DNA of 64,000 bases from contig NC_016522.1 of the NCBI RefSeq assembly GCF_000236905.1, positions 868,001 through 932,000 on the forward strand, given 5' to 3'. The stretch's first letter is position 1; the number at the start of each line of letters is the position of its first letter. Both the position numbers and the translations under genes were made by a program. Positions 1 through 64,000 of the stretch are shown one piece after another. The stretch comes from Tetrapisispora phaffii CBS 4417 (taxonomy: Eukaryota; Ascomycota; Saccharomycetes; Saccharomycetales; Saccharomycetaceae). The notes beneath the pieces were generated by a model that worked only from the letters and a program-made list of their open reading frames with translations, was not told the origin of the DNA and ran no database searches.

Positions 1-3000
1 GTAATTCAGGAAGAGTTAAAAGGTTAAAGAAGTTGGTTGATAATATTGTTAATGCAGAAGAGGACCCGTATATTGCTATGGAGAGTTTAAGAGAATTGTC
101 TGAACAGTTGTTAATGATGAATCAAATAGTTATTGATAGGGTTCTGCCTGTTGAAGAGTTGCTTGAAAGTTTGATTAACATTTTTAGAAACCCACTATTG
201 ATAGAACAATTAGAATTACAACTGATGGCAGGTCGTTGCTTGCATAGTTTATTTGAAGTCGATCCTGATTGTATGTCAATCGCTATTGAAAAGGATATTG
301 TGGTTACTTTACAATCAAAACTTGAAGAAATTAGTTACATTGATTTGGCAGAACAAGTATTGGAAACTTTAGAATATATTTCAAGAGTCCACTGCAAAGA
401 TATTTTGGAGGCCGGTAACTTATTGACGTACATACAATTCTTTGATTTTTTTACTATTCATGCACAAAGAAAAGCCATCTCCTGTATTGTCAATGCTTGC
501 AGTAAATTAGAAATTAAATACTTCCCAATAATTCAGGAAATCATGCCATTACTTCAAACAATTTTTTTGCAAAATGTTGATGATAATATTATGACAAAAT
601 TAATTAATATAATTTGTTGCATATGTGCTGGTTTGAATAAACATTTCAATTTTGATGAATTATTCACAATTGAAACCGCTAACAAAATAATATATTTAAT
701 TTCCTCATATGATTTGTCAGTTGATAATAAGGTTAAATGCATCGATATCCTTTCGATTTTCGTTATTAAGTCTGAAGCGATATCATTAGGGTTTCTAAAC
801 TCTAATAAGGCAGTTCCTATGGTACTTAAATGCATCGAAAATTATGAAAATAAGACCCATGCCAAAGACAATGAATCAGAAACAAAAGAAAATACCTTCT
901 TTAATGAAACTTTAATGTTTGTTCCTGATAATTTGTTAATATCGCTTTCCAGATTTTTAACTGTTTTGCTTCCAGAAGAACCTGATAATTCGTTGACCCA
1001 TGCAAACGCACTTTTAGATAAAAGCAAATTTAAGAAAGATGAATTACAAGACATGCTGTTAGAAATGATACCAATTTTAATTGGTATTTATATCAATACT
1101 GTAGATTACAGTATTAAATCTTACGCTTCATTAGCTCTTCTAAGATCTATTTGTCAATTGAATAGTGCAAGTTTAGAAGCTGTCAAAGAAAAAATTGTTT
1201 TGCTTTTTGAGCCATCATTTTTCAAAATGCTTGAAAATAATATACATCTCACAAACAATAAACTGGAAACATATATATCTCTAGAACTATTAACAATATT
1301 AGTTGTTCTATTCTCAGATTTTGAAGCAATATTTATGGATACTATTAAAAAAGAAGGTATTCTTGATTATATTAAGTCATTATATTATAAAATTGAGCTC
1401 TTAGATGTCAAGGAGATAAACCAAATGGATGTCGATAGTGAAAATGAAACAAATAATGCAAGGGACGAGTTTAACAATGATAGTGATAATGATAGTGCCA
1501 TACAGCATAGTTATGATGAAATGAATGTTCCAGATTTTGTCAAACCTAAACTAATCAAATTTGATATTTTTAGATATGAAACTCAAGCTCAAATGACAAC
1601 TAGAGTTTTAAATATGTCTAACTTTCTATACCAAAAAGTGAAATCAGTATCTGTTGTAGAAAACGATAAAATATCTGCTATTAAAAATGTTTTAAATAAA
1701 TTAAAACAATATGATATTCAAAATTATAGCTATAATGACTGGGTTGACATATGGACACTTTTGAAATCCACAATGTTCAAAAATGGAAGCAATATTTCTA
1801 GTTATGAACTTACAACATCAGGGCTGCTGAAAACTTTGGTTGAAGTATTATCCAGTTCGGATATGCATATTAAGAGATTTTTTCTCGAAGTTTTTGAATC
1901 TAAATTAGAAGAGTTAGTTTCTATTTTACAGTCAGCTCTGTCAAAGTTAGAGGATATTTCAATTTTAGAATCTGGTCTGCAAGGCGATGAAGGTGGCATT
2001 TCATCATTAAGTAAAGAAGTGGAAGTTCAATTAGTTTATAAATCGGACGGTGTAAAGGATAACATACCAATTAATTTAAGGTCAGTCAAAGTATCTATAC
2101 ATTCGATTGCATCGTTAAAAATGCTGAATGATTTTTTAAAACATAAAGTTGCACAGTCGATGTTTCTAACCTCGTTATTACCTGGTTTTAAGAATGAAAC
2201 TACTAATTCCGAAAATGCCATGGCAAGTCTTAAAAATATTGACTTTAAATTTTCTATTGGTGAGAACAAATTCAGTTCAAACGAAACTATTTTTGGAGCC
2301 ATTTATAGGCATTGGACGGAAACACATAATGAGACTAATTTAAATTCAATGTGGCTGGAGGTGCCAACTATCTACTATGAAAAGGTAGAGGAAGATGATG
2401 ATGATGAAACAGAAATGTTGAATAATATAAGTAATAATATCAAACCTAAATTTGATGGTTCTCTTGTTGAAGATTTGTTGGAATTTTTGAAAATTTTGAA
2501 GGACTCAAAATTGCCTAATGAGTTATTCATTAATTCCAAAATAAGTGGGAAATTATCAAGACAATTAGATGAACCTTTAATAGTTGCTAGTGGTGTACTA
2601 CCAAGTTGGGTTCTTCAGTTAACTAAGAATTACCATTTTTTATTTCCATTTGACATTAGGATGTTTTACCTACAATGTTCTTCTTTTGGCTATGGAAGAT
2701 TAATTGAAAGATGGTTGTTCAGAAGTGGTAGAATGAAAGATCAAAGTAGCGACAATCCATTACAACAATTAGGTACTCTAACAAAAAATAAAGTTAAATT
2801 ATCTAGGGATAACTTGTTTGCCAGTGGTTTAAAAACTATAGATAAGTATGGATCTAATAGAAATACTTTAGAAATTGAGTACATAGATGAGGAGGGTACC
2901 GGTTTAGGGCCTACCTTGGAATTTTATGCGTCTATGTCGTTGGAATTTGCAAAACCTTTGTTAGATATTTGGTTATGTGATGAGGAAGTGGGAAATACTG

Positions 3001-3926
3001 ATACTAAGTTTATTGAACAAGAACTATTTCCAAAGCCATTGAGTACATGCTCAGATGCGAATAAAACTATAGAACTTTTTAGGATTTTAGGTAAATTTAT
3101 TGCGAAATCCATGTTGGATGGAAGAATTGTAGATTTTAGGTTTAAGGAAGTCTTTTTTCAGTTGTTACATGAGCGAATAGTAGCTGATGATACAAAAAAT
3201 TCTTCAAGAAAACAGATATTGTATTCTCTAGATATTTTATCATTAGTGGATACAAATTTATCTCAATCATTAAAATATCTTTATAATAACATGTCTGATA
3301 ATGACATCATAAAAGGTTTAGATCTAAATTTTGTGTTACCAGGTAAACAAATAGTGGAAATTATCGATGGTGGCAATAACATATTAGTCACGAGCGATAA
3401 TGTGGAAAAGTATATCACTGGTGTTATCGACCAAATGTTATATACAGGTATCGAAAAACAACTAGATGCATTTATAAAAGGTTTTTCGGAATGCTTTCCT
3501 TATAAAAATTTGCTAATTTTAACACCGAAAGAATTAGTAGAGTTATTTGGGAAAGAAGAAGAAGATTGGTCAGAAAGTACATTGTATTCTTCTATCAAAG
3601 CAGAACATGGATATACTATGGATTCACAAACAGTTCATGATTTAATAAACATTCTGAAATATTTTAACATCAACCAGAGGAGGCTATTTTCGCAATTCTT
3701 AACAGGTTCTCCAAAGTTACCAATTGGTGGTTTCAAGTGTTTAAAACCTAAACTCACAGTTGTTTTGAAAACTCCTGAAGATAATTTAACTCCAGACCAA
3801 GTCCTTCCAAGTGTTATGACTTGTGCAAATTATTTGAAACTTCCAAAATACTCGAGCAAAGAAATATTGAAGTCAAGGATTGACCAGGCGATGAGAGAAG
3901 GTTCCGGTGCATTTTTGCTGTCTTAA
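1..3926 (+). CDS. UFD4: UFD4, HECT-type E3 ubiquitin ligase (5' partial)
   Basis: Ubiquitin ligase of the ubiquitin-fusion degradation and N-degron pathways, acting in cytosol and nucleus with proteasomal turnover. The reading frame is open from base 3, so the start lies upstream of the window. About 1307 residues are visible, against roughly 1480 in S. cerevisiae, so close to 180 N-terminal residues are missing. The N-terminal half is helical and repeat-like (armadillo/HEAT type). The C-terminal ~350 residues form a HECT domain, with a conserved EYIDEEGTGLGPTLEFY stretch. Near the end, VMTCANYLKLPKYSS holds the thioester cysteine, and the protein ends in the HECT-typical hydrophobic tail AFLLS. 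An acidic, Asn/Asp-rich linker lies near 1420-1510. The gene converges on CUE2 with about 160 bp between stops. The assignment is very secure; only the start is unseen. Confidence 0.97.
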   Translation, partial: NSGRVKRLKKLVDNIVNAEEDPYIAMESLRELSEQLLMMNQIVIDRVLPVEELLESLINIFRNPLLIEQLELQLMAGRCLHSLFEVDPDCMSIAIEKDIVVTLQSKLEEISYIDLAEQVLETLEYISRVHCKDILEAGNLLTYIQFFDFFTIHAQRKAISCIVNACSKLEIKYFPIIQEIMPLLQTIFLQNVDDNIMTKLINIICCICAGLNKHFNFDELFTIETANKIIYLISSYDLSVDNKVKCIDILSIFVIKSEAISLGFLNSNKAVPMVLKCIENYENKTHAKDNESETKENTFFNETLMFVPDNLLISLSRFLTVLLPEEPDNSLTHANALLDKSKFKKDELQDMLLEMIPILIGIYINTVDYSIKSYASLALLRSICQLNSASLEAVKEKIVLLFEPSFFKMLENNIHLTNNKLETYISLELLTILVVLFSDFEAIFMDTIKKEGILDYIKSLYYKIELLDVKEINQMDVDSENETNNARDEFNNDSDNDSAIQHSYDEMNVPDFVKPKLIKFDIFRYETQAQMTTRVLNMSNFLYQKVKSVSVVENDKISAIKNVLNKLKQYDIQNYSYNDWVDIWTLLKSTMFKNGSNISSYELTTSGLLKTLVEVLSSSDMHIKRFFLEVFESKLEELVSILQSALSKLEDISILESGLQGDEGGISSLSKEVEVQLVYKSDGVKDNIPINLRSVKVSIHSIASLKMLNDFLKHKVAQSMFLTSLLPGFKNETTNSENAMASLKNIDFKFSIGENKFSSNETIFGAIYRHWTETHNETNLNSMWLEVPTIYYEKVEEDDDDETEMLNNISNNIKPKFDGSLVEDLLEFLKILKDSKLPNELFINSKISGKLSRQLDEPLIVASGVLPSWVLQLTKNYHFLFPFDIRMFYLQCSSFGYGRLIERWLFRSGRMKDQSSDNPLQQLGTLTKNKVKLSRDNLFASGLKTIDKYGSNRNTLEIEYIDEEGTGLGPTLEFYASMSLEFAKPLLDIWLCDEEVGNTDTKFIEQELFPKPLSTCSDANKTIELFRILGKFIAKSMLDGRIVDFRFKEVFFQLLHERIVADDTKNSSRKQILYSLDILSLVDTNLSQSLKYLYNNMSDNDIIKGLDLNFVLPGKQIVEIIDGGNNILVTSDNVEKYITGVIDQMLYTGIEKQLDAFIKGFSECFPYKNLLILTPKELVELFGKEEEDWSESTLYSSIKAEHGYTMDSQTVHDLINILKYFNINQRRLFSQFLTGSPKLPIGGFKCLKPKLTVVLKTPEDNLTPDQVLPSVMTCANYLKLPKYSSKEILKSRIDQAMREGSGAFLLS

Positions 3927-4084
3927 CTTCAACTCACTTCTGTCAATGGGCCGGTGATGTTTAGTTACAACAGTAAGATTTTTATTTTATAAATTTGTGA
4001 ATATTATAATAATATAAACTAATATGCATATAATACAACAAACAGTTGGTTGCAAAATAACTATTAAAGTTTATTTAAAGGCTA

Positions 4085-5509
4085 CTAAATTCGATTAGCT
4101 ACAGTGCTAGCTTTTCCTTCAACAATGAAATATGACCCTTCTTCTAAAAATATAAATCCCTGGTCAACAAGATATTTTTTAACCTTAATTCTAACTTGAG
4201 ATATACCGTTGGCACTATGAATGCCTCTACCTGTGATAACTTGAAGAGGTTTAACATTCATGACTTTAGATGTTGAAAGCTTCTGAACTGCCACCTCTCT
4301 TTCATCCATCTCGCTACTCCACCAAATATTTAAACTGTGTTGTAACGTTAATATTGCTTCGTTTGGCAAGAATCCATGAAAATCCAATCTATAGTTCTCG
4401 AATAAATGGTCCACCATTTCACTAGCTAAATTAAAGTTAGACGTATTAACAAATCCTTTTTTTTGCAAGGAGGATTTTGGAAGCAACTTATTTTGGGTCG
4501 ACTTTGAGCTTATGTTACTTTTCTTACCTTGTGGAGATCTAAGTATCTCTTTTGAATTAAAAGTAAGCACTACGCTATTTTGAAGAGTTTCTAAATCTTT
4601 GTAATTGTTTTGTATAAATAATAATGCTAATGCCACGGTCTTTTCTATATCACCCTTGTAAAAAATAAAAAACTGATAGATGGTATGTCTATTGAGACTA
4701 CCGATACAGGAATTATTTCTAATTAAATCATTCACTAGTTCATCATCAATCATACTAGCAGTAGATATGGGATCAGTTTCCTCTGAATTGATCGGGAGAC
4801 CATCATTCAACAGAGAATACATATTCTGATTTTTATCTCCCCTTTTAAAATGTGCTAAAGAATTATTTGTCTGAACTTTGCCTCCCATGATCTTACCATT
4901 GAACTTGTTTTTTCTTAGCTCTTTTAAGTTTCCCTTTAGATTACTTGAAGAAGGATTTTTTACTGCTTCTATTGGATTTAATGTTGATTGGATAATATCC
5001 AAAATGGCTAACAGAAAATTACATGCATTTTTGTAGTAAAAATGTGATGCAGTCTCTTTAGAAACAAATGTATACTTTACAATTTCATTAGTATATTGAT
5101 CTTTGGATACCCAAGCAGTATTATCCAATATTTTTTTTTGATTTTGGTCTTCAACGATGCTATTTTGCAATTTCCTCTGATCTTGAATATCTTGAGAATG
5201 TATGTGCTCAAGATTTAATAATTCTGGGATAATATCATATTTCCCATTACTGTCTTTCAACAATTTTTCAATTTCAACTTTTTCAATACTGGGAAATATT
5301 TTACTTAATCTATCAAGTTCACTTTCTAATTCATCATTTACAATATTAACATCTTGTAAAGTATCCGATTTATCACTTAAAATCATGGATGAAGCAAGTT
5401 CTATGTCATTATTACTGCCTTCCAGTGCCTTCTTAATAGTTGCAATGCTATGGTCTCGGAATATGGACTTCAATAATTCTATTGGAGATATTGTATCATT
5501 ATCCTCCAT
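4085..5509 (-). CDS. CUE2: CUE2, Smr-domain endonuclease of No-Go mRNA decay
   Basis: Endonuclease that cleaves mRNA at collided ribosomes during No-Go decay (known for the yeast family). The 474-residue protein has two CUE-type ubiquitin-binding helical bundles near the N-terminus, about residues 8-50 and 80-125. A helical, poorly conserved middle follows. The C-terminal Smr domain covers about the last 105 residues. It carries the LDFHGF motif near residue 373 (the D-x-H pair) and the ITGRGIHS loop with its conserved Arg near residue 429, which are the residues reported as catalytic in S. cerevisiae Cue2. Length is close to the S. cerevisiae protein (443). The ATG at 5509 is the first in frame. 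It converges with UFD4. Confidence 0.95.
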   Translation of the reverse strand: MEDNDTISPIELLKSIFRDHSIATIKKALEGSNNDIELASSMILSDKSDTLQDVNIVNDELESELDRLSKIFPSIEKVEIEKLLKDSNGKYDIIPELLNLEHIHSQDIQDQRKLQNSIVEDQNQKKILDNTAWVSKDQYTNEIVKYTFVSKETASHFYYKNACNFLLAILDIIQSTLNPIEAVKNPSSSNLKGNLKELRKNKFNGKIMGGKVQTNNSLAHFKRGDKNQNMYSLLNDGLPINSEETDPISTASMIDDELVNDLIRNNSCIGSLNRHTIYQFFIFYKGDIEKTVALALLFIQNNYKDLETLQNSVVLTFNSKEILRSPQGKKSNISSKSTQNKLLPKSSLQKKGFVNTSNFNLASEMVDHLFENYRLDFHGFLPNEAILTLQHSLNIWWSSEMDEREVAVQKLSTSKVMNVKPLQVITGRGIHSANGISQVRIKVKKYLVDQGFIFLEEGSYFIVEGKASTVANRI

Positions 5510-5773
5510 GTCGTTAACCTTTCGATATTTTTTGTTATTTCATATGATTATTTTTTCAATAATCCTCAAATTTGTTCTAAATAAAAATGTTATTGTACCT
5601 TCCTAGTAATGTTTTGACAACAGGCACGTACGAAATTGACTTATTCATAATTAACTTTTCGATGTTGACATTGAATATTGATATATTATACGTCGAAGTC
5701 TATTCAGTTCATCTTAAATTGTTTTAGAGAGAGCTTGCAGAAAACTTACTTTTAAAACATTTATTACATTACT

Positions 5774-5779
5774 AAAAAA
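5774..5779 (-). terminator. RNA polymerase III terminator of tRNA-Val
   Basis: Six A on the plus strand read as T6 on the minus strand, 17 bases downstream of the tRNA-Val 3' end. A run of T on the non-template strand is the usual Pol III stop. Confidence 0.75.
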
Positions 5780-5796
5780 CAATGTTAATAAATTAA

Positions 5797-5870
5797 TGAT
5801 TTCGCCCAGGATCGAACTGGGGACGTTCTGCGTGTTAAGCAGATGCCATAACCGACTAGACCACGAAACC
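5797..5870 (-). tRNA. tRNA-Val (anticodon AAC)
   Basis: On the minus strand the 74-nt sequence folds as a cloverleaf. The acceptor GGTTTCG pairs with CGAAATC (one G-U) and is followed by discriminator A. The anticodon loop reads CTTAACA, giving AAC. The T-arm contains the B box GTTCGATCC. The gene has no intron and no encoded CCA. It matches the cytosolic yeast tRNA-Val(AAC) that I recognise. A solo LTR lies about 150 bp upstream, and the 5' flank begins directly with a short tandem repeat. Confidence 0.98.
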
Positions 5871-5931
5871 AGCTAATTTGTTTTTAGCTAATTTGTTTTT
5901 TAGCTAATTTGTTTTTTAGCTAATTTTTAGC
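5871..5931. repeat. 15-16 bp tandem repeat abutting tRNA-Val
   Basis: AGCTAATTTGTTTTT(T) occurs three times in a row (5871-5885, 5886-5901, 5902-5917). A shortened unit, AGCTAATTTTT, and a final AGC follow. The first unit starts at the base next to the tRNA 5' end. The copies differ mainly in T-run length, which suggests slippage growth. Confidence 0.95.
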
Positions 5932-6022
5932 TTAACTTAGCGTTATGATATAATAATTGCTCTATACTTGCGAAACCGTAACTATCATGAATATCAAGAA
6001 TACTTAAGTCCTAAAAGATAAC

Positions 6023-6535
6023 TGTCAGAATTATTGTAGTGTATGTGACAGAACTAAGTGTTTATGACACTTTGAGTCCAGAACTAATAGATCACTTACT
6101 AATGGAAAGAAGGTCTAGAACAATCTTCCAAGTGGTAGGTGAAAATTTCTCACTACAATGTAAATGGCTACGTGATAAACACAGATGTACAATACAGCAC
6201 TAAAGAGCCTAGGAGGATGAATGAACACGTACACATGTTCATTCAACTGTCAGATTAACTCATATATAAGGAGGGCATCTAACTCTATATAGAATAGTTT
6301 AATTACACTAATAAAAGATCAATCGATATTTAACTATAAAGAAGATGGACTATACTAGAGCAACTGAAGTGGCTAATGACACTAACTTAGATGTTGGAAC
6401 TACCCAACATAAGCTTGTTACTCCACAAATCGATTATTTAACTATAAAGAAGATGGACTATACTAGAGCAACTGAAGTGACTAATGACACTAACTTAGAT
6501 GTTGGAACTACCCAACATAAGCTTGTTACTCCACA
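6023..6535 (+). mobile_element. Solo LTR of a Ty1/copia-like retrotransposon, with duplicated 3' end
   Basis: The element starts TGTCAG and ends CTCCACA (TG...CA termini). It is flanked by identical 5-bp direct repeats ATAAC at 6018-6022 and 6536-6540, a classic target-site duplication. A second copy at 62793-63197 aligns along its whole length. The first LTR terminus is at 6427, giving 405 bp, exactly the length of the other copy. The last 107-108 bp are then repeated (6428-6535). A TATATAAG box lies at 6263-6270. An ATG at 6345 opens a 64-codon frame, because the duplication happens to stay in frame. As in Ty1, the LTR probably contains the start of the gag gene. No internal retrotransposon sequence remains. 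It sits about 150 bp upstream of tRNA-Val, as expected for Pol III-directed insertion. Confidence 0.88.
6321..6535 (+). repeat. Tandem duplication of the LTR 3' end (107 + 108 bp)
   Basis: Unit 1 is 6321-6427 and unit 2 is 6428-6535. They are nearly identical, with one inserted T upstream of the second ATG and one A/G substitution in the coding part. Each unit begins AATCGAT and ends CTCCACA. ATG codons at 6345 and 6453 are 108 bases apart, so the second copy continues the same frame for 64 codons in total. Confidence 0.95.
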
Positions 6536-6540
6536 ATAAC

Positions 6541-8702
6541 ATTGTATAATAGTTTTTTAGCAGTATTTATATATTCTGTAGTTTATGTTAAAGGAACCAA
6601 TCATGCTCAATAGTTGAATTCATTGCTTTAATATATTAAAATGTAGTTAAATTATATACTAGATATTTAGATTAATCTCTCTGGTCTCTTGGACTTGGAT
6701 CAATGAATTATTTACCATTGATTACCGGGGTTCATATATACATAATATTTCAATCTACCGTTCTGTCTAACGAGACGACGTCGTCGAGTTGAGCACGTAT
6801 GGCAGACTGATGGTTCTACAGTACTATTTATGCATTAGAAATTCTGCTATTACATTCTTGCAGGCACTATTGTTTCAGGTTGGCAACAATAATCTCCTAA
6901 AGAGGTAATATCTGGTATCGTATAGTCACTTATACGACCAGTGACATTTCCAACAAATCAGATCATTATATAAAATGGTCAGAACTCCATACCAGCAAAT
7001 TGAGAACTAACGGACAAAACAATCACACAGTAGGCAACAATTAAATTGATAGAGGCACTGGATTTACTTTTGATTCCTCGCAAACAAGAATGGTTAGATG
7101 ATGATAAAACAAGAACTCTTAATTAAGAAATCTATTACAGAATTTGAAATATAATTGAGGGTATGTTCATATAGTTATATACTACTATATCAAATCAGCA
7201 GATGGAACCTTGAAAAAAATTGAAGCTAAAAGTCTAAATAGTAACATAGTTTATAGTTTATAGTTTAATATCCTACCAATTTCGTAGATCTAGAAATAAT
7301 GATTCAATAAAAATGAGAACAAGAAAACACAGAACTTGGATATATAGATACATATAATATAGATTACCTTATAAATTACAACAAATGGTTGCCCTTGTAG
7401 AAACTAGCTCAATATGAAAATTATATAGTTTATACAGTTTATTTTCAGTTATAAGATGCATAATATCGTGTTCATATGTTTTTGAATATTTCAGAATATT
7501 TTTATATTAAATATTGGGTTAAAAAGTGGAGGTAAAACGAAAAGACACATGTCAATTCATGGTCAACTATCGTAATCTTGCAAAGGTCTTAGAAATATTA
7601 ACTACATAGGATTTACTAAACAGAATATATTACAATACAGAAAGACATGGTCATAAATATATACTATTTTGTAGAAAATTCTGTGTAGAAGCAGATACCA
7701 TCTCGATGGAGTTTTTAACATTATAATAAAGTGAATAGATTCATTGGTAGTCTTTAAATATTCGTTCTGCATTATCTCTTAAAACGTGTTATTGGGTAAA
7801 TAATTCGATCCATTGGCTAATATTCCACAAGCAAAATATATGCCTTTTTAGAACTACATGATTCATAAACTTCTTTGGTTCAGTAGATAGTAAAATTACA
7901 GTTACTATCAACATCAGATATTTGTGATTTGTAATAAAGTCTTGATAATATATTATCACTATAACTACTCATGAAAGACAAGTTTGTTTCTATTTTTTTC
8001 ATATTTTTTATTTTAACCTTCAGCCCATTGAGCTGAATGTAACATAGCTTAGGGTGAAGTAGGGTATTGATTATATCCCAACTATCTTTGAAATACTAAT
8101 GCATCATGATTAATACATATATCCAAGTCAAGCAGTTGGAATACTGTGGTAATCCTAATTGTAGAAACGGTTTATTCAAAATATACAGAGCTGAGTTTTC
8201 TCAGTATAGTTTGTGAGGCTGTGAAGCACGGACTTGTTCATATATAAATCATCCTCACTTTTTAAAATAAAGAAAAAACAATCAATATTCAACAGTTGAT
8301 TAGCTGACATATATCTCAGGAGCTGCAGTGTCATTTAAATTGACTTTAATTACAAATTATGCTCAATCTGATTTAATTAAAAACTATTTTACTTCTTCGA
8401 AAACTTTATCCTTTTTCCACTAAATAGTAGTATAAATGATAACATTCCTGCCTAAAATTAAGATCAACACAAAAAATAGTTACTCCAATCAATCGCATCG
8501 TCTCCTTTCCCAACTAAAACCTCATTAAATTACAAACCGATCATATTTCACAAAATCCCATGGTAGAGATATAGATTAATTTCGTAATCAAATTTATGAT
8601 GCAAATAATATTACTATTTGGTAAAGCTATTTACTATTCAACATAATAGTAATGCTTTAAATTAATGTAGGGAAATGGACACTTTATAAATTAATGGTTT
8701 TT
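6541..8702. other. 2.2-kb gene-free AT-rich interval
   Basis: No open frame of useful length and no tRNA or snoRNA signature was found on either strand. The stretch is rich in stops and A/T runs. It holds one 12-bp palindrome, GACGACGTCGTC, near 6774-6785. With an LTR next to it, it could be decayed mobile-element DNA, but I could not show homology to any retroelement domain. Confidence 0.6.
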
Positions 8703-9347
8703 TTAACTGTCAAGAATTGCAATTTTTTCTCTTTTCGAGTCTGGCATTTCATTTAATTTCTCCTCAATATTGTTATTCTCCTTTAAGTTTGCAACGTTTA
8801 CAATAGAAGGGAGTCTCTCTACTTCTTTTGCAGATGGGTTAACTTCTTGCTCTAAATGCTCCAATTCCTTATCCACTTCATCCTCATAGTTGTTTATACC
8901 TACAATAGAAGTAGATAAAACGTTATCAATCTCATTTTGGTAGTCTATTTGGTTTTGTACATCATCCATGAGGTTATTGACATCGCCAAATTCTCTATTC
9001 ATTTTTTTTAATATTTCGTTACCGGATTTTAATCCATCTACAAACCGTTTCTCTATTATTTTGAATTCTATATTTGATACCATATTTTCCAAATTTGTTA
9101 ATTGATCAGAAGCTTTCTGCACTAAATCTTCCTGATAATGGATTCTTTTTAATAGAAAACGTATTTTTGTATTTTGTTTGTAATCAACAGGATTCTCCTT
9201 TATAAGAACTTTCAATGTTTGTCGTTCATCGTTAATAAGTTGCTCTGTTCTTTTTGTGAATTTATGAATATTATCCTTTGATCTTTTTAATTCCAGAATA
9301 GCTTTATCAGTTTGAGTGATCTGTGGCCTGCTCCCTTTTTGCCCCAT
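8703..9347 (-). CDS. VPS20: VPS20, ESCRT-III subunit
   Basis: ESCRT-III subunit that links ESCRT-II to Snf7 polymerisation during multivesicular-body sorting at the endosome. The protein has 214 residues, against 221 in S. cerevisiae. It starts MGQKGSR, the N-myristoylation signal typical of Vps20/CHMP6. The helical core contains conserved segments such as RFLLKRIHYQEDLVQKASDQ and NEILKKMNREFGDVNNLMDD. The C-terminus is acidic and variable. It lies directly 3' of CTF18 on the same strand, the same order as in S. cerevisiae (YMR077C-YMR078C). Confidence 0.97.
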   Translation of the reverse strand: MGQKGSRPQITQTDKAILELKRSKDNIHKFTKRTEQLINDERQTLKVLIKENPVDYKQNTKIRFLLKRIHYQEDLVQKASDQLTNLENMVSNIEFKIIEKRFVDGLKSGNEILKKMNREFGDVNNLMDDVQNQIDYQNEIDNVLSTSIVGINNYEDEVDKELEHLEQEVNPSAKEVERLPSIVNVANLKENNNIEEKLNEMPDSKREKIAILDS

Positions 9348-9716
9348 TTAGTGTCTTTGAATATATGATCAGGAAAAAATGGAATTAGTTCTTTCGTTTT
9401 TGTATATTAATATTGTGAATTGCGGAATAAACAATTCTTGAAATCAGTTTACTTTATCTTAAGACTTAAATAAAGTTAATTGATTGATTATCTTGATTTC
9501 TCTCTTTTAAAAAATACGAAACGAGACTGTCGCATAGATGCCGCCTAACGACGCAGTGGAGAAAGTCAGTGCAACAAGGAACAAAAATTTGTGCATATTG
9601 ATTAAAACAATGTTCAAATAAAATATATTTAACAAAAGTATGAATGTTAGATACTATATGTTATTAATTAAAAAAATCTAAATTGTTATTATAGTATATA
9701 ATCCCCTATATCATGT
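9348..9716. other. Intergenic region, CTF18 3' end / VPS20 promoter
   Basis: A 369-bp AT-rich stretch between two minus-strand genes. It must carry the VPS20 promoter. I see no recognisable factor site or RNA gene. Confidence 0.6.
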
Positions 9717-12140
9717 TTATTCCCAAAAATTATTCCAATTAACATTCTTCCTCACTGCATTTGAAAAACCTTCTTTATATTTTACCCATATACGAATGTG
9801 TTGCTCCCCACTACTATTAACATTTGCGTTGGTTAATTCATTCGACGTAGAATTCCTACCAAGCTCCTTTTCATTTTTCTTCGTCATTAAATTGTATTGT
9901 GATTTAAAAAAGTCAACTGTGCTAGTACTTGAAGTTGTGCTCTCCGCTGAAGAAACAACTGCAACATCTTGTTTCTGCTTTTTGTATTTGGCTTCATTCA
10001 AATGCGAAGATTGACTCATTACCATATCACGATGTCTCTTTTTCGCTTTTGTCTCCTCAATCTTTGCTAGAAGTAGGTTTAGCGTATATGGTCTCTTATT
10101 AGTAACATTTAGAGCTGACTTTGGATCAAATAAAACTATTTTATTAATGGGTGGATCTAAAGCTAATATTTGCCTATTCATGTCAAGTGAACCTAAATAA
10201 TTATCTTTACTATTTTCATTGACATTTGAAAAATTGTGTGTCGACAAAATATTTGCAATTGACGATTTGTTTAATAATAATTGATAACTATTAATTGTCT
10301 CAATAAGATTATCATATATTTTATTTTTGGTGATAGAGTTATGCATACTTGATAGATCATACGACACAAGTGAATCTAGAATCGGCAGTATGTCAAAAAT
10401 CAGTGACTTTTTATTTACAAAAGTTGATAGCGATGGGTTGTTTGTAGCAATTCTAGATAATAATAATTTAACTATTTCATTGTTGCCTTTAATTAGTTGC
10501 TTTACTTCAAAATCATGGCTCTTGATTCTTATATCATTTTTATTCCCAATATCACTGAAAAAATCAAAAAATTTTAAAGCCACAGCAGAGTTATATCGCT
10601 GTAACTCCCCACCATTGCTGATTCCAGAATTATATAAAGAATGGTCAATTGCGTCATTAAAATATAACCAATCTGATATTTTTGATGGCTTCAGCAACCC
10701 ATTATCAGTGTATTTAACTTGTAGATACATTGAAAAACAGCCACTAATAATTTTGTCCATACCTCCTTGGACCTCCAATGTCTTCATTAAATTTTTCATT
10801 TGTAACTTGTTAGATATCTGAGAATCTTTCTGAAAAATTTCATTTACAACTTTGAACCAAGATGATTTAAAATCTTTCGATATATTGCCAGTACCTCTAT
10901 TTGTGTTTCTATCGAGACAAAAGAATTGTAAATTGTTTATACAATTTCTTAAATCATTTTGAGATGAATCAATTATAGTTTTTAATAGTTCGACATCAAT
11001 TTGTCCTTCATGCTTATTAGTAGATTCCTTTTCCAAAATGTATGACAGCCTCTCTATTATAGCCTTTTCACTAGGTTTCTTAAATGGAATTATTTCACAA
11101 AACGGTCTAAGTTTCTCTAAGCTGGACGAATACAAATTATTACAAATACAAATAATAGGTCTCATTAATAAATGCTTCAATTTTTTTCTAATCTGACTCG
11201 CTTCCTTGTCGGTTTTGCTTCTTCTGTTAATTTTCTCCAAATTCGAAAGATAATAGTTTGTAGCTATTTTATCGTTCCTTAAGATATCTAATAACACTTT
11301 AATAAACCCATTTTCAATAGAACCATCAATTTCATCTGCAATCAAACAAATAGGCTTGTTTTCAAAAGTATTAGAGAATAGATCGTTATGGATTTTTTCT
11401 TTGACGAACGTTCCAGATCTTTCATCACTTGCATTTATTTCGTTTACTGTATAACCTTGTTGTTTTGCGATAATATGTGCTACAGATGTTTTACCAATAC
11501 CAGGTGTACCGTGGATTAAAAGAATTTTTTTGAAAGGTCTGTGGAATGGATCCTCAAATTGTACAGTATCATTATAGTCTTTTCCCTTTTTACTATTTAG
11601 AATTTTATGATTTATTGGTAATGTTTCTTTAAAAACCACAGGAGTCCATTGTCGTAGCCAAAATAAAACTCTTCTATTTGTCGCTTCATTTCCCACTAAC
11701 TCAATAAATTTTCGAGGTTTCCATTTTTCAACCCATAAAGTGGATGTACCTTTCTTCGCTTGTAATTTTCCATGCTGAACGTCTTTATCTTCTTTAACTA
11801 AATTGAATTTCTCTTCTGAATGTCTGTTAGACTCTATTCTATCATGTAGTTCGTTAATGTTAATACCATATGTATCATCATTCTTCCAAATTTTTGAATT
11901 TTCATTCTCAAATAAACCTTGTTTAATAGAGTCTTTTATATTCTCTTTTCGCTTCAATTCTATTTTTACACCACTAATGCTATTAAAGAATAGTTTGTCC
12001 ACATCATTTGCTTGTGTTGTACTCATTTTGGCATCATTATCATTTTTTGATCCAATTTCTTTTTTCGATGTGTTATCAGGTTGTTGAAACAGAATACTAT
12101 TTTCCAGGTTTAAAGTAAATTCCAAACCATTATTATCCAT
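9717..12140 (-). CDS. CTF18: CTF18, large subunit of the alternative RFC clamp loader
   Basis: Largest subunit of the Ctf18-RFC complex (with Rfc2-5, Ctf8 and Dcc1). It handles PCNA at forks and is needed for sister-chromatid cohesion and checkpoint signalling. In the 807-residue protein, an AAA+ module carries Walker A HGTPGIGKTSVAH near residue 210 and Walker B CLIADEID near 264, followed by a sensor region around ICICNNLYSSSLEKLRPF. The last ~25 residues, with VKYKEGFSNAVRKNVNW, form the conserved tail that binds Ctf8/Dcc1. The S. cerevisiae protein has 741 residues; the extra length is mostly in the variable N-terminus. Two MluI boxes lie about 170-200 bp upstream. Confidence 0.97.
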   Translation of the reverse strand: MDNNGLEFTLNLENSILFQQPDNTSKKEIGSKNDNDAKMSTTQANDVDKLFFNSISGVKIELKRKENIKDSIKQGLFENENSKIWKNDDTYGININELHDRIESNRHSEEKFNLVKEDKDVQHGKLQAKKGTSTLWVEKWKPRKFIELVGNEATNRRVLFWLRQWTPVVFKETLPINHKILNSKKGKDYNDTVQFEDPFHRPFKKILLIHGTPGIGKTSVAHIIAKQQGYTVNEINASDERSGTFVKEKIHNDLFSNTFENKPICLIADEIDGSIENGFIKVLLDILRNDKIATNYYLSNLEKINRRSKTDKEASQIRKKLKHLLMRPIICICNNLYSSSLEKLRPFCEIIPFKKPSEKAIIERLSYILEKESTNKHEGQIDVELLKTIIDSSQNDLRNCINNLQFFCLDRNTNRGTGNISKDFKSSWFKVVNEIFQKDSQISNKLQMKNLMKTLEVQGGMDKIISGCFSMYLQVKYTDNGLLKPSKISDWLYFNDAIDHSLYNSGISNGGELQRYNSAVALKFFDFFSDIGNKNDIRIKSHDFEVKQLIKGNNEIVKLLLSRIATNNPSLSTFVNKKSLIFDILPILDSLVSYDLSSMHNSITKNKIYDNLIETINSYQLLLNKSSIANILSTHNFSNVNENSKDNYLGSLDMNRQILALDPPINKIVLFDPKSALNVTNKRPYTLNLLLAKIEETKAKKRHRDMVMSQSSHLNEAKYKKQKQDVAVVSSAESTTSSTSTVDFFKSQYNLMTKKNEKELGRNSTSNELTNANVNSSGEQHIRIWVKYKEGFSNAVRKNVNWNNFWE

Positions 12141-12525
12141 TTTAAGACTGTATTAAGTATCTTCTTGTTATAGTTCTCAAATGTATTAAAGCTATGTTCG
12201 ATCAACTCGATAAGTATTGTAACTGTATATAAGCTAATTACTTATAGCAACTTGTTCAAATATTAAGCACAAGTTTATATTCTACATTGTTCCTTCCACA
12301 TTAAAAAGACGCGTTGGTATTTAATTGTTACGAAGGTAACGCGTGCATAATAATGCGACAATAGGGACTATATGGTTTAAATTAATTTAGCCACATTCAT
12401 TAGATTATCACCTGTTTTACAAGATGTTCATAGCTAATAATTTAAAATAAATATGAGTTTAATATTATCAACTAAAAAAAATACCGTAAGACAACGCTAA
12501 ATAAAAATACATAAAAAAATTATGA
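12141..12525. other. Intergenic region, ECM4 3' end / CTF18 promoter
   Basis: This 385-bp region holds the CTF18 promoter with two ACGCGT boxes (listed separately). A 3'-flank-like AT-rich part lies next to ECM4. No gene was seen. Confidence 0.7.
12309..12344. promoter_or_regulatory. Two MluI cell-cycle boxes upstream of CTF18
   Basis: ACGCGT occurs at 12309-12314 and 12339-12344, about 170-200 bp upstream of the CTF18 ATG. This is the MBF (Mbp1-Swi6) binding core used by G1/S-expressed replication and cohesion genes. Two copies within 36 bp of AT-rich DNA is unlikely by chance. Confidence 0.75.
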
Positions 12526-13644
12526 TTATTCATTCATTTGTAAAATGTCAGGTTTTGGTCCTAATGGAGTTATACCAAGTGGATTAATTCTTGGATGAGA
12601 ACGAGAATAATGTAATTTAATATGATTGAAATCAGTAGTTTTACCAAAAGCATCATAATTCCAATATAAATTTTTCAACCATTTATGAATAAATGGGTAG
12701 CCTGCTCTAATTGTAGTAAAATTACATTTGAAATGTTGAACGTAAATTGGATCAAATCTTACAATTGTTGTGTATAATCTGACATCAACTTCGGTTAAAG
12801 TATTATTTAGGAGGAAATATTCATCCAGATGTTTTGAAACTTCTGCTTTTCCATATTTTGTTTCCAAGTTTTTGTAATTTTCATGCAATATCCTTTCGAC
12901 TTTGTCAAGGTGAAAAAACACATTTGTTACTTCTTTCTCATAAACCTCTTGTTTTTCAGAAAACCCTGATTTATATACACCGTTATTTATATTGTCATAA
13001 ATCCATGTGTTCAATTCATCAATATCTTTTTGTAACTTTGTAGGATACAAATCTTTTACTACAATAGAAGATTTATCTTCCACGAACTCATCAAAAACAC
13101 CAGAGTTGAACATTCTTAAAATTTCAGCACTTTCATTGTTCACGATTGTTTGTGTCTCTTTATCCCATAAAACTGGAACAGTAAATCTTGCAGAGTAATC
13201 AGGATTACTTTTGTAGTAAAGATCGCTTAATCTCTTATAAATATAAAGTGGTTCAATCGTTCCATCGATCATTGGTCTTGAACTGTCATTTGCAATATGA
13301 CCTGTTGGAGTATATTCATTTAAATTTGTAGTCTCTATACCACCATTTATAGTAGATGCCTTATTAATATCGAAAGGAACTTCTTGATCTTCACTTGTTA
13401 AGAATCTCCATCCCTTCTCATCCATATGCCAATGAACAATACTGACACCAATAATTGGAATCAAACCTTTCAATGCTCTTGTAATCAATGTTCTATGAGC
13501 CCATGGACATGCCAAGGAAACATATAACCAATATCTACCTTTAGCTGGTTTATAAATTGGATGCTCATGACAGATATTCTCTCTAAAAGAAGAAACCTGT
13601 CTCTTGAATGCACCATCATCTTTGGAAGCCCATTGTTTTGACAT
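12526..13644 (-). CDS. ECM4: ECM4/GTO2, omega-class glutathione transferase
   Basis: Omega-like glutathione transferase / glutathionyl-hydroquinone reductase-type enzyme, cytosolic in yeast, acting in thiol-dependent reduction. The protein has 372 residues, against 370 in S. cerevisiae. It aligns from the first residues (MSKQWAS, FKRQVSSFRENI) to the conserved C-terminal SRSHPRINPLGITPLGPKPDI. The catalytic cysteine is Cys46 in SLACPWAHRT. The all-helical C-terminal half contains TEVDVRLYTTIVRFDPIYVQHFKCNF. ECM4 and GTO1/GTO3 are related; similarity is closest to ECM4. The upstream region has two Yap1-type and two stress-response elements. Confidence 0.96.
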   Translation of the reverse strand: MSKQWASKDDGAFKRQVSSFRENICHEHPIYKPAKGRYWLYVSLACPWAHRTLITRALKGLIPIIGVSIVHWHMDEKGWRFLTSEDQEVPFDINKASTINGGIETTNLNEYTPTGHIANDSSRPMIDGTIEPLYIYKRLSDLYYKSNPDYSARFTVPVLWDKETQTIVNNESAEILRMFNSGVFDEFVEDKSSIVVKDLYPTKLQKDIDELNTWIYDNINNGVYKSGFSEKQEVYEKEVTNVFFHLDKVERILHENYKNLETKYGKAEVSKHLDEYFLLNNTLTEVDVRLYTTIVRFDPIYVQHFKCNFTTIRAGYPFIHKWLKNLYWNYDAFGKTTDFNHIKLHYSRSHPRINPLGITPLGPKPDILQMNE

Positions 13645-14171
13645 TATTAATTGATATATGTGCTGTTATGGTAATTTATAGAATATTAAGATATAGTAAC
13701 AACAACGCTTAAACTTAGATATTATTTTGTTACTTCCCTAGAAGGTTAAATTGTAATAATCTTATTTTTGCTTAAACAGTTAAAGAAATAAAAGAATAAA
13801 ATAAGTAATCAATAATGTTTAAGAAGTAACAGATTGTATTCCTTGCCTTATATATGAATTGAAAATAAGATAAAATTGTTAAATTGAATGCATTAAAAAA
13901 ATTTTTAATGAACCCAACCCCTAGAAAGTAGTTGTTTTTTTTCTTGCAAGTTACTAATTTTTTACTAAATTTTCTTCTTACATTTATTATATTGAGGGGT
14001 CACATATAACAAGAAGTGATAAGTATTCAGTGAAACAATTTAACAATATTGTTGTGATATATTTGACCTGATTATTGACGTACATATCTTTTTAATATAA
14101 TGTAATATTTACAAAAACTAATAGCATCACTATTTTTCTATTATTGTTATCATTTACCTTAGATTTATTAT
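13645..14171. other. Intergenic region, MET14 3' end / ECM4 promoter
   Basis: A 527-bp region between two minus-strand genes. It contains the cluster of stress-type sites at 13918-13999 (listed separately) and AT-rich DNA otherwise. Confidence 0.7.
13918..13999. promoter_or_regulatory. Yap1-type and STRE sites upstream of ECM4
   Basis: TTACTAA (Yap1 response element) occurs at 13951-13957 and 13962-13968. CCCCT at 13918-13922 and AGGGG at 13995-13999 are STRE cores for Msn2/Msn4. All lie about 270-355 bp upstream of the ECM4 ATG. This fits oxidative and general stress control of a glutathione transferase, though binding is inferred. Confidence 0.6.
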
Positions 14172-14774
14172 TTAAGCTGGAATGATCAATTCTTTAACCA
14201 AATAGTTATAAATATCATCAGCACATTCTTCAACTGATTTCAAATGAGTTTTTAAGTGTAATTCTGGAGATTCCGGGGCCTCGTATGGAGCAGATATCCC
14301 TGTAAATTCTTTGATAATACCTTCTCTTGCTTTCTTATATAGTCCTTTAGGATCTCTTTTTTCAGCTATATCTAAGGGAACGTCAACGAATACTTCAATG
14401 AATTTCAAACCAGCTTCTTTATGTAGTTCTCTGGCTCTATTTCTATCAGCTTTATATGGTGAGATAAATGAAGAAATTGAAATAGTACAAGCATCTGCAA
14501 ATAGTCTCGAAACTTCACTAATTCTACGAATATTTTCATTCCTATCCTCTTCAGTGAAACCCAAATCTTTGTTCAATCCAAATCTTATATTATCACCATC
14601 TAATCTATAAGCAGATAATTTTTTATTCAATAATTTTTGCTCCAAAGCACATGCAATGGTACTTTTACCAGAGGCACTTAAACCAGTTAACCAAATAGTA
14701 CAACCATCTTGATTTCTTAGTTGCTTCCTTTCATCATAAGTCAAATTTGGATGCCAAGTGATATTAGTTGCCAT
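14172..14774 (-). CDS. MET14: MET14, adenylylsulfate (APS) kinase
   Basis: Phosphorylates adenosine 5'-phosphosulfate to PAPS using ATP, the second step of sulfate assimilation in the cytosol. The protein has 200 residues, against 202 in S. cerevisiae, and is collinear throughout. The P-loop GLSASGKST is at residues 31-39. [17 protein letters not shown] is the substrate-binding segment and [18 protein letters not shown] the conserved lid region. In S. cerevisiae this gene is the immediate neighbour of CEN11 with its 5' end facing the centromere. The same orientation relative to the candidate centromere is seen here. Confidence 0.98.
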
Positions 14775-15191
14775 ATTTAAAATAGTGAATAGACTGCTAT
14801 TGAATAAGTTTCAGTTTTTTATAGTAACCTTGGGTTATCTCATGTACAAAAAACCATTGTGTCATTATTAAAAATAATTAACTATAATGATTTGCTTGTC
14901 TAAGTAAACATTGATATAATTCAGGAGAATGATTCTGTATTTATACTAAAATATGAATGAATTAGTTTCAGATACAATATAAAACATCCAACATATGATG
15001 ATATCATTAGCAAAACTTAAAGATACACTAGATTAAGTTACTAGAAGAATCATCCTTTTAAGACGTTAAATTATGTCATAGTTGTGGAATAACTAACATT
15101 CACGTGCAATTATAAAATAGTTCACAAGTAAAATCTTAATTTTTCGTTCTCATAAAAGTAAATTATAATTAATCATAACATATTTATTGTG
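14775..15191. other. MET14 promoter region
   Basis: A 417-bp AT-rich region between the MET14 start and the candidate centromere. It contains a CACGTG motif with a nearby TGTGG (listed separately). No gene was seen. Confidence 0.6.
15083..15106. promoter_or_regulatory. Possible Met31/32 + Cbf1 site pair for MET14
   Basis: TTCACGTG at 15099-15106 matches the Cbf1 E-box. TGTGG at 15083-15087 is the core of the Met31/Met32 site. They lie about 310-330 bp upstream of the MET14 ATG, and paired sites of this kind drive sulfur-starvation induction of MET genes. The same CACGTG could instead be a centromere CDEI, so the reading is tentative. Confidence 0.5.
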
Positions 15192-15351
15192 TTCGGAAAC
15201 GGTATTTATTTAGTATTGTTATATTATTGTACAAAATATATATTATATATTTTTTGTTTATATAGTTAATAAATATTTATATAAATATATATTTTATTTA
15301 TACTTTATAATAATATTTAAATTAGAAAATAAACTCTATATTTTACACGTG
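15192..15351 (-). other. Candidate point centromere (CDEI-CDEII-CDEIII)
   Basis: Read on the minus strand: CACGTG (CDEI-like core, 15346-15351), then about 125-140 bp of extremely AT-rich DNA (around 94% A+T over 15221-15345), then TTTCCGAA (CDEIII core with the essential CCG, 15192-15199). The order and relative orientation are those of a yeast point centromere. The site lies 420-580 bp from the 5' end of MET14, the CEN11 neighbour in S. cerevisiae. The next conserved gene on the other side is QCR10, which lies beside CEN8. CEN8 and CEN11 belong to duplicated regions. Weak points: the CDEI flank is not the full RTCACRTG, the CDEIII flanks match poorly, and CDEII is longer than in S. cerevisiae. 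Confidence 0.68.
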
Positions 15352-15709
15352 CGTAATAATTACTTTGGGTGTTGATTCTGAACAAAGATTATTGTTCTGT
15401 TTAATGATTTCATTTAATTTGAAGCAAGGTTAAGAGAAATATTTCCTTACTTATACGGCTAATAAACGGTTTTGGCAGTAAAATTGTCTTCCAATACTTT
15501 GATCTGAACTATATTTCTTTATGATTCCATTCTCTTAAGCAAATTATAAATTTTTAAATATTGGTGTTGATTATACAATTTCTACACAGTGACAGTAATT
15601 TTCCCATTTTTATTTTTTTAATTTTAGTTCTTAAATACAGGCACCGACAATAAAACATAAAGAATGCAGCTACCATAATTTATTGAATTAGTGATTCTCT
15701 GACCTAAAA
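15352..15709. other. Intergenic region between candidate centromere and Thr-rich gene
   Basis: A 358-bp AT-rich stretch on the 3' side of the minus-strand gene that ends at 15710. I see no gene or clear site. Confidence 0.55.
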
Positions 15710-17142
15710 CTAAATGGTAAGTGTTGTTGTAGTGAGAGTTGTGCTATACTGTGTAATTGTTCTGGATTTCCATTTTGTTGATACAGTCACTAACTTTTTC
15801 TTCTTTATTTTTGTAGTAGTCTCCGTTGTGACTGTTTTTTTAACATCTATGTCAGTAGTGGTCGATGTCATAGTTGTCGTCTTGGTGACAACAGGACCGC
15901 CAATAGTTTTTGTTACAGTCAGAATATTAGTATTTGTATTTTTCAATATATCAGTGGATGTCTCTGTTGTATATACCACAATTTTATTAAAATCAGTTAT
16001 TGTTTTTTTTCCTACAAATACAGTTGTATAAACATCTTCAATATTAGTTTCAATAATGGTTGACATTTGATTTTTATATTTTAAAATCGTATTTTCTTCT
16101 ACTTCAGTTTCCGTTGTAGTATCATAATAATAATTGTAAAAAGTCTTGGTGTAAGTACTAGTTATTGTATCATCAATTGTCGTGTAAAATTTAAAGCATT
16201 TGATTTTATCATATGTCTCAGTTTTTAGAGAAGTTGATAATATGGTGCTCCACAGTGTAGTGGGTATAGTTGTATAGCAGTATGAATTAATTAAAGTACA
16301 ATCAGTCGATGTCAAGTTCAATGTGGTTTCAATAGTTTTAATTAACGGAAATGTGATGTTTGTTAAGATTGTAATTGCTTGATAAGAGGTTAAGGGATGT
16401 TTGATTGTTTCATATATTTTTGTAAACGGAGTTGGAATCGATGATGAATAGTGATAATTTTCGAATTTATACATTTTTTCATAACTTTTTTCCATGAATT
16501 TTAAATACTCATGAATATAAGATTTCAGTTCAAAAATTAATGGTTTCCTGTACACGACATTATTTTCAAATATATCATTGAATATCATATAACTTAATTC
16601 ATTTCCCCCATCATCTGACTCATGATCATCTAAATCATTGAAAGTATTTATAGTACGTTCCGGATTACTTCCCGTCTTATGACAGTGAAATGAATAAATA
16701 TTGTTTAAGTATTTTATACATTCACAATTGTCTATATCATTAAAGTGATTTTTATCAACTGTAATGCAGAATTTACACTTTCCAACATTTTTATTAAAAT
16801 TTTGTAATAAACAAAATTCCATTTCTGAGGTATCCTGTAATTAATATATATCGATGTACTATAAATAACATCCAATAGGAACTGGTGATTATAGTGATAA
16901 TAAATATAATTGATTGTTAATAAATTAGAAAAAAATCGAGTGAACTTAATTGAGGTTGAGTATATACATACGACATTATATCCTGTTAAAGAGGGCATTT
17001 CCCAGTCAATGACAATATTTTCTTGTCTTATACATTTTAACAGATCAAACTGACTAAATGAGTACACCGCTTGCAACCAGAGAGTAAGTAAAATAAAATA
17101 TGAACAAAACCTATGACGCTTTACCTGCTTGTTATTTGACAT
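15710..17142 (-). CDS. Unrecognised secreted Thr-rich protein, probably two exons
   Basis: I do not recognise this gene. Exon 1 (17142-16972, 57 codons) encodes a basic N-terminus and hydrophobic core (FCSYFILLTLWLQAVYS), a likely signal peptide. It is followed at a codon boundary by GTATGT, the yeast 5' splice site. Joining to G16834 after TTACAG keeps frame into a 374-codon second exon (16834-15710), giving about 431 residues. The mature part starts with a Cys-containing region (C-x2-C and C-x-C pairs). A Tyr/Thr-rich middle follows, then a C-terminal third full of short Thr repeats with a Lys-rich patch. There is no hydrophobic GPI-type tail. Without splicing, exon 2 could still start at Met 16822 as a 370-residue protein lacking a signal. 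A cell-surface role is inference only. Confidence 0.6.
16835..16971 (-). other. Putative spliceosomal intron (137 bp)
   Basis: On the minus strand the intron begins GTATGT (16971-16966), contains TATTAAC (16922-16916, one change from TACTAAC) and ends TTACAG at 16835. Phase 0 joining links a signal-peptide exon to the long downstream frame. A CACCAG lies nearer the branch site and would normally be preferred; its use would give a different, short C-terminus. The acceptor choice is therefore uncertain. Confidence 0.55.
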
Positions 17143-18082
17143 AATACCTTTGAGTAGCGATCTGACACTTACATGAATGAATTAGAGAAAAAGTTGCGAG
17201 ACATTTAAATAACCATATATATATATATATATTAGTTTAATATATATAACTAGTAAATCAATTCTTTCAAGAATTTAAATAAGCGCCGATTTAATTTTTT
17301 CTATTTTTAAGTATCCACATTATTGGCACAAGAAGAAGTAAGCTATGCTAGGATCAAGGTTTCAGAGGAAGCTATATATACTAAGACAAACCAAGGTAAG
17401 TAAACATTTGTATAATTAACAAAAACAGTTCTATAAACAACTGCATCAACCTGATTAAGCTAGAGACTTACTCACATCTGGGAATATTCTAATACACAAG
17501 ACAGACTTTTTGAGCAATAATCACAGCAATACTATTGCTATAACCAAAATGAATGTTACGATTGGCTATTCACTTGCAAATGAAGGCTAAAATAACTGTC
17601 ATTATCGAATTACTGTCACTTTACTTTTAACTTTTAACTTTGACCTTCAGTTATCAGTTGATTTTGTTATATATTATCATCTTTTGAATTTGTGTCACTT
17701 CATTAACCTTCCCCTTCCTCACTTCTCCTGACGACTTCCCTTCTTCTCTGACCAAATCACGTTTTTTTTTTCCATTTTGTTAAAAGTCGATATTTTTCTG
17801 AAAAAAAAATAAATTGATACTTTTTTCCATTTTGAGCCCTTTATCTCCGGTGATTTTGATAGGTTAAAAAAAACAATACTGTTAAAATCTGACATTAAAT
17901 TTCCCTATTCTAAAGAAGAAATAAAAATTTCGACTATATATATTTGGACTTTATTGTTCTTAGATTTATATTAATATAATAAACTTAAAGATAAAGGTAC
18001 AAGGTTTTCTATATATTATCATACACACAACAATAATATTAATAACTAGTAAATATAATTTTATATATAATCATACACAACA
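17143..18082. other. Intergenic region, divergent promoter of Thr-rich gene and QCR10
   Basis: A 940-bp AT-rich region with a TA microsatellite near 17215-17232, a C/T-rich patch at 17706-17756 and T/A runs. An ATTGG at 17561-17565 could be a Hap-complex core for the respiratory gene QCR10, but the flank is not a good match. A 24-codon frame at 17346 looks meaningless. Confidence 0.55.
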
Positions 18083-18319
18083 ATGATAAATTACATCTCT
18101 AAAGCCGCTTTCAAGAAAAGTCCACATTTCGGTAGATTAAGTTTTGGAAATTTAATAAACTATTCTCCAAACCTATTGCTATGGGGTGGGGCTTGGGCTG
18201 CATCTATTGCTGTTTTCACTGAAGGTTGGCCACTTTTCCAAGATGCCTTCTACAAAAAGATTCCATATTTTGGTCAACATTGGATTGTAGAAATTCCACC
18301 AGAAGACAAGCAACACTAA
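18083..18319 (+). CDS. QCR10: QCR10, small subunit of respiratory complex III
   Basis: Smallest supernumerary subunit of the ubiquinol-cytochrome c reductase in the inner mitochondrial membrane. The protein has 78 residues, against 77 in S. cerevisiae. Shared blocks are HFGRLSF, YSPNLLLWGGAWA (start of the single membrane helix), FTEGWPLFQD, KKIPYFGQ and the C-terminal PPEDK. The S. cerevisiae gene has a small intron after the first two codons. Here the frame runs uninterrupted from ATG, and no GTATGT/TACTAAC pair is seen just upstream. It is the first conserved gene on the right of the candidate centromere. Confidence 0.94.
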   Translation: MINYISKAAFKKSPHFGRLSFGNLINYSPNLLLWGGAWAASIAVFTEGWPLFQDAFYKKIPYFGQHWIVEIPPEDKQH

Positions 18320-18803
18320 GTTAAAAAAACAAATCTTAAGATAGGAAAATATTCTTAATTGAGTTACTAAAAAAGAAACACAAACAAATAGGGAAAAAAA
18401 TTAAAATAATAAAATTCTGTTATTATTTATTCAAATTTTCCTTTGTGCATCCCATTTTCATTAAGATTAATTATATTTTTTTGTTCATATTTACATATTC
18501 CACCATATAAATTCATGTACCTTAAATGATATATTTTAATATCATAGTATTTATTTTATTTCAATCCATATATTCTATCTATTTACATATGTAAATTGGA
18601 AAATAAAATAAAAATGAAGAGTGAACATTTATGCTTCAAATCACTCTTTCCATTGGATATATAAAAACATAAAAATAAAATTCATCACATCGAGATATTA
18701 AATTTAATTAATAATGAAAGTCCAACATTAACTTAGCATTTAATGTTGTTACGACTTTTATGCTATTAATGTGCCATAGCTCTGAATACAGAGTAATCAG
18801 TGT
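18320..18803. other. Convergent intergenic region QCR10/APM3
   Basis: A 484-bp very AT-rich region between two 3' ends. Nothing beyond likely polyadenylation signals was seen. Confidence 0.6.
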
Positions 18804-20405
18804 CTAAATCTTTCGACTCCTTAGTTTTAATTCTTCGATAGTTGTAGAATACTTAACACCTTTAAATAATGATTTGCCCTTCCCAGCTTTAAGTCCTGAC
18901 TGTATTTCTAATGATTGTATTTTCATACCGCTAGCTAATTCTCCATTATAAGAGTAGTTTAATAAGATATGACTTAGAATCATCTTTTTATTAGGATTTT
19001 TATCAGTATATTCAACACAACCTGTCAAAACTGGAGTAATTCCAACATTTGTCTCTTTATCAAAAATCCAGGAACATTTATTAGGTGAAAGAGAATTTTC
19101 GAACCTACCATGTGATGATCTTAACATTTTAATCTTATAATCCACTTTCCCTAAATCAGAATTGTTCTTGGATAAATTATTGATTCCTTCTTTATTTATC
19201 GAATCATCATTGGCTTCATTTTTGCTCGAATTGAATAAATCTTCTTCTGATCTTTGAAATTTAGGTAAAAAGATAATCTCTATTTGGAGATTTTGAATTG
19301 ATTGAACTTTAGTTGAATTACTAATATTTAAAGTCAACTGAAATTCATCATTCTTCATGCCTATGCCATCTTCGAAAGATGCAGTTACAAGACCCAGTCT
19401 ATTATTAAATGCATTGAATTCCTTTTTAGTATTTTCAGTTGTATTTAAATTAATATTATAATCAAAAAGTTTAAAACTCCCGTCAGGCGGTAAAAATTTA
19501 ATTAATTTAGTATTTTCAAATTCTTGATCTTTATCAACATCCTTTGATTTCACACATTCATGTAAAAATATTGATTCTAAATCATTCCCAGCCATATCAA
19601 TTTTCATTTCAACAATTGGATTACCATTTAGAACACTTTTCACCAAAGCTTTACCAATAATATTACCCGTGACAATCTTCATAGTCGAGTTTGCGTAGCT
19701 ACTTTTCCTCTTTTTCGTTTCCAATACAACGTGTATAGATTCTACTAGATCAAGATATAATTCGTTATTAACATGATCAACATTTCTCATTCTCCATGGT
19801 ACAGCAACATTACTATCAAAGTTCATATCTTGATAGGGAAAATTAGACTGCTGTTTTTGAGATTTTTGAAGAGCGATTTGAATATTATGTGCTGTATTAT
19901 TGATAACTTTTGAGAAGTCATATTTGCTTGGAATATTATGTTTAATCCAATTATTGTACCTTTTCCCTACTGTCGGCTCACCTCCATCAAATAGCCAATA
20001 TAATATAAGTGATATTCTATCGTAGTTATTGACTAATTTAGTTATTGTCAATTCTTCTTTTTCAAAGTAAGTCATTAAACTTTGTTCTAATTCTTCCATT
20101 ATAACAAATGGATACAATTGCTCCTTTGAATTCAACCTACCAGATACTAAACACCAAAAGTATAATTTATTCACGTTGGAACAATATCTGTAGAGTTCCA
20201 AATTCTTACCTAACCTGCAGTTAATATATTTATCATTTGAGAAAATAGAAGAGCAAGTAGCTTTGTCGTTATTATCCCCAGATATATCTGGATATAAATT
20301 TTGCAATTTGGACCATAGTTCATTAAAACTTGGAGCAACAGGGTTCAATAATTGCTCAAACACTAAAACGTTATTAATATCAGTGATATAAATGGAAATA
20401 TACAT
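18804..20405 (-). CDS. APM3: APM3, mu subunit of the AP-3 adaptor complex
   Basis: Medium chain of AP-3, which sorts cargo from Golgi to vacuole by the alkaline phosphatase route. The 533-residue protein has an N-terminal longin-like domain starting MYISIYITDINNVLVFEQLL (residues 1-140). A linker with NELYLDLVESIHVVLE at about 213 leads into the C-terminal mu homology domain. It is somewhat longer than S. cerevisiae Apm3 (483), with Asn/Ser/Lys-rich inserts around residues 300 and 390. It is divergently paired with SNF5, exactly as YBR288C and YBR289W are, which separates it from APM1, APM2 and APM4. Confidence 0.92.
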   Translation of the reverse strand: MYISIYITDINNVLVFEQLLNPVAPSFNELWSKLQNLYPDISGDNNDKATCSSIFSNDKYINCRLGKNLELYRYCSNVNKLYFWCLVSGRLNSKEQLYPFVIMEELEQSLMTYFEKEELTITKLVNNYDRISLILYWLFDGGEPTVGKRYNNWIKHNIPSKYDFSKVINNTAHNIQIALQKSQKQQSNFPYQDMNFDSNVAVPWRMRNVDHVNNELYLDLVESIHVVLETKKRKSSYANSTMKIVTGNIIGKALVKSVLNGNPIVEMKIDMAGNDLESIFLHECVKSKDVDKDQEFENTKLIKFLPPDGSFKLFDYNINLNTTENTKKEFNAFNNRLGLVTASFEDGIGMKNDEFQLTLNISNSTKVQSIQNLQIEIIFLPKFQRSEEDLFNSSKNEANDDSINKEGINNLSKNNSDLGKVDYKIKMLRSSHGRFENSLSPNKCSWIFDKETNVGITPVLTGCVEYTDKNPNKKMILSHILLNYSYNGELASGMKIQSLEIQSGLKAGKGKSLFKGVKYSTTIEELKLRSRKI

Positions 20406-20824
20406 TTACGTTATTTTGTTTTATGATTCGTGTTTTTACTCTTTTTTCTGATATAAAAGACATATTTAAACAGCAAATATATAATAATACTTACAAAAAA
20501 TTAATGAAGCAAGTCTATGAATTTTATTTAAAGTAAATTGTAATTAATTTTAGTGCCAGATGTATTAATTCATCTGAAATGGTTCATAATAAATTTCAAA
20601 CTTCTGTCAAATGTTTAGCAATTTTTCATTATTTTCATTATTTTCATTTTTTCAATATTTGAAAATTATGAAAACATCATCAACTTAAACAAAGAAATAA
20701 TACAGTGGTGTACTCTAAAAGTTATGAGTATTGATTTAATGAAAGGAACATAACTTAATTTCTAAACAGCGGAGTCTCCTTATAAACTTAACGAAATCAA
20801 AGCACATATTTTATTACGCTTTGA
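20406..20824. other. Divergent promoter APM3/SNF5
   Basis: A 419-bp AT-rich bidirectional promoter region with repeated TTTTCATTA units around 20625-20650. No specific factor site is claimed. Confidence 0.6.
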
Positions 20825-21244
20825 ATGAGCAATCTATCAATTAAGCAGAGGTCACATTTATTTCAAGACACATCAATGAATAACGTTACTAATAACAATA
20901 ACAACAGTAACAGTAATAATTCTGTGAATTACAACAACGACAACAATAGCAGCAATAATAATAACAACAATAACAACAATAACAATAATAACAACAGCAA
21001 CAACAACAGCAACATGAACCAGCAGCAGAATCCATTTAATAATATTGGTACTCCATCATTTAATATACAACAAATATCACCTCAAATCTTACAAAATTTA
21101 ACCCCACAACAGTTACAGTTGATACAACAGCGTCATCAGCAACTTCTAAGAAGTAGAATCCAACAAGCTCAGCAAAATCAACAAAATAAACAGAAGCAGC
21201 AACAGCAACAGAAGCAGCAACAGCATCAGCAACAGCAACAGCAT

Positions 21245-21292
<48 letters not shown>

Positions 21293-23695
21293 GAGCAACA
21301 GAGGTTAAAGCAACAAGAGCAACAGACACAACCTAGACAACAACAACAACAACAGTTCGACAGTAAACAAGATATGAAACAGGCTAATACAACAAGAAAA
21401 CAAAGCAAGTCCTCCCAAGTTCAACAAATGAAGAATGCTGAGCCAACTGAGGGAAACCAAAATGGGTTCCAATTACCTTTTAACCTGCCACCACAAATTG
21501 CTCAGCTACCTTTGCCCATGCAGCAACAGGTATTAGCATCACTAAAACAACAAGCTATACAAAAAAATAACCCATCAGTTGTTACAGCAATCACAATGGC
21601 TCAAGAACAACTGCAACAACAGATTCAAAGAATTCAACAAAGGCAACAAGTGACTCAGCAAGGTAAGGAACCAACTCAAACTCAAGGTCCACAAAGCTTA
21701 GCTAATAAATCTCAGCAAAAAACTCAGAAAGTCAATTCTGGCTCAGGCACTCAAAGAAAACAGTTGCAAAGCAAAAGGAAAACATCTAATATTCCTAATA
21801 AGTTACAGAATGTGCAGCAACTTCAACAATATGCACCTCCGCAGAAAATGGAGTTGCCTGCTTTCCAAACAATCAAGTACAATCCTCCAGAAGCAATGAT
21901 TCCTTACCAGGGTTATTGGTCAGATAAACAAGCAACTACTGATACGTTGTTATACGAACAAATAACGCAAAGAGATAAGTCTAATCGTATGGATCAGTCG
22001 AAAGAACAAAATGGTTACCCGCCTTTTAGTATATTTGGGTTCAGTGATAAAGAATATACTGCTAAGTTATGGCATAATTTAAAATATTACGAAGGCTCAA
22101 AGGAAGTCAGAATGGCTTCTATTAGATCAACATCTCAAAATGTTCCAAGTGTAAGTATTTGGGGTAATGGATATGCTGGATATGGTAATGGCAACACGAA
22201 TACAAAGACAAAAATTATATCCGGCATTAATGATGACCACCGCCCAATCATTCCTGATAAAATGTTAGATATGTACAAGCATGCTATGACCGAGGTTTCA
22301 GAAGATTTAATTCCGATCAGATTGGAATTTGACCATGAGCGTGATAAGTTTTCTCTAAGAGATACTTTACTTTGGAATAGAAATGACACGTTACTTGACG
22401 TTGACGATTTTGTTGACCATATGTTAATGGACTACCGATTTGACCCTGAATTTTCATCTCAAATATCGGACATAATTTCTCAGTCAATTAAAGAACAAAT
22501 TATTGACTTCCAACCAAATCCTTATACTAATATACAAGATGAAAGGATAGGTGGGGATGATATGCGTGTGAGAATTAAATTTGATATTGTTATAGGCCAA
22601 AGTCAACTAGTAGATCAAATTGAATGGGATATTTCAAATCCAGATAATGATCCAGAAGAATTTGCAACCAGTATGTGCAATGAATTGGAGTTGCCTGGGG
22701 AATTTCAAACTGCGATTGCACATTCAATTAGAGAACAAGTTCATGCTTATCACAAATATTTAGCTTTATTAGGATATAAGTTCGATGGTTCGGCGGTTGA
22801 AGATGCTGATATTCGAAGCAGGATATTACCTAACATTACTGTTGATAATATTTATAGAGCTTCAGCAGATTCAAAGTTATATACACCTAATTTATTAACG
22901 ATTTCTGCGGCTGAACTGGAAAGATTAGATAAAGATAAAGATAGAGATTCAAGACGTAAGAGAAGACAAGGTAGATTTAATAGACGTGGTGTTGTCATCA
23001 CCAGTAATACTTCATCCATTGTTGGTACTAATAGCGGTACACCGTTAGGTATTGGAGGAAATAATGCAGTTTTGAATTCCTCATCTGGGACTCCAACTGA
23101 AGTTTTGTTACCTGACATTACCGATGCATTGAGAACATTTAGAACACCAATTCCAAGTACCGTGTTACCTGGTGGTTTAGATTTGGGTCCATCAGTAGAG
23201 TCATTCGAGTTAAAGGCCACAACAACATCAAATCCCAGACCTGATAAACCTAAGTTACAAATGCCTTCGTGTTATATTGTTGATCATATTCCTGGTAAGT
23301 CGTTATTATTATCGATTACTGTACCAAAAAAGGAAAACTTGAAATTGAGGATGAATGCTACCAATAGAACAACCATTGTGCCACATAATTATACTGCTAC
23401 GAAATCAGTTATATCAAACGTTAAACAAGAAGCAGGGCATGAGAGCAGCACATCACGAAAGCAATTACCAGACAACGCAATGGACATCTCACCACCGACA
23501 ACCATGGAACCACAAGTAAACCGCCCAATCACAATGGATAAAGTCGATGTGAATACCAGTTCAAATACAATTAATAAAGAAACTGAATCCAAAATTGATA
23601 CTGAATTGAATCCAATTAGTAGTATAAATCATACTACCACAGGCCCACAAAAAATAAATGAAGATGGACAGGTAGAGAGCAAAACATCTGCTTAA
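20825..23695 (+). CDS. SNF5: SNF5, core subunit of the SWI/SNF remodeller
   Basis: Core subunit of the nuclear SWI/SNF chromatin-remodelling complex, needed for assembly and activator contact. The protein has 956 residues, against 905 in S. cerevisiae. The first 330 residues are low complexity: an Asn tract (about 20-65), then long Gln tracts (about 95-175). The conserved SNF5 homology region has two repeats, about residues 490-560 (PIRLEFDHERDKFSLRDTLL) and 585-650 (KFDIVIGQSQLVDQIEWDIS). A basic segment, RRKRRQGRFNRRG, follows near residue 712. The C-terminus is Ser/Thr/Pro-rich. Its neighbours APM3 and BSD2 match YBR288C-YBR290W order. Confidence 0.97.
20895..21350. repeat. AAC/AAT and CAG/CAA trinucleotide tracts within SNF5
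   Basis: AAC/AAT/AGC codon runs occur at about 20895-21010 and nearly pure CAGCAA runs at about 21190-21300, coding poly-Asn and poly-Gln. These are typical slippage-prone microsatellites, so their length probably varies between strains. Confidence 0.95.
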
Positions 23696-23783
23696 ATACA
23701 AATATATATATATATATATATATAATTAATAAACAAAATCATAGTATAAATAAATGAGACTACTTTAATGGGAAGGCATATCG

Positions 23784-23836
23784 TTGTCATTGTCATTGTC
23801 ATTATTAGTGTCATTATTAGTGTCATTGCCAGTGTT
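23784..23836. repeat. GTCATT / GTCATTATTA short tandem repeat
   Basis: Successive copies of GTCATT and of GTCATTATTA lie downstream of SNF5. They are imperfect, non-coding in appearance, and probably grew by slippage. Confidence 0.85.
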
Positions 23837-24101
23837 CCCCATTACTGTCACTGCCGTTGTCGCTGGTCGTCTCATTTGCGTTTACCACAAATATTGCTGT
23901 CCTGCTGCTTTTCTCAGAGCCAACAACGGTTTAAACGCTGCGTTACCTTGTTGGTTCTGCGGAAAAGAAACAACCGCACGGACACATGCATGTAAGTGGC
24001 GGATAGTGATTTCTTTTTGTTGTTGTACGGGACATTCACTTGCTGATTAACGACGTAATTTAACTTTTCTTTTAAAAATCAATCGGTCTCAGACGAATGC
24101 A

Positions 24102-24158
24102 TAACAATTGCATGTAGAAAGGTTGTGGTTTAGACAACCTTTCTACATGCAATTGTTA
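24102..24158. repeat. Perfect 25-bp inverted repeat with 7-base loop
   Basis: The left arm 24102-24126 and right arm 24134-24158 are exact reverse complements. The arms begin TAACAATTGCATG and end GCAATTGTTA. The loop is GGTTTAG. As RNA this would form a long perfect hairpin. It lies about 410 bp after the SNF5 stop and 290 bp before BSD2. Confidence 0.97.
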
Positions 24159-24445
24159 CGCGGGTGATTTTATAGTTCGAACTCTTATTTTAAATTTCTT
24201 TCCTTTAGTAACTATAAAAAATAAAAATATCAAACAGTAAAGTAACATATATATAGTAGTAACTGTATCTAATAACTGCATATAAACTATAAGTAAAGTC
24301 TGCTTAGCTGTAAAGGAGTAGATTGAATACTTGCACATTTTAGCTGAATTTGAGTTAAGCTTTTTTCATTTTAGATATTTCACAAAAATAAACAAAATAC
24401 GTCAATAAAAGACATATATATATATAGATATATATATTGAAATTG

Positions 24446-25459
24446 ATGAATAATCTTGAGATGAGTTTGGCTACTTCTACTCAAGCAGACATGAATGAAA
24501 ATGATCATGTCAATAACCAGATGGACCAACAGTCTACTGATACGGATGAGGAATCACCGATCTCGGAAAGAGTTGCTGAAAGAGAGGTTCTACTCGATTT
24601 GCAAGAAGGCAGTAGTAATTCTAATGTAAATGGAAGTTCGTTGGAAAATAATTCTATAGATGTGGATGGAACTAGTGTTACAAATGGAAATACAAGTAGT
24701 AACTATAATATACAAGCTGGTGGAATCCGTGGTAAAACAAATAGATATTTATTGACATTAGGTAGACATTTCAATGTGTTAGATAGATTTTTCCATAAAC
24801 CGACTGAGGTTAATGATCAACATGGTGCAAGTTATGACGGTGTATTTAGTAACTTGACTGCAAAACCAACTCCAGAGGTTCCAGAGGAAGTTAATGAAGA
24901 CTTTCCACCAACTTATACTGATGCGGCTAACGATATGTCGCCTTCTTATTATGGTGCTAATGCTGATGGGACAAATATGTTTTATGACGAAATATGTATT
25001 GAAGGATTGCCAGTTGGTAATGTAGCTAATTTGATATGGAATATTATTGTAAGTACAAGTTTCCAATTTATTGGCTTTTTAATCACTTATGTTTTACATA
25101 CTTCTCATGCTGCAAAACAGGGATCCAGATTTGGTTTAGGCTTAACCTTTATTGGTTATGGTTATTCAATGGTACCCAGTGACGTCACTTCGAAAGTAGG
25201 CAAAGGTACAATTATCAATAGAGTCAAAGTTTCGAACCCAAACGACTATGATGACTTACGGATCGATGAACAAAATGAAAATTTAGATACATTCACTTCA
25301 ACTCTGAGTCATGGTGTACAGGAAGAGAAAAAATCTTTACCACTCTTAGCTATCGTGGTGGGTGGATTAGGTTTATACATCAGTATTAAAAGTTTAATCG
25401 ATTACGTAAAAGTGAAAAGAATGGAAAAGAAATATTTAGCACAGGATGATCCTGTTTAA
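24446..25459 (+). CDS. BSD2: BSD2, Rsp5 adaptor of the Ndfip family
   Basis: Multi-spanning adaptor in endosome/Golgi that recruits the ligase Rsp5 to metal transporters such as Smf1 for vacuolar sorting (family knowledge). From the ATG at 24446 the protein has 337 residues; an upstream in-frame TTG is not a credible start. The PY motif PPTY lies at about residues 154-157 inside EDFPPTYTDA. Conserved ICIEGLPVGN precedes a hydrophobic block (about 195-245) containing LIWNIIVSTSFQFIGFLITY and FGLGLTFIGYGYSM. A last helix lies near residues 300-325. It follows SNF5 on the same strand, as in S. cerevisiae. Confidence 0.95.
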   Translation: MNNLEMSLATSTQADMNENDHVNNQMDQQSTDTDEESPISERVAEREVLLDLQEGSSNSNVNGSSLENNSIDVDGTSVTNGNTSSNYNIQAGGIRGKTNRYLLTLGRHFNVLDRFFHKPTEVNDQHGASYDGVFSNLTAKPTPEVPEEVNEDFPPTYTDAANDMSPSYYGANADGTNMFYDEICIEGLPVGNVANLIWNIIVSTSFQFIGFLITYVLHTSHAAKQGSRFGLGLTFIGYGYSMVPSDVTSKVGKGTIINRVKVSNPNDYDDLRIDEQNENLDTFTSTLSHGVQEEKKSLPLLAIVVGGLGLYISIKSLIDYVKVKRMEKKYLAQDDPV

Positions 25460-25884
25460 TTCCTATCAAATAATCATTTTTTTTGAATTTTGAATTTTAA
25501 AAGATAAAACGAAACAAGATTGTGTTCCGATTTGAACATGGTTTTAACACTTGCATTTAAGCTGAAACAAGGATAACATTCAGTAATTTTTTTGTGGATT
25601 TTATTACTTTATAATCTAGACTTCATATACGTTGAACCTTTCATTTGGACTAAAATAATACACCTTGACTATTCTAGTCAGAGTGAACCTACACATATCA
25701 TTTGACTACTCTAGTTGTTAGCTATTCTAATACATCAATGCGAAGTATTTTTTAAAGGAACCGTTAATGCTTACCCTTTTATAGTTGTACTTAAATTTAG
25801 TGATTATTCACGTAGTCAAGAATAGATACTCTTATAATTACATGATTTATGCATATTAATACTTTTCTACCTATATAATATTAA
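25460..25884. other. Convergent intergenic region BSD2/TCD2
   Basis: A 425-bp AT-rich region between two 3' ends. It has loosely repeated GACTATTCTAGT / GACTACTCTAGT segments near 25667-25715. No gene was seen. Confidence 0.55.
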
Positions 25885-27204
25885 TTACCTGAATTGAGAA
25901 TAATAACTTTCTTCTGCAAATCTTTGATTGACTAAGTCAATCACTTCCTGGGGATAGACACTTTCAATCGTTTCATCACCGTTAAGAACACGTTTCTCAT
26001 GTTCTTGTTGTTCTTCTTTGGTCAATAATACAACATTTTGTAAGGAGACTGGTTTAGTTGGATCCCATTTAGAAAGAGCCAAACGAGTAGAAAAACCACT
26101 AACTGGAGACTTACCTCTAAACATTTCTTCCACAATATATCCAATTTCTCTTAGAGCAATTGGCACTCTTTGATCTGGCATGCCAATTCTTGTCATTTGT
26201 CCTGCCAGAGATTGATAAATACCATCGTATATTTTAATTCTATTTTTACCTTCGATTGGTTCAATTGGATAACCTGAAACTTTTGTTAAAACCCAGGTAG
26301 CAATAGTCAAACCAAAAATACCAGGCATGGTACCTAAAACAGGCAAAATTCTAACACGAAAATTTCTCAATGCACTTAATTCATCAACTTTGCCCTTTTC
26401 ATATTCATTATCAGGTAGCGGTAATAATTGCGCTTTACGTGGATCAGGTTTTTCAGCACTAAATACAACTGGAATGCCGGTAGTAATACCTCTTTTCTTT
26501 AATCTTCTTCTTACAGATCTGGCTAGAGGATCTTCCTCAGTTAAAGTCATATCAGCAACATTGATACGGGTTGGATCACTCTTTGTTGAGGCACCACCAG
26601 ATGAAATTAATTCTATCTTGTGTTTAAAGACATATTCCAATAAGTCTACTTTAGTGTCGATGTTATCGATACAATCTATGATAAAAGTAGGCTTACCGTC
26701 TCCGAAGATTAATCTATCTGCATTTTCTATTGTCCAAAGTTCATTAACGGCTTCAATATTACACCATGGTGCAATTTTTAATAAGTGATTTTTTAGGCAT
26801 TCAACTTTTGGAGTGCCGACGTCACGTAGATCAGCGCAACTGTGTCTGTTTAAGGAACTCAAAGAAACTTGATCGAAATCAATAACTTTAATACGTTGAC
26901 AACCTGAACGGACAAGCATTGTGACGACCCAAGACCCTACACCACCTGCACCGACAACAACAAAATATTGGTCTTTCAATTTTTGCATACCTTCTTCTCC
27001 CAAAAATGCATAATTACGAGCTAGTTGTTCACGGAATAGATTATCATCATATTTCGTAGTATCTAGAACCTTTTCAATTTTATTTTCTAATTTAGAACCT
27101 TGTTTGAAATTATATTTTTTCCAAGCAATCTCAACACACTTACTAGCTGCAATAGAAACCAAAGCTGTAGCTGTCACAACTTTCCAAGTATCTTTACCCA
27201 CCAT
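25885..27204 (-). CDS. TCD2: TCD1/TCD2, tRNA threonylcarbamoyladenosine dehydratase
   Basis: E1-like ATP-dependent dehydratase that converts t6A37 of ANN-decoding tRNAs to the cyclic form ct6A; the yeast proteins sit at the mitochondrial outer membrane. The 439-residue protein has an N-terminal hydrophobic segment (residues 7-25). The ThiF/E1 nucleotide-binding motif VVVGAGGVGSWVV follows near residues 82-94. DFDQVSLSSLNRHSCADLRDVG and FIIDCIDNIDTKVDLLEY are further conserved blocks. TCD1 and TCD2 are duplicates in S. cerevisiae. Proximity to MAE1 (YKL029C) favours TCD2 (YKL027W), but nearby QCR10 is a TCD1 neighbour, so the paralogue label is uncertain while the function is not. Confidence 0.93.
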   Translation of the reverse strand: MVGKDTWKVVTATALVSIAASKCVEIAWKKYNFKQGSKLENKIEKVLDTTKYDDNLFREQLARNYAFLGEEGMQKLKDQYFVVVGAGGVGSWVVTMLVRSGCQRIKVIDFDQVSLSSLNRHSCADLRDVGTPKVECLKNHLLKIAPWCNIEAVNELWTIENADRLIFGDGKPTFIIDCIDNIDTKVDLLEYVFKHKIELISSGGASTKSDPTRINVADMTLTEEDPLARSVRRRLKKRGITTGIPVVFSAEKPDPRKAQLLPLPDNEYEKGKVDELSALRNFRVRILPVLGTMPGIFGLTIATWVLTKVSGYPIEPIEGKNRIKIYDGIYQSLAGQMTRIGMPDQRVPIALREIGYIVEEMFRGKSPVSGFSTRLALSKWDPTKPVSLQNVVLLTKEEQQEHEKRVLNGDETIESVYPQEVIDLVNQRFAEESYYSQFR

Positions 27205-28878
27205 GTTTTGGCAATTATATCTAAAAAGATGATTAACTTCAATTATTAAGCAGCTTTGGAAATACTTTTAGCGGTACAAACCAATTACGTAGAGTTATAT
27301 AATATCATTGAAATAAGTAAATAAACTTGAATCTTTTTATAATGTTTTTAGCTCATCGCAAATTGCAGTACGTATAATTTTATTTTAATGCTGTGATAAA
27401 ATTTTTTTTGAACGAAATCACATGACAAGCAGATGACAAGTGCTGTTAATAAGCAAGTAAGAATATTTAAGAGTCGACGACACAAAAAGTTGTTTGAATT
27501 CTTTTAAATGCTTAATACTGTCGTAATCACAATGTCTGGTTTATTATTAATATTATTTGTCATCTGTGAATGCAACTTGTGTTAGAGCACCTGTATGATC
27601 ATATTTTTTTGTCTATTTCTTTTCGCAACATATGACGTTCCTTAAAAAAAACCCATTGACATTTATGAGTTGCAAAAGCATTTATATTCATCACAAAGCC
27701 TGAACCGGCGCAAGATGTAAGGTTAATTTATTTTGTTGCCATAATTAGATAGATTCATAAATTAACTCATCAATTTCTCTGAGATTAACGTGTTCTTGGC
27801 ATAATGAGGTAGTTCTTATCATAAATTGTCTTATTGAAAATTTAAAGTCTAGCAATTTACTAGAAAACAATACATACCAATTTTTTCTCATTGTCTTTTG
27901 ATTGATAGTAAATTTCAGGTTTTAATTTAATATTACAAAATCTACTGTGCAGGTAAAACAGTGAATGTTTCTTACAAAACATGGTGAAGTTGAATTAGTA
28001 GAATCTCATTTTTTTCCTTCTGAACTTTACAAAAATTTCATTTTTTAAAGAAATATTACCTTTTTCGCTTAGAAAGAAAGGCATAACGTAATTAAATTAG
28101 TTTAAAAGCTGCTTAAACATTTCGAATTAGTAAAGTGTTGTATACAATAAAATCACTTAGTTGATCTCGTAACAGTTCAAGTCATTATCAGATAAGCTTC
28201 CTCTGTTTAAACCTGTTTTGTCTAGCTGAATCTTCACAATAAAAAGCCATATTTAGAGATAGATTAAGTAGTACAGAAATGAAAGAGAAAGACAGAGTAT
28301 GTGTATTTAATTGAGTGTTAAGGTGAGATCTAAATATTTTTCAATTGCATATTTCTTTTTGGTTCTTAGTCACTTATTGTATGCTGCCATTAAAATTTTA
28401 TGATTTTGAGATCTCTTGGAATAGCTTAGCGTTATATAAAATGATATATCAATAGCTGGTTCCACACTACAAATCTGACTCATTAATCAATACTGTATTT
28501 CAATGTAGGGCGTATTTATATTTGCATTTTCATTTCTAGTTGTTTTACAATGTTGTAGTTAAGAATTACAAAGGTATTGAGAGCTACAAAGAAATATCAG
28601 TAAGACAATTTTTAATTCAAATATACTATATCTGTTTTCTTCAACAGAGAACATTGGATTTGGAGTTAATCTTTCCAAAATGACTAATGCCATAAACATA
28701 CATATTCGTTTATATATATAGATGCTCCATTGTAAATTATCGCCTTCAATTCTAGAGTAATAGCTGTTTATTATTAAGAGTTTTTTTTGCAATAATTCTC
28801 TCTAATCAAGTATAACAATTGCTTTAACTAATCTAGTAATTGAAGCAAAATACTTTATTAACTTTCTTGTTACCCAAG
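27205..28878. other. 1.7-kb divergent intergenic region TCD2/MAE1
   Basis: A long AT-rich region between divergent genes, with no open frame of interest. I looked for tRNA, C/D-box and splice signals and found none that hold up. It contains promoters of both genes, and possibly a lost or unrecognised RNA gene. Confidence 0.5.
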
Positions 28879-30795
28879 ATGCTTAGATCAAAGGCTACTA
28901 GCATTTTAAAGAGAACGGATTTTTCATCTATCCTAAGAACAAACAAGAGGTTTGTATCAACTATAAAAGATATTTCTTTCGAATCAAGATCACAAGATGA
29001 TATCACTCTGCCTGAGAAGCAAAAATCATTATTTGAACAAAAGTTTCAGAATAAGAAACCCAGTCAAGATAGACTAAATGTCAATGGTTCAATTGAATGT
29101 TCCTTACATGGTTTCACTTTATTAGATTCGCCTTTGTTTAATAAAGGTACTGCTTTTACTAAAGAAGAAAGAGATCAATTTGGTTTATCAGGTTTATTAC
29201 CACCAAAAGTTAGTACCCTTGAAGAGCAATTAGAGAGAAATTATAAACTTTTATGTGAATTGAAAACACCATTAGAGAAAAATGATTTTATGACTCACTT
29301 GAGAATGCAAAATAAAGTTTTATATTTTGCTATGGTGAAAAAGTATATTAGAGAATTAGTTCCAATTATTTATACTCCAACAGAAGGCGATGCAATTGCT
29401 AAATATTCAGACAGATTGAAAAGGCCAGAAGGTGTATTCTTAAACATCAATGAACCGGAAAAAGTAGAAGAAAATTTAGCTGCATATGGTGATGCTAAGG
29501 ATGTAGATTATATTGTCGTAACAGATTCTGAGGGTATTTTAGGTATTGGTGATCAAGGTGTAGGCGGTATAAGAATTTCTGTCTCCAAAATGGCGTTAAT
29601 GACATTATGTGGTGGTATTCATCCTGGCCGTGTATTGCCTGTTTGTTTAGATGTCGGTACCAACAATCAAGAATTACTGAATAATGATTTATACACAGGT
29701 AACAGATTTCCAAGAGTTAGAGGTGAAGCATATGATAAGTTGGTTGACGCATTTATCACTGGTGTTAAAAAGCAATTTCCAAATGCTATCTTACATTTTG
29801 AAGATTTTGGTGTAAAGAATGCTAGAAGATTGCTAGAGAAATATCGTAATAAAGTACCATGTTTTAATGATGACATCCAAGGCACAGGAGCCGTTGTGAC
29901 AGCATCATTAATTGCTGCCTTAAAACATACAAACAGGGATTTGAAGAAGTCAAAAATTCTCATATATGGTGCAGGCTCAGCTGGTATTGGTATTGCCGAT
30001 CAAATTGCAAGCCATATGGTTACCCATGGGTTATCATTGCAAGAAGCCAGATCAAATATATATCTAATAAATAGAAAAGGTTTGATTTTGGAATCCAATG
30101 TTGCAACTTCTTCACCTGCTCAGCATGTTTATGCTAAACCTGATCAGGATTGGGAAGGTGTTGACACTGCCTCATTGCAAAATTTAATTAAACACATTCA
30201 ACCTACGTGTTTAGTTGGTTGCTCTACTAAAGCTGGTGCCTTCACAAAAGAGTGTATACAAGAAATGCACAAACATAATTCTAGACCAATTGTATTCCCA
30301 TTATCTAATCCAACAAGACTTCATGAAGCAGTACCTGAAGATGTTATGAAATGGACCAACAACGAAGCTTTGGTTGCTACCGGATCTCCATTCAAACCTG
30401 TAAATGGCTATAGAATTTCCGAAAATAATAACTGTTTTTCTTTCCCAGGTATTGGGTTAGGTTCAATGTTGGCCAAAGCTTCTATCATTTCAGATAAAAT
30501 GATTTCAGCTGCTGTAGATGAGTTAGCATCATTATCACCTTTAGAAGAGAACAACTCCAAACCTGGATTGTTACCACCTTTGGAGGTTATCACTGAAACG
30601 TCCGCTAGAGTCGCTACTGCTGTTTTATTGCAAGCATTGGAAGAAGGAACAGCAAGAGTAGAAGAGAATGATACTAAGATCCCACGTGATTTTGATGAAT
30701 GTCTGGAATGGGTGAAGGAGTCGATGTGGCAACCAATATACAGACCAATGACCAAAGTAAATTATGATCCGTCGATACATACTCAACAAACTTAA
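28879..30795 (+). CDS. MAE1: MAE1, mitochondrial NAD(P)-malic enzyme
   Basis: Oxidative decarboxylation of malate to pyruvate in the mitochondrial matrix. The ATG at 28879 gives 638 residues beginning MLRSKATSILKRTDF, a basic, Ser-rich mitochondrial presequence; the frame extends 5' only through non-ATG codons. Family blocks include IIYTPTEGDAIAKYS (catalytic Tyr region, about 162), ILGIGDQGVGG, LHFEDFGVKNARRLLEKY, FNDDIQGTGAVV (metal ligands) and the NAD-binding LIYGAGSAGIGIADQI (about 361). The C-terminus matches S. cerevisiae Mae1 closely (WQPIYRPMTKVNYDPSIHTQQ). Length against the family's 669 differs mainly in the presequence. Confidence 0.97.
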   Translation: MLRSKATSILKRTDFSSILRTNKRFVSTIKDISFESRSQDDITLPEKQKSLFEQKFQNKKPSQDRLNVNGSIECSLHGFTLLDSPLFNKGTAFTKEERDQFGLSGLLPPKVSTLEEQLERNYKLLCELKTPLEKNDFMTHLRMQNKVLYFAMVKKYIRELVPIIYTPTEGDAIAKYSDRLKRPEGVFLNINEPEKVEENLAAYGDAKDVDYIVVTDSEGILGIGDQGVGGIRISVSKMALMTLCGGIHPGRVLPVCLDVGTNNQELLNNDLYTGNRFPRVRGEAYDKLVDAFITGVKKQFPNAILHFEDFGVKNARRLLEKYRNKVPCFNDDIQGTGAVVTASLIAALKHTNRDLKKSKILIYGAGSAGIGIADQIASHMVTHGLSLQEARSNIYLINRKGLILESNVATSSPAQHVYAKPDQDWEGVDTASLQNLIKHIQPTCLVGCSTKAGAFTKECIQEMHKHNSRPIVFPLSNPTRLHEAVPEDVMKWTNNEALVATGSPFKPVNGYRISENNNCFSFPGIGLGSMLAKASIISDKMISAAVDELASLSPLEENNSKPGLLPPLEVITETSARVATAVLLQALEEGTARVEENDTKIPRDFDECLEWVKESMWQPIYRPMTKVNYDPSIHTQQT

Positions 30796-31259
30796 GGAAG
30801 TTTATATGGATAAATCTTCCTTTTGCTTACTAGTTAGATTACACTTCGTCCCCTTCGTATTATTTAGGAACTACTTTACAGAACTGTAGCACACACATAT
30901 ATATATAAATTTATTTCAATTACTATATAAAACGATGACTTTACAGTAATTATTATATATTAGATATGAATTTTTTCGGGACAGTTCATTAAACACGTTA
31001 ATTAATAACATCATCGAAACTGGAATGAAATATTTTGATTTCGCGTGGGAAACAGTGAAACCCCGGCAGAAGAAATAGAACAACAACTGAATGAATTTTA
31101 GATCATAAAAGTAATTAAGTTCTAAGTTAACATATATATTTAATGCATTTGGAAAATAGAACAAGTAGATATGGTATGATTTTCTGAAGAAAGTTCACCC
31201 TTAACGCTAGTTCAATTAATCGTTGAAGTGACAATACTCTCACTCTGAAATATTGAAGA
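30796..31259. other. Intergenic region MAE1/NAT4
   Basis: A 464-bp AT-rich region carrying the MAE1 3' end and NAT4 promoter, with a TA-rich run near 30898-30910. No gene was seen. Confidence 0.55.
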
Positions 31260-32054
31260 ATGGATGATATTGTAAAATTTGTTAAAATTGTGGACTCTCA
31301 TTATCCAGATGAGATATATGTGAATAAAAACCTGACGAAACTAGTCAAGAAAATAATAGTAGTCGATTCTGAAACCGAAGATATAAAGAATTCTGCTGAG
31401 TTATACAATGGGAGATATTTAACGTACTCTCAAAATAAAGAAGAATGTGAAATTGAATTTTCAAAAATTTTAACAATCTTAGATAATAATTTAGGAGATA
31501 TATACACAATCAAAAATAAAAAGTTGTATGGGAATTCGAAACCTTGGAAAGAGAATAAAATACAAGAAATGAAGACTGAAGGTTTAATATATGTAGTTTA
31601 CCATTTGGAAGACGAAAAAAAAACGGTTTCTTTATATTTGTCATTCACATTAACAAAAGAAAGTGGCTTTTTGCCTGATATAGATGTATTTTCACCAGTT
31701 ATATATTTATATGAAATTCAATTAACACCCGAAGTAAGAAATAATGGTCTAGGTACCAAGTTAATAGCTGGTTACCTCAAAGATTGTTTAGTGGATGTTC
31801 ATGAAAATATCCATAAAGATATAATTGGAATTGAATTAACTGTATTTTCAGATAATACCAATGCAATTAGATTTTATGAGACAATCGGAATGAAATTAAC
31901 ACCAGATTCTCCAAATGATAAAACAATAAATTACGGGCATAGAATTAAGACTAGAAGTCAAAATAGTTCGAAAAAGGGATCAAGTTCAGATAAACCGACT
32001 TCATTATCAGTAGTTAAAAAACCAGATTACTATTTATATTATTTACCTTTATAG
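31260..32054 (+). CDS. NAT4: NAT4, NatD N-terminal acetyltransferase for histones H4/H2A
   Basis: GNAT-fold enzyme that acetylates the N-terminal serine of histones H4 and H2A. The protein has 264 residues, against 285 in S. cerevisiae. The GNAT core includes IYLYEIQLTPEVRNNGLGTK near residues 148-165, with the acetyl-CoA loop R-N-N-G-L-G. It is followed by IELTVFSDNTNAIRFYETIG, the motif in which the second substrate helix packs. Overall similarity to Nat4 is modest outside the core. The assignment is strengthened by position: NAT4 then MOT3, both on the plus strand, as in YMR069W-YMR070W. Confidence 0.9.
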   Translation: MDDIVKFVKIVDSHYPDEIYVNKNLTKLVKKIIVVDSETEDIKNSAELYNGRYLTYSQNKEECEIEFSKILTILDNNLGDIYTIKNKKLYGNSKPWKENKIQEMKTEGLIYVVYHLEDEKKTVSLYLSFTLTKESGFLPDIDVFSPVIYLYEIQLTPEVRNNGLGTKLIAGYLKDCLVDVHENIHKDIIGIELTVFSDNTNAIRFYETIGMKLTPDSPNDKTINYGHRIKTRSQNSSKKGSSSDKPTSLSVVKKPDYYLYYLPL

Positions 32055-33756
32055 ACACGCACACACACACAGCAACCACAACAACAACGTATATATCAAT
32101 TGGATACATTCCGACTGTTAATAATTATGTGGCCTCACGTAAAGACCAGAACGATAGAGAACCGTCCAACGCACACATACAGACATCGAGCGAATTTTGT
32201 CTTCTATCAAGTCAGAAAGTATAGTATATCAAATCAGATTGACCAATATTAGATATATATTAACAATTCAACTGCTTCTTGTTATCACTACTAGTGAGGC
32301 TTCCCATCAAAGATAATAGGTGAACACAATGAGAATTGAACACTATCCACTTTGTTTCTCTTTTGTGTCTATGTATGTATGTGAATAATAATAATAATAA
32401 TAATAACATCTTAGAGTGCGGCACTGACACATTCATGCTGCTGAACCAGAGAAAAAATAGCGAAAATAAGAAAAATTGATAAGCTACCTTTTTTCTAACA
32501 ATCGCTGCAACGAAGAAACACATAAATAATATCCGTTCTGTTACCTAAAGGGGAAACGAGGAAGTGTGTGTTCCCTCTATCTCATTTCGGTTGGTATCCT
32601 AAAATGATAATATGAGGCTGCGTGCAGGGACAGTTAAGAAAAAGTACGTGCAGGTTTGCAGTGTGGTGTATCATTTCTCTTGTCGCTAGACTTCTTGCGT
32701 GCGGGTGTGTGTGTATTGTGACAAATGTCCGCTACCTTATATTGTCAATGAAAACCTAATAAACTTCACGCCTTTGTACCGCACAACACCGTGAAAAGAA
32801 GAAACGGAAAGAAAGAAAAAAACGTGAAAGGGTAAAAAGAAGAATGGTAGACAACACACGCACGCAGAGAGAAGAACTTTCTTCTTTCTTTTAATGTCGA
32901 TTGGCACGGGGCTGGCAATGAATCTGGATACAACAAAAAACAAACAAAAGCGAAGACAGGGAAACTGGATGAGGAGAATGAAAAATCATTATGAAGTTTA
33001 AATAGAAACTGTCAAAAGTGGAAACAAGTATGCCATATTTAGAATTTTGAAGTCCTATGATTAGAAGAAGGTTTGATATTGGGAAGCTGAACACGAGAAG
33101 AACACTTTGTTATATACCTTACTTGGTTTTTCTTGTTCTTCGGAGATTCCTCTCGAGAAAAACGTTTCTTCAATTGGAATAGCGTGTAACACATTTTCAT
33201 CCGGGTCCCCCTCCTCTTCTTTCTTTGGAGAAATTGCTTTTGTATCCTTATGAATTCAATTTTCGCATTCGTTACACTTGCGTCAATTTCCTAAACGAGA
33301 CCCTAATATATAAATATATATATATTTATTTGTATATAACTGATATGGCGGAAGCAGGAGGTAAAAACGTGCAGGACGGTCACCAAGTCTTAGTATTACT
33401 AAAGGGACAGTTCATCTGAAGTGCAATTTATTATGCTTTCCTTAAAAGTTTCGAAAACGTATTGGTTTCATGTGTTTTATTTCTACACCGTTTCACTACA
33501 ACGAAATTCATGAATGCTACAATGAAATTCCACGGAAGGTTTAATCATTTTGCCTTCTGTGGAACGAAATTAAATTCAGTATTCCTTATATATTAACCAT
33601 TTATTAACTTACATATATGGATATGGAGGTAAATGTGGATGTAATTTTTTTTGGTTGAAAAAAAATTATTAGTGTCTTATTAATTAACATAAAACAACAC
33701 ACACACACACACACACACTTATATATAGGAACAAGATCAGTCATACAAAAGGGGTT
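32055..33756. other. 1.7-kb NAT4-MOT3 intergenic region
   Basis: Low-complexity DNA with a TAA run (32384-32406), TG/AC-rich pieces, purine-rich patches (32797-32880), a TA run near 33308-33325 and an AC run near 33701-33718. Frames of 64-88 codons on both strands show no family resemblance. It is most likely a long promoter or leader of MOT3. Confidence 0.5.
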
Positions 33757-35010
33757 ATGTCAAGAAGCAATCGGCTTCTATATGATGAATCAGAGGTCCC
33801 TCCTATTAATCGACTTCAACGAAATTATTATTACCAAAACCATGATTATGTTAGTAATAATATATTACATCAACGAAGTAATAGAATTGAGCAAAATCAT
33901 CTTGTAAGTAATTCACATTTGTTTGCAAATGCCAATAATAATACATTGAAGGCATTCTCAAATCGATCAACTAAACAATCAACTGTTGTTCATAACAATA
34001 GTATTCATCCATATAACAATATTAATCATTTCAATAACAATGCAGCTGGTCTTCATAATTATTCAAATAAGTTGAGCGTTGCAAAACTAATTGATTCCGC
34101 TCATGAAGATAATCTTCATTTACAAAGAAATGCACTTCACCCTCCATATACCCAATCTCAAGCCAGTTCGTCATTATTATCATTACCTCAACCAAATTTC
34201 CACAATTATCAGCAACAGCAACAAGATTTCCAAAATACAAATATGAAATATCAACCTTGGAATAGTCCTGTATATAATACCAACACTAACTATCTCTCCA
34301 AATTAAACCATGGAAATAACCATTTCCCTTCTATTCAACATCCAAATCATATAGCTAATACGTTGCCTGTGCCATATCCAAAAACAAGCGCAACTTATTA
34401 CCATCCAAATAAGATTCTACCAGATCCAAATGAATCTCAGCCTGTTCAACAACATCCTATGCCACAATATAAGAAAGCTACTATACTCTTTACTTCCAAT
34501 GGTACGGAGAATAAATCGAATCAACGTCATTCAAATACTGAAAACGATTCCAACCATAGTATACATGAACAACAAAATTCATTGCAGGACAATGACCAAG
34601 CGTATGCTAGTAAATCTCCTAAACAAGATTTCGAGTATCTTTTTTGTAGTACAAATTTAAGTACTTTTATTCAAGATAGTCAAAAAAAATTATTTAGATA
34701 TAAAAGAGCCAAAAAAATAAAATTTTATGAATGCAAAGTTTGTCATAAAACGTTCAAAAGAAATTCATGGTTGAAAAGACATTTCTTTTCACATTCAAAA
34801 CTTAAAAATTTCAGTTGTAATTGGTGTTCTGGAAAATACAAACGGAAGGATAATTTAGTACAACATATAAGGAAGAAACATAGGGACAAAACTAATAAGG
34901 AACCTAATGAGCTTGAAAACAAAAGCGACGAACCTGTCGTGAATGTAACATCAACACCAGGACTAATCGACACAGATAGCCAATTATTGAATGACGTTTC
35001 AGAAAAATGA
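33757..35010 (+). CDS. MOT3: MOT3, two-finger C2H2 transcription factor
   Basis: Nuclear repressor/activator; in S. cerevisiae it controls hypoxic and ergosterol genes with Rox1 and Hap1. The 417-residue protein is mostly an Asn/Gln/His-rich, probably disordered N-terminal region (residues 1-300). Two C2H2 fingers lie near the C-terminus: YECKVCHKTFKRNSWLKRHF (about 324-347) and FSCNWCSGKYKRKDNLVQHI (about 352-375). Only the finger region aligns well to Mot3 (490 residues). Gene order (NAT4-MOT3-ABF2) supports the name. Confidence 0.88.
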   Translation: MSRSNRLLYDESEVPPINRLQRNYYYQNHDYVSNNILHQRSNRIEQNHLVSNSHLFANANNNTLKAFSNRSTKQSTVVHNNSIHPYNNINHFNNNAAGLHNYSNKLSVAKLIDSAHEDNLHLQRNALHPPYTQSQASSSLLSLPQPNFHNYQQQQQDFQNTNMKYQPWNSPVYNTNTNYLSKLNHGNNHFPSIQHPNHIANTLPVPYPKTSATYYHPNKILPDPNESQPVQQHPMPQYKKATILFTSNGTENKSNQRHSNTENDSNHSIHEQQNSLQDNDQAYASKSPKQDFEYLFCSTNLSTFIQDSQKKLFRYKRAKKIKFYECKVCHKTFKRNSWLKRHFFSHSKLKNFSCNWCSGKYKRKDNLVQHIRKKHRDKTNKEPNELENKSDEPVVNVTSTPGLIDTDSQLLNDVSEK

Positions 35011-35721
35011 ACAAAATGCCGCCAAAACACACCCTGGTGGTAAAACAACACTACTTATTCGTACACGATTTTCCCCTCGTCACATCAAAGGAAAGACAAT
35101 AAATAATTTAAATATATATACTTAAATATATATACATACACGCATGTTATCGTTGATCTTTTTTATTTTCATTCTTAAAACATGTCACAAATTCCCTCGA
35201 ATACCACAACATATGATTACTCAAGCAACAACAAAAACCATAACAAACATATCAACTAGCTTCTCACAACACAACAACTAAAGTAATCAAAACACGCAAT
35301 TTACGACCTCTTGGCAAAACCATTTGTATATTTATATTGTACACCATTTAAAATAATGACACTTGAGATGAAACTGACACGATCAACTGTGATAACGCCT
35401 TAAAGTTACCCACACAAAACATGTTATGTCTGTGTTTCACTTTTCTCTCCCTTTTTGTTTATATATCAATTGACACGGCTTTATCCCAATAAGCCATTGC
35501 CGCAAATTGTCTAGTTCTTAAATACACAATTTAAGTAAAAACAATAAATAAACAAATAAACAAATATAAACTTATTTATGTTTATATATTTAGTTGTTTC
35601 TTTGTAATGTATATACTTGACAATTGATCAAAGGTATTTTTATATTCTGTTCTGTTCATTTTCGCATACTACTGTACTATACATATACAAAAATACCCAC
35701 CTAAAAATACCATACTACATA
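35011..35721. other. Intergenic region MOT3/ABF2
   Basis: A 711-bp AT-rich region with TA-rich runs near 35113-35135 and an AAATAAAC-type repeat (35540-35568). A consensus ARS core lies at 35574-35584. It contains the ABF2 promoter. TVP18, which lies here in S. cerevisiae, is absent. Confidence 0.55.
35574..35584 (+). other. Possible replication origin core (ACS match)
   Basis: ATTTATGTTTA fits the S. cerevisiae ARS consensus WTTTAYRTTTW at all 11 positions and is flanked by A-rich DNA. Such matches occur by chance in AT-rich genomes and origin rules differ between yeasts, so this is only a candidate. Confidence 0.25.
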
Positions 35722-36309
35722 ATGAACAGTTCAATTTTATCAAGACAACTATCACAGACCAGTAGAAGAACTCTTGTTTCGACTAATGCTAAGTTATTCA
35801 GTACCATTCCATCGGTTCAATTGCAAGCTTCTGCTTTCCAATTAGCTAAGAAGTCTAAGGGGAAGAAGGTGAACGATGCTCCACCTAGACCAGGTTCTGC
35901 ATATATGATGTGGGTCAAACATATTAGACCAGAGTTTGCAAATGAACATCCAAATGAAAAACCTACAGGTATAGTTAAATTAATGGCACAACATTGGAAA
36001 ACTTTAAGTGACTCTGAGAAGGAGCCATTCTACCAAGCTTACAACAAAGCTTTAGCGACTTACCAAGAGAAGAAACGTGCATACGAGGCTACATTACCTC
36101 CAAAGCGTCCTGCAGGTCCATTTATCAGCTTTTGTAAGGATAACCGTACCAAAGTTCTAAATGAGAATCCACATTTATCTACTATTGAAGCTACACAAAA
36201 GATTGCTGAACTTTGGAAATCTGCCAGTGAAACAGAAAAAGCTCAATACTTAGAGTCTTACAAAACTGCTCTACATGAATGGCAATCAAAATACGGTAAG
36301 ACTGCTTGA
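35722..36309 (+). CDS. ABF2: ABF2, mitochondrial HMG-box DNA-packaging protein
   Basis: Packages and bends mitochondrial DNA into nucleoids (TFAM relative). The start is taken at the ATG at 35722, giving 195 residues with a presequence rich in Ser/Arg/Gln (MNSSILSRQLSQTSRRTLVS); upstream frame has no ATG. Two HMG boxes follow: box 1 from PPRPGSAYMMWVKHIRPEF (about residue 55) and box 2 from PPKRPAGPFISFCKDNRTKV (about residue 129). The S. cerevisiae protein has 183 residues. Position between MOT3 and SDD2 matches YMR072W. Confidence 0.95.
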   Translation: MNSSILSRQLSQTSRRTLVSTNAKLFSTIPSVQLQASAFQLAKKSKGKKVNDAPPRPGSAYMMWVKHIRPEFANEHPNEKPTGIVKLMAQHWKTLSDSEKEPFYQAYNKALATYQEKKRAYEATLPPKRPAGPFISFCKDNRTKVLNENPHLSTIEATQKIAELWKSASETEKAQYLESYKTALHEWQSKYGKTA

Positions 36310-36650
36310 ACGAAGTGTCAGAATTAATTCACTATTCTTCAAACAGTTTCAAAAACAGAAAAAATATAACAACAAACACAATAAACTCTCTGCTAAATAT
36401 CTTCATTCTAATGTATGGCATTACCTTTTAATTTTCCAATTTACATATTCTTTATTATAAATAAAATGAAACATTTTTTATAATGAATCATTTCTTTTAT
36501 ATGTATATTATCTAAAATTGATTAAATTATGTCTTTAAATATAATAAACAAATTCGTTTTCATCAATAATGATGCTTTTGTTTTGTGCGTATATATGCGT
36601 GTTTTAACTTTTTGCATAGGAATGAGTAACTGAGATCATCTCTGATAAAG
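36310..36650. other. Convergent intergenic region ABF2/SDD2
   Basis: A 341-bp AT-rich 3'-to-3' interval. No feature was seen, and IRC21 (between them in S. cerevisiae) is absent. Confidence 0.55.
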
Positions 36651-37070
36651 CTAATCAAAGAAATCATCATCCTCGTCATCATCATCATTGCTATTATTCC
36701 TTAGACTGTTGTCGTAGTTTTGCTCTCTTCTATTGAAGATAATCTTAACATCATTCTTCTTTTTCTGTTCTCTAGCAATACCATTCAAAATTTGCACAAT
36801 CTCATCTTCACTTATTTTATGTGATAATTGACCTGATCCTAGAAGTTGTTTTATATACATCTCGACGGCTTGGGCACGTTCTGGTCTAACTAAAGAAACT
36901 CTTGACAATCTCTCAAGGGCTTGTGGCTCTAAAAATGAGGCAATATCTGAGCCAACAGCAGCATTTTTACCATTCTCAGCACCACCATTTGGACTCTGAC
37001 CAGATGCATTGTTACCTCTTTTCAACTCAGCTAATCTAGCTTCTCTTAATGCCTGTAATTCGGGATCCAT
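36651..37070 (-). CDS. SDD2: SDD2 (YMR074C), PDCD5-family DNA-binding protein
   Basis: Small conserved PDCD5/TFAR19-type protein. The protein has 139 residues, against 145 in S. cerevisiae. It starts MDPELQALREARLAELKR and has the family's helical core FLEPQALERLSRVSLVRPERAQ and KISEDEIVQILNGIAREQKK. IIFNRRE follows and the tail is acidic (Asp/Glu/Asn-rich), with a Gly/Asn-rich linker at residues 20-40. The biochemical role is poorly known; a chaperone or stress link is described in yeast. Confidence 0.94.
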   Translation of the reverse strand: MDPELQALREARLAELKRGNNASGQSPNGGAENGKNAAVGSDIASFLEPQALERLSRVSLVRPERAQAVEMYIKQLLGSGQLSHKISEDEIVQILNGIAREQKKKNDVKIIFNRREQNYDNSLRNNSNDDDDEDDDFFD

Positions 37071-37293
37071 ATCGTCTCTTCAAATGGTACCTCGTTCTAT
37101 AATCCAACTTTATAGGAACTTAACATAGTGAAACAGTCGTTACAGGGGCAAATAAATGTTAACTATTTTAAATAACATAACTTTTTAAACCGATCTCATT
37201 TATGTTGAGCTGGTGTTACTGTTACATTCATTATTTAGTGATTAGATGTTGATCGATATTTTGGACATGGCGGCTTAAAGATCCTCAGAAATA

Positions 37294-37300
37294 CGGGTAA
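37294..37300 (+). promoter_or_regulatory. Reb1-type site in SDD2/RCO1 promoter
   Basis: CGGGTAA, the core of the Reb1 general regulatory factor site, lies about 225 bp upstream of SDD2 in a divergent promoter. Confidence 0.5.
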
Positions 37301-37768
37301 AGCGAATTTGTATTTAAGGCACTTTACAACTCACTGGCACATCTTATTCTATCATTTTAAAACGTACTTAAAGACATACATATATACAGACATACATATA
37401 TATGTATATATGAAGGGACATAGCTAATGAAGTATATTTTCTCTTTTAAGAGTAGAAAGTGGTATAGTTATAAGCTTACACTGTAAAATAGCTCTATTTT
37501 GCTACTAGTGTTTACCTAATAATAAAACTATTTTTTGAGAGTATTTATTTATGTTCCAATTTAGGGAGTGGGAAGTTGGTAGTTCAAGTTACATATTGCT
37601 GGATAAGCTCTAGACAGAATAAAAATGTGACCAGATAAGCAGAAGGAAAACACAGAACCACAATGCAGTGGCATTCTGGTACCAACGACATGGACCTTTA
37701 AATGGAGTGCAAACAATTTTACCTCTGAAAGAATTGGATATAACACACCAACTATCACTTCCTTACAA

Positions 37769-37771
<3 letters not shown>

Positions 37772-37801
<30 letters not shown>
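37772..37801. repeat. TA dinucleotide microsatellite
   Basis: About 15 consecutive TA units in the SDD2-RCO1 intergenic region. Confidence 0.95.
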
Positions 37802-37805
<4 letters not shown>

Positions 37806-38712
37806 GTATAGAACGCAGTTTGATTATACGTTCCATATGGCTCCACTAACTACACAACCACCACTACCATCTAGGGAATGAATATACTACTATTGCAGTG
37901 CTGATGCACTAAAACATGGATCACGAATGAAACTGTTAAGAAAAACCTTCCTGGTCATCGCCATCATAGCTGAATAGAACTGTTGCATTTAAAACACACG
38001 TTGTTATTCGTTTTTATCGATCTGCTTATAGTTGATACTTTCATTGCTATCTGTTGTTTATTCGATTTAGCCGCCAAGGGTTTATTATCATTAGCTCAAC
38101 CTGTGTCCTCTCTATGCAGACCAGCATATTCGTACGAATCGTGTTGTACGGAAAACTGTAAGATAGAATGACGTACTGAATGATCGCTGACGCGTCTTAA
38201 AGCCATAGAAAATATTGTTGAAAATTCAAATATCGTGGTCCATACAGCTCATAATGGCAACATCGAAAGTATTAAGTGCAACCTTTTAAGCAAACAGATC
38301 GTTATAGTAAAGAAAACTTGAAGTGTATTCTCATGGATTATTGAGTAATTTAAAATCTAAGTTAGATTGTGCTGAAGATTATTTTATTTTTCAAAGACCA
38401 TCTTCATTCACCGTTTAGTTGATATCTCTCTATACAGTGGGATCGTGAAAAAATCATTTTACATTTGTTATTCCTGTTCAATTCCCTATTTCATGTTTGT
38501 TTCTATTTAATTGAAACATTCGACGATAACTAAAATATACATAAGGATAATATACAATATTCAGCTAGGAAAAGGAAACGATTAAAATTGAGTTACATTA
38601 ACCACGCAGGTTTTCTAAATTTTTCTTTCCTTTTACAACTCATCATCAAATTACATATAAAAGGACTTTTCTTTCTCTTCAAAAATTTATAAATTGTGCA
38701 ATAATACAATAC

Positions 38713-40722
38713 ATGTCTAATCTATCAAATATGCAACCCCAGCAATTACAGACATCGTCTTCTGTCGACTTATCATCGAAAGAATCGACCTCCACACAAA
38801 ATTCTGATTCTGATAGAAACACTTCGGATAATAATGGTTCAAGAAGAGGTAGACCTAAGAGAACCTCTTCAAAAAATATAGATTATGATTTAAAGAAGCG
38901 AAAGATTATACCATCTGACACCAATTACTTCAGTGCAAGAGAAAACAAACATAATGATTCCGATACAAGTAAAGAGGACAGCGAAAAGAAGAAAATTCCC
39001 GATGTCAAATTAATTGAAACTGATGAAAATGGAAAAATAATAAATATAAATGATGAAGAAATTCTCAGTGACATTAAAAATGGTGCAACAGGATTATCAT
39101 TATCTCAAAGTCCAACAGAAAAAATAAAAAAGGACTCTCTATGGAATTATAAGAAAATAGTTTTACCAGAAGAGTACAAAGATTTCGATGTGAAAAATAA
39201 TAAGTACTTATCTATGTTGGAAACAAAAAAATCGGATAACCTTACGAGCTCAAGTATAATCAGACCTTATCATAAACCAAAAGATATCCATAATTTAGAA
39301 AGGTCAAAATCATTGTACAAATATTATGAAGGAAATAATTTTGCTGATTTTAATCAGCATGCTACTCACCAAAAAAATGCTCATGTAATTAAAAAAGTTA
39401 AAGATACAGTTCTAAAAGAATCCAAAAGTAAATTGTTTGGTCAAAGTTCCATCTCTGCTGTGGAAGATACAAATAATGATAATGGGGCTGATGCAATAGA
39501 TAATGATGATTTTTGTTCTACATGCCAACAATCTGGTTCATTTTTATGTTGCGATACTTGTCCCCGTTCGTTTCATTTTCTTTGTCTGAATCCTCCATTA
39601 GATCCTGATAATTTACCAGAAGGTGATTGGTCTTGCCCTCAATGTGTGTTTAAGGCTAAAAATCCTACTATTGCAGCATATAAAAAATCCGAGAGAGAGT
39701 TCATAGCTGAATTACCTAATAAAAATAAATTGTTTGGTAAGCTACTGTTCAATATACAATCTCAAAATTCGAAGCAATTTCAATTACCAAACACCATTAA
39801 AGATACATTCGAAAATGTCAAAGCTAACGCAAGAGGTCAGTACCAAGATGAAAAAGAAAAAACTCCTCTGACTGAAAGACAAATATTTGGTACGCCATAT
39901 GGACAGAGTATTACAAAACTCGATGGATACACCCCGGAATTACATATAGATCCTGAATCAGGGGAATTTTTGATTTGCTATCACTGTCAGAAAACAAAAA
40001 TGGGAACCTGGGAAAATTATGAAACAGAATCAAGGTTAATAATGAGATGTGATTATTGCCAGACACCATGGCATTTGAATTGTTTACCAGATGTTCCTCG
40101 TGCATCGTTGAAAAATTTAGGTAATAAATGGAAATGTCCATTGCATATGCCCGAATTACAGAATAAAATTAAGCATATCGAAACATACAGAAGATTATCT
40201 CGTAATCAAACTTATGTAGAACCTATTCAATCATCAGGTTTTAGAAATAACGGTGACATTGAAATCGAATTAGATGAAATTATCGAACCTGTAAAAACTA
40301 CACAATTTAATGAAAACTACAATGAAGCAAGTATACCTCCGGTTCCGATATATCGTGAAGATGCAATCAAATTAGACTTCCTCGATAAAATACAAAAGGC
40401 CAAGAGTGCTGAAAAGTTTAATTTTTTCAAGACACAAGAAATATTGATCGACAAACTAATAAGTGCTTCCAAAGAGCCAAAAAATACTTTTAAAAATACT
40501 GAATTGCAATCTAATATTGATGATATATCATCATTAATATATTTTAAACTGGGAAATTCTAGATTTAAAAAACTATGGAATTTTAAGGAACTATGTAATG
40601 TTGCATCTGGCGAATTAAACCAAGTCAAGTATTCTAATGAGGAACTACAACAATTAACTTTCATCAAACAAATATTGGAATCTAAACCAAAGGAAGAAGT
40701 TTTAAAATTTTTAAATTTGTGA
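38713..40722 (+). CDS. RCO1: RCO1, PHD-finger subunit of the Rpd3S deacetylase
   Basis: Subunit of the nuclear Rpd3S histone deacetylase complex, which suppresses cryptic transcription in genes marked by H3K36 methylation. The protein has 669 residues, against 684 in S. cerevisiae. The N-terminus is Ser/Lys-rich and contains GRPKRTSSKN. PHD1 is at about 267-312 (FCSTCQQSGSFLCCDTCPRS, then WSCPQC). PHD2 is at about 421-477, with CYHCQKTKMGTWENY, MRCDYCQTPWHLNC and WKCPLH. A Sin3-interaction region lies between them. It converges on PDS5 with 100 bp spacing, as YMR075W and YMR076C do. Confidence 0.96.
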   Translation: MSNLSNMQPQQLQTSSSVDLSSKESTSTQNSDSDRNTSDNNGSRRGRPKRTSSKNIDYDLKKRKIIPSDTNYFSARENKHNDSDTSKEDSEKKKIPDVKLIETDENGKIININDEEILSDIKNGATGLSLSQSPTEKIKKDSLWNYKKIVLPEEYKDFDVKNNKYLSMLETKKSDNLTSSSIIRPYHKPKDIHNLERSKSLYKYYEGNNFADFNQHATHQKNAHVIKKVKDTVLKESKSKLFGQSSISAVEDTNNDNGADAIDNDDFCSTCQQSGSFLCCDTCPRSFHFLCLNPPLDPDNLPEGDWSCPQCVFKAKNPTIAAYKKSEREFIAELPNKNKLFGKLLFNIQSQNSKQFQLPNTIKDTFENVKANARGQYQDEKEKTPLTERQIFGTPYGQSITKLDGYTPELHIDPESGEFLICYHCQKTKMGTWENYETESRLIMRCDYCQTPWHLNCLPDVPRASLKNLGNKWKCPLHMPELQNKIKHIETYRRLSRNQTYVEPIQSSGFRNNGDIEIELDEIIEPVKTTQFNENYNEASIPPVPIYREDAIKLDFLDKIQKAKSAEKFNFFKTQEILIDKLISASKEPKNTFKNTELQSNIDDISSLIYFKLGNSRFKKLWNFKELCNVASGELNQVKYSNEELQQLTFIKQILESKPKEEVLKFLNL

Positions 40723-40822
40723 AAAATCTTAAAATGATTCTTTCGATACGAGAATTTATACAGATTTATCTATTGTAAATACAAAATATAAATTATATAC
40801 TTAGATATCATATAGCCATCCT

Positions 40823-43800
40823 TCAAATAATATTAGTTATAGAAGCCGAATTTTCATCAATTATATCATCATCAACATTGTAATCAATTTCTTTTCTTTC
40901 TCTTAAATTTTTTCTTCTGGCATTGATTGTTTGAACTTTCTTTAGCTTTGAGGATGGTTTATAAACGCCATCATCATCACCATTAATATCGCTATCACTA
41001 CCACTGTCATCGCTTTCATCATTGTATCTTCTTTTTTTGACCTTCAATTTAGTTTTATTCTTTATTGGTGGTTGATTTTCCATCGCTAATAACTTTTTCT
41101 GGGCACGTTGTTTTTGCGTCTGAGAGCTATGAATTATTCTGCTGACCTTGGCTTTTACATTACTTAATAATCTACTAGCTTGTTTCTCATTAATATAAGT
41201 TTTAAATGATGCTTGTGCTTCTTTAGTAGTATTAAATGGCTGAAACAAATCACCTGGTAAATTTAATTTACCAGGATAAGCTGAATGTTGCCATCCCCTT
41301 TTCTCCTTCAATTGAAGTAAAATCATTTGAGACAATTCACCAATAACGTACATCCTCTTGCTTCTCATAGATATGCTAGCTTCTGCATCAGTACGATCGT
41401 CATCGTCTCTATCATCTTTAATTTTATCTTGGTAATTCTTAACTCTCTCAGAAAGATAATAGAGAAGATTAAAATTATCTTGGTTGGCAACTGAGTCAAA
41501 ATAAAACATCAGGTAATCAATTGCAGTTGCTAAGTTGTTCAAATATTCATCCCCTTCCTTATTGAAATTTTCAACTATATCAGGGTGATGAGCAATCGCA
41601 TGTATTAATCTGGGTAAAGCTCTTTCAAAATAAGTTCCCTTCCTAAATGTTTCTTTTCCAAATGTAAAATTAATCCAAGTTTTTGTGCTTGTCTTCACGG
41701 ACAAGTCAGGTTCATATGCAATAAAAAATATTAATGGTAAAAATTTAATGGATATTACTTCGTTAGCCAAGTCTTTCTTCAACGTGTCTAAAAATATCTT
41801 TCTTACAAATAAAGATTCATCTTCCACTAAATTAACCAGTCTTATTATATCTGCAGGTTTAATGAAATCATTTAGTATAGGTAGTTTTGCACATTTTAGA
41901 ACTTGTAGCCCTGCACACAGTCTCATTCTGGTTTGGTAATTATCTGGTGTTGCGTGTGCATCATCTTTAGTTTCTGAGATTAACTCACCACCACTTGCAA
42001 TCAAGTAAAAGAATAATTTCATCGTTTTATTTATAAAGGCCGTAGTTAATTCTTTGTGGTCCGATTCTATTGTAATGGATCTTAATTTATTTGTAAATAG
42101 TTTCAATGATGATAATTTCGCATTTAATATGTTATTTTCTTCTGAGAAAACAGCATCATCGTCTATCCATGAATCTGAATCGGATATGGTCAGAATACCT
42201 TCATTTGATAATAAAACTTCCTTGATTAAGTATCCAACGATGTCTGTTGAATTTTCATCTAAAATATGAGGATAAAACTTAAAAATTTCAGATAATACAT
42301 TGATATTTGAAGTAAAATTTTCACTCTTTTTATTCAAAGGTAATATAGAAATTTTCAATTCATTTAATGTACCTACAGCATCTGGTGATAATGCAATTAA
42401 TTTTGTGGCGTATTTAGCAATTAAAGGAGATTTCCCACTAGCATAATCTTTCAGTTTTGTATAGAAGAAAGTATCATCAAATGCAATATCATTCACCATT
42501 GTCTTACCAATTTTATATAATGTCTTTAACGTTTCACCAAGCGACAACGTCATATCACCATCGCTAGTTTGATTTTCTGATTTTACAACTGACATCAAAG
42601 TTTTGATCTGTCCTTTAAGTTGTTGAGGATTTAGAGTTGATATTTCGTCTAATAAACGTCTTTTTAAAGCAGCATTATGGGTATCGCCAGTTGATAGTAA
42701 ATAAGGAATATTTGATGAATTAAATAAAATCGGAGAACCTCTATAGAGTAAAATTCGGAATTGTTTAGCAATATCTCTTGGTATAATTAGAGAAGCTGAG
42801 CTTATATCACGATGTCTCAATAGATTTGGATCTTTTAATTTCGTCATTAATTCTGAAAAACTGTTATTCCAAGTAGAAAATTTTACGTCAGGGTTGACAC
42901 AAGTCTGCAGCAAATAAAATATTCTTTTATCATTCAATTCCATCACTGCATTCAACGCTGCCTCGGCTATTTTGGAATCACTCAAGCCTGAGGATAACCA
43001 ATTTATAGTTTTGGGTAATTTAACGACGGCATCTGCAATAGATGAGGAATCATCCTCTTTATCATTTACCTTCTTTGAAAAGTCAACAAATTTGGATAAT
43101 GCTAATGATATTTGCAATTGTCTTTTGTTGAATGCAAAAAAAGAGGTTAATGATTTACCACTTAACGTAGAAACAATATCTAAAAGTCTACTTACTCTTT
43201 GTTTATCGTTTACATCCAGTGGAAAGATGTATTTAAAGAGTATATCATCTGCTTGCTCGTTAATTTTTGGATCATTAATGTAATACAAATCAAAAATAGT
43301 CGACGGAATTTTATCTATTATTTCCCATATTTCTTTATTGTTTTGTGTTCTTTTTATTGATTTTCTTGACTTTTCGAATAGTTTTGCAAGAATTGAATTA
43401 CATACTTCTCTTACTTCCCTATTCTTCTCCCTTGAAAAACGGAGTAAAGACATATATATCGAAGGGTTTGTTATATTTTCCCAAATCACTTCAATTGATA
43501 ATTTATCAAAGAGTAAAATTGACTCCTTACGGATCATGTTTTCTGAATCTATTAACGTTTTAGAGATACCTTTGTTGATAGCTTCCGAAATATCTTTTCT
43601 AACTGATAGAATGTCCGGAATAGTATTAACCCATTGCATTCTTACGCTAACACTAATATCTGCAATTTTTGATAACCAAGCATTAAATACATCCTGATAG
43701 GTAGTGACTAAATTAATTTCCGATTTAATAGACAGCAGTTTCCCCACAAGGTCCGTCGATTTTTGCCTAAATAGATCATTTTCTGAACATAACTCATGGT

Positions 43801-44662
43801 AAACAAATCCCGTAACAGGTGCAATCATATCTGGAACTGTTTCCCACACCTTGATAAGTAAATTATGCAACTTATCTAAAACTTTCGATATCTCGTTCTT
43901 ATCAACATACAAATTTTCGTCATCATTTGTTAACTCATACAACACTTCGGAATAGTATTTTGTGAAATATCTAGTCATTCTGCTTCCATACGATTCACAA
44001 AGAATGAGTGTTACTTCATAACCACAATTTGCTGAAGTGCCTAGACCTTTTGGAATTGATGAAGGATTATATGTTAGAAATTTATTAAAAATGATTTTCA
44101 ACACTGAGGTAGGGACAGCTTCATATTCTGATATAACCTCGCCTAGAATACCACCGATGACTTTGAATAATTTGGGGTTGTAAGATTTAGAATTATCGTA
44201 AAATATTGAAAACAACCTTTCAAGTAACTTCATAGCTGAAGGTAGATCTGTCAATAAAACAATGGATCTATATTCTAACAATCTTGTGATGACATATGTT
44301 TGTTGTATATAATAGCCATTCTCCGATTCACCCAATTCCTCAAATTGAGCTAAGAATAATTTAAAAACATCAGTTAGTTGTGTATCAGTATATGGTGCAT
44401 CAGGTGCATATATTCTCAAGATATCACTCAAACAGCATGCTACAAAGGCACGAACACCTGCATCTCTATGTTTGATCAATTTCCTGTTCACTAAATCATT
44501 ACAATAACTATTAACTGATTCTGGATCAGTTTCATCTTGAACCAAACTGGATAGTTCTTCATGCAAAATACTTAAACGATTTACTAGTTCATCAGTCGAG
44601 ATAATATTATCTGAGGTAGAAAGTATCGACTTCTTAAACTTCAATTTAACCTTCTTGGACAT
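40823..44662 (-). CDS. PDS5: PDS5, cohesin regulator
   Basis: HEAT-repeat protein that binds cohesin at Scc1/Smc3, maintaining cohesion and also supporting release. The protein has 1279 residues, against 1277 in S. cerevisiae, collinear end to end. The N-terminus MSKKVKLKFKKSILSTSD leads into helical repeats. The conserved VNRKLIKHRDAGVRAFVACC is near residue 70 and NREVREVCNSILAKLFEK near 415. The C-terminal ~110 residues are Lys/Arg- and Asp-rich, with basic clusters such as KNKTKLKVKKRRY. The promoter has an ACGCGA box and a Reb1-type site. Confidence 0.97.
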   Translation of the reverse strand: MSKKVKLKFKKSILSTSDNIISTDELVNRLSILHEELSSLVQDETDPESVNSYCNDLVNRKLIKHRDAGVRAFVACCLSDILRIYAPDAPYTDTQLTDVFKLFLAQFEELGESENGYYIQQTYVITRLLEYRSIVLLTDLPSAMKLLERLFSIFYDNSKSYNPKLFKVIGGILGEVISEYEAVPTSVLKIIFNKFLTYNPSSIPKGLGTSANCGYEVTLILCESYGSRMTRYFTKYYSEVLYELTNDDENLYVDKNEISKVLDKLHNLLIKVWETVPDMIAPVTGFVYHELCSENDLFRQKSTDLVGKLLSIKSEINLVTTYQDVFNAWLSKIADISVSVRMQWVNTIPDILSVRKDISEAINKGISKTLIDSENMIRKESILLFDKLSIEVIWENITNPSIYMSLLRFSREKNREVREVCNSILAKLFEKSRKSIKRTQNNKEIWEIIDKIPSTIFDLYYINDPKINEQADDILFKYIFPLDVNDKQRVSRLLDIVSTLSGKSLTSFFAFNKRQLQISLALSKFVDFSKKVNDKEDDSSSIADAVVKLPKTINWLSSGLSDSKIAEAALNAVMELNDKRIFYLLQTCVNPDVKFSTWNNSFSELMTKLKDPNLLRHRDISSASLIIPRDIAKQFRILLYRGSPILFNSSNIPYLLSTGDTHNAALKRRLLDEISTLNPQQLKGQIKTLMSVVKSENQTSDGDMTLSLGETLKTLYKIGKTMVNDIAFDDTFFYTKLKDYASGKSPLIAKYATKLIALSPDAVGTLNELKISILPLNKKSENFTSNINVLSEIFKFYPHILDENSTDIVGYLIKEVLLSNEGILTISDSDSWIDDDAVFSEENNILNAKLSSLKLFTNKLRSITIESDHKELTTAFINKTMKLFFYLIASGGELISETKDDAHATPDNYQTRMRLCAGLQVLKCAKLPILNDFIKPADIIRLVNLVEDESLFVRKIFLDTLKKDLANEVISIKFLPLIFFIAYEPDLSVKTSTKTWINFTFGKETFRKGTYFERALPRLIHAIAHHPDIVENFNKEGDEYLNNLATAIDYLMFYFDSVANQDNFNLLYYLSERVKNYQDKIKDDRDDDDRTDAEASISMRSKRMYVIGELSQMILLQLKEKRGWQHSAYPGKLNLPGDLFQPFNTTKEAQASFKTYINEKQASRLLSNVKAKVSRIIHSSQTQKQRAQKKLLAMENQPPIKNKTKLKVKKRRYNDESDDSGSDSDINGDDDGVYKPSSKLKKVQTINARRKNLRERKEIDYNVDDDIIDENSASITNII

Positions 44663-45161
44663 CGATAGATATTTTCGTTTAATGGACAGTGGCCTTTACC
44701 AAATCTCTAATATAAACGATGGTTATTTTATTGTTGAAAGTTATACAGTAAATAGGTTTAGATGTTAAAAACCTTTTAATCCAAAGGGAATATATAGAAA
44801 TCTAATTATAATATTCTTATTGTTTACTAAATAGTAAATTGATTGGCATCATTACATTACGCGACTACTTGATTTCGTGTTTCCGTTTAAGTCGGGTAAC
44901 AAATAATAAAAGCCTCTGTCACCAATATAATTTTGTTTTATGCAATGACAGGTGTGACACTAATCATTATAATGTATAAATATTTATGAATAATGTCCTT
45001 TAATGTATTTCATTAAGTTATTTGAAATCAATTGTTATTGAATTTAATGCATTTGCAAAAAAGTTTAATAAATTTTTCCTCATCAGAATGTCTCTTAATA
45101 TGAATCGTGTAATAAATATATTACATTGGATTTTTCTTTTTTGAAGAAATGTGCGTTTGTA
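44663..45161. other. Intergenic region FNT transporter 3' end / PDS5 promoter
   Basis: In minus-strand order the transporter gene ends at 45162... and PDS5 starts at 44662. This 499-bp region is the 5' side of PDS5 and the 3' side of the transporter. Regulatory sites are listed separately; otherwise it is AT-rich. Confidence 0.6.
44859..44899. promoter_or_regulatory. MluI-box-like and Reb1-type sites upstream of PDS5
   Basis: ACGCGA at 44859-44864 is an MCB variant and CGGGTAA at 44893-44899 a Reb1 core. They lie about 200-240 bp upstream of the PDS5 ATG. Such a pair is common in G1/S-expressed yeast genes; function is inferred. Confidence 0.55.
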
Positions 45162-46808
45162 TCAGTCGATAGATGAATTGACATAAGATAAATAGCTTTC
45201 TATTGATTGATTGATGGAAGCTTGGCTAGAACTAGGATTCATGGTTTGCATATTTTGATTATCTGTGACAACCATATCTTGAGTGGTCTGAGGTAATTTA
45301 CTTTCCACAGTACGTGTTCTGGTTAGTTTATAGATCGTGTTAGTTACTGCTCTCTTTAAAGCTGCGCCTGGTTTATCTCTGGTTACATCATAATTTAACC
45401 TTTTGTCGGTTTCAAAATCTTCTATCTCTTGAGTAGTGCTGTATATTTTTGATTCATTGCTATCCATTGATCTTTGAGATGATGAAGTTCTATTATAATG
45501 ACGCTCTGTTTTTTGTGTAGAGACTTTTTGTAAACTTTCTGAATCTCCCGAAGCTTTATAATTACCACTTTGTATTTGTCTTTCCTTCAAAGGAGCTTTG
45601 CCCATTCCTAAAATGGGGAATACACCTGGAGGTGATGCTATAATGTGACTAGCTGCCCTTGATTTAGCAGAAGCAATTGTTATACGTGATGCATGTGTTC
45701 CAGTCCTTGAAAGGCTTGGCTGTCTTCTAAAATCCTTGGGAGTATCCGCTGAATCGTATAGCGAGTCATCTTGGATACTTGAATTATCTGGAGGTGGAGC
45801 CCAAGAACCACGATACGGGCTAGTCTGATCCATTGTGGATCCAGTGTCATTTTTTTCATCAACATCATCATCTACATGAGCTTCGGCATCAGTATCCGTC
45901 TCCGTGTCCATATCTGCTTCAGGAACCTTAAGTCTAACCACTCTTGAGTCTGTATTTAATTCTGGATGTTCATCTCTAGCCTCATATTCAGGAATAGCCA
46001 ACTCTTTTTTATCCATTTCGACAACTACAATATGCATGAAGTATGGTATAATGATTCCAAATGCAGATCCGCCAATGATATTTCCTATGGACCCGGGAAC
46101 CAATAATTTCCATATATATTTTCCAACTGAAACATCTGCACCATTCAATAAACCAATATATGCAACCGCCATATCTGCTACCACATGAGTATACCCCAAG
46201 GAGACGAATGTGAAAATAGGGAGAGAAGCCATGATATACCTGACGTGGATAGGTTTTGCCATCATTTGTAAATACACTGCTAGACAAACATAGAAATTAC
46301 CTGCAATACCTTTCAAAAAAACTTGAATAAAAGAAAATGAAGCTTTTGATTCTAACACTTGTCTAGAACCTTCCGACCATTGCGCAGTGGCGCCTGACCC
46401 AGATAGAAATAAAAAGACGTATGCAGCAAATAGAGTCCCAGCGATATTCCCTAGCCAACTAACAAACCAGGATATAAGCAAGTCATATATTGTCACAGCT
46501 CCTCTAAGTAAACCTACTGTAAAAAATAAAATATTAGAATTGAATAGATCAGCACCAGTGATAATAACATAAAATAAACCGATGCCGTAAAATACAGCAC
46601 CAACAAAGTTGCCAATACCTGGATTTTCAGCTACTAATTTTGGATTCTCTGAATTAAAACCAACATATAAGAACCCCCCAGAACTAAACAATGCACCACC
46701 TACTATCGAATTCAAAAGCAGAATATGTAATTTTAACCTTGACTTCTTCATGGCAGTGGCCACTACTGCTAAAGCAGCGTCATTAGGGCTACTGTATTGC
46801 AAATCCAT
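45162..46808 (-). CDS. Formate/nitrite-transporter-family protein (YHL008C-like)
   Basis: Plasma-membrane FNT-family channel or transporter; the S. cerevisiae homologue YHL008C has no firmly settled substrate. The protein has 548 residues, against 627. The first ~270 residues hold six hydrophobic segments with FNT hallmarks: LLNSIVGGALFSSGGFLYVG, the pore-associated ITGADLFNSNILFF, and KGIAGNFYVCLAVYLQMMAK with its conserved N-x-x-V-C. The remaining ~280 residues form a hydrophilic, Asp/Ser/Thr-rich cytosolic tail. It is divergently paired with ETP1, reflecting the YHL008C-YHL010C neighbourhood. YAP3, which lies between them in S. cerevisiae, is absent. Confidence 0.93.
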   Translation of the reverse strand: MDLQYSSPNDAALAVVATAMKKSRLKLHILLLNSIVGGALFSSGGFLYVGFNSENPKLVAENPGIGNFVGAVFYGIGLFYVIITGADLFNSNILFFTVGLLRGAVTIYDLLISWFVSWLGNIAGTLFAAYVFLFLSGSGATAQWSEGSRQVLESKASFSFIQVFLKGIAGNFYVCLAVYLQMMAKPIHVRYIMASLPIFTFVSLGYTHVVADMAVAYIGLLNGADVSVGKYIWKLLVPGSIGNIIGGSAFGIIIPYFMHIVVVEMDKKELAIPEYEARDEHPELNTDSRVVRLKVPEADMDTETDTDAEAHVDDDVDEKNDTGSTMDQTSPYRGSWAPPPDNSSIQDDSLYDSADTPKDFRRQPSLSRTGTHASRITIASAKSRAASHIIASPPGVFPILGMGKAPLKERQIQSGNYKASGDSESLQKVSTQKTERHYNRTSSSQRSMDSNESKIYSTTQEIEDFETDKRLNYDVTRDKPGAALKRAVTNTIYKLTRTRTVESKLPQTTQDMVVTDNQNMQTMNPSSSQASINQSIESYLSYVNSSID

Positions 46809-47631
46809 GATTCTCTAATCGATTTTTAAATCTATCTGTTCTCTTGGTAAGCGTAGTGACTCCAAAGATTAGAATATAAGATGCATTCAAAAAACCTTGC
46901 CAAATTTATGCCGCCCACAAATAACCAATGTTAAGAAACAACTCAATTAAACCAGAATAACTAGCAAATATACATATATATATTCATAAGATGAACCCAA
47001 AGAAAGGTTATTTAAATACATCTCGAACCTCTAATCCTGTCTCTATTAACTGATATCCCATAACGTTGCTGTCCCATTTTCTTTTTATTTTATTTTATGC
47101 TCGTTTTTCAAATGCTCGATGAGCTTGTTTGTGGGAACGTAACTGAAAAAACCAACACCTTTGACGTATGTATATTGTGGGTTAACCAGGAAGTAAGGAG
47201 TGGAATGTCTGCGTTACGATTGATTAATGCACAATGAAATAGCAGATATACACATCTCATATCTTCATATACAGCTACGATTTGATTTGGCTATGGTAAT
47301 AGTGTATTAGATGCATCAAATATTACATGCATCATGCAATAACGTTCTCTGTAGAGTCTCCCAATTGGAATTATGCAGCGAGGCTTTCGATATCCGTGGT
47401 AGGGTTGTGATGGAATGGCGCAGGGTTAGGGTTTGTGATGATGAACCCTGACGGTGACATCAAAATTTAGTGATATATAAGGGCTGTAAATTTAATGAAT
47501 AATAATTCAACCTGATTTATACTTGGTAATTAGTTCAAAAACCTTCGACTGTAGATTGGGTTTGTGGTCATTGCTGAACAGTTAGGCACGATCTTATTTT
47601 GTTGTGTAAGAATCCTTTTTTTGTTATTCGT
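46809..47631. other. Divergent intergenic region FNT transporter/ETP1
   Basis: An 823-bp region that is less AT-rich near 47380-47460. It contains TTAGGGTT (listed separately) and a possible small stem, CAGGGTT/AACCCTG. No gene was recognised. Confidence 0.55.
47426..47433 (+). promoter_or_regulatory. Tbf1-type TTAGGGTT site
   Basis: TTAGGGTT is the reverse complement of the ARCCCTAA motif bound by Tbf1, a general regulatory factor in budding yeasts. It lies about 200 bp upstream of the ETP1 ATG. Confidence 0.45.
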
Positions 47632-49302
47632 ATGGCATATTACAGCGTTATTGTCGACTATACGGAAGATCAAAGTGATTTGAATGTGCCTGTAGATTTC
47701 GAGTTTGATTGGAGATTTAGTCAAATTTATTATAAAGAAGCTATTGTTGGTGAGATGTCGGAACAAGATAAGGATAGTCGACCTGAAGATGATTTGATTT
47801 CATCGGAATATTTAGGTTACGGGGTGATTCGATTATTTAAACAAAAAGATAATTATGAGCCTGGTCTAGAGCTTTCACGGAAAATAGACGATAAAGATGT
47901 AATAGTGATACCAGGGGATGATTCTATGGTTTGTATGTTGTTTGTTCCATCTTATTTTACTTTGCATGAACTTTTGCATTTTTATATTGGAGATGATATT
48001 ATTAATACTAAAGTATCTAATATTAGAATGTTGAAACATTATAAAAAAAATGCTAATATTTTAGGCTGCAATTTTATGGTATTGCTTAAATTTAAAGATC
48101 CCATTTATGCTAAGGAATTTTTAAATGAATTTAATGGGAAGAAATTTAGTAAAATGGATCCAGAAACATGCCATATAGTAGCAATTAAAGAATTGGTTTT
48201 TAAGAAAACCTTATTTGATAAAAATATGATGAAAGATACACAATTAAAGGACGGAATAGACGATAGTAGTACATTACCTTACTTATTGAAGGATCCTTTC
48301 ACATCTAATTTGGCAATCGAAGAGAATCGCGATGAAATTGAGTTACCTACTTGTCCAGTCTGCTTAGAAAAAATGGATAGTTTAGTCACTGGTTTGATAA
48401 CTATTCCATGCTCTCATACATTTCATTGTCAGTGTTTAGATAAATGGAAAAATTCAAAATGTCCTGTCTGTAGACATACTAACTTAAATATATCAAGAAA
48501 GCTATTGATTGAGCAAGCTACTTCTGATTGGAAGTGTTCAGTATGTGACTCTGTTGAAAATTTATGGATGTGTCTCATTTGCGGAAATGTTGGATGTGGT
48601 AGATATAATTCAAAGCATGCTATCCTACACTTTGAAATGACGTCACATTGTTTTGCCATGGATATGAGAACGCAGAGAGTTTGGGATTATGCAGGAGATA
48701 ATTATGTTCATAGATTAGTACAGAATGAAGTTGATGGAAAATTGGTAGAAGTTGGTAACATTGGTTCAACTTTAAACACTCCTAGTGATAGAAATAAGAA
48801 TGAGAATTTAGTGACAAATCTTATGAGAAACAAGGAATATCACTTGGAATATGTTCAAGTACTTATATCACAATTAGAGTCACAAAGAGAATATTATGAA
48901 TTGAAGTTGAAAGATGTATCTAATAAAAATAACGAAGAACAACAATTACAAGACTTAAAAGATCAATTGAAAAGTCTAAAGTTGCAGTTGTCACAAAATG
49001 AGCAAGCAACGAAAAAGGAATTAGAGGCTAATAATATGATGCTCTCAGGTTTTCAAGCTAATTTAGACAAATCAGAAAAGTTCATTGATAACTTAAAGCA
49101 AGAGAAAATGAAACTGGAGGAAGAAAATAAGAATTTGCAAGAACAACTCCAGGATTTGATGTTCTATTTGGACACACAAAATAAATTTAAAGATGCAACA
49201 GAAGAGGAAAGGGAAGGTGCTGTAATAATAAAACAAACTGGAAGTACAAGTACAGCTTCCAAGAAGAAGAAAAATAAGAAGAAGAAAAATAGAGTATTAT
49301 AA
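47632..49302 (+). CDS. ETP1: ETP1, BRAP2-type RING ubiquitin ligase homologue
   Basis: Yeast member of the BRAP2/IMP family, linked to ethanol tolerance. I take MAYYSVIVDYTED at 47632 as the start (556 residues, against 585); the frame continues upstream without an ATG. An RRM-like BRAP2 domain lies at about residues 90-210. A RING-H2 domain follows (CPVCLEKMDSL, IPCSHTFHCQCLDKW, CPVCR; about 240-282). Then comes a UBP-type zinc finger (WKCSVCDSVENLWMCLICG, GCGRY, HAILHFEMTSHCFAMD; about 298-347). A coiled coil covers about 405-530, and the tail is Lys-rich, ending KKKKNKKKKNRVL. Domain order is diagnostic of the family. Confidence 0.95.
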   Translation: MAYYSVIVDYTEDQSDLNVPVDFEFDWRFSQIYYKEAIVGEMSEQDKDSRPEDDLISSEYLGYGVIRLFKQKDNYEPGLELSRKIDDKDVIVIPGDDSMVCMLFVPSYFTLHELLHFYIGDDIINTKVSNIRMLKHYKKNANILGCNFMVLLKFKDPIYAKEFLNEFNGKKFSKMDPETCHIVAIKELVFKKTLFDKNMMKDTQLKDGIDDSSTLPYLLKDPFTSNLAIEENRDEIELPTCPVCLEKMDSLVTGLITIPCSHTFHCQCLDKWKNSKCPVCRHTNLNISRKLLIEQATSDWKCSVCDSVENLWMCLICGNVGCGRYNSKHAILHFEMTSHCFAMDMRTQRVWDYAGDNYVHRLVQNEVDGKLVEVGNIGSTLNTPSDRNKNENLVTNLMRNKEYHLEYVQVLISQLESQREYYELKLKDVSNKNNEEQQLQDLKDQLKSLKLQLSQNEQATKKELEANNMMLSGFQANLDKSEKFIDNLKQEKMKLEEENKNLQEQLQDLMFYLDTQNKFKDATEEEREGAVIIKQTGSTSTASKKKKNKKKKNRVL

Positions 49303-49525
49303 TTTCGAATTTTTAGTAGCTTTAGCAAAACGTTTTACCTGAAAACTGATATACATCGTCCATTATTGTAATAATTGTCTGTCTATGATATTTTACTATA
49401 TGGTTGATATTTTATATGGAATATTATAAATTTTTAACGAATATACATGGGAATAATAAAATTTAGATAATTATGCAGAGTTATATATTGAAATAAAAAG
49501 ATATATGCTAACATTAAATTTGTAA

Positions 49526-51799
49526 TTAGAGTGGTGGTAATGGTGCTCTGCAAACAGGACATTGAAGTTTATAGCCCATCCAATTCTCTAAGCATGCAGT
49601 GTGGAAGATATGATTACATGGGGTTACCATATAAGATTGTTGATCTACAGCATGGGTTTCCGGAATATCCTTTACATATACAGGCACTTCAGACATACAA
49701 ATAGCACAGTCTACTGTATGATTTTCTGATGCACCATGTTCAAGTAACTCTTGAGATAAAACAGGTTTATGATATGAGTACCCATCAGGAATAGCATGTT
49801 TTGGTAAAAACCAGCGTGAACCAAAGTAATCCTGGGAATATAGCAATAAGATTTGAATTGATAGCCACAGTGTTAAAATGGTAACAAATTTAAGGTCCGT
49901 ATGGTGTCTTAAAATATTTGAAGGGTTTGCAAAAAAATAATAAATAGGAAGTAATCTAATCACAGATGTCCCAACAATATATTTCCATAATAATGGAATT
50001 CCATTCTGTCTCTGCATTGATATATTTTGATTTGATCTTGCAGATAGAGGGGATATTCCCTTTATTGTATTTCTGAATATTTGTGGAACCCAATATGAAT
50101 TAGTAATAAAAAGGATAACATATTCCACTATTTTTCTTATATTTTTTGGCCATGAACTTGCAATAATAAGGAACATCATAAATGCAAGAAGTGAAAAATA
50201 AATCTTACCTAGAAGGCCACTGCTTATAGTTGATAGATCTTCAGTAATTACTGTTCTCTCTTCATTTTCTTCTCTTATCACACGCCTTAGTAAGGTCATA
50301 ATTCCAACATTTTGTTCATTAACCTGCGACGAAGTCACTGTAACTAAGTAACGAATTCCAAAAACATAGGCTAGTGAGAAGGACAAAAGTAAACATAACA
50401 TACTAGCAATAAATATAGGACGTACTGCTATTGCAAGTATAAGAATAACGGTCGTTAATGTAGCATCAATCAATTGTAGTAACGCTAGTGTATAGAATGA
50501 AACTCTGTTAATACTTGAAGGGGTGTTAGTAAATTGCATTTGCTTTAGTAACAAATATAATTGTACAGCTTCCAAAAAAAATAGAAATAGAAGTAGAGTT
50601 CTAGCGCTTGAAATTTTTATTTCTTCCCTTACCCCCTCTACATTATCTAAATGAAACTTTAAACCACAATCTGGAGAATAAATCAGCCCAGATTCAATTC
50701 TTATGGGGGGGATTGAAGATATATTTGCAGGCAATCCAGTCGGCCATTTCAATTCATGATCAATAATTTTAAGTTGCTCTTTTGTATATTGATTCCATGG
50801 TTCTAACTGAAGGAAAACCATATATTCACAAAGACTTTCACCGCTGGTTCCCCATTCTTCAAAATCTGTTGCCTTTAGTGTCTCGACAAAATCGAGAGTC
50901 TCCCAATATTCAGAAACAAGTTGCTTAACGTCCTTAAAAATATTTTCTTTCTCCGTCTTGGCCATGCTACTATAATGAGGAAATGCAAATATCGAATGAA
51001 ATTTAGCACTTTGAGTTAAAGACACTATCCTTCCTCTTTGAATATCGTAAATTGCTTTTCCACGTATAGTTCGCTGTTCATTTTCATTAGCATCATTGAA
51101 CACTATAACTGTTTCCAAAAATTTCCATTTATCGCTTTGAGTATTAAAATATTTCTCATCACGTCCTTTTGGCTTTGAAGAAAGCTTATCCACATGTGTT
51201 AGGCTAATTGTTACTTCACCTTTAGTAAATGTGACATTTTCCTTATGAAAATAAGCATCTTCATCATCTTCAACATAATCATCGCCAATAGGTGGATTTA
51301 TATCTCCCAAATGCTCTGCATTGTTGTAGAATTTGGGTATTGGCATTTTGATTTTAGTTAAGTGTTCTGTACTATTTGCATCATTAATTATTGACCCGTA
51401 CATCGTTGTCGAAATATTCGCAGGGAACACATTTGATAAATCTGAATTGGATCTAGACCAAACTTGATCGTTAATTATATTTATGATACTGTCAGGCAAC
51501 AACATGTAATTCTCATTAGCGTACCAGGAATTGTAGTCTTTGCCATCTAAGGGATAAGTTGCAGTGGTATTTGGATCATTAGCTGCATCTGCATAACTTA
51601 ATTTAAAACCTGTAATATTTTTAAAGTTTGAATCGTATGTTAAATTCATAAAATTATTATACTCTATGCTGAATTGATTTTTTAATAGAGATAGCTGATT
51701 ATATTCATACTCTGATGTAATTCCCTCATTACTCGGCGTGGAATAGAATATATACAATATTATTGTTATAAAAACTAAAGTATTAACATCAATCTCCAT
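49526..51799 (-). CDS. TUL1: TUL1, Golgi/endosomal transmembrane RING ubiquitin ligase
   Basis: Membrane E3 of the Dsc-type complex that ubiquitinates misassembled membrane proteins in Golgi, endosome and vacuole. The protein has 757 residues, against 758 in S. cerevisiae. An N-terminal signal/anchor (TLVFITIILYIFYST) comes first, then a large lumenal domain to about residue 395, then a cluster of about seven hydrophobic segments up to residue 650. The C-terminal RING-H2 begins CAICMSEVPVYV and ends CNHIFHTACLENWMGY and QCPVCRAPLPPL. It sits next to UGP1 on the same strand, as YKL034W-YKL035W. Confidence 0.97.
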   Translation of the reverse strand: MEIDVNTLVFITIILYIFYSTPSNEGITSEYEYNQLSLLKNQFSIEYNNFMNLTYDSNFKNITGFKLSYADAANDPNTTATYPLDGKDYNSWYANENYMLLPDSIINIINDQVWSRSNSDLSNVFPANISTTMYGSIINDANSTEHLTKIKMPIPKFYNNAEHLGDINPPIGDDYVEDDEDAYFHKENVTFTKGEVTISLTHVDKLSSKPKGRDEKYFNTQSDKWKFLETVIVFNDANENEQRTIRGKAIYDIQRGRIVSLTQSAKFHSIFAFPHYSSMAKTEKENIFKDVKQLVSEYWETLDFVETLKATDFEEWGTSGESLCEYMVFLQLEPWNQYTKEQLKIIDHELKWPTGLPANISSIPPIRIESGLIYSPDCGLKFHLDNVEGVREEIKISSARTLLLFLFFLEAVQLYLLLKQMQFTNTPSSINRVSFYTLALLQLIDATLTTVILILAIAVRPIFIASMLCLLLSFSLAYVFGIRYLVTVTSSQVNEQNVGIMTLLRRVIREENEERTVITEDLSTISSGLLGKIYFSLLAFMMFLIIASSWPKNIRKIVEYVILFITNSYWVPQIFRNTIKGISPLSARSNQNISMQRQNGIPLLWKYIVGTSVIRLLPIYYFFANPSNILRHHTDLKFVTILTLWLSIQILLLYSQDYFGSRWFLPKHAIPDGYSYHKPVLSQELLEHGASENHTVDCAICMSEVPVYVKDIPETHAVDQQSYMVTPCNHIFHTACLENWMGYKLQCPVCRAPLPPL

Positions 51800-52350
51800 G
51801 ATTATAACTATATTTTCTTGAGTTGTATGATATGTTAACTTTAGTGAGCTAGTAGTTTAAAATATTTAATTTATACTTTTATAGATTTATATCCTTATTC
51901 TATTTATAAGTAGATATCTTTGATTTTAGGTTTTCTACTTTTAAGCCTTAAATTTAAAAATTCAAAAGTATGAAATATTTAAACGGCGACCATTATTAAC
52001 ATTGAGTTTAAGTTGTAATTTTACATTTGAGAAAATATTATTTAATATATTTACAGATACAATTTATATAAATATCTGTTCATGAAGTTGTTCTGTTACT
52101 TAATTTTGTTGTCATTTTTTTCAAGTTAAATTTATAGCTATTATAAATGTATGAATTTATTTTTAGTCGTTACAATATATTGCGATTTGTTTTATACAAT
52201 TGATACAATTTAAAAAAGGAAACTTGACATATTTTCAAATATAATATGAAACTTATGAGAAGTTTTTAATATAGTTTTATTTTACTAACAATCAAAAGAA
52301 TTGCGAATAGAGTAGAGTAGAGATTTGGATTGTGTTGTCCACTATACGAA
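51800..52350. other. Intergenic region UGP1 3' end / TUL1 promoter
   Basis: A 551-bp region, very AT-rich. I see no gene or clear regulatory site. Confidence 0.55.
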
Positions 52351-53853
52351 TCAATGTTCTAAGATTTGTAAATTACCTGTAATAACGACATTCTCCAAGA
52401 TGGAACCATTTGGAATGTCAATTTTTTGTCCATCTGAACAGACAATGATGACGGTACCCTTTAATGAAACATTCTTGCCCAAGTAGACGTTACCAGTGAT
52501 TGTTAGATGATCTAGCTCTAATAATCTTGGAATGTGTGAAATTCTTTGGTTGAAGTCATTAACTTTTTTAAAATGAGAACCTAATTTAATTAATGGATTT
52601 GGACCAAATCTTGATGGATCAATCTTTAGAGCACCGTGTTCTAAGTAGAATAAATCTGACTTTACCATTAATAAATCGGAACAAGTCTTAACAGGCAAGA
52701 ATCTTGATCTTGGGACAACGACACCGTGAGCACCATTGAAGTATCTAATGGCAGCACCACAGGCAGTTTCTAATTGAATGACATTAACATCATGGCCATT
52801 TCTTGAGATTGTCTTCTCATTTGGAATGATTTCCAATTCTAGTGCGTTTTGTTCGACTAATCTCTTAATAGCCTTAATGTTTATCCATAAATTATTTGTG
52901 TTAAAATTTTTGAATTTTCTAATATTCTTGAAATCATCGATATGTTCTTTTGGAACTTGAGCGACTTCTAATAACCTAACTTGGTCATCATAGGAGATTA
53001 AAGTACCACCTTTAACATCGGCTCTTGTCTTATCAGTTAATTCCATAATATATTCTGCATTTGTTTCAATCATATGATTTAATATTTTCAAATCAACAGT
53101 AGCACCTAAATTATCACCATTGGAGACAAATAAGATTTCCTTACCTTGATCGATTAAAGCATCTAATTCACCACTGGCATATAATGATTCAAATAAATCA
53201 CCATGGCCTGGAGGATACCAAGAGTCCAAAGAGTCATTGACATCGTTTGGTACAGGTAGTAAAGAATCCTTGAAGACTCTTGGGAATCTCGATTGATTAA
53301 AAGATTTAATTCTAATTCTATTAGAAGAATATTTCTTAATCAAATGTTCAGTATCCTTATCAGTGTTGAAAGAATTCATCAATAGTAGTGGAACATCGCT
53401 GTCGTATTGTCTATTTAGATATTCAATTTGTCTGACGGATAAATCCAAGAAAGTGTTGCCATCTCTAACTTCAATAACTGATTTTGGACCAACACAACCC
53501 ATGGAGGTACCTAAACCACCATTCAACTTCATGACAGCCAATTTTGACAAATTAGAGACATTTTCTGGTTGTTGCTCGATGATCTTGTATTCGACAACTT
53601 CTTCTGGGTTTGGAGATTTAATCTTCTCCCAATCCAGTTTATTCTTTGAGTTTTTTTCAATTAAATATCTTCTAAATAAAGTGAAGAAAGAATCCAATTC
53701 ATTTTGAAATCTAGCACTAGCAGCATTATCGTTAGGCATAGTATCATCTAACTTGTTCAAAGCATTTCTCATTTGAGAAGCAGCAACATTAGAAGTGCTA
53801 CTTTCGAAAGCGTAACTCGATTGAGTCTTGGTGTGTCTCTTACCAGTGGACAT
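52351..53853 (-). CDS. UGP1: UGP1, UTP-glucose-1-phosphate uridylyltransferase
   Basis: Makes UDP-glucose from UTP and glucose-1-phosphate in the cytosol, for glycogen, trehalose and beta-glucan synthesis. I start at ATG 53853 ([19 protein letters not shown]), giving 500 residues, against 499 in S. cerevisiae. The frame extends 33 codons further 5', but that part is Cys-rich, unconserved and probably leader. The nucleotide-binding loop [20 protein letters not shown] is at about 109-128. [31 protein letters not shown] and [15 protein letters not shown] are collinear with Ugp1. The C-terminal left-handed beta-helix ends GNLQILEH. Very high conservation indicates high expression. Confidence 0.98.
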
Positions 53854-54742
53854 TTTTTTGTTATGATCTGCGTGTGAGAGATTGTAAGGAATCCAAAAAT
53901 GAAAGCAGCAATTACAATAACATTCACTTAAAAATAATAATGCAGATTCCAAACCTAAGTAGTAATATAAATTTCTTATATACTTATTTATAAAAATGTA
54001 GAATAGAAATTACTTAGGATCTGAGTTGAACTTACGAAACTCAACAACAAAAAAAACAGCAAAGAGAAGGAAAGTAGTACAAAGGGGGGATGAAACGCGA
54101 CAATGGTTAACGGACAAGAAGTGTGAAAGTGACTATCTAAAACTGCTTATGTTAAGTTTGAACATCTATTGTTAATAAAGAGATTTAAAGCATTACCACC
54201 TTGACATGTCCCTCTCGACATATAAAGATAGATATACTACTGCATCTTGTGGAGGTGATTAATTGTTGCATTGACCTCAGCAACCATTTGGCTTCTTCTT
54301 GTGGTTTGATTTTCTGTTGTAGTGAGAGGGTTGGATTGGATAGAACCCGCAGCGATCCGCGTGGTGTACGGATGTTGCTATTCCAGATCCCTCAAGAGCA
54401 GCGCAAAACATGCGACGCTGACTCTTTCTTTCTCTCTCTCTTTATAGATATGTATATAGAGAGTGAGTAGCGTCCAGTTCCTGTTGGAACTGGAACGAGT
54501 GGGGTGCTTCCTTGCATACCTCAATCACCTAAATAAATTAGGATAGCATGCAGCCTGCAACCAAGACAGACGGAACGCATGAACCACACTATTAATTAGC
54601 GATTTGAGAGGTCCTCAGTTGATGCATTGCTTTGGAGCGAACCCGTCACCTGACACGAATTCGTGGTAAATGAGTGTACACTTGGGACAACAGATATATA
54701 TATATATTTATACATATACATTAATACATTGATACATTACTA
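53854..54742. other. Intergenic region RGT1 3' end / UGP1 promoter
   Basis: An 889-bp region that is GC-richer in the middle (54330-54700) than most intergenic DNA here. It contains CT-rich DNA (54421-54442), a small perfect 8-bp inverted repeat with a TGTT loop (54474-54493) and a TA run (54694-54706). An 89-codon frame at 54201 has no recognisable relatives. Confidence 0.5.
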
Positions 54743-57700
54743 CTACAACCACCCTAGTTCAGAATCTTCTAATAACTTCCAAGCAATGTGAACGACTTTT
54801 TGCAGAACTGCAGTGGTCGTTTTTGAGCCTTTGGCTATGGTTTTTCCATTATCGATCTTAATTCTATCCTGTTCTATGGAACGGTAATCTTGTGACAGAT
54901 TACCGTTATCTGACTTGTTTATAAGATCGCAGTACGATTTTTCAAGGGTGTCATCTCTGTTGAATTTACTATTCGACTTACGGTTATCGTTCATCACGTT
55001 CTGACTATACTTATTTGTGTTTTTACTATTTATATTGTTATTACCGTTAACAGTGTTGGCATTGTTGCCTTTTTTATCTTCGTAAGGCGTATTGCCTGTA
55101 TTTGAATTAATCAAACTTAACAGACTGGTTATCTGCACTACTTCATTCATTGAATTGGATAGTTTTACAACTATGTTACGTGCCTTGACGTTTGTTTGGT
55201 TGTCATCATCTTTAAACTCAGCATTGGAGTTGCTATCACTATCTGACTTGTTTCTCATTTCCAACTCCGGATCATCTTCAGGCTTCATTTGTGAATGGAT
55301 TGTAGCTTCAATTATTATACCAATTAGTGCAGTAGGTAACTCTTTGATTAATTCTCGAAGGTTACACATTTCACTCTTGATTATTATAAAGTAGGGTGTA
55401 ATGCATCCTCTTGGTAAATCTTTTATATCAGTCAGAATATTATCGCTATCATTATTTAACCCTAGTAGTTTTCTATAGAAATCAGTACTTGTTGTGCTAT
55501 CCTTAAATTTTTCTTTAGAGATCACATTATCATTTGAAGTGTCATCATTTGAGGTGCTGCTTCCACTACTAGGGTTGTTACTACTTTCATTAATCATGAT
55601 TGAATCGGTGTTATTTGTTTGAATGTGTGTTGGAGGTTTAAAGTTGTAATCAATAGAATTCGTTGGGTTTAATCTCATTATTAATGTTAAATTCATTAGG
55701 ATTGTCGAGATCATTGAGCATAAGATATTAGTCAGTTCTTTAAAATCATCAAGGTTTAAAAAATTTATTTTATTTTTTTCCAAATCAATGATCGAAAATA
55801 AAAATACTATAAGATCCTGTTTGATTAATAATAATTTCCCAAATGCTTCAGGTAAACACATTAATTCATCTGGTTTCTCCTGCATGAGTCCAAAATCACT
55901 ACGTTGTTTAATATCTTCAATATATTTAACTACGCTCTCTTGATTTACTTGATGTAACTTATGGTGGGATAATTGAACTAGAATCATTGATAAACGGAAT
56001 CCCTTCATAATACAATTTAATCTTATTGTATTTTCTTCGACAACCCAATTTTCTAGAACTTCTTCCGACAAAATTGCAATTTTCTTAATCTTCACGAATG
56101 CTTTAATATCAAATAGTTGAATAAATAGGGATTCATCAACTGGCATTGTGATCAGGGTTGGGGTACCATATGAAACACATTGTATTGAATCAAATATTAT
56201 CAATAAAAGATACAGTCTTTTATACATGATTTTATGTTCACTGAAGTCGTCCAAATGATCTCTGAATAGAAAATATGACGGTATATTTGAATCATTAAAG
56301 ATTGTGACTGTAGTTGAAAGTAGAAAAGTGTTCTTCTTTCCAATTAAAATTTGGATATAATTTAATATTATGAAAGTCAATAAAAATACAATTTTAATGC
56401 TTGAATCGATCCTTTCTTGATTACCTCTTACTGTAGGATAAAGTATCATCATCTCTTGAAAAATCTTATTGATCGTATTGACATAAACTTCATAATTTTC
56501 GTCATTATAGTCATCACTGGTATTACTATCTAATTTTGAAATATTACTTCCAATATCTTTTTTATCTATATTTGTTGGATTAAGTTGATTGTTTGTCTTT
56601 TTCAATGAGATTCTCACTAATAGTTCTAGAGAATTTCTAAACCAGTTGATAATCTTACTATTCATTGGATGACTGTTGTTGATCAGCAGTATGTCATTTG
56701 TCAATGTTCTTTTATTTATGGGTATCAATGGGAAGTTTATATGAATGAATTCATAATACGTGTTAATCAAATCTATATCTGAAATTTTTCCAAAATTCAT
56801 AATGGTGTTAAAATCCGATACGTTTAAATCCGGATCAGAGATATTGAAAGTTTTCATGATTCCAATTTGGCTATTATTTACAATGTTGTTATTTAATTGA
56901 TTCTGATGAAGACTTGATTGTTGCGTTATCTTATCATTTGGATGGTTTGCCTTTGGAGAAGAAGCAGCTGATGACAAAATCAATTTTTTTTCTAATTTTT
57001 GATTTGAATGATCCAAGCTTGTTGAATCGTTGATTGCATCTATCGAATGTATATTGTTGTCTATGGTGATTATGTTGTTGATACTGTATCTTGCGGTGGA
57101 CACCGATGGGGTGGATTTAATCGAATTACTTCTCTTTTTTTCCTTAGTGTTGTACGGATTCGACATAGCATCGCTTACTATAGAGAAAGACCCGCTTCTT
57201 GATTTCGACCTGTAGTTTGTATAATTTGGGTTTATTAGTGGAAGATTCGCATTATTTGAGGTGAGAATGTTCTGTGAGATTATTGGTAGGCCATTATTTG
57301 CGAATGCAATATTGGCACTTTGATTATTTTGCAAATGGGAGAACTGTGAATACGCCGAATATAAAGATTGATGAAGATAATTTGGGGAATTAGTCAGGCC
57401 ATTACTATTCGTCGGCGTACTTGCTTTATATTTCCCGAAGGGAGGTATTGACGAAGACCTGCTTCTAATAATGGGCACTGTATTAATAGTGTTGTTGTTC
57501 TGCGGAGTGACACTTTCATTATCACTGGACAGCATGTCATTTGTATTTGTTTGCTGCAAGTTATTTTGGAAACTCAAATCCACGGAATTCCTAGCATTAG
57601 TTTGGCCACTGAGTGTGGAGGTGTTGTTCAGCTCGTGAAAGGGGACTTTCCAAAACGGTTGGTCATTTCTATTGGCATCTGCAGTTGGATTTGGTGTTGG

Positions 57701-58132
57701 GAAATATTGGGAGATCGGTGGCAGGAGCACTTGGCTTTGGGCGTAACTCTTGCCTGACGCTATTTGTGGCTGCTGCGCGGGCGGTGGTTGTTGCTGTACA
57801 TCTGGCGAGACGGTGTGTTGTTTTGTATAACCTTTTGAGGGACCTCTCTTCAATTGCACACGCTCAAAAGTGCACTTATCGTTGTTTTTATTACAATTAT
57901 TACAAACAGTCGAAACATTGTCGTAGTCGCATTTGATCTTTCTCTTACGACACTGATCACAAGCTCTGCTTGCCTTTCTAAGTTTCTTTTTCTGGGGACT
58001 CATATTCAATGAATTAGTTACACTTACAAGGTCATCCGAATTGTTTGACACAGACCCATGAGACTGTGTATCGTGATGAGTAGGCTCTTGTATTCGAGTA
58101 TCCGGTTCTTTCCTTTTCATACTGGAATTCAT
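54743..58132 (-). CDS. RGT1: RGT1, Zn2Cys6 glucose-responsive transcription repressor
   Basis: Nuclear repressor of hexose-transporter genes, relieved by Snf3/Rgt2 glucose signalling through Mth1/Std1. The protein has 1129 residues, against 1170 in S. cerevisiae. The Zn2Cys6 cluster is at about residues 58-89: RACDQCRKRKIKCDYDN, then VCNNCNKNNDKC. It is followed by the Rgt1-type basic linker RVQLKRGPSKGYTK. Long Asn/Ser-rich regions surround a more conserved central block (about 450-760). The C-terminus ends WKLLEDSELGWL. The duplicate EDS1 shares the finger. Position beside UGP1/TUL1 (YKL034-038) favours RGT1. Confidence 0.93.
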   Translation of the reverse strand: MNSSMKRKEPDTRIQEPTHHDTQSHGSVSNNSDDLVSVTNSLNMSPQKKKLRKASRACDQCRKRKIKCDYDNVSTVCNNCNKNNDKCTFERVQLKRGPSKGYTKQHTVSPDVQQQPPPAQQPQIASGKSYAQSQVLLPPISQYFPTPNPTADANRNDQPFWKVPFHELNNTSTLSGQTNARNSVDLSFQNNLQQTNTNDMLSSDNESVTPQNNNTINTVPIIRSRSSSIPPFGKYKASTPTNSNGLTNSPNYLHQSLYSAYSQFSHLQNNQSANIAFANNGLPIISQNILTSNNANLPLINPNYTNYRSKSRSGSFSIVSDAMSNPYNTKEKKRSNSIKSTPSVSTARYSINNIITIDNNIHSIDAINDSTSLDHSNQKLEKKLILSSAASSPKANHPNDKITQQSSLHQNQLNNNIVNNSQIGIMKTFNISDPDLNVSDFNTIMNFGKISDIDLINTYYEFIHINFPLIPINKRTLTNDILLINNSHPMNSKIINWFRNSLELLVRISLKKTNNQLNPTNIDKKDIGSNISKLDSNTSDDYNDENYEVYVNTINKIFQEMMILYPTVRGNQERIDSSIKIVFLLTFIILNYIQILIGKKNTFLLSTTVTIFNDSNIPSYFLFRDHLDDFSEHKIMYKRLYLLLIIFDSIQCVSYGTPTLITMPVDESLFIQLFDIKAFVKIKKIAILSEEVLENWVVEENTIRLNCIMKGFRLSMILVQLSHHKLHQVNQESVVKYIEDIKQRSDFGLMQEKPDELMCLPEAFGKLLLIKQDLIVFLFSIIDLEKNKINFLNLDDFKELTNILCSMISTILMNLTLIMRLNPTNSIDYNFKPPTHIQTNNTDSIMINESSNNPSSGSSTSNDDTSNDNVISKEKFKDSTTSTDFYRKLLGLNNDSDNILTDIKDLPRGCITPYFIIIKSEMCNLRELIKELPTALIGIIIEATIHSQMKPEDDPELEMRNKSDSDSNSNAEFKDDDNQTNVKARNIVVKLSNSMNEVVQITSLLSLINSNTGNTPYEDKKGNNANTVNGNNNINSKNTNKYSQNVMNDNRKSNSKFNRDDTLEKSYCDLINKSDNGNLSQDYRSIEQDRIKIDNGKTIAKGSKTTTAVLQKVVHIAWKLLEDSELGWL

Positions 58133-58458
58133 AGTAACAGTAAACGCATATACGACTTTTTAAGCAGCAGTCGATTGGGAACAGTATGTGTGTATTTTTA
58201 TAATACGGCTTTGCACTAAATTTTTGATTTTTATCTGGGAAGGCTTGCCGAGTGTGTAGAGAAGGTGTGGAAGTTGCAGACAGTGAAGTACACAACGGAA
58301 CAAATGGGTTTAGCCGAGATGAAATAGCGGGCATTTATATACCAATTGCGTTGTTGACCGGTGGAGCGTTCCTGCAACGACCAATGTTTCCGCTTCCATA
58401 TTGTGAACGCCAAACATAGGAACATACCGGGGGTACGGTTGGGAGGAGTAAGGCTGTT

Positions 58459-58484
58459 GCAAAGTGTTGGTTGCAACACTTTGC
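58459..58484. repeat. 11-bp perfect inverted repeat, 4-base loop
   Basis: GCAAAGTGTTG (58459-58469), loop GTTG, then CAACACTTTGC (58474-58484), in the RGT1 upstream region. Confidence 0.95.
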
Positions 58485-58880
58485 CCGCCCCACACACACT
58501 CAAAGCAACGCTGGCTGGAGCCTACCAGACTCGATGCACACAACATAACACCGTAACTGTGACCTTCCTGAACCATCCAATAACGTTAATGCGCTGCATT
58601 TCTATTTTAACGCTTGCTCACGCAGACAGCAACGGGCTGGCTGTCCTGTTCTGATCCGTCCTGTCTCGTGCCCAAGCCCTGGCGTCTGTCTGTCTGTCTG
58701 TCGCCGGTGCGGTGCGGTGCCATTTCTAGTTCTTCCCCACACTTTTCGTGTGCTTCCCTGCCCAGTTTTCTCGACGGAGGTGGGCCTCGCGGTGCGGTGT
58801 GTGGGTGTGGCTGGGAGAGGCATTGCCGGTCGGACCCGAGTCCCCTGTGTGGGGGGTATGGGTGTAAGGATGCGTGTGAT

Positions 58881-58888
58881 CCGGGTAA
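58881..58888 (+). promoter_or_regulatory. Reb1 consensus site upstream of OTU2
   Basis: CCGGGTAA is a full Reb1 consensus, about 200 bp before the OTU2 ATG in the divergent RGT1-OTU2 promoter. Confidence 0.65.
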
Positions 58889-59087
58889 CCCACGGGCCAC
58901 TGTTAACGCACCCAGACTGAAAATTTATTTATCCGATGGCCTGTGATAACAGCTACTCTTGTCCCACGGTGGGGGGTGGTGGCAGCAGCGGTATATAGCG
59001 CCGGTATATAGTGACGGTACCTGTGTGCACATGCCTGCATCTGCACATGGACTTGCTCCGTGTGCAGATCCACAACGGTAACAAGAC

Positions 59088-60005
59088 ATGGCTGAAGACC
59101 GGGAGGCGTTGCTTCGCAGGCACACGAAGGAGTCGAAGGACTTGGAGAACAGGATCAGCTCCATGAAATTCGGAATGAAGAAGACAACCAGGCGGCAGCT
59201 CAACGACAGATGCAACTCATTGCGTTCCGAACTCGCTGAAAGACATACTGCTGAGTTGCGCCATCTGGACGGGGAGGCGGATGCTGATGTGGATGTCGTC
59301 ACGCCCGAGATGCTGTTGGCGCAGTTGGATCTCGCTGGTGACGGTGCTGGTTCAGACAAACCGCAAACTGGCGACGTCAGTCCAGGGCTGGGGACGGGCA
59401 GGAAGAGGAGAAACAGACAGAAGGAGAAACTGGCAAGGAGGCAGGAGGAGATAGAGCGGATCAAGGCGGAAGCAAGGGCAGAGGCCGTCGAGGTTCCGGA
59501 TTACCAAGCACAGGAGAAAAGGCTCATCGATGGTTTCTTGCAACAGAACGGTTTCGTGGAGTCGGAGGTGAAACCAGACGGCCATTGTCTATTCGCATCT
59601 GTTCTTGATCAGTTGCGCGTTCTCGACCTGGTGGTCCCGGAGGTGAGTGCTTCCGTGCAACAACTGAGGTCCGTCGCTTGTCGCTACATCCAAGCAAATA
59701 AAGATAATTTTATCCCGTTCATGTTCGATGAACGCACAGGCGAATTGAATGACATAGATGAGTACGTCAGGGAAATGGAAAGCACCGCTAAATGGGGCGG
59801 GGAATTGGAACTGCTGGCTTTGTCGAAATCGTTGAATGTAACAATAAACGTCCTCGTCAGCGACTTGTCCTCGAATTCAACTAGATTCCAGAAATATAAC
59901 GATGCGCAAGATCCAGCAACGGACACTAGGGACATTTATATAGTCTACTACAAATACAACTACACGCTGGGTGAACATTATAACTCACTACATAGCACTG
60001 TATAG
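59088..60005 (+). CDS. OTU2: OTU2, OTU-family deubiquitinase
   Basis: OTU cysteine protease; yeast Otu2 acts on ubiquitinated ribosomal protein on 40S subunits. The protein has 305 residues, against 307 in S. cerevisiae. The charged, helical N-terminal half contains KRRNRQKEKLARRQEEIERI (about 106-125). The OTU domain starts near residue 150. The catalytic loop KPDGHCLFASVLDQL holds Asp164 and Cys167, and the histidine is in LGEHYNSLH near residue 296. The first ~600 bases are much more GC-rich than neighbouring genes, while the rest returns to normal composition. YLF2 follows after 55 bp on the same strand. Confidence 0.95.
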   Translation: MAEDREALLRRHTKESKDLENRISSMKFGMKKTTRRQLNDRCNSLRSELAERHTAELRHLDGEADADVDVVTPEMLLAQLDLAGDGAGSDKPQTGDVSPGLGTGRKRRNRQKEKLARRQEEIERIKAEARAEAVEVPDYQAQEKRLIDGFLQQNGFVESEVKPDGHCLFASVLDQLRVLDLVVPEVSASVQQLRSVACRYIQANKDNFIPFMFDERTGELNDIDEYVREMESTAKWGGELELLALSKSLNVTINVLVSDLSSNSTRFQKYNDAQDPATDTRDIYIVYYKYNYTLGEHYNSLHSTV

Positions 60006-60037
60006 ACTTACAATAATCATATATCTGTACTTACATG

Positions 60038-60045
60038 TCACGTGA
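60038..60045. promoter_or_regulatory. Cbf1-type TCACGTGA site between OTU2 and YLF2
   Basis: The palindrome TCACGTGA, preceded by G so that GTCACGTG fits the Cbf1/CDEI consensus, lies 16 bp upstream of the first YLF2 ATG. It sits in a 55-bp intergenic spacer. Confidence 0.6.
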
Positions 60046-60060
60046 GTCGGCTCCACCGCT

Positions 60061-61422
60061 ATGAAAAGCGCAGTAGGGTCTGTATATAAAGAAGTTCATG
60101 ATGCATGGCATACACAGACCTTCACCAGGAGTTGGTACAACCATGCAACGAAGTCAATCATGTCTCTACTTGGAAGACAGACGTCGAATCTGAGGTGTGG
60201 TATTGTAGGTCTGGCTAATGTCGGGAAGTCCACGCTTTTCCAGGCAATTACAAATTCACATTTAGGCAATCCTGCAAACTACCCTTTCGCAACAATCAAC
60301 CCATTGGACTATAGGATTATACTACCAAATTCGAAACTAGAGTATCTTCAAAAGAAATACAGCTCGGAAAAAATCATCAATTCAACGCTGACTCTATTCG
60401 ATATTGCAGGTTTGACAAGAGGTGCATCCGATGGTCAGGGACTCGGAAATAAGTTTCTTAACGATATTAGAAATGTGGATGCGATCTTGCATGTCGTCAG
60501 GGGATTTGAAGATGAGGAAATCATACATTTGGAAGAGTCAGTTAACTCCGTGCGCGATCTCGTGCTGGTTAATGATGAATTAATCTTGAAAGATTTGGAG
60601 TTTTTGGAAAATGGCATAGAGAGACTCTCTAAGAAATTGAAAAATAAATCAGGAAAGCATTCGAATAGTAAAGAGAATTGGCAACTGATTGAGATGGAAA
60701 AAGAATTGCTAGAACTTTTACAAGAGAATCTGTACGAGGGTAAAAAAATCACACAAATACAGAAAGATTGGACCTCGGGAGAAAATTCAATATTAAATAG
60801 GTATAATTTTTTAACTGCAAAGCCAAGTATCATTTTACTAAATGTGAACCCACATGAATATATTTTATCGCAACTAGACCCAACAAAGATAAAGAATTTA
60901 CAGCTTGTTCAAAATTGGCTCAATGAAAATTCTCCAAAGGATATAGTTTTGCCCTTTAGTGGACATTTCGAATCTCAATACAATATATTCAAAAATAACA
61001 ATGATTCAAATGGATTTAGGAAGTACATATCGGATTTAATAAAAGAATACGATTTGGAAAAAGTATCTGGAACTAAGATTGAGGTTGACAAAATAAATCA
61101 TGCTATCCCAACCATGATTAAAAAGACAAAAAATATCTTACGATTGATAAGTTATTATACCTGTGGACCAAAAGAAATTAGGGAATGGCTAATAAGAGAA
61201 GGTACCCCGGCAAACGAAGCTGCTGGCGCTATCCATTCAGATCTGTGTGATACTTTCCAAAATGCTGAAATTATCGCATTGCGAGATCTAGAACAAGCAC
61301 CTCATGAATTAATTAATGAACCGTATTTAAAAACAAAAGGTTTAATAAAGAGAGTAGGAAAAAATTATATAATACAAAACGATGATATTGCACTTTTCAG
61401 AGCTACCGCTTCTAAAAAGTAA
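60061..61422 (+). CDS. YLF2: YLF2, YchF/OLA1-type GTPase
   Basis: Obg-related P-loop NTPase of the YchF/OLA1 group. The frame from 60061 gives 453 residues. A second ATG at 60160 gives 420 and starts MSLLGRQTSN, closer to the 405 residues of S. cerevisiae Ylf2. The extra 33 residues are basic and could be a mitochondrial-type presequence. G1 is GLANVGKSTLFQAITNSHLG. LGNPANYPFATINP is the family's switch region and FDIAGLTRGASDGQGLGNKF is G3. A coiled-coil insert lies at about 190-240. The C-terminal TGS-like domain includes LISYYTCGPKEIREWLIREG. The tandem OTU2-YLF2 arrangement matches YHL013C-YHL014C. OLA1 itself (YBR025C) is the alternative but less likely by position. Confidence 0.92.
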   Translation: MKSAVGSVYKEVHDAWHTQTFTRSWYNHATKSIMSLLGRQTSNLRCGIVGLANVGKSTLFQAITNSHLGNPANYPFATINPLDYRIILPNSKLEYLQKKYSSEKIINSTLTLFDIAGLTRGASDGQGLGNKFLNDIRNVDAILHVVRGFEDEEIIHLEESVNSVRDLVLVNDELILKDLEFLENGIERLSKKLKNKSGKHSNSKENWQLIEMEKELLELLQENLYEGKKITQIQKDWTSGENSILNRYNFLTAKPSIILLNVNPHEYILSQLDPTKIKNLQLVQNWLNENSPKDIVLPFSGHFESQYNIFKNNNDSNGFRKYISDLIKEYDLEKVSGTKIEVDKINHAIPTMIKKTKNILRLISYYTCGPKEIREWLIREGTPANEAAGAIHSDLCDTFQNAEIIALRDLEQAPHELINEPYLKTKGLIKRVGKNYIIQNDDIALFRATASKK

Positions 61423-62792
61423 GCCATGTAAATTAGAATTTTTGAGCAAAATCAAAGTTATGTTAATAGGAATGTAGCCTCATTGTAAATAAGAGATTAT
61501 ATGTAGGATATTGAATTATATTAGAAATACTTTCAATTATATGTATCAGAGATAAAATCTCTTCTCCTTTCAAAAATAAAAAATTTTACTTAAGATCGAA
61601 GAGCTGGGTTTATAGCATTGTCACAAGGACATTTTCTCATCATAAACATAGATTAAAGTATACAATTTCAAGAACTTTCAATCCGTTGCTTTCTACTATT
61701 CAACTGAATGAAAGAAAGAAGCTGATTGGAAGTTATTGTTGTCTCCACGTTTTGTTGTTATATTTTTAAATAGCACTATTACTAATTGCCATTGAAGAAC
61801 TTGTTTTCACATAAAAGAGTAAATTATCTTTATGTTTAAATCTTGAAAATTGATGGCTTTTATATAAAAATTTTTTCAAAACGACTCCGATGATGAAAAA
61901 TTGAAAAATTATATATTCACGAAGAAAAATTATATATGATCAAGGGTTTCCATCAAATACTTACAGTGTTTACTATTAATTGAATGTGGTTACTTGAATA
62001 TGATAACTTTCAAATATATATAAAAATATTAAGTGCCACAGTGAAGATACTAAGCCTGGATGTTACTTTTCGGTTGGTATATGGAAGACTAGTATAAACC
62101 GATATTTCAATAGATTAGATGTATCAGGTAAAACAAGAGAGTTTAAAATCACACATGTTTCGGATATACTGATATAATTTGAATAATTTCTGTTATAGTC
62201 TATTTGCTGATAGACTTGAGTAATACTGGCAAAGAAATACAATTATAGGATATGGATTATTTAGGCATTTTTAGAAAATGACAGCAATGGTAACTTCAAC
62301 TCACATATCACACAACATATAGGTGTGTATATAAGAGGTGTATGTCTGTGTGCCAAAGCTAATTTTAGATACCTCTTGTAACATTTTCTTATTCGTTAAC
62401 AAGCTGAATTCCGAGATGATAATCCAAAATTCTATTCCCTTGCTCAATATGTCATTACAATATTGAGTTCTCGTTGCAATGTAAATCATTATATTTCTGA
62501 GTTTTCGTCCTTTCCTCTTCTTCATTTCAAGAGTACATAAATAACTCATTTATTTATACATATTGTTTTATGTCGGGATCCAATTCATCGTAAGCTGACA
62601 CATTTTTCGTTGCAACGTATTTTCTGGTGGTTGTTGATTGATAAAGTCAAATCTTCATAGATAAATAACCAACGTCACATTTCTCAGCATCTATAATGTA
62701 ACAGCGTGTCCAACGGAGATCCAAATAATATAAGAACGAATGAATAGCTATTATTAATCCCAAGTGTAGTGATTAAATTCAGTCCATAAATC
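61423..62792. other. 1.4-kb gene-free interval YLF2 to solo LTR
   Basis: AT-rich and full of stops on both strands. An 82-codon frame at 62549-62301 is not convincing. Older, unrecognisable LTR debris is possible next to the intact solo LTR, but none could be aligned. Confidence 0.5.
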
Positions 62793-63197
62793 TGTCCGAA
62801 TTAATGTAGTATATGTGACAGAACTAAGTGCTCAATAGTTTGGTTCACCGATTGATCACTTACTGATTGGAAAGAAGGTTCAGAGAACAATCTTCCAGAT
62901 GATAGATGAAAACTTTACACTACAATATATATTGCTAAGTGATAAACACAGATCTACAATACAGTACTAATTATCTTAGGAGAATGACTGAAAACGTAAT
63001 GTGTTCACTCAAGTACGAGATAAACTCACATAGAATTTGGTCATCAAAATTCTACATAGAATTGTATTAAATATATCAATAAAAGGACCAATCCATTATT
63101 GAACTATTACGAAGATGGACTACTCGAAAGCAACTAAAGCGACTAATGGCACTACCTCAGAAGTTGGCACTAGCCAATATAAGCTTGTTTCTCCACA
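62793..63197 (+). mobile_element. Solo LTR (405 bp) of the same Ty1/copia-like family
   Basis: It starts TGTCCG and ends CTCCACA. It is flanked by AAATC (62788-62792) and AAATG (63198-63202), a target duplication with one later mutation. It aligns along its full length with the LTR at 6023-6427 at roughly three-quarters identity by eye (for example ATGTGACAGAACTAAGTG, GATCACTTACT, GATAAACACAGAT). The TATA box of the other copy is altered to ATAGAAT here, so the promoter is probably dead. An ATG at 63115 opens the same gag-like start (MDYSKATKATNGTTSEV), running past the LTR end to a stop at 63211-63213. It lies 100 bp upstream of tRNA-Arg. Confidence 0.88.
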
Positions 63198-63296
63198 AAA
63201 TGCCGACGTATAGATTATTAATCAAAGAATCCCATTATTTATATTCTATCGGTGCATTATTGTGTTAGTGTTGAACAATGAATCATAAGAAATTGA

Positions 63297-63368
63297 GCTC
63301 GCGTGGCGTAATGGCAACGCGTCTGACTTCTAATCAGAAGATTGAGGGTTCGACCCCCTCCGTGAGTG
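63297..63368 (+). tRNA. tRNA-Arg (anticodon UCU)
   Basis: 72 nt. The acceptor GCTCGCG pairs with CGTGAGT (G-U pairs tolerated) and discriminator G follows. The D-arm contains the A box TGGCGTAATGG. The anticodon loop is TTCTAAT, giving TCT. The T-arm is GGGTTCGACCCCC. It closely matches yeast tRNA-Arg(UCU). No oligo-T stop follows; tRNA-Asp starts 19 bases later. Confidence 0.98.
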
Positions 63369-63387
63369 CTTGCTTTCTTTCATGCAA

Positions 63388-63459
63388 TCCGGGATAGTTT
63401 AATGGTTAGAATCCGCGCTTGTCGCGTGCGGGATCGGGGTTCAATTCCCCGTTCCGGAG
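63388..63459 (+). tRNA. tRNA-Asp (anticodon GUC)
   Basis: 72 nt. The acceptor TCCGGGA pairs with TTCCGGA, with discriminator G. The anticodon loop CTTGTCGC gives GTC. The T-arm is GGGGTTCAATTCCCC. It matches yeast tRNA-Asp(GUC). It is the second member of an Arg-Asp pair and probably depends on the upstream gene's internal promoter. Confidence 0.98.
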
Positions 63460-63460
63460 A

Positions 63461-63467
63461 TTTTTTT
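63461..63467 (+). terminator. Pol III terminator of the tRNA-Arg/tRNA-Asp unit
   Basis: T7 starts two bases after the tRNA-Asp 3' end. The 19-base spacer between the two tRNAs has no run longer than TTT, so this is the only stop signal for both. Confidence 0.9.
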
Positions 63468-63641
63468 AATCTTCTGTCTATAAGAAGATATATATATATT
63501 CATTGAAAAGAATTATTAGTTTCACTACTTAAAGCAATTAGAGAATATGCTTAGAGAGCAGTTGTTCATAGTTATTGGTCCTTAGTGCAACATTTTTTAA
63601 CAGCAGCTATCAGACAGGAAGTGCCAGTATATCGTAATCCA

Positions 63642-63911
63642 ATGCCAAAGATAATTTTGCCTTCTAAGGTAAATTTATCTCCTGATTCGATTTTTTTGAA
63701 ACCTTGGATTAAAGAGTTTATTGAAGATGGAAAAAAAAACTCAATTGGTAAAATTGGTAACTTGGATGAACTTTTGAATAACACCAATGTTAAACTCCAA
63801 TTGATATTGAAGTATCCTAATCAATTGGTTAAATTAACGAATATCTATAATATTTTAAATTATTGCGTATTTGGCTCTATAAGAGATAACAAACATCAAT
63901 TGCTTAGTTGA
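63642..63911 (+). CDS. Unrecognised 89-codon frame, possible small gene or gene remnant
   Basis: From the first ATG (63642) it reads [18 protein letters not shown] and ends in a basic, Asn/Leu-rich tail. The same frame stays open about 29 codons further 5' without an ATG. A separate ATG at 63547 in another frame begins MLREQLFIVIGP and stops at once. This could be the body of a small (perhaps mitochondrial) protein with a disabled 5' end, or chance. I cannot assign a family. Confidence 0.25.
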
Positions 63912-64000
63912 GTTTACAAGCAATTGTGTATCCAACTTTGAAAGAAATTATAAGATTAGAATTACTGATCAAACAAAGAATTGTTTGTTTCTAATAGGAG

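Follow-up and report, generated by a model that had tools for sequence, protein, structure and literature searches.

The 64,000-bp window analysed here (C3:868001-932000; positions below are those of the window unless a chromosome is named) lies on chromosome 3 of Tetrapisispora phaffii CBS 4417, whose assembly holds 12,115,070 bp in 17 contigs, C17 being 14,880 bp long; a protein encoded on C7 is 100% identical to TPHA_0G03340 of this strain, to which the available text of PMC5499181 gives 12.1 Mb and 16 chromosomes. MET14 and QCR10, which the original prediction had named as neighbours, are both recovered by their Pfam matches, and in the intergene upstream of MET14 lies an AT-rich segment with the elements of a point centromere (Table 1). 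Between this segment and QCR10 are two overlapping minus-strand ORFs in different frames (15710-17142), one Thr-rich and 370 aa long, the other 136 aa long with a signal-peptide-like start; neither has a Pfam match, and together they may represent a single gene of a fast-evolving, cell-surface-like kind that is broken or has been misread. A SNF5 orthologue (PF04855) with long Asn/Gln runs occupies 20825-23695.

Table 1. Genes and predicted centromere elements at the chromosome 3 locus (+n counted from the CCG of CDEIII)
Feature	Positions	Strand	Remarks
MET14, adenylyl-sulfate kinase	14172..14774	-	APS_kinase, E 2.3e-71; 5' end towards predicted centromere
TCACGTG, within TTCACGTG (15099-15106)	15100..15106	+	325 bp upstream of MET14 start
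TTAT block	15165..15168	-	+28..+31; conserved among the genome's centromere candidates
TGTT block	15177..15180	-	+16..+19; conserved among the genome's centromere candidates
CDEIII, 26-bp S. cerevisiae frame	15183..15208	-	CCGAA core at 15192-15196 (-)
CDEII, predicted Cse4 nucleosome DNA	15209..15345	-	137 bp, 92.7% AT
CDEI, predicted Cbf1 site	15346..15353	-	reads CGCACGTG; hexamer CACGTG at 15346-15351
QCR10	18083..18319	+	Pfam match, E 7.2e-26

On the minus strand CGCACGTG is followed by CDEII and then by a CDEIII that contains CCGAACACAATAAATATGTT, with the TTAT block at +28. The length of CDEII is defined by the S. cerevisiae CDEIII frame, which we take to be 26 bp beginning 12 bp before the CCG. 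The plus-strand TTCGGAAA at 15192-15199 is TTTCCGAA on the minus strand, and it stands with CACGTG in the orientation originally described. The distance between these two motifs is 146 bp, where 125-140 bp was first stated; the AT content, first put at about 94%, is 92.7% for CDEII in the S. cerevisiae frame (Table 1). The 5' half of CDEIII has neither the TGT half-site nor a G at -5.

A CACGTG/TTTCCGAA pair with 130-160 bp between its members is unique in the window and never arises in 100 dinucleotide shuffles of it, CACGTG by itself being found four times and TTTCCGAA twice. Nowhere else in the window is a 120-bp segment as AT-rich as between these two motifs: the AT content of 0.933 at 15209-15328 is reached by 23 of 63,881 120-bp segments, all inside one block, 15202-15345. 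The second TTTCCGAA (30416, plus strand) has a CACGTG 259 bp downstream, at 30683; this region (30416-30688) has the wrong order and spacing for a centromere. Its CDEIII profile score is the highest in the window after that of the predicted centromere and the positions overlapping it.

Similarly built candidates, each with one AT block, were found on 13 of the 16 chromosomes (C1-C8, C10, C11, C12, C15 and C16); the motif matches and the intergenes beside genes of seven Pfam marker families that were inspected gave none on C9, C13 and C14. The families searched in the genome were PF00285, PF01031, PF01204, PF01073, PF08066, PF03464 and PF01416, whose genes we take to adjoin centromeres in the S. 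cerevisiae gene order. Intergenes beside part of the family matches were inspected, as were AT-rich motif matches; the family matches left out were C11:365k of PF01204, 10 of the 11 of PF01073, that on C13 of PF03464 and that on C5 of PF01416. Counted genome-wide, the motif patterns were hardly or not at all commoner than their backwards controls (59 against 47; 30 against 29 for CCGAACN8TDTG; 135 against 152). For the 59-match search, 10-kb stretches around six AT-rich-looking matches were examined; four of these gave candidates (C3, C6, C7 and C8:142721), and C8:255307 and C11:280064 were not accepted. Among the 18 of 30 CCGAACN8TDTG matches that were inspected, the 120 bp upstream are AT-rich in seven (0.84-0.93) and not in the other 11 (0.55-0.76). 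The matches listed for the 135-match search reach no further than C9.

A near-perfect CDEIII match at C4:528387 was dropped, its upstream DNA being 62.5% AT, and the accepted C4 candidate was located beside a PF01416 match instead. High-scoring PF01416 pseudouridine-synthase genes, presumably DEG1-like, stand about 2 kb or less from the candidates on both C16 (108190-108513) and C4 (153815-154138), and the pair looks like a duplicate kept from the genome duplication. On C2, the three intergenes inspected beside the CIT and flavodoxin genes (the latter presumably YCP4) held no candidate, and the accepted one lies more than 9 kb from both markers; on C1, the NTH-ECM15 intergene held none and the candidate sits on the opposite side of ECM15. 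The C12 and C6 candidates were found by motifs, and a Vps8 gene (PF12816) lies near the latter. C7 and C6 carry extra same-orientation copies of CCGAA, of which the copy at CDEI distance was chosen. At C10:84022-84235, C15:39004-39217 and C5:624995-625190 a second, inverted CCGAA stands 165-183 bp from the first, beyond the AT block; the choice between copies on these three chromosomes was made with the 3' motif in view, and they are possibly two-ended CDEIII centromeres, or possibly owe the arrangement to chance.

Alignment of the 13 candidates gives a species form of the three elements. A CAYRTG hexamer serves as CDEI in nine of them (in either reading direction, CACATG or CACGTG in C1, C2, C3, C12 and C16, CATGTG in C6, C7 and C8, and CATATG in C5); in C4 and C11 the only CDEI-like sites, at 135 bp, are degenerate, and C10 and C15 show no recognisable CDEI within 116-146 bp. 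The nine CDEII lengths fall into two groups, about 125 bp (124, 124, 125 and 126 bp) and about 135 bp (133, 135, 136, 136 and 137 bp), one helical turn apart; nine lengths drawn uniformly from 124-137, limits that were themselves set by the data, would leave a gap of at least 7 with a probability of 0.029. The chromosome 3 CDEII, originally called atypically long, is therefore of normal length for this genome, where the others measure 124-136 bp. Nor is its CDEIII flank, originally called diverged, a local departure: it has the form common to the candidates, with TGT at -12 to -10 missing from all 13 and the 3' extension shared, while G at -5 is present in five of the 13, C3 not among them. 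In the nine candidates chosen without the 3' motif, the first outer block comprises T+16 (8/9), G+17 (6/9), T+18 (8/9) and T+19 (8/9), and the second T+28 (8/9), T+29 (8/9), A+30 (9/9) and T+31 (9/9); from there to +74 a single weak column, at +68, rises above the same threshold. An inverted repeat AACA...TGTT in the 3' part of CDEIII, well formed in some candidates (C7 with 14 of 17 letters, C12 with 14 of 19, and C3, C10 and C11 with 12 of 17), is not general and is given no weight here.

A 40-column CDEIII profile built from the other 12 candidates ranks the chromosome 3 site first of 127,922 window positions, with 21.3 bits, the best position not overlapping it being 30419 on the plus strand with 13.95 bits; a profile from C5, C7, C8, C10, C11 and C16 only ranks it second in the window, behind 35265 on the minus strand. 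In leave-one-out tests with a -6 to +35 profile each of the 13 candidates outscores all 342,578 background positions (172,519 bases: the window without 15100-15400, with loci L035, L036, L051 and 25 of L002-L031), C3 reaching 30.4 and the background at most 12.0. CCGAA was demanded in picking candidates, so its invariance among them is by construction. With the five CCGAA columns zeroed, none of the 342,578 background positions reaches C3, and C7, C12 and C15 likewise beat them all; between 1 and 11 background positions reach seven other candidates, 350 reach C2 and 236 reach C6. A 22-base CDEIII consensus, TTCCGAACANANAAAATWTGTT, has 12 genome-wide matches at three or fewer mismatches, against seven for its backwards control. 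Six of the 12, all with three mismatches, fall outside the candidate set, and among the matches listed the chromosome 3 site is the only one on C3. The four places that match with at most one mismatch are all candidates (C10, C3, C7 and C11). The candidates themselves having supplied the consensus, the test says only that no other place in the genome matches equally well.

The gene neighbourhood points the same way. Relatives label MET14 as YKL001C and DID4 as YKL002W, and YKL systematic numbers by convention count outwards from CEN11; QCR10, we presume, adjoins CEN8 in S. cerevisiae. At the sister locus, the C7 candidate lies between DID4 and a 712-aa member of the dynamin family, which from its length we take to be VPS1 rather than DNM1. 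Because MET14 and QCR10 are on C3 and DID4 and the dynamin-family gene on C7, these two chromosomes would carry both duplicates of one ancestral centromere, each locus having kept different ancestral neighbours. Gene order is broken outside this island, by CTF18 (labelled YMR078C), a GST gene and a Snf7-domain gene on one side and by an adaptor subunit gene and SNF5 on the other.

Point centromeres of the Saccharomycetaceae are already well known, and the site can be set against their shared features. CGCACGTG fits the CDEI form NNCAVBTG given for the family in the available part of PMC3141009. The family-wide invariant positions of CDEIII are there given as CCGAA, which the site carries on the strand that the family rule expects relative to CDEI and CDEII; the S. 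cerevisiae consensus further has a TGT half-site and a central G, both lacking at the site and both outside these invariant positions. Its CDEII AT content lies inside the family's 76-98%, and CDEII length in the nine CAYRTG candidates is uniform save for a step of about 10 bp (124-126 or 133-137 bp), as in the family generally. The ancestral gene neighbourhood is also present, the S. cerevisiae order being taken in part from systematic names. The site thus resembles S. cerevisiae CEN8 and CEN11 in the order CDEI-CDEII-CDEIII, in CACGTG and CCGAA and in its neighbouring genes, but differs in its 137-bp CDEII (regular S. cerevisiae centromeres have 80-90 bp; PMC12925627), in the absence of the TGT half-site and in conservation to +31 beyond the CCG, the last measured on the T. 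phaffii candidates only and set against the 26-bp S. cerevisiae frame.

For two other relatives the comparison was made by CDEII. In the available text of PMC12925627, CDEII of Henningerozyma (Tetrapisispora) blattae, of the same family, is also long, at nearly 200 bp, and in Vanderwaltozyma CDEII comes in lengths of about 75 and about 85 bp, likewise differing by about 10 bp, where T. phaffii has about 125 and 135; such steps inside one genome are described for other yeasts too. The unconventional point centromeres of Naumovozyma (PMC4533239, PMC12925627) are likewise short and sequence-defined, but are described as lacking ordinary CDEI and CDEIII and as lying at non-syntenic places, whereas the T. 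phaffii site has both motifs and synteny. The atlas of 138 species in PMC12925627 was searched with a 26-bp CDEIII motif; it may well include the chromosome 3 locus, but since that motif ends at +13 in the S. cerevisiae frame it would miss the +16 and +28 blocks. No title among the literature matches listed concerns T. phaffii centromeres, and the words Tetrapisispora and phaffii are absent from the main text of PMC3141009, PMC12925627 and PMC4533239.

Three other explanations were weighed. The original prediction had allowed that TTCACGTG at 15099 might be CDEI, paired with a plus-strand CDEIII ending near 15199. The motif is indeed there, but the plus strand holds no CCG at all between 15100 and 15230 and hence no CCGAA, which refutes the proposed CDEIII, and the spacer (15107-15199; about 80-93 bp, 80.6% AT) is unlike the 124-137 bp of CDEII in the nine CAYRTG candidates. 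A Cbf1/Met4 site is presumably to be expected upstream of MET14, just where this motif lies, and TCACGTG is probably such a promoter site of MET14 and not CDEI; no Met31/32-like AACTGTGG site occurs in 14775-15345. We regard this arrangement of the centromere as extremely unlikely. That the AT-rich promoter-side intergene merely mimics a centromere, its E-box and CCG having met by chance, might draw on the genome-wide pattern counts, which barely exceed the backwards controls or fall below them. The joint pattern is nevertheless absent from all 100 window shuffles, the site takes first rank with the 12-candidate profile and it occupies a centromere-syntenic place, so that coincidence is hardly credible.

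It is also conceivable, though very improbable, that the ancestral centromere sequence persists here as a relict and that the working centromere of chromosome 3 lies elsewhere, for related yeasts have demonstrably lost centromeres from ancestral positions (PMC3141009, available text). A dead point centromere should decay, however, and here all three elements are intact, as is the 3' extension; the site is moreover among the genome's best CDEIII matches and, among those listed, the sole match on C3 at three or fewer mismatches to a consensus derived from the candidates.

We therefore conclude, as first proposed, that the minus-strand segment 15165-15353 (C3 about 883,165-883,353) is almost certainly the point centromere of this chromosome, CEN3 of T. 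phaffii, a call that rests on sequence anatomy (the order and orientation of the three elements), syntenic place and match to the other candidates. By its synteny CEN3 descends, as one of two duplicates, from the ancestral centromere behind S. cerevisiae CEN8 and CEN11. By homology, its CACGTG would be bound by a Cbf1 dimer, and the CCG with the bases to its right by the CBF3 complex (Cep3, Ctf13, Skp1 and Ndc10). A single Cse4 nucleosome would occupy the AT-rich DNA between them, and the kinetochore would assemble upon it.

In S. cerevisiae, Cep3 contacts the CCG of CDEIII and CBF1 sits on CDEI (PMC10381965), and a CBF3 model places Ndc10 over bases about 21-30 downstream of the CCG (PMC6077249; both as given in their available text), near the TGTT and TTAT blocks of T. 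phaffii. A tentative reading, which we hold to be possible and on balance doubtful, is that CDEIII of this species has been re-weighted, with the TGT half-site of Cep3 lost (on the 13 of 16 chromosomes examined) and specificity moved out to the TGTT (+16) and TTAT (+28) blocks; with the two CDEII classes and the CDEI-less C10 and C15, recognition may have shifted from Cep3 and Cbf1 towards Ndc10. The chromosome 3 centromere of T. phaffii is in any case fixed by sequence and synteny and yields a testable species consensus, and the +16 and +28 blocks, lying outside the 26-bp CDEIII frame, would offer a natural way of asking which stretches of DNA are read by CBF3, and notably by Ndc10.
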